Shown one piece after another: positions 1-29,784 of a stretch of DNA of 29,784 nucleotides. The stretch covers positions 1-29,784 of IMG/VR virus record IMGVR_UViG_3300006790_000078. One strand, written 5' to 3'. Under the pieces are notes generated by a model, which ran no database searches, had not been told where the DNA came from, and saw only the letters and a program-made list of their open reading frames with translations. Source of the DNA: a virus. Positions within the stretch are counted from its first letter, which is position 1. Each line of letters starts with the position of its first letter. Both the position numbers and the translations under genes were made by a program.

Positions 1-13
1 TTGGGTATGTATT

Positions 14-34
14 CACGACAGTGCCAGTGTCGTG
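14..34. repeat. Perfect 7-bp inverted repeat upstream of the RNA polymerase start
   Basis: The arms CACGACA (14-20) and TGTCGTG (28-34) are exact reverse complements separated by a 7-nt spacer. In RNA this would be a stem-loop just before, or at, the RNA polymerase start. It could be a protein-binding palindrome, an mRNA 5' structure or a processing site. There is no U-run after it, so it does not look like an intrinsic terminator. The sequence further upstream is not in the window. The repeat is seen directly; its role is unknown. Confidence 0.45.
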
Positions 35-46
35 CCAGAAACAACG

Positions 47-2458
47 ATGAAACAGGAGGACTTAAACCGTGAAATGGTGACGGGCGGTATTGCTCGCTAC
101 CGTGGTAAGAACCAGTCAGCACAGGAGCGTGGCAAGGAGACGGACGCTGCCTACGGACAACGGTTAATGAGGGCCACCCTTCCTGATCTGTACAACGAAG
201 TACGCAAGACCTTCACCTATCATAAGAAGAACAACCAGAGTGTACCTAAGTGGTTGCCGTTGATCTGGGACATACCACCTAAGACTGTCTCCTTCCTTGC
301 ACTCAAGGTTGTGTTGGACAGCATCAGCCACCAGCAGACCATCGTTAAAAGCAGCATTGCTATCGGGTCAGCGTTGGAAGACGAAGCTCGGTACAACTGG
401 CTCAAGGTAAACCACCCTGACATATTTAAGTATGCTGCCAAGGACGTAGAGAAAGCCAAGAAGCGTAGCTACAACAGGATACGTAATGCTTTCCTTCGCC
501 ATGAAGTGGGTGAGGCTAAGAAGGGAAACATTGAGAAGTTTCAGACGTGGGGCAAACGTCAGAAGATTCTTATTGGTACGTGGTTGTTGGAAACAATCCG
601 CAAAGCCACACACTTTATTCAGTTCACCATCATTCAACAGACAGGCAAGACGGTCCGTTATGTGTCGGCTACCGATGAACTGTTTGAATGGATACGTGCA
701 TTTAACGAAGACCGTGAAGCACTCACTCCTTTGTGGTTGCCGATGGTGGATAAACCCAGACCGTGGACCAGCCTCTGGCAAGGTGGCTATCCCGATGACC
801 ATGACATACCAGCACTAACATTTATTAAGTCCTACGACATGGACTATCTCAGGTCCGTCGATTGGGACAGCATGTCTACCGTCACCAATGCGGTGAACCA
901 CCTGCAAGAAACACCGTGGACAGTGAACGACAAGGTTCTGAAGGTCATGCGGTGGGCATGGGACAACGACAAAGTCATTGGTGACATGCCAAAGCGTACC
1001 GACTACGAAGCACCACCTTGGCCAGGTGAAGCTGCTGAGAAGGACGAAGAGATTAAACGTGAATGGTCACGCAAGGTCGGCAAACTTTATAACTTAAACC
1101 TTTCACTCCGTAGCCAACGTCTTCAGACAATTAAAACAATACATCTAGCTGAGAAGTATGTTGGCACGGAGTTTTATTTTCCTTATCAGGTGGACTTTAG
1201 GGGGAGAGTCTATCCTGTACCGTACTATCTGTCTCCACAGGGTACGGACCTAGCAAAGTCCCTGTTGTTGTTTTCTGAGAGTGAAACAATATGGGACTTT
1301 AAGCGTGACGCGAAGTGGTTGGCAATACATGGGGCTAACTGCTTCGGCAAAGACAAACTCTCACTCGACGAACGTGTCAAATGGGTTACTGACAAACGGA
1401 ACGACATACACGCTGTCTGTTGCGACCCTCAGGATAACGACTGGTGGCAAGCAGCCGACAAGCCGTGGCAGTTCCTAGCGTTTTGTTTCGAGTGGGGGGA
1501 TATGATGGCAGCGGGTGGTGTTGGTTTTAAGACTCGTCTCCCTTGCGCTATGGATGCGTCGAACAACGGCATACAGATTCTTTCCTTGTTGAGTCGGGAT
1601 GAAGTTGGCGGTGCAGCCACTAACGTGAGTCAAACCAGCATCCCCGCTGACCTGTATGAAGCGGTAGCCGAACGTGTACGCCAACGTCTCAAGGAAGACG
1701 GTAGTCCTGTTGCCCTGACGTGGTTGGACTTTGGTATTACACGTAAGACATGCAAGCGTCCCGTCATGGTCAAGCCCTATGGGGGTACACCTTTTAGTTG
1801 TCGTGCTTATGTGGACGAATGGTTCCACGAACAGATCGTTAAGCACGAACGCATTGATCCGTTCAAGAGTGAGCAGTGGGTAGCCACACAGTTCCTGTCT
1901 TCTGTTGTGTGGAAGGCAATGAACGAGGTGCTGGGTAAACCAGCTGAGGTGATGAAGTGGTTGCAAGCGTGTGCCAAGCTCAACGCCAACATCGACCAAC
2001 CCATGATGTGGACAACACCATCAGGCTTTCCCGTCAGGCAGCGTTACATCTCATACAAGAAGAAGAAGGTCGAAACACTACTGGGCGAGAAGATCAGCTA
2101 CGTCGATTTTAACGAAGACACAGACGACATAGACAGACGACGACAGTCCAACGGTGTTAGTCCTAACTTCGTTCACAGTCTCGACGCTGCTGCTGTCCAC
2201 CACACGGTCAACACCTGCATCGACCAAAAGCTTCTATCGCTGGCTATGGTCCACGACAGCTACGCAACACAGTCACCCAATTGTGACCAGTTGGCGGGGA
2301 TACTACGCCACAGCTACGCCAACATCTTTTCTGAAGACCTACTTACGAAGTTTCGTGAGTCGGTCGATAAAACCGAACAGAGGAACGTTCCTGCGCTTCC
2401 AGCCTTCGGGTCACTCGACCCAATGGAGGTGTTAGCCAGTGAATACTTCTTCGCATAA
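47..2458 (+). CDS. T7-like single-subunit DNA-directed RNA polymerase
   Basis: This is the phage transcriptase that recognises phage promoters and drives the middle and late genes. The protein aligns by eye along T7 gp1. The palm aspartate is in CAMDASNNGIQ (D503 from the ATG at 47), the O-helix motif KRPVMVKPYGG supplies K570 and Y578 (equivalents of T7 K631 and Y639), and the second metal-binding aspartate is in MVHDSY (D737, T7 D812). It ends in EYFFA, like T7's DFAFA. At about 803 residues it is shorter than T7 gp1 (883), mainly at the N terminus, where KQEDLNREMVTGGIARYR already matches the region about 40 residues into T7 gp1. The start is uncertain. The frame is open to the window edge, with a GTG at 32, ATG at 47 and ATG at 74. 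The strongest ribosome-binding sequence, AGGAGGA (54-60), precedes only the ATG at 74, at a long spacing. Function is certain; the 5' end is not. Confidence 0.96.
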   Translation: MKQEDLNREMVTGGIARYRGKNQSAQERGKETDAAYGQRLMRATLPDLYNEVRKTFTYHKKNNQSVPKWLPLIWDIPPKTVSFLALKVVLDSISHQQTIVKSSIAIGSALEDEARYNWLKVNHPDIFKYAAKDVEKAKKRSYNRIRNAFLRHEVGEAKKGNIEKFQTWGKRQKILIGTWLLETIRKATHFIQFTIIQQTGKTVRYVSATDELFEWIRAFNEDREALTPLWLPMVDKPRPWTSLWQGGYPDDHDIPALTFIKSYDMDYLRSVDWDSMSTVTNAVNHLQETPWTVNDKVLKVMRWAWDNDKVIGDMPKRTDYEAPPWPGEAAEKDEEIKREWSRKVGKLYNLNLSLRSQRLQTIKTIHLAEKYVGTEFYFPYQVDFRGRVYPVPYYLSPQGTDLAKSLLLFSESETIWDFKRDAKWLAIHGANCFGKDKLSLDERVKWVTDKRNDIHAVCCDPQDNDWWQAADKPWQFLAFCFEWGDMMAAGGVGFKTRLPCAMDASNNGIQILSLLSRDEVGGAATNVSQTSIPADLYEAVAERVRQRLKEDGSPVALTWLDFGITRKTCKRPVMVKPYGGTPFSCRAYVDEWFHEQIVKHERIDPFKSEQWVATQFLSSVVWKAMNEVLGKPAEVMKWLQACAKLNANIDQPMMWTTPSGFPVRQRYISYKKKKVETLLGEKISYVDFNEDTDDIDRRRQSNGVSPNFVHSLDAAAVHHTVNTCIDQKLLSLAMVHDSYATQSPNCDQLAGILRHSYANIFSEDLLTKFRESVDKTEQRNVPALPAFGSLDPMEVLASEYFFA

Positions 2459-2491
2459 CACCGCATAATAACAACAAGGAGAACATCCGAT

Positions 2492-3115
2492 ATGGCAAAG
2501 AACCTAACAACACCTGTGGGAACAGCACAGTACCCACGTCTCAACACACCCGACACTACCTTCAACGAGAACGGTGAGTACCGTTGCAACCTGATTGTGT
2601 CAGAGAAGGACGCACTAGCGTTCAAGAAACAACTACAACCCTTGTACGACGAAGCATACCAAAAGGAATGCGTCATCAAGGGTAAGAACGACCTGAAGAA
2701 AGCCGACGCTTTCCCTGTCATGCAAAAAGACGGTGAGTGGATCATCAAGGCCAAGCAAAAAGCCAAGGTCGTTACCCGTGACGGCAAACCCATTGAGCTG
2801 AATGTTGGTCTGTTTGACAGCCAAGGTAAACCACACCCAGCCGACGAGATTATCGGTGGTGGTAGCAAGCTGAAGCTGGCAGTCCGTCCGCACTTCTGGT
2901 TCGTCCAAGCAGTCGGTGGATTTGGTGTGACGTTACAACTCGTCGCTGCTCAGATCATCGAACTGAACGAGTACCAACAAGGTGAATCATCCGCTCAGTC
3001 GTTTGGCTTTACTGCTGTTGAAGGTGGGTACGTCCACGGTGGCGAGACATTTGAAGAAAGTCTGAATGAAAAGAGCGAAGCGGAAGAAGATAAACTCCTC
3101 GAAGCGAACTTCTAA
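2492..3115 (+). CDS. Single-stranded DNA-binding protein, T7 gp2.5-like
   Basis: This protein coats ssDNA during replication and recombination and, in T7, contacts polymerase and helicase through its C-terminal tail. The 207-residue protein starts MAKNLTTPVGTA, as T7 gp2.5 starts MAKKIFTSALGTA. It shares the core IIGGGSKLKL and the beta-strand pattern of the OB fold (VTLQLVAAQIIEL). The C terminus is acidic (EKSEAEEDKLLEANF) and ends in phenylalanine, the hallmark needed in T7 for protein contacts. It is slightly shorter than T7 gp2.5 (232). The ribosome-binding site AAGGAG lies a few bases before the ATG. The gene directly follows RNA polymerase, with none of T7's genes between 1 and 2.5. 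Its 3' end overlaps the endonuclease I gene by 50 nt, so the DNA for its acidic tail is read in two frames. Confidence 0.93.
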   Translation: MAKNLTTPVGTAQYPRLNTPDTTFNENGEYRCNLIVSEKDALAFKKQLQPLYDEAYQKECVIKGKNDLKKADAFPVMQKDGEWIIKAKQKAKVVTRDGKPIELNVGLFDSQGKPHPADEIIGGGSKLKLAVRPHFWFVQAVGGFGVTLQLVAAQIIELNEYQQGESSAQSFGFTAVEGGYVHGGETFEESLNEKSEAEEDKLLEANF

Positions 3116-3518
3116 ACGCACAGGTAAATATCGTAGTGGTTTCGAGGCGAAGGTAGCAGGGCAGTTGGAAGACTTAAACTGTGCCTTCGCCTACGAAACA
3201 CTGCGTATCGAATACCAGAAGATCGCCACTTATAACCCCGACTTTATCCTACCTAATGGAGTTGTCGTCGAAGCAAAAGGAGTTTGGACCACTGAAGACC
3301 GCGCTAAACATGTTGCTGTGCGGCTTAGTCATCCTGATTTGGATGTGCGTCTGTGCTTTCAAAACCCTTTTCTCAAAATCCGAAAGGGAAGCAAGACGAC
3401 GTATGCCGCTTGGTGCGACAAGAAGGGGATCAGATGGTGTGACAAGGTAATACCTAAATCATGGCTTTCACACAAACCCACCAACCCTGCTCCACTTGTG
3501 GGAGTAGTGACGCTCTAA
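3066..3518 (+). CDS. Endonuclease I (Holliday-junction resolvase), T7 gp3-like
   Basis: This is a junction-resolving nuclease that cuts branched DNA and helps break down host DNA. The five catalytic positions of T7 endonuclease I can be placed: E27 (in YRSGFE), E44 (FAYE), D59 (NPDFILPNG), E69 and K71 (VVEAKG), corresponding to T7 E20, E35, D55, E65 and K67. Later blocks RAKHVAVRLSHPDLDVRLCF and DKVIPKSWL also match. Length 150 versus 149 in T7. The only ATG before the conserved region is at 3066, inside the ssDNA-binding gene. It gives a 22-residue N terminus before YRSG, very rich in lysine and arginine (T7 has 16 residues there). The 3' end overlaps primase-helicase by 58 nt. Family assignment is firm; the start is probable because no better start codon exists. 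Confidence 0.92.
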   Translation: MKRAKRKKINSSKRTSKRTGKYRSGFEAKVAGQLEDLNCAFAYETLRIEYQKIATYNPDFILPNGVVVEAKGVWTTEDRAKHVAVRLSHPDLDVRLCFQNPFLKIRKGSKTTYAAWCDKKGIRWCDKVIPKSWLSHKPTNPAPLVGVVTL

Positions 3519-5062
3519 GCGTTAACGACGACGGAAGCACATACTGCTTCGCCTGTACGTCTTTCAAACAAGGAACAAAAACAAGGACAACAAGGACAAC
3601 GGTGACGGATAACAATTTCATACAGGGTGGGCAGTACAATGCCATTGCCCGCAGGCACTTGTCGTTGGAGACATGTCGAAAGTGGGGCTACCAGATAGCC
3701 ACAGTCGATGGTCAGAACGTACAAGTTGCTAACTATAGAAGCAGAGACGGTCAGCTTGTTGGGCAGAAGATTAGGTATGCCGACAAGTCATTCAAGGTAC
3801 GAGGTGAACTACTAGGGCTGTACGGTCAGCACCTTTGGAAGGACGGTGGACCAAGGGTCATCGTTACCGAAGGTGAGATAGATGCACTGTCTGTTAGTCA
3901 AGCGTGGGGTAACAAGTGGGCAGTCGTCAGCATACCGCATGGTGCTGGGTCAGCTAAGAAGCATGTGGCACAGGCGTTGGATTGGTTGGAACGGTTCGAC
4001 AGTGTCATCTTCATGTTCGACATGGACGACGCTGGTAGAAAGGGAGCAGCCGACTGCGCCCAACTCATAACACCTGGCAAAGCTAAGATTGCAGAGCTGC
4101 CTCTTAAAGACCCAAACGATCTGTTGGTTGAAGGACGTTCAGCCGACATTGTGCAAGCCACATTTAACGCAAGGGAGTACCGACCTGACGGGATAGTTGG
4201 ACGGGAAGAACTGTGGAATGTACTGAGTGAAGAGACACACACCAGCAGTGTGCCGTATCCCTACACAGCACTGAACGGAATGACCCACGGACTAAGGTTG
4301 GGTGAACTGGTCACGGTCTGTGCAGGGTCAGGTATAGGCAAGTCGTTGTTCTGTCGGGAGATAGCCTACCACCTACTCATGCAGGGTGAGACGGTTGGCT
4401 ACATTGCGTTGGAAGAAAGCGTAAGGCGAACAGCGTTAGGCATTCTTGGGCTGCATATGGGCAAACCACTGCATCTTGAAAGCAAGCTGGACCTTGACGA
4501 GTTGGCTGAACCGTTTGGGCAAACAATCGGCAACGGTAACTTCTTTACCTACGACCATTGGGGAAGCTGCGACAGCGACAACCTACTGAGTAAGGTCCGT
4601 TACCTGTGCAAAGGTATGGGGTGTAGTTGGATATTTTTGGATCATCTATCAATCGTCGTGTCAGGGTTTGCAGGGGACGACGAACGCAGACTGATCGACA
4701 ACACAATGACCAAGCTGCGTTCACTCGTTGAGCAAACAGGGTGTGGCATGGTCGTCGTCTCTCATCTTAAACGACCTGCGGGGGTGGGTCATGAGGAAGG
4801 AGCGACGACCAGCCTAGCCCACCTACGAGGCAGCGCAGCCATAGCCCAACTATCGGACATAGTGGTGGGCATGGAACGCAATCAACAAGCAGAACAGTCA
4901 GCTAACCAAACACGCATACGTGTGTTGAAGAACCGTTTCACAGGAGAGACGGGGCTGGCTGGTGAACTTTACTACGACAACGACACAGGAAGATTAAATG
5001 AAACGGATACTACTGCTCTTAAATCTGGCACTGACATTACCGTCGATAACGCTCCGTTCTAG
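3461..5062 (+). CDS. Primase-helicase, T7 gp4-like
   Basis: This is the bifunctional replication-fork protein: it makes RNA primers and unwinds DNA as a hexamer. Domains run in order. A zinc-binding domain has C10, C13, C29 and C32, with the same spacing as T7 C17/C20/C36/C39. The TOPRIM primase has VTEGEID (E137, D141) and FDMDDAG (D187, D189). The RecA-like helicase has the Walker A motif GSGIGKS (K294) and the Walker B-like segment WIFLDHLSIVVSG, followed by RNQQ and the arginine region RFTGETGLAG. The last residue is phenylalanine in DNAPF, as in T7 gp4, where the acidic aromatic tail binds DNA polymerase. Length 533 versus 566. The first 58 nt overlap endonuclease I and the last 65 overlap the lysozyme gene. 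A possible internal start is annotated separately. Confidence 0.96.
   Translation: MAFTQTHQPCSTCGSSDALSVNDDGSTYCFACTSFKQGTKTRTTRTTVTDNNFIQGGQYNAIARRHLSLETCRKWGYQIATVDGQNVQVANYRSRDGQLVGQKIRYADKSFKVRGELLGLYGQHLWKDGGPRVIVTEGEIDALSVSQAWGNKWAVVSIPHGAGSAKKHVAQALDWLERFDSVIFMFDMDDAGRKGAADCAQLITPGKAKIAELPLKDPNDLLVEGRSADIVQATFNAREYRPDGIVGREELWNVLSEETHTSSVPYPYTALNGMTHGLRLGELVTVCAGSGIGKSLFCREIAYHLLMQGETVGYIALEESVRRTALGILGLHMGKPLHLESKLDLDELAEPFGQTIGNGNFFTYDHWGSCDSDNLLSKVRYLCKGMGCSWIFLDHLSIVVSGFAGDDERRLIDNTMTKLRSLVEQTGCGMVVVSHLKRPAGVGHEEGATTSLAHLRGSAAIAQLSDIVVGMERNQQAEQSANQTRIRVLKNRFTGETGLAGELYYDNDTGRLNETDTTALKSGTDITVDNAPF
3592..3604 (+). promoter_or_regulatory. Candidate internal ribosome-binding site and GTG start in primase-helicase
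   Basis: AAGGA (3592-3596) is followed after 5 nt by an in-frame GTG (3602-3604, residue 48). The GTG lies after the last zinc-binding cysteine (C32) and before the conserved primase core that begins near Y59. T7 makes a short gp4 (4B, helicase without the zinc domain) from an internal start at residue 64, in the same linker. The geometry here would allow the same. There is no ATG nearby, so a short form would need this GTG. The motif is seen; use of the start is inferred. Confidence 0.35.
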
Positions 5063-5402
5063 CGGTGATAAACGCACGGACCTGTTCAGGGCCATACGTG
5101 AGGTGGAAAGCAACGGCAATATGTGGGCAGTCGGTGACGACGGTATGTCCATTGGTCCTTACCAGATCAGTTATGACTACTGGGTGGACGCATGTAAACA
5201 AGACCCGTGGTTAAAACGTGGGTCATGGTTGCACTGCATCTTTAGGCCGTATGCCGAACGAACAATGGCTGCCTACTGGAAACTATACGGACCAGCCGTA
5301 CCTAGCTACGAGCAACTGGCACGTATCCATAACGGAGGACCACTAGGGTACAAAAAACCACAAACCAAAGCGTACTGGAGGAGAGTGCAAGGACGGCTAT
5401 GA
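4998..5402 (+). CDS. i-type (destabilase-like) lysozyme with N-terminal export signal; probable endolysin
   Basis: Probably cleaves host peptidoglycan. Residues 1-22 form a signal-like stretch: K2 R3, then a hydrophobic run LLLLNLALTLPSITL. The rest resembles invertebrate-type lysozymes (destabilase family). EVESN (E37) corresponds to the family's catalytic glutamate in MES. GDDGMSIGPYQISYDYWVDA (D47/D48) matches the family segment with the second acidic residue followed by GxFQIxxxYWIDxG. ARIHNGGP (108-115) and AYWRRVQ (125-131) match the family blocks AREHNGGPxG and GYWNRLQ. Only two cysteines (C66, C80) remain, whereas animal members are disulfide-rich, as expected for a bacterial or phage form. 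AGGAAG just upstream supports this ATG. The gene overlaps primase-helicase by 65 nt and the next gene by 4 nt (ATGA). No T7 gp3.5-type amidase is seen, so this may replace it in lysis. Export by the Sec pathway (signal or signal-arrest) is inferred. Confidence 0.75.
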   Translation: MKRILLLLNLALTLPSITLRSSGDKRTDLFRAIREVESNGNMWAVGDDGMSIGPYQISYDYWVDACKQDPWLKRGSWLHCIFRPYAERTMAAYWKLYGPAVPSYEQLARIHNGGPLGYKKPQTKAYWRRVQGRL

Positions 5403-5908
5403 CTAAAGGAGCTTACGTAAAACTGAACGAAATGGAGCAGCGGTTGGTCAAGACAGTTGCTAAGGGACGACGAGACTTTAACACGTTGCGTGGTACGAAG
5501 CGTGTGAAGTACCCAGACGTTAGTGACGAGTACCTGCCTGACATTGAAGGGTTTGCTGGTGAAGTAGCCTTTTGCAAAATCTTCAACATCTTCCCTGACA
5601 TGGACATACGACCCGTCACCCACGAAACAGACGACGGTGACTGTCTGTGGAACGGTCTACGCATCGACGTGAAGACAACCCACCGACCCGAAGGCAAGCT
5701 GTTGTGTAGCAACAACAAGAAGCTTGGCATGGTTGATTACTATGCACTGATGACAGGTGTGTTTCCCATGTACTTCTACAGGGGTGTTATCTCCGCTGAA
5801 GAGATGCTGGTCAGTGAACGCATGACCACGCTTATGCCCGTACCTGCCTACGTTGCGGACCAAGAAGAACTGTATGAACTAACAAACCCACAACTAGAAA
5901 AACGATGA
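5399..5908 (+). CDS. Putative PD-(D/E)XK-fold nuclease-like protein
   Basis: This 169-residue protein matches no named T7 product. The central part has the arrangement of a restriction-endonuclease-like fold: a helix with GFAGEVAF (E55), an acidic stretch DDGDCLWNGL (D81), then a strand with RIDVKTT (D90 and K92). Together these give E...D...DxK. A later strand-rich segment, MVDYYALMTGVFPMYFYRG, fits the typical beta strand after the core. Its start overlaps the lysozyme stop (ATGA) and its stop overlaps the DNA polymerase start (ATGA), so it is translationally coupled between the two. A role in host DNA breakdown or replication-intermediate processing is inferred from fold and place. A catalytically inactive fold relative is possible. 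Confidence 0.6.
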   Translation: MTKGAYVKLNEMEQRLVKTVAKGRRDFNTLRGTKRVKYPDVSDEYLPDIEGFAGEVAFCKIFNIFPDMDIRPVTHETDDGDCLWNGLRIDVKTTHRPEGKLLCSNNKKLGMVDYYALMTGVFPMYFYRGVISAEEMLVSERMTTLMPVPAYVADQEELYELTNPQLEKR

Positions 5909-7770
5909 AAGACGTAACACTATACTTCGACATAGAGACGAACGCAGTCGAAGACTTTGCCACGCTCAAGGGTGTGGAAAAGATACACTGCATGTCGGTC
6001 TATAATCCGATCAGTCAGAAGATGACCACCTTCACCACGGACACAATCCACATGGGTTTAGCCATGCTTGGTGAGGCAAGGTACATCTGTGGTCACAACA
6101 TTATTAACTTCGACCTGCCAGTCATGAAGAAACTGTTGAACTGGCAACCCAACGGACAGGTGTTGGATACACTGGTCACCAGTAGGTGTATGCACAGCGA
6201 CATTCGTGGTGTGGACATGCAACGTGGTGACGACTTTCCCAAGGAATTGTGGGGCAGTCACAGTCTCAAAGCATGGGGCTGGCGATTAGGACTGACCAAA
6301 GGTAACTACGGTGAGCAGGAACATGCTTGGGACAGTTACAACGAAGACATGAAGGAATACTGCGAGCGTGACGTGTTGGTCACTGTAAAGCTTGCACAGT
6401 TCCTGAAGGAGGACCAACCGTCCGTCAACATGCTGACCATCGAACACAGGTTCGCTAATATAATAAGAAGGCAGGAGCTTCGTGGCTTTACGTTTGATGA
6501 AGCAGCAGCACAGGACTTGTTGCAGACTTTGACCGTTCGACGGGCTGAACTACGGGACGAACTACAGACTGTCTTTCCACCAACACACGAAGAGATGAAG
6601 ACGGCTGCTGGCTGGTCTGTTGTTGTGGACGGTGAAGAATACACAGCCAAGACCAAGGGTGGCTTAAAGGCTGTGTTGAAAGAAGCAGGTCTGCCACAGG
6701 CAAGAGCCAACGATGCTGAGAAGCAAGGCAACAAGATCAAGTCAACACCCTTCAACCCAGGAAGCAGGGAACAGATAGCAGCACGTCTTAAAGCTTTAGG
6801 GTGGGAGCCGACAGTCTTTACACCTGACGGTCGTGCCAAGATTGATGAAGGTGTACTCAAAGGTATTAACCATCCGTCAGCAGCCAAGCTGTTGGAGTAC
6901 CTGATGGTGGTGAAACGTCTGGGACAGTTAGCCGAAGGTAAGAACGGTTGGCTCAGTTGTGTACAGAACGGCCGTATACACGGTCAGGTCAACACCAACG
7001 GAGCTGTCACAGGACGTTGTACCCACAGCCTACCCAACGTAGCACAAGTGCCAGCAGTCCGTGCTGAGTACGGCAAGGAGTGTCGGGCATTGTTCACAGC
7101 AGGTGAAGGCTTTGACCTTGTTGGTGTGGACGCTAGTGGACTGGAGTTACGTTGCCTTGCTCACTACCTAGCACTGTTCGACGGTGGTGAATACGGACGC
7201 TACTTGTTGGAAGACGACATACACACGGTCAACCAAAACGCTGCTGGTCTGGAGACAAGGGACCAAGCCAAGACGTTTATCTACGCATTCCTGTACGGTG
7301 CAGGTGACGCAAAGATAGGTGACATTGTTGGTGGTACAGCCAAAGAAGGTAAGCAGCTGAAGACACGGTTCCTTGCCAAAACACCAGCACTGGCTCGCCT
7401 CAAGAAGATCGTTGAGGAACGTGTTAAAAAGTATGGCTTTCTCAAAGGCATTGACGGACGTGTACTTCCCATACGCAGCGAACACGCAGCACTAAACACA
7501 TTACTACAGTCGTGTGGTGCTGTTGCCATGAAGCAAGCGTTGGTTCGATGTGACCAAGCCCTGCGAAAATTAAGCTGGCAATACGGAAAAGATTGGGCAT
7601 GGGTAGCTAATATCCATGACGAATTTCAAGCAGAGGTTGACCCGCTCAAAGTCGATTTGTACGGACGCATTGCTGTTGAGAGCATACGTATTGCTGGGGA
7701 TGACCTGCGTTTCAACTGCCCACTGGATGGTGAGTACAAGGTGGGCAAGAACTGGGCAGACACACATTGA
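5905..7770 (+). CDS. Family A DNA polymerase with 3'-5' exonuclease, T7 gp5-like
   Basis: This is the replicative polymerase. The N-terminal proofreading exonuclease has YFDIET (D9, E11; T7 D5, E7), a second block CGHNIINFDLPV and the later YCERDVLVT. The polymerase motifs are A: GVDASGLELRCLAH (D409; T7 D475), B: RDQAKTFIYAFLYGAG (R452, K456, Y460; T7 R518, K522, Y526, with identical spacing), and C: NIHDEFQ (H571, D572, E573; T7 D654). It has 621 residues against 704 in T7. The region between the thumb helices, where T7 holds its thioredoxin-binding loop, appears somewhat shorter and has a different sequence (about residues 225-290), so dependence on host thioredoxin cannot be assumed. It starts in an ATGA overlap with the preceding gene. 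Confidence 0.97.
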   Translation: MKDVTLYFDIETNAVEDFATLKGVEKIHCMSVYNPISQKMTTFTTDTIHMGLAMLGEARYICGHNIINFDLPVMKKLLNWQPNGQVLDTLVTSRCMHSDIRGVDMQRGDDFPKELWGSHSLKAWGWRLGLTKGNYGEQEHAWDSYNEDMKEYCERDVLVTVKLAQFLKEDQPSVNMLTIEHRFANIIRRQELRGFTFDEAAAQDLLQTLTVRRAELRDELQTVFPPTHEEMKTAAGWSVVVDGEEYTAKTKGGLKAVLKEAGLPQARANDAEKQGNKIKSTPFNPGSREQIAARLKALGWEPTVFTPDGRAKIDEGVLKGINHPSAAKLLEYLMVVKRLGQLAEGKNGWLSCVQNGRIHGQVNTNGAVTGRCTHSLPNVAQVPAVRAEYGKECRALFTAGEGFDLVGVDASGLELRCLAHYLALFDGGEYGRYLLEDDIHTVNQNAAGLETRDQAKTFIYAFLYGAGDAKIGDIVGGTAKEGKQLKTRFLAKTPALARLKKIVEERVKKYGFLKGIDGRVLPIRSEHAALNTLLQSCGAVAMKQALVRCDQALRKLSWQYGKDWAWVANIHDEFQAEVDPLKVDLYGRIAVESIRIAGDDLRFNCPLDGEYKVGKNWADTH

Positions 7771-7773
7771 CCC

Positions 7774-8169
7774 GTGAATCCGAGACAACATGAGGGCTTC
7801 ATCTACGAAGCTATATTCAAGGTGGAAGCGTTAAAGCGTATGTTTGACGTGTTGGAACCGTCAACAGTTCAGCCTTACGACCTGATCGTGGAATGCCCAC
7901 GGGGATTGGTGAAGGTACAGATTAAAGGGAGCAACCTAATTGGTCATCACGACTCAATGCGTTTCAAGGTTAACGACAACAGAAGGGTAACTAATTACAC
8001 AGAACTATTCGACGTAATGGCTTGCTACTTACAACCGTATGATTGTTGGTACTTACTACCATCATCCACACTAACGACAGGCTCCCTTCGTCTTTTCCCT
8101 AAAACGAAAACCAAGATTAGTAAGCGGGAACAATACAAGGATAATTGGTCCCTCTTTTACGAACAATAA
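7774..8169 (+). CDS. Putative PD-(D/E)XK endonuclease-like protein (QxK variant)
   Basis: This 131-residue protein has the core YDLIVECPRGLVKVQIKGS: D36 at the start of the hairpin, then Q49-x-K51 in the next strand. An N-terminal helix carries glutamates (E7, E12). This resembles small predicted PD-(D/E)XK endonucleases in which a VQVK-type strand replaces ExK. A later strand, LFDVMACYLQPYDCWYLLP, matches the hydrophobic strand and aromatic turn usual in this group. The start is a GTG 4 nt after the polymerase stop, with no clear ribosome-binding site; the next in-frame ATG (near 7840) would remove the N-terminal helix. It sits between polymerase and exonuclease, so a role in DNA processing is likely. 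Activity is unproven. Confidence 0.55.
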   Translation: MNPRQHEGFIYEAIFKVEALKRMFDVLEPSTVQPYDLIVECPRGLVKVQIKGSNLIGHHDSMRFKVNDNRRVTNYTELFDVMACYLQPYDCWYLLPSSTLTTGSLRLFPKTKTKISKREQYKDNWSLFYEQ

Positions 8170-8185
8170 AAACAAAAGGATAAAC

Positions 8186-9100
8186 ATGAGTAACAAAGAA
8201 CAAACAGTCATTCTGATAGACGGTGACGTACTAACCTATGAAGCAGGGTTTACCAGCCAGTACCCTGTTGAATGGGAAGAAGACCTGTGGACACTGCACG
8301 GTGACATGGGCAGAGCCAAGGACTACGTCCACGAACGTATCAACGAACTGGAAGAACATCTGGGTGCAACGTCTACCATCATCGCGTTTAGCGACAGTGC
8401 TAACTTCCGACGTAAGCTCAACCCATTATATAAGAGTAACAGGCGAGCATCGTTCAAACCCATCCTAATCAAACCCATCCGTGAGTGGATGAAGGAGACG
8501 TTTGAGTGTGAGTGTTGGCCCAACCTAGAGGCTGACGACGTACTGTCCATCCTCGCCACTGAAAGACCCAACAGATTAGACACACGTATTATCGTCAGTA
8601 TCGACAAGGACTTTCACGGTGTGCCGGGACGTTGGTACAACTTCAGAAAGCAAGAACATCACCATCCTAGCGAAGAGATGGCTGATCGTTTCCACCTGAT
8701 ACAAACAATCGCTGGTGACCACACAGACGGTTACAGTGGTGTACCTAAGTACGGTGTGAAGACAGCAACCAAGTACCTCGACAAGCACGGCTACACTTGG
8801 GACGCAGTGATGAAGCTGTACGACAAAGCCGACCTACCAGAAAGCGAAGCAGTAATGAATGCGTGGATGGCACGACTACTACGTAAGAACGAATACAATC
8901 TAAAAAATAAGGAGATAAACTATCTATGGCTACCAAAGACCTTCCGGACAGCGGACAAAAGAAGATATTCAACTCAGGTGCACAGCGTGACGGGGACGCT
9001 GGACGAGGACGACCAAGCCTTATTCCCCCATGCGCCATTCGCTCCCTTGCCGACCGCTACGAACAAGGAGCCGTCAAGTATGGTGACTGCAACTGGATGA
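8186..9100 (+). CDS. 5'-3' exonuclease, T7 gp6-like (FEN/RNase H family)
   Basis: Removes primers and digests duplex host DNA from 5' ends. Family features: VILIDGD (D12, D14), AFSDSANFRRKLNPLYKSNR (matching T7 FTDSVNWR...YKANR), NLEADDVLSIL with the acidic metal-binding pair, SIDKDFHGVPG and GDHTDGYSGVPKYG (helix-hairpin metal site). The match with T7 gp6 ends at MARLLRKNEYNL...YLWLP (P250), exactly where T7 gp6 ends (EIYLWRP). The reading frame here continues another 54 residues of low-conservation sequence (to 9100) that overlaps the next gene by 175 nt. AAAAGGA precedes the ATG. Function is firm; the C-terminal extension is odd and could be a drifted stop or a sequence error. Confidence 0.93.
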   Translation: MSNKEQTVILIDGDVLTYEAGFTSQYPVEWEEDLWTLHGDMGRAKDYVHERINELEEHLGATSTIIAFSDSANFRRKLNPLYKSNRRASFKPILIKPIREWMKETFECECWPNLEADDVLSILATERPNRLDTRIIVSIDKDFHGVPGRWYNFRKQEHHHPSEEMADRFHLIQTIAGDHTDGYSGVPKYGVKTATKYLDKHGYTWDAVMKLYDKADLPESEAVMNAWMARLLRKNEYNLKNKEINYLWLPKTFRTADKRRYSTQVHSVTGTLDEDDQALFPHAPFAPLPTATNKEPSSMVTATG

Positions 9101-9288
9101 AGGGTGTTCCCCTTAGTCGGTACGTAGACAGTCTGTCCCGTCATTTACTAGCAGTGAACGAGGGTGATGAATCAGAAGACCATCTTGGTGCAATCCTGTG
9201 GAATGCAGCGTCCATGATGTGGACAAAACAAGCCATCAAGGACGGCAAGCTCGACGCAAACCTTAACGACTTAGCATTCAATGAATAA
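8926..9288 (+). CDS. Putative dATP/dGTP diphosphohydrolase N-terminal-domain protein (DUF5664-like)
   Basis: The 120-residue protein shows the pattern of the small phage family often labelled dATP/dGTP diphosphohydrolase, N-terminal: FNSGAQRDGDAGRGRPSLIP, then SLADRYEQGAVKYGDCNWMKG, LSRYVDSLSRHLLAVNEGD and SEDHLGAILWNAASMMW. The DHL and RHL positions are characteristic of the family. This suggests a nucleotide-pool role, perhaps cleaving purine dNTPs, but many members are untested. AAGGAG at 8909-8914 lies 11 nt before the ATG, a good site that supports starting inside the exonuclease frame. Since that site coincides with the end of the conserved exonuclease core, the 175-nt overlap is probably due to the exonuclease extension rather than a wrong start here. 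Confidence 0.7.
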   Translation: MATKDLPDSGQKKIFNSGAQRDGDAGRGRPSLIPPCAIRSLADRYEQGAVKYGDCNWMKGVPLSRYVDSLSRHLLAVNEGDESEDHLGAILWNAASMMWTKQAIKDGKLDANLNDLAFNE

Positions 9289-9478
9289 CCCTATACGAAA
9301 ATTACCCGATTTAAGTAAGGACTTGATCGACCGTTTGGACGAGATGTACCCAGCACGTTGTGCCGACATTAGTTGGCCCGACCGTAAGGTGTGGTACTAC
9401 GCAGGACAACGTGCGGTCATTGATCACCTTATTGCAGTTTATAATGAACAGAACGAAACAATCATCATACAGGACTAA
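9281..9478 (+). CDS. Small conserved phage protein of unknown function
   Basis: The 65-residue protein begins MNNPIRKLPDLSKDLIDRLD, then MYPARCADISWPDRKVWYYA and GQRAVIDHLI. The pattern (LIDxLDExxPxRCxDxxxxxRxxWxxAGQRxVxxxL) recurs in small proteins next to structural genes in tailed phages, but no function is known to me. Mostly helical by appearance, with no membrane segment. The start overlaps the stop of the preceding gene by 8 nt. Confidence 0.65.
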   Translation: MNNPIRKLPDLSKDLIDRLDEMYPARCADISWPDRKVWYYAGQRAVIDHLIAVYNEQNETIIIQD

Positions 9479-9480
9479 TT

Positions 9481-9699
9481 ATGTGTTTAGGACGACCCAA
9501 AGTATCAGCACCACCCCCGCCACCACCGCCACCACCAGCACCCCCTCCACCAGTGCCTACGGCTGCGGTAGTCCAACCTGCGTCCAAAAGGGCTGCTGGT
9601 TCTGCAACCAAGCGTAGACGGGGAACAGCACAACTGACAGTCCGTCGTCCTTCTATCGGTGGTTATGGTGGAGGATCGGGGGTGAACGTCCCTAAATAG
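9481..9699 (+). CDS. Short poly-proline phage protein
   Basis: This 72-residue protein starts MCLGRPKVSAPPPPPPPPP, continues proline-rich to about residue 24, then has a basic segment (SKRAAGSATKRRR) and a short strand-like end, GTAQLTVRRPSIGGYGGGSG. Small proteins of the type MC-G-poly-P followed by a basic patch are common just upstream of head genes in podoviruses; function unknown, possibly virion-associated. It is preceded by AGGA, close to the stop of the previous gene. The codons for the proline run form a CCN-rich simple repeat at about 9509-9553. Confidence 0.65.
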   Translation: MCLGRPKVSAPPPPPPPPPAPPPPVPTAAVVQPASKRAAGSATKRRRGTAQLTVRRPSIGGYGGGSGVNVPK

Positions 9700-9710
9700 G
9701 AATTACAATT

Positions 9711-10031
9711 ATGAGCGTTATATCACTACAAAAAAACACGCTGCTTAGCGGAGTTACTGCCAACACCACAGGCAGCAGTCACGGAACGGAACACGCTAAA
9801 GGCTGGACGTTCTCCATTGTTGCTGAGTCGGTGAGCAGTGGTGCTACCGTGGACATTCAGGCATACGTTGGAGCGAACTGGTACAGCATACACGAAGAAG
9901 TAATTACAGCTTCTGGTGCGTTCATGGTCCGTGACGACGAAGGTCATTACGAGAAGATGCGAGCCAAGGTCAGCAACTATTCTGACGGTACGTACACAGT
10001 CTACGCAACAGGTACAGCCAACTCACTCTAA
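9711..10031 (+). CDS. Small beta-rich protein, possible virion decoration protein
   Basis: This 106-residue protein is not recognised as a named family. It is rich in S, T, G and V with alternating strand-like segments (GWTFSIVAESVSSGATVDIQ, ANWYSIHEEV, GTYTVYATGTANSL), suggesting a compact beta-sandwich. There is no signal peptide or membrane segment. TAGGAA lies 9-10 nt before the ATG. It directly precedes the LamG-domain gene with a 3-nt gap, and the two look co-expressed. Position before the portal gene and composition suggest a virion-surface role. This is inference only. Confidence 0.6.
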   Translation: MSVISLQKNTLLSGVTANTTGSSHGTEHAKGWTFSIVAESVSSGATVDIQAYVGANWYSIHEEVITASGAFMVRDDEGHYEKMRAKVSNYSDGTYTVYATGTANSL

Positions 10032-10034
10032 CAC

Positions 10035-12116
10035 ATGGCACTAAAGGCATTGTCTGGGGTAACCCAAGGAGCGTCCAGCTTCGCTAGGTTGCCTAACGGT
10101 TTTACACGCTCGTCAAAACTGACGCAGACCTTGCCGATAGACGCAGTTAACAAAGCTACTATTCGTGTTGTTATTGGAACAACTGCTGTTGGTGCTGGTG
10201 TATTTAACAGATCAGCAACAACAGGGATAACCATTGGGGTTACAGCCAGCGGACAGCAAACAGATCAACAGCATTACGGTACTGCTACCGTTGGAGTTGT
10301 CATCAGTTCAACAGCATCTGCTTCAGTAACTTCTACGCACAGCGGTACAGCAACAGCATCGATAGTTATTACTGCAACTGCTGCGGGGGACACAGGAGCA
10401 ACTCACGCTGGTACTGCTAACATTGGTGTAACTATTTCAGCGACTGCTAGTGGTACTGCTTCACAGACTCATGCAGGTGTAGCTTCTTGTCAGGTTAACC
10501 TAAGCGTAAGTGCAGCAGGGTTTAATACCAAGACTCAAGTACCTGATGAGACGAGTAACAATAACGACATGATGTTGTATGCTGACGGATCAGGCACTCA
10601 ATACGCTTACTCGAGTGATTCAGCAGTAGGAACACGCTCATTAGATTTTGAAGGGGACGGATCTGTTGCTGGTTCTGGTGGTTACGGAATTATAGACAAT
10701 ACATTTCAAAGCGTATTCCGCTCATCGTTTTCTATAAGTGCTTGGGTAAAACTGGATGATGGTGATGCTACTTATAATTGGATTTTATCTAACTACCCAA
10801 GTGGTGGAGACGGAGGTAATAATAATCATGTATCACTCAGCTTCTCTGGAGGTATACACGGAGGTGATCCTTCTTTTACATATAAGGCAGGAACAGTTAA
10901 TAACACCGCCCAAGACCATGATTACAATTTAGCAAGCGGACAGTCTGGGTGGATGCACATAGTCGGCACTTTCAATGCTGTCAATAGTGGCATGTATTTG
11001 TATGTTAACGGCACGCAAGTTCACTTTGATAGTACTAGCATCGACCCAACTGAGTACACCAACTCCGTCAAGATGCGGGTTAATAAATTTGAATCTACAA
11101 GTACTAACTACGTTTATACTGGCAAGAAAATTGATGACATAAGTATCTGGTCAAAAGCTTTATCATCTACCGAAGTATCTAACATGTATAACAGCGGTAA
11201 TGGTACGAACCTGTCTGGCAGTAGTGATCTTGAAGGCTGGTGGAAGATGGGTGACCATACTGTAGTACCAGTTACCCACTCAGGCACAGCAACAGTTTCA
11301 GTAGCGGTTACAGCAAGTGCTAGTGGTAATGCGTTTACAGCACACTCAGGAACAGCCTCCTGCCAAGTCAACCTATCAGCATCTGCTAGTGGAAGTGCGT
11401 TCACACCCTTTACGAACAGTTATAGTGTTAATTTAGATAATACTAACGACTACATAAATGGTAACAATTTTAACGCTAACACCATTATCGGTACGGGCGA
11501 TATGACTGTTTCAATGTGGGTAAAGTTAGACACAACAGTAGCGTTTGACACATTCATTTACGTAGGAGCGTCTAGTTCAGATGCCGAGTATCTTCAATTA
11601 CGTTTGTTTGAGGTTAGTGGCGCACTCAAACTGGACCTGAGAGCAAGAGTTGGTTCATCAGGTAATGCTCAGTGTACTGGCACAACTACTGTAACCACAG
11701 GAAGTTGGCATAACTTAGCTTTCACTAGAACTGGAACAACCGCTAAAGTTTATCTCAATGGTTCTTTAGAGCAAACCGCAACCGATTCAAATTTTGGTGC
11801 AGACTTTGGGACAAGCACAAACACTACAACATGGATAGGCGCGTACAAGGGTGGTTACTCTCACATGGACGGGTTGATTGACGAAATAGCTATCTGGGAT
11901 GATGTTTTGTCAGCTACTGAGATAACAGCAATTTACAACAATGGCGCACCTATAAGCCTAACAAGTAACTCAGGTAACTACGCATCTTCTACAAACCTTG
12001 TGGGGTGGTGGCGCATGGAAGAAGGAAGCGGTACTAGCATTGCCGACAGTTCTACTAACAGTAATGCGATAACCCTTACAAATGGTCCAACCTTTAGTAC
12101 AGACGTTCCATCATGA
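10035..12116 (+). CDS. Large repeat protein with two LamG/ConA-like lectin domains, probable virion adhesin
   Basis: The 693-residue protein consists of an N-terminal part (1-79), four tandem 22-residue repeats (80-167), a LamG-like domain (about 168-405), two more repeats (415-458) and a second LamG-like domain (about 459-693). The LamG type (Laminin_G_3) is shown by paired signatures: SISAWVKL / TVSMWVKL; GWMHIVGTFN / SWHNLAFTRTG; MYLYVNGTQ / KVYLNGSLEQ; KIDDISIWSKALSSTEV / LIDEIAIWDDVLSATEI; LEGWWKMGD / LVGWWRMEEGSG. Such domains bind carbohydrate or protein ligands and are found in phage adhesins and decoration proteins. No catalytic motif is seen. T-ending codons (ACT, GCT) are commoner here than in neighbouring replication genes, hinting at separate acquisition. 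Its ATG lies 3 nt after the previous stop, with no obvious ribosome-binding site. It ends in an ATGA overlap with the next gene. Whether it sits on head or tail is unknown. Confidence 0.78.
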   Translation: MALKALSGVTQGASSFARLPNGFTRSSKLTQTLPIDAVNKATIRVVIGTTAVGAGVFNRSATTGITIGVTASGQQTDQQHYGTATVGVVISSTASASVTSTHSGTATASIVITATAAGDTGATHAGTANIGVTISATASGTASQTHAGVASCQVNLSVSAAGFNTKTQVPDETSNNNDMMLYADGSGTQYAYSSDSAVGTRSLDFEGDGSVAGSGGYGIIDNTFQSVFRSSFSISAWVKLDDGDATYNWILSNYPSGGDGGNNNHVSLSFSGGIHGGDPSFTYKAGTVNNTAQDHDYNLASGQSGWMHIVGTFNAVNSGMYLYVNGTQVHFDSTSIDPTEYTNSVKMRVNKFESTSTNYVYTGKKIDDISIWSKALSSTEVSNMYNSGNGTNLSGSSDLEGWWKMGDHTVVPVTHSGTATVSVAVTASASGNAFTAHSGTASCQVNLSASASGSAFTPFTNSYSVNLDNTNDYINGNNFNANTIIGTGDMTVSMWVKLDTTVAFDTFIYVGASSSDAEYLQLRLFEVSGALKLDLRARVGSSGNAQCTGTTTVTTGSWHNLAFTRTGTTAKVYLNGSLEQTATDSNFGADFGTSTNTTTWIGAYKGGYSHMDGLIDEIAIWDDVLSATEITAIYNNGAPISLTSNSGNYASSTNLVGWWRMEEGSGTSIADSSTNSNAITLTNGPTFSTDVPS
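10272..10535 (+). repeat. Four tandem 66-bp units encoding a 22-residue repeat
   Basis: Units start at 10272, 10338, 10404 and 10470. Each encodes H-(Y/S/A)-G-(T/V)-A followed by an alternating V/I/S/T strand (HYGTATVGVV, HSGTATASIV, HAGTANIGVT, HAGVASCQVN) and a small-residue turn. All units are exactly 22 codons, but the DNA is diverged, so this is an old duplication kept by protein structure. It probably forms a beta stalk leading to the first LamG domain. Confidence 0.8.
11277..11408 (+). repeat. Two further 66-bp units of the same 22-residue repeat
   Basis: Units at 11277 and 11343 encode HSGTATVSVAVTASASGNAF and HSGTASCQVNLSASASGSAF. The second is closest to unit 4 of the upstream array (both contain ASCQVNLS). 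The spacing of one repeat pair before each LamG domain suggests that a block of repeats plus LamG was duplicated. Confidence 0.75.
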
Positions 12117-12352
12117 GCCGACAATACGTGATTTTAAACGCTACCGAAGCGCAAGCCATAGACTTTAGCGAAGTGCTTGAGACTAGTTATGAAACACTCC
12201 GCTGGAACAACGACAGCACCAAGACTTTCGTTAAGTACGAAGGAGACACACCAGCATGGTTAGTGGGCAAGACTGCTTACACCAAGGCTGAGATGTTAAC
12301 CATTTTAAACAATCCCGATGGTGAGTGGTACACCGATCCAGAAGGACTTTAA
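12113..12352 (+). CDS. Small phage protein of unknown function
   Basis: The 79-residue protein begins MSRQYVILNATEAQAIDFSE and has VLETSYETLRWNNDSTKTFV and KYEGDTPAWL. Proteins with this N-terminal pattern (YVI-NATE---IDFS-VLETS--TLR---D-TKTFVKY-G) occur after fibre-type genes in several phages; no function is known to me. Acidic, soluble, with no membrane segment. Its ATG overlaps the LamG gene stop (ATGA), indicating translational coupling and perhaps a role as chaperone or accessory factor of that protein, which is speculative. Confidence 0.6.
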   Translation: MSRQYVILNATEAQAIDFSEVLETSYETLRWNNDSTKTFVKYEGDTPAWLVGKTAYTKAEMLTILNNPDGEWYTDPEGL

Positions 12353-12386
12353 CTAACATAACTATAAATAACAGGAGACACTAATC

Positions 12387-12788
12387 ATGTCAGAAGCATC
12401 AGACTACGTTGAGAACCAGATACTTAACTGCTATCTCAATCAAACAAACATCACAGCACCAACTGCTATCTACGTTGGACTACATACTGCTAATCCTACG
12501 GACGCTGGTACAGGTACGGAAGTTAGCGGAAACGGATATGCCCGTGTAGCTATTACCGACAAGTTTGGTACAGCAAGTGGAACTGGAGGCAGTCTTTCCA
12601 GTAACGCTGACATAACGGGCTTTACCGCTGATGGTGCTAACTGGGGAACCATTACACATATCGGTATTTATGACGCAAGCACCAGCGGCAACCTCCTATT
12701 TCATACTGCTTTAGACAGTTCCGCTACCGTTAACGACGGTGATTCATTCCAAATCTCAAGCGGCAACCTAACTGTAACCGTAGCTTAA
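12387..12788 (+). CDS. Conserved beta-rich phage structural protein (Gp80-like family)
   Basis: The 133-residue protein fits a widespread tailed-phage family: an N-terminal helix (SDYVENQILNCYL), then IYVGLHTANPTDAGTGTEV, GNGYARVAITDKFGTASGTG, ADITGFTADGANWGTITHIG, IYDASTSGNLLFHTAL and a C-terminal strand repeat, DGDSFQISSGNLTVTVA. Members are usually annotated as minor tail or virion proteins, with no enzymatic role. AGGAG (about 12372-12376) lies 10 nt before the ATG. It directly precedes portal. A structural role is likely, but its location in the virion is unknown. Confidence 0.68.
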   Translation: MSEASDYVENQILNCYLNQTNITAPTAIYVGLHTANPTDAGTGTEVSGNGYARVAITDKFGTASGTGGSLSSNADITGFTADGANWGTITHIGIYDASTSGNLLFHTALDSSATVNDGDSFQISSGNLTVTVA

Positions 12789-12795
12789 TAACACC

Positions 12796-14355
12796 ATGCA
12801 ACAGGAAGAGACTGCACAGAATCTATATTCGCAACTGGAAAACCAGCGGTGGTCCTTCCTTGATCGTGGAAGGCAAGCTTCCGAGTTAACTATTCCATAC
12901 ATTCTACCACCCGATGGAGCGAATCACGCTACCAAATACTACACTCCATATCAGGGTATTGGGGCGAGAGGTGTTAACAATTTAGCAAGTAAGCTACTGT
13001 TGGCACTTCTTCCCCCCAATGCTCCCTTCTTCCGACTGACCATTGACAGGTTTGAGTTGGACAAGGCCAAGTCTGAACTTGGTGAAGAAGGTGGTGAGCA
13101 ACTACGTACTGACCTTGAGAAAGCACTGGCAGAAGTTGAACGGTCTGTCATGCAGGAAGTTGAAGTGGAAGCATTCCGTGTTGGAGTGTTTGAAGCACTG
13201 AAGAACCTGCTCATCACAGGCAACACTCTGTTGTACCTACCTGACGAAGGTGGGATGCGTGTGTTCCGTCCTGATCGGTTTGTTGTGAAGCGTGACCCAA
13301 TGGGCAACGTAACGCACATAGCCACCAAGGAAACAATAGCACCCATGATGTTGCCAGACAGCGTCAGGAACGAAGTGTACAAGGACAGCGGTAAAGAAAA
13401 CACCTGTGACCTGTACACGGCTATCTGTCGTCGGGACAACAAGTTCATCGTCTACCAAGACGTTAAAGGCATTACCATTGAAGAGAGTTACGGTGAATAC
13501 CCACTAGACAAAGTACCTTGGTTACCACTCCGTTACACCCGCATTGACGGTGAAGATTACGGACGAGGCTTTGTCGAGGAATACATGGGTGACCTGAAGA
13601 GTCTTGAAAGCCTTACAAGGGCGATTGTCGAAGGTTCAGCCGCTGCTGCCAAGGTGTTGTTCATGGTCAACCCTAACGGGACGACAAGAGCCAAGACACT
13701 TGCAGAAGCAGCTAACGGTGCAATCGTTCAAGGTAGTGACGCTGACGTTAGTGTGTTGCAGCTACAGAAGTTCAACGACTTTCGTGTGGCTCAGACCACA
13801 ATGGCAGCAATACAGGAACGACTAAGCCATGCCTTCCTACTCAACAGTAGTGTTGTACGGGACGCTGAACGTGTTACCGCTGAAGAAATACGTATGCTCT
13901 CACAGGAACTGGAAGCAGCGTTAGGCGGTCTGTACTCAATTCTTTCACAGGAGTTTCAACTTCCTTTGGTCACCAGCCTCATGGCTAGAATGAACAAAGA
14001 AGGACGGCTCCCAAAACTTCCAAAAGACATAGTCAAACCAACCATTGTAACAGGGGTTGAGGCTTTGGGTCGGGGTAACGACTTGAACAGGCTTGACATG
14101 TTTCTGGCGGGAGCCACCCAAGTTGTTGGACCAGAAGCTGTTTCTCAGTACGTCAACGTGGGTGACTATTTTAAACGCAGGGCAACTGCTCTGGGTATTG
14201 AAACGGAGGGACTAATCAAAAGCGACGAACAGTTACAGCAGGAAGCACAGGCTGCACAGATGCAGCAGATGGCTGAAAAGCTGGGTGGTCCAGCCATTAA
14301 CGCAATGAGTCAACAGGCTCTGGCGCAACCAGACCAAGCCGAGCCACAACAATAA
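12796..14355 (+). CDS. Portal (head-tail connector) protein, T7 gp8-like
   Basis: This forms the dodecameric portal ring for DNA packaging and ejection. The 519-residue protein (T7 536) matches gp8 throughout: YQGIGARGVNNLASKLLLAL, FEALKNLLITGNTLLYLPDE, DGEDYGRGFVEEYMGDLKSL, LSHAFLLNSSVVRDAERVTA, EEIRMLSQELEAALGGLYSI and a Q/A-rich C terminus (QQEAQAAQMQQMAEK). The gap to the previous gene is 7 nt and the ribosome-binding site is weak. Scaffold follows 13 nt downstream, as in T7. Confidence 0.97.
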   Translation: MQQEETAQNLYSQLENQRWSFLDRGRQASELTIPYILPPDGANHATKYYTPYQGIGARGVNNLASKLLLALLPPNAPFFRLTIDRFELDKAKSELGEEGGEQLRTDLEKALAEVERSVMQEVEVEAFRVGVFEALKNLLITGNTLLYLPDEGGMRVFRPDRFVVKRDPMGNVTHIATKETIAPMMLPDSVRNEVYKDSGKENTCDLYTAICRRDNKFIVYQDVKGITIEESYGEYPLDKVPWLPLRYTRIDGEDYGRGFVEEYMGDLKSLESLTRAIVEGSAAAAKVLFMVNPNGTTRAKTLAEAANGAIVQGSDADVSVLQLQKFNDFRVAQTTMAAIQERLSHAFLLNSSVVRDAERVTAEEIRMLSQELEAALGGLYSILSQEFQLPLVTSLMARMNKEGRLPKLPKDIVKPTIVTGVEALGRGNDLNRLDMFLAGATQVVGPEAVSQYVNVGDYFKRRATALGIETEGLIKSDEQLQQEAQAAQMQQMAEKLGGPAINAMSQQALAQPDQAEPQQ

Positions 14356-14368
14356 GGAAACAAGAACA

Positions 14369-15202
14369 ATGGCAGAATTAAGCCGTGTAACGATAAACGA
14401 ACCAACACCTGGCGAAGTAGAGCCAGCCGAACAACCACAACAGGAAGCTGCTCCCCAAGTGCCTCACAACACAATGATTCAAGGCGAGTTACCGTTGGAG
14501 ACTGAAGAGCAACCACCACACTTAGCTGACAGTTCAGAGGAAGAACAACAAGACCCTGAACAAGGTGGACTGGAAATACGCAAGGACGACCGTCCTGAAT
14601 GGTTACCTGAGAAATTCAACAGTGTGGAAGACATGGCTAAAGCCTACTCCGAGTTGGAAAAGAAGATAGGTCAACCACAGGAAAAGAACGACAACAGTGA
14701 GACAGTCGGTGAAGGTCAGGAAGTAATCCAGAATGCCAGCGTTGAATACTTCGAGAAAGGTGAACTGTCCGAAGACACATACGAAGCACTTGCCAAGGCA
14801 GGTCTGAGTCGTGAGTTGGTAGACAGTTATGTTGCTGGTCAGTCAGCTTTGATCCAGAACGAGCAGGACGCTATCCGAAACGTCGCTGGTGGTGACTACG
14901 ATAAAATGTCCGAGTGGGCAGGTAAGAACCTCAGTGACGATGAAATGAGAGCGTACAACGACGCTGTTACATCAGGCACTATCGACCAAGCTAAGTTCGC
15001 TGTGAGTGGGCTGTATGCCCGTTACAAGGCTGAGAACGGTAACCAACCCACGTTAACAATGGGTAACACCGCCGGCTCTGGTTCAATGCCATTCTCCGAC
15101 ATGCAAGCCGTTCGTCGTGCCATGTCTGACCCACGTTATAAAGCAGGTGACAAAGCCTACCACGCAGAAGTGGACAGGAGGTTGGCTGTTAGCAATCTTT
15201 AA
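14369..15202 (+). CDS. Capsid assembly scaffolding protein, T7 gp9-like
   Basis: This directs capsid shell assembly and is lost on maturation. The 277-residue protein (T7 gp9 307) is very acidic and Gln/Glu-rich at the N terminus. It then has DDRPEWLPEKFNSVEDMAKA and YSELEKKIG, a signature of podoviral scaffold proteins, followed by a helical middle (LSEDTYEALAKAGLSRELVD) and a C terminus with SDPRYKAGDKAYHAEVDRRL, the usual capsid-binding end. AAGGAA lies upstream of the ATG. Its place between portal and capsid supports the call, although three small genes separate it from the capsid gene here. Confidence 0.93.
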   Translation: MAELSRVTINEPTPGEVEPAEQPQQEAAPQVPHNTMIQGELPLETEEQPPHLADSSEEEQQDPEQGGLEIRKDDRPEWLPEKFNSVEDMAKAYSELEKKIGQPQEKNDNSETVGEGQEVIQNASVEYFEKGELSEDTYEALAKAGLSRELVDSYVAGQSALIQNEQDAIRNVAGGDYDKMSEWAGKNLSDDEMRAYNDAVTSGTIDQAKFAVSGLYARYKAENGNQPTLTMGNTAGSGSMPFSDMQAVRRAMSDPRYKAGDKAYHAEVDRRLAVSNL

Positions 15203-15216
15203 CTGAAAGAATAATC

Positions 15217-15393
15217 ATGCAATTCGTACAAGCAAATTGGGAAGGTATTCTTCTCATCCTCACGTCGGCTGTTGCCTTAGCATCTGCTGTGGCAGCACTA
15301 ACACCAACACCAAAGGACGACAGCATCGTTAAGAAGGTATATAGCCTTATAGACGCACTGGCGTTGAACGTAGGTAAAGCCAAGGATAAGTGA
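15217..15393 (+). CDS. Small membrane protein, holin-like
   Basis: The reading frame gives 58 residues: MQFVQANWEGILLILTSAVA, then LASAVAALTPTPKDDSIVKK and VYSLIDALALNVGKAKDK. There is one clear hydrophobic segment (about 10-27), then a polar part with the PTPKDD motif and LALN(V/I)GKAK, a pattern seen in many small phage membrane proteins near lysis genes. A holin or lysis-accessory role is likely but not proven. The start follows the scaffold gene by 14 nt; AAAGA precedes it. The stop overlaps the GTG of the next gene (GTGA), showing translational coupling. Confidence 0.65.
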   Translation: MQFVQANWEGILLILTSAVALASAVAALTPTPKDDSIVKKVYSLIDALALNVGKAKDK

Positions 15394-15596
15394 GTTTTAT
15401 CACAACGATACTACGTACAATCTTTGAAGCACTTTTTAAAAACGTCATCAATGAAGTTAAAAAACCAGTTAAAGCTGAAGACGCTCCTGTTAGCCCTGAT
15501 CGTGACCGCTTTCTTGAGCGGATGCGGGGCTTCGAGGGTAGTCTTCATCGACTCCCAGAGTCAGATATTCCGAGTGGGACCAAACGTAAAGGGTAA
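15390..15596 (+). CDS. Small amphipathic protein in the lysis-like cluster
   Basis: Starting at a GTG that overlaps the previous stop, this 68-residue frame encodes MSFITTILRTIFEALFKNVI followed by a charged tail (KKPVKAEDAPVSPDRDRFLE). The N-terminal 18 residues form an amphipathic hydrophobic helix that could sit on a membrane. Small phage proteins with this type of N terminus occur between holin-like and lipoprotein genes. About two thirds of the gene overlaps the lipoprotein gene in another frame, recalling Rz/Rz1-type nested pairs, though no long transmembrane or periplasmic coiled-coil region is seen. Function unknown. Confidence 0.5.
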   Translation: MSFITTILRTIFEALFKNVINEVKKPVKAEDAPVSPDRDRFLERMRGFEGSLHRLPESDIPSGTKRKG

Positions 15597-15699
15597 GGTC
15601 TACCACTGGAATGGTAAGGAGTGGCAACTAAGCGGCAACAAGGTTGAGTACCCAGAGGGTCACTTTGTTGGCGGGTTAACGCCCGAAGACGACGACTAA
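15451..15699 (+). CDS. Lipoprotein of the lysis-like cluster, possible outer-membrane spanin
   Basis: From the ATG at 15451 the product is 82 residues with a clear type II signal: basic start MKLKNQLKLK, hydrophobic TLLLALIVTAFL, then the lipobox LSGC (C25 from this ATG). The mature part, GASRVVFIDSQSQIFRVGPN, VKGKVYHWNGKEWQLS and NKVEYPEGHFVGGLTPEDDD, is a short beta-rich periplasmic domain typical of small phage lipoproteins. A TTG start at 15424 would add nine residues but has no advantage. It overlaps the previous small gene by 146 nt. An o-spanin-like role is inferred from lipobox, size and neighbours; it differs from the proline-rich Rz1 type. Confidence 0.65.
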   Translation: MKLKNQLKLKTLLLALIVTAFLSGCGASRVVFIDSQSQIFRVGPNVKGKVYHWNGKEWQLSGNKVEYPEGHFVGGLTPEDDD

Positions 15700-15731
15700 G
15701 ACTTTTCACGAAACAGGCATTAACGAATGTC

Positions 15732-15756
15732 ACAGCCCCGTGCGCGGGACAACTGT
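15732..15756 (+). other. GC-rich stem-loop upstream of the capsid gene
   Basis: CCCG (15737-15740) and CGGG (15745-15748) pair across a TGCG loop, and ACAG (15732-15735) can pair with CTGT (15753-15756) outside an asymmetric internal loop. No U-run follows, so it is not a typical terminator. It could be an RNA processing site or part of the promoter region of the capsid gene. It lies in the 126-nt gap 15700-15825, which holds no gene I can support. Confidence 0.3.
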
Positions 15757-15794
15757 TGGACAAGCGAACGTGCAATGACGTGGCTACAAACCCA

Positions 15795-15818
15795 CAACAA
15801 TCATTCAATATAGAAAGG
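15795..15818 (+). promoter_or_regulatory. Candidate phage promoter element and ribosome-binding site before capsid
   Basis: CAACAATCATTCAAT (15795-15809) matches CAACCATCACTCTAT before the tail fibre gene at 12 of 15 positions. In T7 the strong class III promoters phi10 and phi17 precede exactly these two genes. AGAAAGG (15812-15818) is a usable ribosome-binding site for the capsid ATG at 15826. The shared motif is seen; promoter function is inferred from position. Confidence 0.3.
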
Positions 15819-15825
15819 CCATACT

Positions 15826-16884
15826 ATGGCAAATTCAGACACATCCCCATCACGGGTAGGTTTAGTTGAAGGCGGTTCCGACAACCAAGCGTTGTTCCTC
15901 AAGAAGTTCAGCGGTGAGATTCTCACCACCTTCGAAGAGAAGAACATCATGAAGCCCCTCCACACTATCCGTACTATTCAGAACGGTAAGTCCGCACAGT
16001 TCCCAGTGACTGGTGTAGCAACAGCTTCATACCACACACCTGGACAGAACATCGCTGACAGCGGTAACAGCTACCTTTCCGATATTAAGAAGACCGAGAA
16101 GGTCATTAACATCGACAAGGTACTTCTTGCGTCCACGTTCCTTGCGAACATCGACGACGTAATGAACCACTATGACATTCGTAGCGTCTACGCTAACGAG
16201 CTTGGCAATGTACTTGCTAACCGTTTCGACACTGCTGTCATCAAGACGTTCATAGCTGCTGCCCGTTCTTCTGCTAACTTATCACAAACTGGTAAGACTG
16301 GTGGACAGTACGACGTTAACACTGAAAGCTTCACCGTTGACACGTCTGACGACACGACAGCACTAACAGGTGCAAAACTAATTGCTGCCTTGTTTGCTGC
16401 TGCTCAGAAGTTAGACGAGAATGACGTTTCCGAAGATGGACGTTTCTGTGTTCTCTCACCTGAGAATTACTACAAGCTCATCACTGGCGGTACTTCTGGT
16501 TTCCAAATCACCGTAGCTAACAGTGCTGTGAACAAAGACGTTGGTGGAGAAGGTTCTATCGCCAACGGTACTGTTCCACAGATTGCTGGCATAAGCATCC
16601 TGAAGAGCAACCACATCCCAACCACCGACTTGTCTTCGACTGCTACTGGTGACGGAGCGTCAAACAATGACGTATTCGGTGGCAACGGTGCTGGCTACAA
16701 CGGTGACTTTAGCAAGACTGTAGGTTTTGTTGGTCATTCCTCCGCTGTTGGTACGGTCAAACTGCTCGACCTTGCTACTGAGTCAGAATACCAGATTGAG
16801 CGTCAAGGTACATTGTTCGTTGCTAAGTATGCAATGGGACACGGTGTACTTCGTCCTGAATGCTGCATTGAACTGGTCAAGTAA
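15826..16884 (+). CDS. Major capsid protein, T7 gp10-like
   Basis: Forms the icosahedral shell (HK97 fold). The 352-residue protein (T7 gp10A 345) shares ALFLKKFSGEILTTFEEKNI, GKSAQFPV, TEKVINIDKVLLASTFLANI, VMNHYDIRSVY, GHSSAVGTVKLLDLA and AKYAMGHGVLRPECC with T7. There is no sign of the T7-type frameshift extension (gp10B): the gene is followed directly by a terminator-like structure and no second in-register domain. It is flanked by the two longest non-coding gaps in the window, as expected for the most highly expressed gene with its own promoter and terminator. Confidence 0.97.
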   Translation: MANSDTSPSRVGLVEGGSDNQALFLKKFSGEILTTFEEKNIMKPLHTIRTIQNGKSAQFPVTGVATASYHTPGQNIADSGNSYLSDIKKTEKVINIDKVLLASTFLANIDDVMNHYDIRSVYANELGNVLANRFDTAVIKTFIAAARSSANLSQTGKTGGQYDVNTESFTVDTSDDTTALTGAKLIAALFAAAQKLDENDVSEDGRFCVLSPENYYKLITGGTSGFQITVANSAVNKDVGGEGSIANGTVPQIAGISILKSNHIPTTDLSSTATGDGASNNDVFGGNGAGYNGDFSKTVGFVGHSSAVGTVKLLDLATESEYQIERQGTLFVAKYAMGHGVLRPECCIELVK

Positions 16885-16905
16885 GAGCTTGATCTAATTT
16901 TGTCG

Positions 16906-16941
16906 TTACCCTCCATTGTGGGGTTAGGTAAGGTTTGTTTT
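16906..16941 (+). terminator. Putative intrinsic terminator after the capsid gene
   Basis: TTACC (16906-16910) pairs with GGTAA (16927-16931), and CTCC (16911-16914) with GGGG (16920-16923) around an ATTGT loop, with a 3-nt bulge TTA. This is followed by GG and the U-rich tract TTTGTTTT (16934-16941). It lies between capsid and tail tube A, where T7 has its single late terminator Tphi. Partial read-through is expected, since the tail genes lie downstream. Confidence 0.55.
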
Positions 16942-16972
16942 ATCATCGTTTTCCTTGTCCTTACCTAACTCC
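16920..16972. repeat. Inverted repeat in the capsid-tail intergenic region
   Basis: GTTAGGTAAGG (16923-16933) is repeated exactly as its reverse complement CCTTACCTAAC (16959-16969). With a G-T pair and two G-C pairs the stem extends to 16920-16972, enclosing a 25-nt T-rich loop. The right arm continues into CTCCCTTTGGGGGG, so that each arm can also form its own small hairpin. The left-arm hairpin is the putative terminator, and the long stem would compete with it. The arrangement is seen directly; a regulatory role is inferred. Confidence 0.5.
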
Positions 16973-17007
16973 CTTTGGGGGGTAGTTGACACAACACACA
17001 CAAAAAT

Positions 17008-17589
17008 ATGCCGACACTTACTTCCAAGCTAGAAGCAATCAACACCATGCTGGGTGTTATCGGGGAAACTCCCGTCAACACTATAGGCACGGGAAGCAGT
17101 CGTCCTGTTTCCGTTGTACAAGCCGAGAGCCTGTTAGACGAAACAAGCCGTGAAGTGCAGAGTGACGGCTGGCATTACAACACCCAATACGACTATCCGC
17201 TACAAAAGGACATTAACAACAAAGTAGTCCTGCCTACCAACACGCTCCGTGTGGACACTGAAGTAGGCAAATACAGCGATATAGACATAGTACAGAGGGG
17301 TACTACCCTTTATGACCGCAAGAACCATACAGACGTGTTTACGGACGATCTAAAGGTAACCATCACATTCTTGCTAGACTTTACCGAACTACCAGAACAG
17401 TTCAGAAACTACATAACCATCAGAGCAGCGCGACGCTTTGGTGTACGTTTCCTTGGCAGTCGTGAGATAGAAGCATTCACGCTTCGTGACGAGATTGAAG
17501 CTAAAGCCAAGGCTATTGATTCAGACAGCGAAAACGCTGACCGCACCATCTTTGATAACTACGACGTGTATCGTACCCTTGACCGCTAA
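17008..17589 (+). CDS. Tail tubular protein A (adaptor), T7 gp11-like
   Basis: Adaptor ring joining portal to tail nozzle. The 193-residue protein (T7 196) has KLEAINTMLGVIGETPVNTI, REVQSDGWHYNTQYDYPLQ, LYDRKNHTDVF and LPEQFRNYITIRAARRFGVR, which line up with T7 gp11 (NDILASIGEPPVSTL, QIQSRGWTFN, VYDRTSQSDRF, MPECFRYWIVTKASRQF). It follows the intergenic terminator region. Its stop overlaps the next ATG (TAATG). Confidence 0.95.
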   Translation: MPTLTSKLEAINTMLGVIGETPVNTIGTGSSRPVSVVQAESLLDETSREVQSDGWHYNTQYDYPLQKDINNKVVLPTNTLRVDTEVGKYSDIDIVQRGTTLYDRKNHTDVFTDDLKVTITFLLDFTELPEQFRNYITIRAARRFGVRFLGSREIEAFTLRDEIEAKAKAIDSDSENADRTIFDNYDVYRTLDR

Positions 17590-20108
17590 TGCCACTACTA
17601 ACGACTAGCGTACCGAATCTCTCACAGGGAGTATCGCAGCAACCTGACAACCTACGCTACCCAGGGCAGGGGGAGACACAAGTCAACGCTTACAGTAGTG
17701 TTGTGGACGGTCTGACCAAAAGACCCAACTCAGATTACCACTTTAGTTTAAGTACATTACCTTTGAGTGACGGGTCAACCCCACCTAACTGGACTATCGA
17801 AGACGCTTTCATTCATTTTATAAACAGAGACGCAAACAACAAACATGTGTTGGTTGTGCCGCCTAATTCACAGTCTGCTTATATTTATAACCTACAACCT
17901 ACGGTCTTAAACCAAAACGAGCCTCCCTTATACGTAGGTGCTACGTCAACGAGCGACCGTCACACTGATCCAGTAGCTACCGAAGCTTACTTATCAGCAT
18001 CTAATCCCCGTGAAAGTTTAAAGGCTTTAACGGTAGCCGACACGACCTACATTCTTAATAAAGAAAAGACAGTTCTTTTAACTAATGACACGTCTACTGT
18101 GTTAGCCAAGGAAGCTATAATCTTTGTTAAACAAGGTGATTACAAGAAGGAGTACACGGTCACTATCGACGGTGCTGACAAGACATACACAACAGGAGAC
18201 GGGTCGTCTTCTAACAGTGATTCACTCCATGCTTCAGCAGGTGACGGAACTGACGCTTCATCTGAAACAATAGCAGCAGGGTTAGTCAGTGCTATTGGTA
18301 CGATCAGCGGAATAACAGTTGTTCGTAACGGTTCAGTCATCAAACTGACCAGTACCAACTCTACGTTTACTGTTTCAGTCAGAGATGGTCTGTCAAACAG
18401 TGGGTTGGGTATGGCTTATCAGGAAGTTTCAGCTATTACCAACTTACCTAAAAGTTGCTTTGACGGTTTTCGTGTAAAGGTTAAGGGTGACGTTGAACTA
18501 ACACAGGACGACTACTACGTTAAATTTAATAGCAAAGACAGTCAGACTTTTGGTGAAGGGTCGTGGGAAGAGGATATTGGCTACGGTGTAAAAACAAAGA
18601 TAGACGCATCGTCCATGCCTTTAAAACTAACCCCAGTGTTACTTGGAGACGGAACGACTGGACAGTACGTACTTGAAAGAGAGACTTGGGGTGACCGTCT
18701 TGTAGGTGACGATGACACTAATCCTATACCTAGTTTCGTAAGTCCTAACACTGCGACAGACCCACGTAAGATTACCGACATATTTTTCTTTAAAAACAGG
18801 TTAGGCTTTCTTAGCGGACAGAACATAATATTTAGTGAAGCTGACACGTACACCAACTTCTTCAGGACGACGGTGTTGTCTTTGTTGGACGGCGACCCAA
18901 TCGACGTAGGTGTTAGTCACACAAAGGTAAGCTTATTAAAAAACGCAATACCTTACCAAGAGAAGCTGCTACTGTTCAGTCCACAGACACAGTTCGTACT
19001 GCGTGGTACTGACCTGCTTACTCCGTCAACAGTAAACATCAGCCCTGTAACCGAATACGACGTAACCGAAAAGGTAAGACCGTTGGCGTTGGGTCGTTAT
19101 GTTTATTTTCCTTTTGAACGTGGTGAGTTTCAGGGAGTCTACGAGTTTTTCGTGGACGAGAATACAGACACATTTGATGCTGCGGAAATAACGTCACACG
19201 TTCCCAAGTACATTCCAACAGCCGTTCGACACTTAGTTGGTTCAGCCACCGAAGACGTTATCGTGGCAACCACAACCAACAAGAAACACCTGTACGTCTA
19301 CAAGTACTTCTGGCAGGGCAGGGAGAAGGTACAGAGTAGTTGGTCACGTTTTGAATTTAATAACAAAATACTGGGTGCAGAGTTTATCGACAGTGAACTG
19401 CACTTGTTAACCTACGACGGTAGTGCTGTGTATTCTGAAAAGATACAAATGGAAGCTGGTGTTGTTGACACAGGTAAATCCTACAAAATCTTGTTAGACC
19501 AACGTATACCTAGTTCACGTTTAGCTCCATCGTATGATAGCGACACAAAGCTAACAACAATTAATAACATACCCTACGATCCTGAAGGTGCTGTAGTGTA
19601 CACTGACAACGGACTACGTGTACCCATAACAAGGACAGGCTTAACAACAGCGACTATCAAAGGTAACTTCGCTGATACGTCTATCACTACTGGAGTTGGT
19701 AAGTTCAGAGGCAACTTCTTCTTTGGTTTTGAATACAGTATGGAATACGAGTTTAGTTCACAGACGTTGAAACAACCGACAGAACGTGGTGGTAAGTCCA
19801 CCAGTAACTTTACCCATCAAACACTCCGCAACGGAGCGATTGAATACGCAGACACAGGTCACTTCACAGTTGAAGTAACGCCCCTGTACCGTGATACGTA
19901 CAGCTACGTCTACAACCCTACTAACCTTGGTGCTGACAGTGTGCTTAATGCATTGGTGTTGGACAGCGGTTCGTTCCGCTTTCCCATCCACAGCAAGCAC
20001 GATGAAGCGACGATCAAGATAAAGTCGTCGTCAGCACTACCTGCTCACATTCTTGCAGCAGAGTTTGAAAGCTTCGTTACTTCACGTTCACGAAGGTACG
20101 GTGGATAG
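17589..20108 (+). CDS. Tail tubular protein B (nozzle), T7 gp12-like
   Basis: Hexameric nozzle at the tail tip. The 839-residue protein (T7 794) begins with LSQGVSQQPDNLRYPGQGET, then VDGLTKRPNSDYHF, FIHFINRDANNKHVLVV, LTVADTTYILNKEKT, DIFFFKNRLGFLSGQNIIFS, ITSHVPKYIPTAV and a C-terminal RSRRYGG; all have counterparts in T7 gp12. The extra length lies partly in a Ser/Asp/Gly-rich insertion around residues 195-235 (TTGDGSSSNSDSLHASAGDG). It starts in a TAATG overlap with gp11, and its last 8 nt overlap the next gene. Confidence 0.96.
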   Translation: MPLLTTSVPNLSQGVSQQPDNLRYPGQGETQVNAYSSVVDGLTKRPNSDYHFSLSTLPLSDGSTPPNWTIEDAFIHFINRDANNKHVLVVPPNSQSAYIYNLQPTVLNQNEPPLYVGATSTSDRHTDPVATEAYLSASNPRESLKALTVADTTYILNKEKTVLLTNDTSTVLAKEAIIFVKQGDYKKEYTVTIDGADKTYTTGDGSSSNSDSLHASAGDGTDASSETIAAGLVSAIGTISGITVVRNGSVIKLTSTNSTFTVSVRDGLSNSGLGMAYQEVSAITNLPKSCFDGFRVKVKGDVELTQDDYYVKFNSKDSQTFGEGSWEEDIGYGVKTKIDASSMPLKLTPVLLGDGTTGQYVLERETWGDRLVGDDDTNPIPSFVSPNTATDPRKITDIFFFKNRLGFLSGQNIIFSEADTYTNFFRTTVLSLLDGDPIDVGVSHTKVSLLKNAIPYQEKLLLFSPQTQFVLRGTDLLTPSTVNISPVTEYDVTEKVRPLALGRYVYFPFERGEFQGVYEFFVDENTDTFDAAEITSHVPKYIPTAVRHLVGSATEDVIVATTTNKKHLYVYKYFWQGREKVQSSWSRFEFNNKILGAEFIDSELHLLTYDGSAVYSEKIQMEAGVVDTGKSYKILLDQRIPSSRLAPSYDSDTKLTTINNIPYDPEGAVVYTDNGLRVPITRTGLTTATIKGNFADTSITTGVGKFRGNFFFGFEYSMEYEFSSQTLKQPTERGGKSTSNFTHQTLRNGAIEYADTGHFTVEVTPLYRDTYSYVYNPTNLGADSVLNALVLDSGSFRFPIHSKHDEATIKIKSSSALPAHILAAEFESFVTSRSRRYGG

Positions 20109-20574
20109 GGCTAAGTACAGCGACTGTCGGATACGACCAGCAATACCCATGTTGGACAGTTGGTGGCTATACGAAGACATGCGTGTTGAAGACATGCTCG
20201 AATGTATTGGTCTGGGTACACACCCACGACAAGCTTGTGAGCAATCGTTTGAACACAGCACCAAGGCATTCACCATCATGCAAACACCCGTCAACAAGTT
20301 AGCGGGTAGCTTCGGTGTGTGTGATACAGCGGTGGACGGTGTGGGTTGTGTCTGGATGCTAGGCACACACAGAATTTACAACATACGAAATACCTTTATT
20401 CGACACAGCCGTGAGTGGAAGGACGAACTGCTAGGTGACTACCGCATGGTGACCAACCTTGTAGCTAAGTCCAACCTGTTAAGTATGCGTTGGCTCAAGT
20501 GGTTGGGTGCAGAGTTTATCCGTGAACCAACGGAAGGGTATTTAGAATTTATAATCATTAACACCAAGGACTAA
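20101..20574 (+). CDS. Internal virion protein, T7 gp13-like (GNAT-like fold)
   Basis: I chose the GTG at 20101, preceded by GAAGG at a short spacing. It gives 157 residues starting MDRAKYSDCRIRPAIPMLDS, overlapping the nozzle stop by only 8 nt. A TTG at 20053 would add 16 residues and lacks support. The pattern IRPAIPMLDSWWLYEDMR, then CDTAVDGVGCVWMLGT and WLKWLGAEFIREPTEGYLEF, follows T7 gp13 (IRPT..., WFVTSDQVWRL, FLKTIGAVFHEEYTRDGQFQ) and resembles the acetyltransferase (GNAT) fold; enzymatic activity is not implied. In T7 gp13 is needed for correct virion assembly. Position between gp12 and gp14 equivalents supports the call. Confidence 0.82.
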   Translation: MDRAKYSDCRIRPAIPMLDSWWLYEDMRVEDMLECIGLGTHPRQACEQSFEHSTKAFTIMQTPVNKLAGSFGVCDTAVDGVGCVWMLGTHRIYNIRNTFIRHSREWKDELLGDYRMVTNLVAKSNLLSMRWLKWLGAEFIREPTEGYLEFIIINTKD

Positions 20575-20578
20575 GAAT

Positions 20579-21121
20579 ATGTGCGAATTAGCAACCGCTA
20601 TGGCAGTTATAGGAGCTGCTAGCAGTGTGGCCCAATACCAAGGCCAACGCCAGATGGCGAACCAGCAAGCACGTTATCAGGCCCAAGCTTCAGCAGCCGA
20701 ACGTGCAAGGTTCCTTCAGGAGCAAACAAGTTTACGGATGAGGCAATCCCAGCAGCAAGAGGCAACCAACAAGGAGTTGGGTGACATTGCGCTGAAGAGC
20801 CGTCAGGCTATCTCTCGTGCCAGAACGTCCGCAGGTGAGGCTGGGGTAGCAGGAGCAAGCGTTGACGCTCTCATGGACGATTATATGCGTCAGGAAGCGA
20901 ACTACCGCACAGCACTGCTTCGACAACAAGAGTTTCAAAACATCAACACGGGACTGGCACTTAGTGATGCTGGCTTTCGTTCACAAAACAACCTGATTGG
21001 TATTAACCGTCCGATCAACCGACCATCGTTCCTGACAGCAGGATTAAGTGCAGCCAGTGGTGCTGCTAGTGGTTACAGGACAGGGTTGGATATAAAAGCA
21101 GCACGAGCAACAACAGGATAA
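20579..21121 (+). CDS. Internal virion protein B, T7 gp14-like
   Basis: A core protein ejected into the host outer membrane during infection. The 180-residue protein (T7 196) starts MCELATAMAVIGAASSVAQY, like T7 MCWAAAIPIAISGA, then is Gln/Arg/Ala-rich and helical (QGQRQMANQQARYQAQASAA). The block EAGVAGASVDALMDDYMRQE matches T7 GESMLEGSSMDRI...QFIREAN. It ends in an Ala/Gly-rich segment, SAASGAASGYRTGL. It lies 4 nt after the gp13-like gene, and its stop overlaps the next ATG (TAATG). Confidence 0.88.
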   Translation: MCELATAMAVIGAASSVAQYQGQRQMANQQARYQAQASAAERARFLQEQTSLRMRQSQQQEATNKELGDIALKSRQAISRARTSAGEAGVAGASVDALMDDYMRQEANYRTALLRQQEFQNINTGLALSDAGFRSQNNLIGINRPINRPSFLTAGLSAASGAASGYRTGLDIKAARATTG

Positions 21122-23364
21122 TGGCTACAAGAGTACAGACCCAACTTCTTCCAGAAGCACCCAATCTTCAACCAACCATTTCTGCTGGTGGACGATACAC
21201 CGTGCAGGTGCAACAAGCGGGTAAGAATAAGTGGAACGATCTGGCTGATGCGTTATCACAGGTAAACCCAGCACTACGTGAATTTACAGCAGCACAGAAG
21301 TTAGAAGCTGAAATATTCGCAAACGAACAACTACAACGAAAGCCTGAAGAAGTTCTAGCTGACCTGAAGAAACAAGCAGAACCTTTCAACAAGATGACCC
21401 GTAAGGGTGGATTACCACTGATTGGTAACCCTTTCGCTGTAATGCAGAACAAACGGACAATGGGACAAATAGCTGCCCGTGCTTTCCGTATTGATCTGGA
21501 AAACGAACTGGACGTTGCTCCTGCTGACGAAACACCTGAACAAACGTACCAACGTGTACGACAACAGTTTGAACAAGAACACCCACGTCTAGTAGACGAA
21601 AACGGTCGTCCTGCGTTGGGAACAGGGGACGGCTTTCAAGCAGAGTTGAACGAGTACCTACCTGCTGTGTTACGTAGCAGTGAGAAAGTACGCAACGAAA
21701 AGGCTAAAGCTGAATCACGGGTTGTGGCTGCTGAAGGTTTAGCCAGCACCTTCAAACAGGAAGGAATGTCTGTGAAGACAATGACTGCGTGGGCATCGGA
21801 CACAGCACACATGACTCCCGCTGAACAACGTACAGTAATCAGCAGTGTTGCTAAAAGCTTTGCTCAAGGCGGTGATAACCCTGAGTTAGCCTACAACGAA
21901 GCTATGGCTTTTTTAAATGAAGCTAAGAAACTACCCATAGGCAACGCAAAGCTAGGCAGTAAGCTAAAAGGAAAAGACGAAGGTGAACGTGTCTTTTCAG
22001 AGTTTAGCACCTACATCAGCGACGTTGAAGCAGGGCTGGAAGATATTATGGAACGTCGTAAGCGTGGACAGGACGACGAAGACGATAAAATCGCAGAAAG
22101 CGTTGCTGGACCAATTTACGACTATATCCAAACATGGAAAAAAACTATTGAAGGCGCACCAACCGCCGCAGAAAAACAGGCATTGGTAGAAAAACTATTT
22201 ACTGAGTTTGCGGAAACATCAGAAACACATAAAAGGATTGTACCTACAATTATACGTCAGAGCGTTCAGACACTAGTAGACATGCCTAAAGATGAGTTTT
22301 TCCCTAATTGGTATAAGTTTAACAACATTAACAACCCAATCGCTCAACTAGCAAGAACACACAAAGAACTAGCAGACACAAACAAGCCTGAATTTGGAAC
22401 AGGTGTTGATTTGAGTGAATTAGAAAGTAAGCAACTACAAAAGTTAACTAGTGATAGGGCTGAAATTTCTGACTTAATGAGTAACCCTGATGGTTACACT
22501 TTACCAATGCCAGAAGGTTACGACGATATTGTACGAGAAGGAAAACAAACAGACGCGCAAAAGACGCAGGACATACTTGCTTGGGATAATGCTAGACTTG
22601 ATTCAGATAGGAAAGAATTACAACAAGCTTATACTGATCGCATAAAAACTCAAGACGCTCTACAAAAGCGAACAACACCTACTGATACTGACGATTTTAA
22701 ATCAGTCATTAACGGTCAGCCTGTCGGTAAACAAACTAAGATGTTTGCCACAACAGCCTTTGATGTTGAGAACCAACTAAACAAAAAGAACTTAGTAAAA
22801 GCTAAAAAGGAAGCTGACCGTCTTACAAAGGTAGTAGGCGACGTAAGTCCTAATAGTTTTGATAGAATCGTAGCAGCCGCTTACGGGAACGAACCACCTG
22901 AAACTGTTATTCCCAATATATATGGTGGACCGACCGCACGGTTTGTTCAGCCGTTAAAACAAACAGCAGAAGAAGCACGTCGTAAAATACTCATGGTGCT
23001 TTTAGCACAGGGTAAGTTAAACGAAACAGCTATACTTGAAGGTTCAGCAAAGCTTACATGGGGACGTGAGGGTGAGAACGAAGAAACATTCAAAATCGAA
23101 GACACGGAAGCGGTTGGTGCTTTAGCTAAAAGTTATCCAGTAATGTCTATAGACGCTGTTCAAACATTTAAACAAGCTTATACGAAGTGGGGAGAAGGGC
23201 TGAAAGAAGGACAAGACGATCCTTTACCTAACACATTTCCATTCACCACGTACAAAGAAGTTTTTAAGAAAATGTACAACGTGAGTACAGTCACCGACGA
23301 AGACTTGCTGATTTTCATGGAAAGCCAGTACAAACTTCACCAATCATTTAAAACCATACAATAA
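21121..23364 (+). CDS. Internal virion protein C, T7 gp15-like
   Basis: Inner-core protein that with gp16 forms the ejection tunnel across the periplasm. It has 747 residues, the same as T7 gp15. It begins MATRVQTQLLPEAPNLQPTI and SAGGRYTVQVQQAGKNKW, then is long, charged and mostly helical (Glu/Lys/Gln-rich, e.g. DALSQVNPALREFTAAQKLE), without signal or membrane segment. The N-terminal part through LVDENGRPALGTGDGFQAEL is typical of the family; later parts are less conserved. From about 22080 on, the DNA is more A/T-rich, with AAA and ATA codons commoner than before. Assignment rests mainly on position between gp14 and gp16 equivalents, length and composition. Confidence 0.85.
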   Translation: MATRVQTQLLPEAPNLQPTISAGGRYTVQVQQAGKNKWNDLADALSQVNPALREFTAAQKLEAEIFANEQLQRKPEEVLADLKKQAEPFNKMTRKGGLPLIGNPFAVMQNKRTMGQIAARAFRIDLENELDVAPADETPEQTYQRVRQQFEQEHPRLVDENGRPALGTGDGFQAELNEYLPAVLRSSEKVRNEKAKAESRVVAAEGLASTFKQEGMSVKTMTAWASDTAHMTPAEQRTVISSVAKSFAQGGDNPELAYNEAMAFLNEAKKLPIGNAKLGSKLKGKDEGERVFSEFSTYISDVEAGLEDIMERRKRGQDDEDDKIAESVAGPIYDYIQTWKKTIEGAPTAAEKQALVEKLFTEFAETSETHKRIVPTIIRQSVQTLVDMPKDEFFPNWYKFNNINNPIAQLARTHKELADTNKPEFGTGVDLSELESKQLQKLTSDRAEISDLMSNPDGYTLPMPEGYDDIVREGKQTDAQKTQDILAWDNARLDSDRKELQQAYTDRIKTQDALQKRTTPTDTDDFKSVINGQPVGKQTKMFATTAFDVENQLNKKNLVKAKKEADRLTKVVGDVSPNSFDRIVAAAYGNEPPETVIPNIYGGPTARFVQPLKQTAEEARRKILMVLLAQGKLNETAILEGSAKLTWGREGENEETFKIEDTEAVGALAKSYPVMSIDAVQTFKQAYTKWGEGLKEGQDDPLPNTFPFTTYKEVFKKMYNVSTVTDEDLLIFMESQYKLHQSFKTIQ

Positions 23365-26300
23365 TGAAGTACGAGCCATTCAAGACCGATTTTGATCCGC
23401 AGCCACAACAAGAACAAGAAGACCCAAACTTACTGTTTGATTTGTTTGCAGCACCGTTCCGTGGTTTAGAAGGATTAGGTCGTGGTGTGTACAGTCTGGC
23501 TGACTTTGTTTCCTTTGACGTATTACCTGACCTTGACGAAGAACGTCTACTAGGTTCTTCCAAGACGATTGCTGGTGGTCTTGTTGAAGGTGTTACTCAG
23601 TTTATCGTTCCGTTTGGTGGGATTGCTAAAGGATTAAGCCTAGCTGGTAAAGCAGGTAAAGCTTCCAAACTGCTAGCTAAAGGTAAAACAGGTGGCAACA
23701 TAACCGACCTTAACTGGAAAGGCTACCTAGCAGCCAGTACGGTCACGGACGCTGTTGCCTTTGACGGACAGGAAGCACGGCTGTCCAACCTTATCCAACA
23801 GTTTCCTCAACTACAAAACCCTGTCACTGAGTTTCTAGCTGCTGACCCAGACGACAACCAGGCAATAGGACGAGCAAAGAATGTTCTTGAAGGATTGTTA
23901 CTTGAAGCAGGTAACGCTGGTTTGGTTGTTCCCTTTGTAAAAGCTTTAGGTGCTGTTAAGGCACGTAAGCTGGCTAAGTCAAAAGGTGCTACGTTAGTCG
24001 AAGAAGAAGAAGTTGTAGCTAAAGCATTAGGTGACGGCAGCGAATTACAAATAGTAAAAGAAACAGACACAGAAGACGTTGTTGCTAAACCTGATGTAGA
24101 CGGTGCTATTGACACACGTCCTGATCCTGTCCCTGAAGTACCTCAGTCTGCCTTGGACGACATTGCTGTAGTTAAGACTGCCAGTGGCGGTCAGGCTATC
24201 CGTCAAGCGTCTGCTGGTAAGATGACCGTTAAGGACGCACAAGGTAACGAAATACAACAAAACACTATAGACGGTGGTTTATCCACTGACGAGTTATCAC
24301 AAGTCCTTGAAGCAGGTACAAAGAAATTAACAGCCCAGTCACAACAAGTCGGTTCAGAAGCGCAAGAGCGTATTATGTACGAAGAAGTAGCCGACGCTAC
24401 TGGTTTATCTACTAAAGGTATTGAAGGCATTGTTGCACAAGCTGGTAAGGATAAAACAACTCTAGCACGTATTAACGGTCGTATGAGAGCGTTAAGAAGC
24501 TACATGGTTGGTAACGGTCTGGACATTGTTGAACTGGCTAAAGCGTACAAAGGTTTAAAAGAAGCTGGCATAGACGACGACGTTATTGCTGCTAAGATCA
24601 AAAGTAAGTTTGAATTACAACTACACCTACAAGCTAACGTAGCTAACCTAGCCAGTGGTTTTGGTAGGGGGCTGCAAAGTCTCCAGCAAAAGGTAGGCAA
24701 GATCGGAATATCTGCTCAAGAAATAGCCAACAAGAAACTACGTCAGGATTACCTGCGTAAGCGTGGTGGTGTTGATGTTGATAAAATCGTTAACGACATA
24801 CTACTTGCTACCGACGGACAGCCGTCCGACATAGGCACACTTATCGGATTGAACAAGATAGTACGTGGTTCTGAAGGCGGTAAGTGGACGAACATGGTCC
24901 GTGAGTATTACATCAACTCACTACTGTCTGGACCACGCACTTGGTCAGTCAACCTTCTAGGTAACTTTCTTACCGCTACGTTGCTTCAGTTTGAGCGTTA
25001 CGTCGGTGGTTGGATGAGTGCCGACCAAAACACCCGTAAGGCTGTTGCGTGGACATTCTCACAACTCTTTGGTGTTAGGGAAGCATGGGAAATAGCTGGC
25101 AAGGTAGCCAAGCTTCAGGAAAACCTTCTGGACATTGGACATGGTTCTTTCAAAGAACAACAAGACATTACTGGCTCAATCACAGGTAAGAACCTACTTG
25201 GTGAACAACTATCCAAAGAAAAGGACGGACTTGCCCAAGCTATTGACAAGGTTGGTGACGTTGTTCGCATCCCTTCTCGCATTCTCATGTCAACTGACGA
25301 ACTGTTTAAACAGGTGTTGTACCGGCAACGGGCTGCTGCTCAGTTATTCCTACAAGCTGCTGACAGGGGAATTACTGATCCAAAACAGATAAGCGAGTAT
25401 ATACACGACTCAATCCAGTCAATGGTCACAGCATCAGGTCGTCACTTCTCTGAAGGTTCTTTAATCAAAGACGCACAGGAATTAGCCAAAGGCCAAGACT
25501 TTGAGGATCATGTTGCCCGTGAAAATTTCATAGCCGATGAAGTAAGTAAAGCTAGGGCAAGGCACATGGAACTTGCCAGAGAAAAAGGACTGGTTGACGC
25601 AGAAGACGACTACGGTGCGCTACAACAGTTTTCCGAGCAGTGGATAGAACCAAACCTAGACTTTGCACGGACAGGCACATTTACCAACGACTTAGGTCCA
25701 GTCTCTTCAAAGTTTAATCAATTCATACAAGCCGTACCTTTAGGGTGGTTGGTTGTACCTTTTGTGCGTACACCTACCAACATTCTGAAGTTTGCGTTTG
25801 ACCGTGTGATGGCTGCTCCCAGAGCCGTTACTGAAGTGGGTATAAACAAATTCAGCAGCCTTGAAGGTTTACGTACTGACTTTCTTGACCAGTTAAAGTC
25901 AGCAGACCCGTTAGTACGTGCTGAAGCTAGGGGTAAGTTAGCTACCAGTGCTATGCTTAACGGTGTTCTCATGACTACCATGTTTATGAACAAAGACTGG
26001 ATCACAGGTGGAGGACCGCTGAACACCCGTGAGAAACGTCTGTGGGAAGCTGCTGGTAATCGTCCGTACAGCATCAAAGACCCAATTACAGGTAACTGGG
26101 TTAGCTACCAACGTCTAGACCCGTTTGCCACCATTCTAGGTGTGTACGCAGACTTGGCACACGTACAGAACGACTCAGTACACGGTTACGATAAAACAGA
26201 AATGGAACGTGTTGTGGCTGCTATGGCAGTGACTCTTGCACGTAACGTGACCAACAAGTCGTACCTTGCAGGTATTCATAAAGTTGTTGAAGCGTTGTCT

Positions 26301-26996
26301 GACCCTGAGACAAAAGCAACAGACATGCTGAACAGTTTAGCAGCAGGTGCAGTTCCTAACATTCTCTACCACGGACAATCAATTAGCGGTGACCAAGAAT
26401 TAAAGGAAACACGTAACCTTGCTGATTCTCTTCTAAGGAAACTACCAGGTGGCTCTGAAAGGGTTGACCCACGTAGGAACATATTAGGTGAAGCTTACGT
26501 AGCAGAGCAGATTGAAACAATGCCGTTTAATCTTCTTAACCCGTTTAATCCTATTTCATGGTCTAGTAAGAACGGTGACCCAATCCTTACGGAACTGGCA
26601 AACCTTCACCACGGATTTAGCCCACCAAGTCACAAGCTAAACAGTCTGGTTGACCTGACAGAACACACAGCCAGCAACGGACACTCTGCTTACGATAGGT
26701 GGTTAGAACTTCAGTCAGAAGTAACCGTCAACGGACGCACACTTAGGGACACGTTAGAAAAACTTATTAACTCCAAGAGCTACCGTTCACTCGACCCACG
26801 TTCAGAAATAGGTTTGAAAAGTCCACGGGTGACATTGATTAACCGTGTGTTGGGTACTTATAGACGGAAAGCCTTGATGGAAATGTTAAAGGAATTTCCA
26901 CAAGTTGACCATTTATACAAACAATCCCAACGGGCCAAAGCTCAATACCGAAGCGGAACAACCGATCAGGAAACAGTTCTTCAACTGCTTCAGTAA
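23364..26996 (+). CDS. Internal virion protein D (DNA ejectosome), T7 gp16-like, without transglycosylase domain
   Basis: The largest gene, 1210 residues (T7 gp16 1318). It sits at the gp16 position and overlaps the previous stop (TAATG). The N terminus, LFDLFAAPFRGLEGLGRGVY, SLADFVSFDVLPDLDEERLL and GGLVEGVTQFIVPFGGIAKG, is a Gly/Ala-rich segment seen in podoviral internal proteins. Residues about 215-320 are an acidic, low-complexity linker. A conserved middle block is SLLSGPRTWSVNLLGNFLTA (about 520), and the C terminus has LNPFNPISWSSKNGDPILTE. The soluble lytic transglycosylase domain that opens T7 gp16 (E-S-x-x-x-x-A-x-S pattern) is absent. It should form the inner core and enter the host with DNA; any peptidoglycan-cutting step must come from elsewhere. 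Confidence 0.88.
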   Translation: MKYEPFKTDFDPQPQQEQEDPNLLFDLFAAPFRGLEGLGRGVYSLADFVSFDVLPDLDEERLLGSSKTIAGGLVEGVTQFIVPFGGIAKGLSLAGKAGKASKLLAKGKTGGNITDLNWKGYLAASTVTDAVAFDGQEARLSNLIQQFPQLQNPVTEFLAADPDDNQAIGRAKNVLEGLLLEAGNAGLVVPFVKALGAVKARKLAKSKGATLVEEEEVVAKALGDGSELQIVKETDTEDVVAKPDVDGAIDTRPDPVPEVPQSALDDIAVVKTASGGQAIRQASAGKMTVKDAQGNEIQQNTIDGGLSTDELSQVLEAGTKKLTAQSQQVGSEAQERIMYEEVADATGLSTKGIEGIVAQAGKDKTTLARINGRMRALRSYMVGNGLDIVELAKAYKGLKEAGIDDDVIAAKIKSKFELQLHLQANVANLASGFGRGLQSLQQKVGKIGISAQEIANKKLRQDYLRKRGGVDVDKIVNDILLATDGQPSDIGTLIGLNKIVRGSEGGKWTNMVREYYINSLLSGPRTWSVNLLGNFLTATLLQFERYVGGWMSADQNTRKAVAWTFSQLFGVREAWEIAGKVAKLQENLLDIGHGSFKEQQDITGSITGKNLLGEQLSKEKDGLAQAIDKVGDVVRIPSRILMSTDELFKQVLYRQRAAAQLFLQAADRGITDPKQISEYIHDSIQSMVTASGRHFSEGSLIKDAQELAKGQDFEDHVARENFIADEVSKARARHMELAREKGLVDAEDDYGALQQFSEQWIEPNLDFARTGTFTNDLGPVSSKFNQFIQAVPLGWLVVPFVRTPTNILKFAFDRVMAAPRAVTEVGINKFSSLEGLRTDFLDQLKSADPLVRAEARGKLATSAMLNGVLMTTMFMNKDWITGGGPLNTREKRLWEAAGNRPYSIKDPITGNWVSYQRLDPFATILGVYADLAHVQNDSVHGYDKTEMERVVAAMAVTLARNVTNKSYLAGIHKVVEALSDPETKATDMLNSLAAGAVPNILYHGQSISGDQELKETRNLADSLLRKLPGGSERVDPRRNILGEAYVAEQIETMPFNLLNPFNPISWSSKNGDPILTELANLHHGFSPPSHKLNSLVDLTEHTASNGHSAYDRWLELQSEVTVNGRTLRDTLEKLINSKSYRSLDPRSEIGLKSPRVTLINRVLGTYRRKALMEMLKEFPQVDHLYKQSQRAKAQYRSGTTDQETVLQLLQ

Positions 26997-27000
26997 CCAC

Positions 27001-27015
27001 CAACCATCACTCTAT
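27001..27015 (+). promoter_or_regulatory. Candidate phage promoter element before tail fibre gene
   Basis: CAACCATCACTCTAT lies 15 nt before the tail fibre ATG and matches CAACAATCATTCAAT upstream of the capsid gene at 12 of 15 positions. It sits in the 34-nt gap between gp16 and gp17 equivalents, where T7 has promoter phi17. Two copies are too few for a consensus, so this remains tentative. Confidence 0.3.
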
Positions 27016-27030
27016 TGAAAAGAAACTATC

Positions 27031-28845
27031 ATGGCTAACACATATGTAGACTACACAGGTAACGGTAGCACCCAAACCTTTGCTTTCACTTTTGACTACC
27101 TAGAATCAACCCACATTAAAGTTGAAGTAGACAGTGTTGAAACAACTGCGTTTACCGTAAACGCTTCAGCAAAAACGGTCACATTGACTACTGCTCCTGC
27201 TGCTGGATCAGTCCTACGTATTCGACGTGATAGCAATTCTTCCGTTGCTCTCATGGACTTTTCAGACGGCTCTGTGTTGGTCGAAAATGATCTGGATAGA
27301 GCGTACCTACACAACTTGTACCTTAACGAAGAACTGGACGAGTTGAATAACCTGTCACTTCAGAAGGTAGTAGGTGGTGACGACTGGGACGCTAAAGGTC
27401 ACAAAATAACTAACCTTGGTACAATAGACGACACTGACGCTGCAAACGTCGCAACACCTAAAGGCTACGTAGACGATAGTATTTCAAGAGCAGTCACAGG
27501 TGTTAAAAGTGGACCGTTAAAGTACGTTGTGTCAGGAGCAAGCGGTGCTAACGGCACAGACACTACCTTCTCATTTGGTAGTGATATTAGTGTTGGAATG
27601 GACACGGTCTACGACGTTAACATTGACGGAGTGTTCCAAGAACCTAAAGCAGGTACGTCCGAAGGTTCGTTCTCAGTTAACGCTAACAACAACACCATTA
27701 CATTTGATAGTCCACCACCTAGCGGTTCACGGGTCGTTGTCGTTGTGCGTGGTTACGCTCAAGAAGTAACTACTGGTAGTGTTACCACAAACACAATTGC
27801 TGATGACGCAGTCAATAACTCAAAGATTGCGGACGACGCAATAGAAACTGCTAACATAAAAGACTTAAATGTCACTAACGGTAAGATAGCAGACGCTACA
27901 ATTACCACAGGTAAGCTTGCTGCTATTGACGAGGGTAAGCTTATTGTTGGTCAGTCAAGTGGATCACCTTCTGCCCAAGCTGTAAGCGGGGACGCTACCT
28001 TAACAGCCACAGGACAATTAACAATCGGACCCAACGCTGTGACCACAGCTAAAATGGCTAACATGGCACAAGGTGTGTTGGGCAACACGACTGCTAACAC
28101 ATCAAGTGTAGCTGTAGTTCCGTTTGGAGCAGTAGCTGATAGTTCAACCAACATATGTACAGCCCAACAAATCAAGACTTACGTTGACGATCAGGTGGCA
28201 ACTAAAGACACACTTGATGAAATTGGGGAACAAACTTCTAGTCCTAACGAACTAGATACTGATAAAAAACATTTTACAAAAGGAGAAAAAGATAAGCTTG
28301 CAGATATTGAACTAAACGCAGACGTAACAGACACAGCTAATGTTGTAGCGGCTCTACAAAGCGGTGGAAACATTCAAATAGACGAAAACACCGACCAAGT
28401 AGGAATAAACGGTGCGCCAAGCGATATAGCTACTGATTACTACGATCTGACAGTACACGGGGAAACACTTATTAAACAGCCTTCGGGCGATAGCAACGCT
28501 CAACTTACTGTTGAAAACACCCGAACGTCAGGGAATAATTTAACCGCAATATTAGTTGTTCAAGCTAAAGAAAGTGCTGTTATTCGTCTACATGATAACG
28601 ATGCGTCCAGCGGTGTTGATACTTACGACATTGCCTCTGAAAACGGTGAATTAAAATTTGCAACGTTAGATGATAGTACCAATCCTGCTACAGGTTTTGA
28701 ATTATTTAGAGTCACTAAACAAAATCTAGGCGGCACGAATAAAACGATAATGAACATGTCAGGTTTACCTGATGCTACTCAGTTAAGTAGTTTGCAAACT
28801 GGTGACCTATATCAAGACAATGGTACTGTTAAAATTAAGACCTAG
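27031..28845 (+). CDS. Tail fibre protein with T7 gp17-type N-terminal anchor
   Basis: Host-recognition fibre. The N-terminal domain (1 to about 115) is the T7 tail-fibre attachment module: YVDYTGNGSTQTFAFTFDYL, IKVEVDSVE, VTLTTAPAAGSVLRIRRDSN and DFSDGSVLVENDLDRAYLHN. Then come a coil/linker (WDAKGHKITNLGTIDDTDAA), a beta domain (RVVVVVRGYAQEV) and a stalk of short repeats (DDAVNNSKIADDAIETANIK, NGKIADATITTGKLA). The distal part, with AQLTVENTRTSGNNLTAIL, is unlike T7. Length 604 versus 553. The distal third (from about 28200) uses more A/T-ending codons than the anchor, consistent with exchange of receptor-binding tips. No intramolecular chaperone or depolymerase motif was recognised. Confidence 0.92.
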   Translation: MANTYVDYTGNGSTQTFAFTFDYLESTHIKVEVDSVETTAFTVNASAKTVTLTTAPAAGSVLRIRRDSNSSVALMDFSDGSVLVENDLDRAYLHNLYLNEELDELNNLSLQKVVGGDDWDAKGHKITNLGTIDDTDAANVATPKGYVDDSISRAVTGVKSGPLKYVVSGASGANGTDTTFSFGSDISVGMDTVYDVNIDGVFQEPKAGTSEGSFSVNANNNTITFDSPPPSGSRVVVVVRGYAQEVTTGSVTTNTIADDAVNNSKIADDAIETANIKDLNVTNGKIADATITTGKLAAIDEGKLIVGQSSGSPSAQAVSGDATLTATGQLTIGPNAVTTAKMANMAQGVLGNTTANTSSVAVVPFGAVADSSTNICTAQQIKTYVDDQVATKDTLDEIGEQTSSPNELDTDKKHFTKGEKDKLADIELNADVTDTANVVAALQSGGNIQIDENTDQVGINGAPSDIATDYYDLTVHGETLIKQPSGDSNAQLTVENTRTSGNNLTAILVVQAKESAVIRLHDNDASSGVDTYDIASENGELKFATLDDSTNPATGFELFRVTKQNLGGTNKTIMNMSGLPDATQLSSLQTGDLYQDNGTVKIKT

Positions 28846-28870
28846 TAGGACAACCCCAACCCAATGACTA

Positions 28871-29518
28871 ATGGCTATTACCCAAACTCACTCTCGAATG
28901 ATCAGCGACTTGGACGCTGGCACTACCTACCTAACTTCATCCAGTATCGGAACGGCTGCTCCTTTGGACGTAGGCACGTCGGCTAACAACGTCGTTCAAC
29001 TGGACAGCAACAATCCACCACGTTTACCAGCAGTAGACGGTAGCCAACTGACGGGTATTAGCACTTCTGTGCCAGTAATTGTGTTGCGTGACGAGCAAAG
29101 TAGCGGAACAGACGGAGGAACAGCAACGTCAGGTTCTTGGGGTACTAGGGTATTAAACACCGAAGCAACAGACACGGACAACCACTGTGCGTTATCATCT
29201 AACCAGTTTACGTTGTCAGCGGGTAACTACGAGATTAATGCGTCTAGTACGTTTTACCGTACCCAACAAAGTCAAATAAAACTTTATAACACTACAAGCA
29301 CAGCAGACTTACTACTAGGTAATGTTGTTTACTTCGACAACACAAACTTAGTAGGTGGAGTGTGTACGTTATCTGGTTATTTTACAGTAGCAGCTTCTCA
29401 AGCTTTAGAGATTCAATACCGAGTTTTAAACACACACGCATCAACGGGGTTAGGTTCAGCGGGTAACTGGGGAACGGAAGTGTACACCCAAGTAATGCTT
29501 CGAAAGGTAGGCGCATAA
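28871..29518 (+). CDS. Second fibre/adhesin with C1q-like C-terminal domain
   Basis: The 215-residue protein has a short N-terminal fibre stretch (DVGTSANNVVQLDSNNPPRL, PAVDGSQLTGI), a pattern common in phage fibres, followed by a beta domain from VPVIVLRDEQSSGTDGGTAT to the end. NQFTLSAGNYEINASSTFYR, QSQIKLYNTTSTADLLLGN and SQALEIQYRVLNTHA resemble the jelly-roll (C1q/TNF-like) tips of phage tail fibres. It lacks the T7 anchor domain, so it probably attaches to the main fibre or acts as its tip. The start is the ATG at 28871; a nearer ATG at 28864 is in another frame with no long product. It follows the fibre gene by 25 nt. Confidence 0.75.
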   Translation: MAITQTHSRMISDLDAGTTYLTSSSIGTAAPLDVGTSANNVVQLDSNNPPRLPAVDGSQLTGISTSVPVIVLRDEQSSGTDGGTATSGSWGTRVLNTEATDTDNHCALSSNQFTLSAGNYEINASSTFYRTQQSQIKLYNTTSTADLLLGNVVYFDNTNLVGGVCTLSGYFTVAASQALEIQYRVLNTHASTGLGSAGNWGTEVYTQVMLRKVGA

Positions 29519-29523
29519 ACAAC

Positions 29524-29784
29524 ATGGAACCAATGGCTGAACAAATCTCTCACTTTCTCGACAGCATCCTAGCGGTTGTTCTTGGTGTATTCGGTTGGAT
29601 TGGTAAGAAGTTCAGTGACCGATTAGACAGCGATGAGAAGCGTTTAACAAAGATAGAAGTGGAACTGGCTGCTCAACACGAACGTGACATATCCGTTGAG
29701 AAACGGATGCAAGGTCTGGAACAAAAACTAGAAGCAATGAACGATAAGCTTGATCGTCTGCTTGAACTAATAATGAAGAACCAA
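29524..29784 (+). CDS. Partial membrane-anchored coiled-coil protein (holin or i-spanin candidate)
   Basis: An open frame starts at ATG 29524, 5 nt after the previous stop, and is still open after 87 codons at the window edge. It encodes MEPMAEQISHFLDSILAVVL and GVFGWIGKKFSDRLDSDEKR, giving one membrane segment at about 10-26. A heptad-like charged helix follows (LTKIEVELAAQHERDISVEK, RMQGLEQKLEAMNDKLDRLL). One N-terminal membrane anchor plus a coiled coil suits an inner-membrane spanin or a small holin-like protein. In T7 the holin gene 17.5 follows the fibre gene, and gp18.5 (Rz) is close by. The 3' end is missing, so length is unknown. Confidence 0.6.
   Translation, partial: MEPMAEQISHFLDSILAVVLGVFGWIGKKFSDRLDSDEKRLTKIEVELAAQHERDISVEKRMQGLEQKLEAMNDKLDRLLELIMKNQ

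Follow-up and report, generated by a model that had tools for sequence, protein, structure and literature searches.

The DNA analysed here, referred to as the window, is a stretch of 29,784 nucleotides, positions 1 to 29,784 of IMG/VR virus record IMGVR_UViG_3300006790_000078. Profile searches of its open reading frames (ORFs) identify it as an incomplete genome of a T7-like phage, with a single-subunit RNA polymerase, DNA replication genes, a major capsid protein and tail proteins, including a T7-type tail fibre of the gp17 type (27031-28845), recognized by its PF03906 N-terminal domain. Among 50,697 phage records, a megablast search with the first 24 kb returned as its sole match a stretch of at most 53 bases, in 16 records. 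An ORF at 10035-12116 on the + strand (693 codons, ATG start, zero internal stops) lies between the DNA-metabolism genes and the head-tail connector (portal) gene, which starts at 12796, in the position described in an earlier interpretation made without database searches (hereafter the sequence-only reading). The accompanying remark that T7 has only small genes in this interval holds with the proviso that they are not all trivial: gp6.7 and gp7.3, small genes of that interval, are virion proteins (PMC11784390). A scan of 9600-12900 for promoter-like and terminator-like sites gave two and three sites, respectively (shuffle means 4.8 and 2.4), and was set aside as offering nothing to build on.

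The 693-residue product is matched by the Laminin_G_3 profile (PF13385) with an E-value of 1.4e-36 (126.4 bits against a curated cut-off of 27.6) in two stretches, which bears out the two LamG-like domains proposed earlier. Its self-match peaks at a lag of exactly 22 residues, as had also been proposed, with a score of 152, the maxima being 58 in 200 shuffles of the whole protein and 66 in 500 shuffles of its first 170 residues. A search with a profile made from repeats of this family locates seven copies, starting at residues 59, 81, 103, 126 and 148, and then at 416 and 438, and a further degenerate copy is recognizable by eye at about 37-58; hence the earlier count of two copies in the second block stands, and that of four in the first gives way to five or six. 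From the ORF, the profiles, the self-match and an AlphaFold2 model, we describe the protein (10035-12116) as a putative rope-adhesin with the following order of parts, all on the + strand: an N-terminal segment of residues 1-36 (10035-10142), delimited by eye and presumed to function as a virion anchor; a first repeat block comprising the degenerate copy (37-58) and five 22-residue repeats (59-168; 10143-10538); LamG-like domain 1, residues 169-405 with approximate limits (10539-11249), drawn from the PF13385 stretch and the AlphaFold2 strands; a second block of two 22-residue repeats, residues 416-458 (11280-11408); and LamG domain 2, the best PF13385 stretch, residues 470-630 (11442-11924), followed by a C-terminal extension to residue 693. 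The repeat-plus-LamG unit thus recurs within the protein, in agreement with the internal duplication suggested previously, and related proteins exhibit three (locus L002) or four (L004, L014) PF13385 stretches, with none detected in the relative L007. By eye, an N-terminal motif of the LPN.F.RSS type is common to the T7-like carriers, and the N-terminus is different in the non-T7-like carriers L004 (on the same contig as L009) and L007; the repeats and LamG regions are common to both phage types and the N-terminal segment is not, which fits a virion-specific anchor. The whole protein gave zero matches at 1e-5 among the 50,697 phage records, so that named phages were reached only via its neighbour gp80, described below.

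The AlphaFold2 model, based on an alignment of eight sequences, has a mean pLDDT of 59.7 and a pTM of 0.41. The LamG regions are strand-rich, with ten-residue pLDDT means mostly of 60-90, and Foldseek returned 444 matches at E ≤ 0.001, headed by laminin LG domain pairs; the top one is the laminin LG4-5 domain pair 1dyk (E 4.7e-15), for which the TM-scores are low (0.17/0.31), presumably because two domains and a linker do not superpose as one body. The structure-prediction check proposed in the sequence-only reading therefore yields beta-sandwich domains, and both the profile score above the cut-off and the fold place these domains with LamG or concanavalin A-like lectins, from which the protein differs in having them mounted in a repeat chain. 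Each 22-residue repeat is modelled as one long beta strand and a turn with pLDDT below 50, which fits a missing partner and equally well disorder.

On the upstream side, at 9711-10031 (+ strand), lies a gene for a 106-residue beta-rich protein, modelled with six strands (mean pLDDT 58.8), for which we found no PDB fold match at E ≤ 0.001 and no match among the phage records at 0.01. On the downstream side, gene 12113 (12113-12352, +) encodes a 79-residue protein with no significant family match in Pfam or PHROGs, where no known fibre-assembly family was found. Its type matches the C-terminal domain of the upstream adhesin: in 13 of 14 loci, each of the three types of this gene goes with one type of adhesin C-terminus, the exception being L009, in which a second adhesin gene precedes the small gene. 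The product is a candidate adhesin-specific assembly factor, comparable to lambda Tfa and T4 gp38, the tail-fibre assembly proteins paired with fibre tips; like them, it is encoded downstream of the adhesin, and its type follows that of the adhesin's C-terminal domain, but unlike them it has no sequence match to such families.

The next gene (12387-12788, +) encodes a 133-residue protein of family PF23140 (E 2.9e-45), a homologue of the GP4 fibril protein and henceforth called gp80-like, whose only strong match in the PDB is 8jou_a (E 1.9e-14; the entry contains 10 chains of that sequence), which belongs to fibre I of Ralstonia phage GP4 (Zheng et al. 2023). The PF23140 family name in Pfam refers to the fibre protein of GP4, and PHROG 240, of the class 'head and packaging', lists the relatives of gp80 under 'head protein'. 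In GP4, five gp80 dimers are reportedly joined by an elongated 'rope' protein, and this rope, together with the gp80 homologue in the window, suggested to us that the 22-residue repeats play the part of a rope. The solved gp80 homologue has been described as a fibril on the tail, and gp80 homologues have been reported to be dimers (PMC13243795). The gp80 of phage BcepMigl, 68% identical to that of GP4, is adjoined by a protein with about seven units of 20 residues (by eye), with which a PDB search gave nothing useful (best E 0.2). A similar association is found in Alishewanella phage LSH1, whose gp34-gp36 form a three-gene virion module found by mass spectrometry; it likewise combines an adhesin and the gp80 homologue gp35 with a stretch that is poorly predicted, perhaps repetitive, and that its authors could not explain, and it differs in that the adhesin is a lyase-like beta-helix and the phage is a siphovirus (PMC13243795). 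In the part of the literature that was searched, the only published link of gp80 to a repetitive partner was an open remark in PMC13243795, and the repeats may already have been described elsewhere.

We propose, with a probability of roughly 0.62, that the repeats of the LamG protein serve as the string for gp80-like beads in a chain-like side fibre, with the LamG adhesin as its payload. The observed basis consists of the homology of the gp80-like and LamG proteins, the repeats, and the co-occurrence with gp80 and the swaps described below. According to this model, the N-terminal segment would anchor the LamG protein to the virion near the tail vertex, perhaps via the product of gene 9711, which is possibly the attachment point of the cassette. 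Each 22-residue repeat would be threaded through, and act as a docking site for, a dimer of the gp80-like protein, stiffening the string into a beaded fibril; the eight repeat units (one of them degenerate) would offer up to eight docking sites, although the approximately seven units in BcepMigl against the five dimers reported for GP4 mean that one dimer per repeat is not established. LamG1 within the chain and LamG2 at its end may bind a host-surface glycan, and the product of gene 12113 may help to fold or cap the terminal adhesin domain. The payload would be exchanged by recombination at conserved stretches, namely the gene start, the repeats and the 3' end of gene 12113, and the adhesin could thereby change while virion attachment and gp80 beads stay compatible. 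The beaded side fibre is probably additional to the T7-type tail fibre encoded at 27031.

If the repeats are a string for gp80, the two should be neighbours in other phages as well, and this association has been found in phages whose gene sets are podo-, sipho- or myo-like. Homologues of gp80 in phage records were drawn from the best 60 of 99 and the best 60 of 266 matching records. A gene adjoining gp80 shows a lag-20 self-match with z ≥ 5 in 16 of 26 such records, one of them (L110, a baseplate lysozyme) doubtful and another (L090) with the repeat gene present as an open frame without annotation; this test covered 51 genes, on one side only in L100, L103 and L110, and skipped the HNH gene beside gp80 in L088. 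Further from gp80, L086 and L088 have a strong 20-residue repeat gene downstream, and L101 a 22-residue repeat gene three genes away, and no such gene was seen in the remaining seven of the 26 records (L087, z 4.0; L096, z 3.2; L099, L100, L102, L103 and L111). We then clustered 107 gp80 loci (80 from one search, the 26 phage records and the window) at 70% identity into 26 clusters. In 13 of the 26, the closest gene on the same strand that encodes 100 residues or more, on one side of gp80, has repeats of 19-23 residues (z ≥ 5), a figure drawn from at most 52 nearest genes that in the window passes over the 79-residue gene 12113. Within two genes of gp80 the number is 14 of 26, the extra cluster (L094) being doubtful, as its match at -2 is probably false and the +1 gene (z 5.4) is a better candidate, and beyond two genes on either side it is seven of 176, three of which (L086, L088, L101) look like genuine repeat strings. 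This survey misses the repeat gene of BcepMigl. In the redundant set before clustering, such repeats occur in the +1 gene of 46 of the 74 IMG/VR loci and of eight of the 20 phage loci, compared with 0-14% at other offsets; the 14% belongs to -2, the position of the repeat gene in the window's family. The reverse search also points to an association: gp80 is present in all 17 contigs with a MEP402-type repeat gene and in 31 of 79 with a Venkman-type repeat gene, including 21 of the 22 in which the contig extends 7 kb or more upstream of the repeat gene. It is absent from the whole 23.6-kb record of L196, which has a Venkman-type repeat gene and may be a fragment. Slicko01, a phage named in PMC13243795, gave no gp80 match when searched whole and so provides no case for or against the association. 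None of 102 gp80 ORFs is a fusion with repeats, as the sole long one (L091) looks like an upstream extension.

A second line of evidence comes from the slot in front of the portal gene in T7-like relatives. Of 65 loci related by portal or by gene 9711, each read gene by gene, 28 were chosen by hand for scoring, together with the gp80 loci L011, L012, L014, L015 and L017 and the window, which makes 34 contigs whose slot could be read. Loci in which the slot is truncated and duplicates of a contig were left out; L112, L145 and L149, which also have gp80 and a repeat protein, are among those omitted. At least two repeats are present in 11 of the 12 contigs bearing gp80, the twelfth (L010) being truncated to the final 76 adhesin residues, and in the slot genes of none of the 22 contigs lacking it, as judged with a repeat profile that was built from gp80-carrying phages and is thus biased toward finding repeats there; a lag test that uses no profile also picked out none of the slot adhesins in contigs lacking gp80, and its remaining hits were scaffold, portal, primase and gene 9711 proteins. 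Absence of gp80 was verified in nine contigs searched whole (20-42 kb; eight of the 22 and L135), with gp80 found in two positives searched alongside. The 22 include near relatives, such as L160/L162, L128/L144 and L170/L172, and two changes in gp80 presence suffice on the portal tree (only one is forced by the starred branches; none of 500 shuffles is as low), so the 34 contigs are not independent and the independent events are few. The slot holds genes in all 22 gp80-less contigs, LamG- or fibre-like in nine (L115, L119, L156, L158, L159, L160, L167, L170, L172) and of no recognized type in 13, which indicates that the LamG protein is the occupant of a standing slot, and not inserted into an empty one, as the sequence-only reading had it.

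The same survey also bears on the principal alternative, namely that the protein is an ordinary lectin-like tail or head fibre, its repeats are a flexible or self-folding spacer (e.g. a beta-solenoid or a trimeric stalk), and gp80 is a mere neighbour with another role in the virion. Six gp80-less contigs (L115, L119, L158, L159, L160, L167) encode a protein similar to the LamG protein in the slot, with PF13385 confirmed in all three tested (L115, L158, L167), and these lack the repeats; thus the adhesin does not need gp80. One strand per repeat in the AlphaFold2 model would also suit this alternative, and the 'head protein' label of the gp80 relatives speaks for another role of gp80. Against it stand the absence of the repeats from all 22 gp80-less contigs and their recurrence beside gp80 in half of the clusters, in phages with such different gene sets; moreover, the PHROG label is a category, whereas PF23140 is named for the GP4 fibre protein. 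We consider this explanation unlikely. Less likely still is a location on the head, where the LamG protein, as a head fibre or a decoration of the capsid surface, would aid loose attachment to host or mucus glycans: Ig-like and lectin-like decorations are known on phage heads, the gene directly precedes the head genes and PHROG 240 is classed under head and packaging, but the solved gp80 homologue is described as a fibril on the tail, and the neighbours of the cassette differ between phage types, which makes gene order weak evidence of location. That the LamG protein is a secreted or cell-surface product of an accessory gene is very improbable, since, even though LamG domains are common in secreted proteins and the window is a metagenomic phage known only from sequence, gp80 homologues are virion proteins (that of phiM5 is annotated 'detected in phage particle proteome', and BcepMigl gp56 and gp57 are both labelled 'virion associated protein' in their records) and the LSH1 module was detected in virions. 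Accordingly, of the earlier suggestion of a host-binding or capsid-surface module, the host-binding part is favoured by the LamG domains, the gp80 partner, the LamG- or fibre-like occupants of the slot and the swapping, and for the capsid surface we found no evidence.

Comparison of near-identical phages reveals that the adhesin is exchanged. The DNA of the window is 95.8% identical to that of L121 over 5549-10030, has no blastn match to it up to 12302, and is 92.6% identical from 12303; compared with L113, high identity stops at 10458 and resumes at 12302, with two short pieces in between. As the portals of the window, L121 and L113 are 99-100% identical, the drop between the flanks means that the adhesin and most of gene 12113 have been swapped, with borders at about 10030 and 12303. 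The left border coincides with the beginning of the adhesin gene or falls within its repeats, and the right one lies in the conserved 3' end of gene 12113, which forms with the gp80 leader a conserved segment (12303-12386, +). In L113 and L012, which carry another type of the small gene, DNA that elsewhere codes for the C-terminal tail is still present past the stop codon, which is what a scar of recombination should look like. Gene 9711, 97-99% identical among the window, L121 and L113, tracks the backbone and not the cassette, and it occurs in T7-like relatives with or without gp80 or repeats. The block 9711-12352, which had been supposed to be present or absent as a unit, consequently does not hold together when related phages are compared: gene 9711 separates from the cassette, and the cohering unit is 10035-12788, including gp80, which lay outside the earlier block. 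This cassette also crosses phage types, as the gp80 protein of L009 is 99% identical to that of the T7-like L011 and the small gene of L007 is 88% identical to that of L121, while neither record, searched in full (L007, 28.3 kb; L009, 23.5 kb), has a match to the portal of the window.

Considering the known systems, it is likely that the arrangement in the window, known here from its genes, works like GP4 fibre I, by analogy with which its string would be threaded with gp80 dimers and attached at the tail vertex through a fibre-tail adaptor. Common to both are the gp80 bead protein (PF23140) and a tandem-repeat protein, located in the window two genes upstream of gp80, the repeat feature being our reading from GP4 relatives. 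Unlike in GP4 fibre I, the string and the adhesin are one polypeptide with two LamG domains built in, the repeat has 22 residues versus 20 in the GP4 relative BcepMigl, and the phage is T7-like and has a T7-type tail fibre too. The LamG protein resembles T7 gp17 in being the adhesin of a T7-like phage, but PF03906 was not found in it at E ≤ 0.1, and the gp17-type fibre of the window is separate.

A broader proposition, which we regard as an even bet, is that PF23140 proteins and proteins with 20-22-residue strand-turn repeats make up one general two-part machine in phages of podo-, sipho- and myo-like type. The number of repeats would set the length of a beaded chain, and the payload, LamG domains in the window and other domains elsewhere, would be freely exchanged, across unrelated phage types too, since compatibility is required only of the anchor and of the interface between repeats and beads. 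If so, it would explain the unpredictable, 'hallucinated' stretches beside gp80 homologues such as LSH1 gp34, and possibly why such repeat parts defeat structure prediction. The presence of a PF23140 gene beside a gene with 20-22-residue repeats could then serve as a rule to flag chain-like fibres, whose parts are now annotated as 'hypothetical', 'head protein' or 'tail tube B'. The cassette suggests that T7-like phages can carry a second arm for host recognition that is open to exchange, and it hints at a modular fibre of natural origin in which the repeat count may encode the length. In the gp80-less contigs L156, L167, L170 and L172, the pre-portal slot is filled by relatives of the product of gene 28871 of the window, and fibre modules thus seem to move between the two places.

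A fibre-like protein of 215 aa is encoded at 28871-29518 (PHROG 24210), and its relatives, with 52-72% identity, have been found in the slot before the portal gene, near gene 9711, in T7-like contigs that lack the GP4 fibril homologue gp80 (L156, L165-L167 and L170-L172). To judge from this distribution of homologous sequences, fibre modules seem to be mobile between the 28871 region and the slot. Within the slot, the DNA following the type-3 variant of the small gene that lies between the repeat-LamG gene and gp80 is preserved in two related loci (L113, 6470-6620; L012, 2012-2161): downstream of the type-3 stop codon it matches the codons for the C-terminal tail of the type-1 small gene, and may be either the scar of a past recombination or a conserved site at which recombination takes place. 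In some cassettes the repeat-LamG gene is followed by another adhesin-like gene, roughly 300 aa long (L009, 6629-7519; L114, 1000-1911).

Repeat-containing genes have been also identified near gp80 in named phages. In Agrobacterium phage Atu_ph08 (L090), an open frame of 184 aa (6369-6923) with 20-residue repeats adjoins gp80; this frame is not annotated, and the phage record has a gene on the opposite strand there. Gp11 of Octadecabacter virus DB2 (L101, 7065-8591), a protein of 508 aa with strong 22-residue tandem repeats, is labelled "ribonuclease E" in its record; a gp80 homologue is encoded three genes away, and gp11 is probably a misannotated fibre part. The gp80 homologues themselves appear, among the phage-record matches listed, as head protein, tail tube B, minor tail protein, virion associated protein and b-glycanase; PHROG 240 assigns the family to the head and packaging class.

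The gene at 9481-9699, which occupies roughly the same genome place as gp6.7/gp7.3 of T7, encodes a 72-aa protein with a proline run and a basic, glycine-rich C-terminus, and has at best a weak PHROG match (E 0.009).
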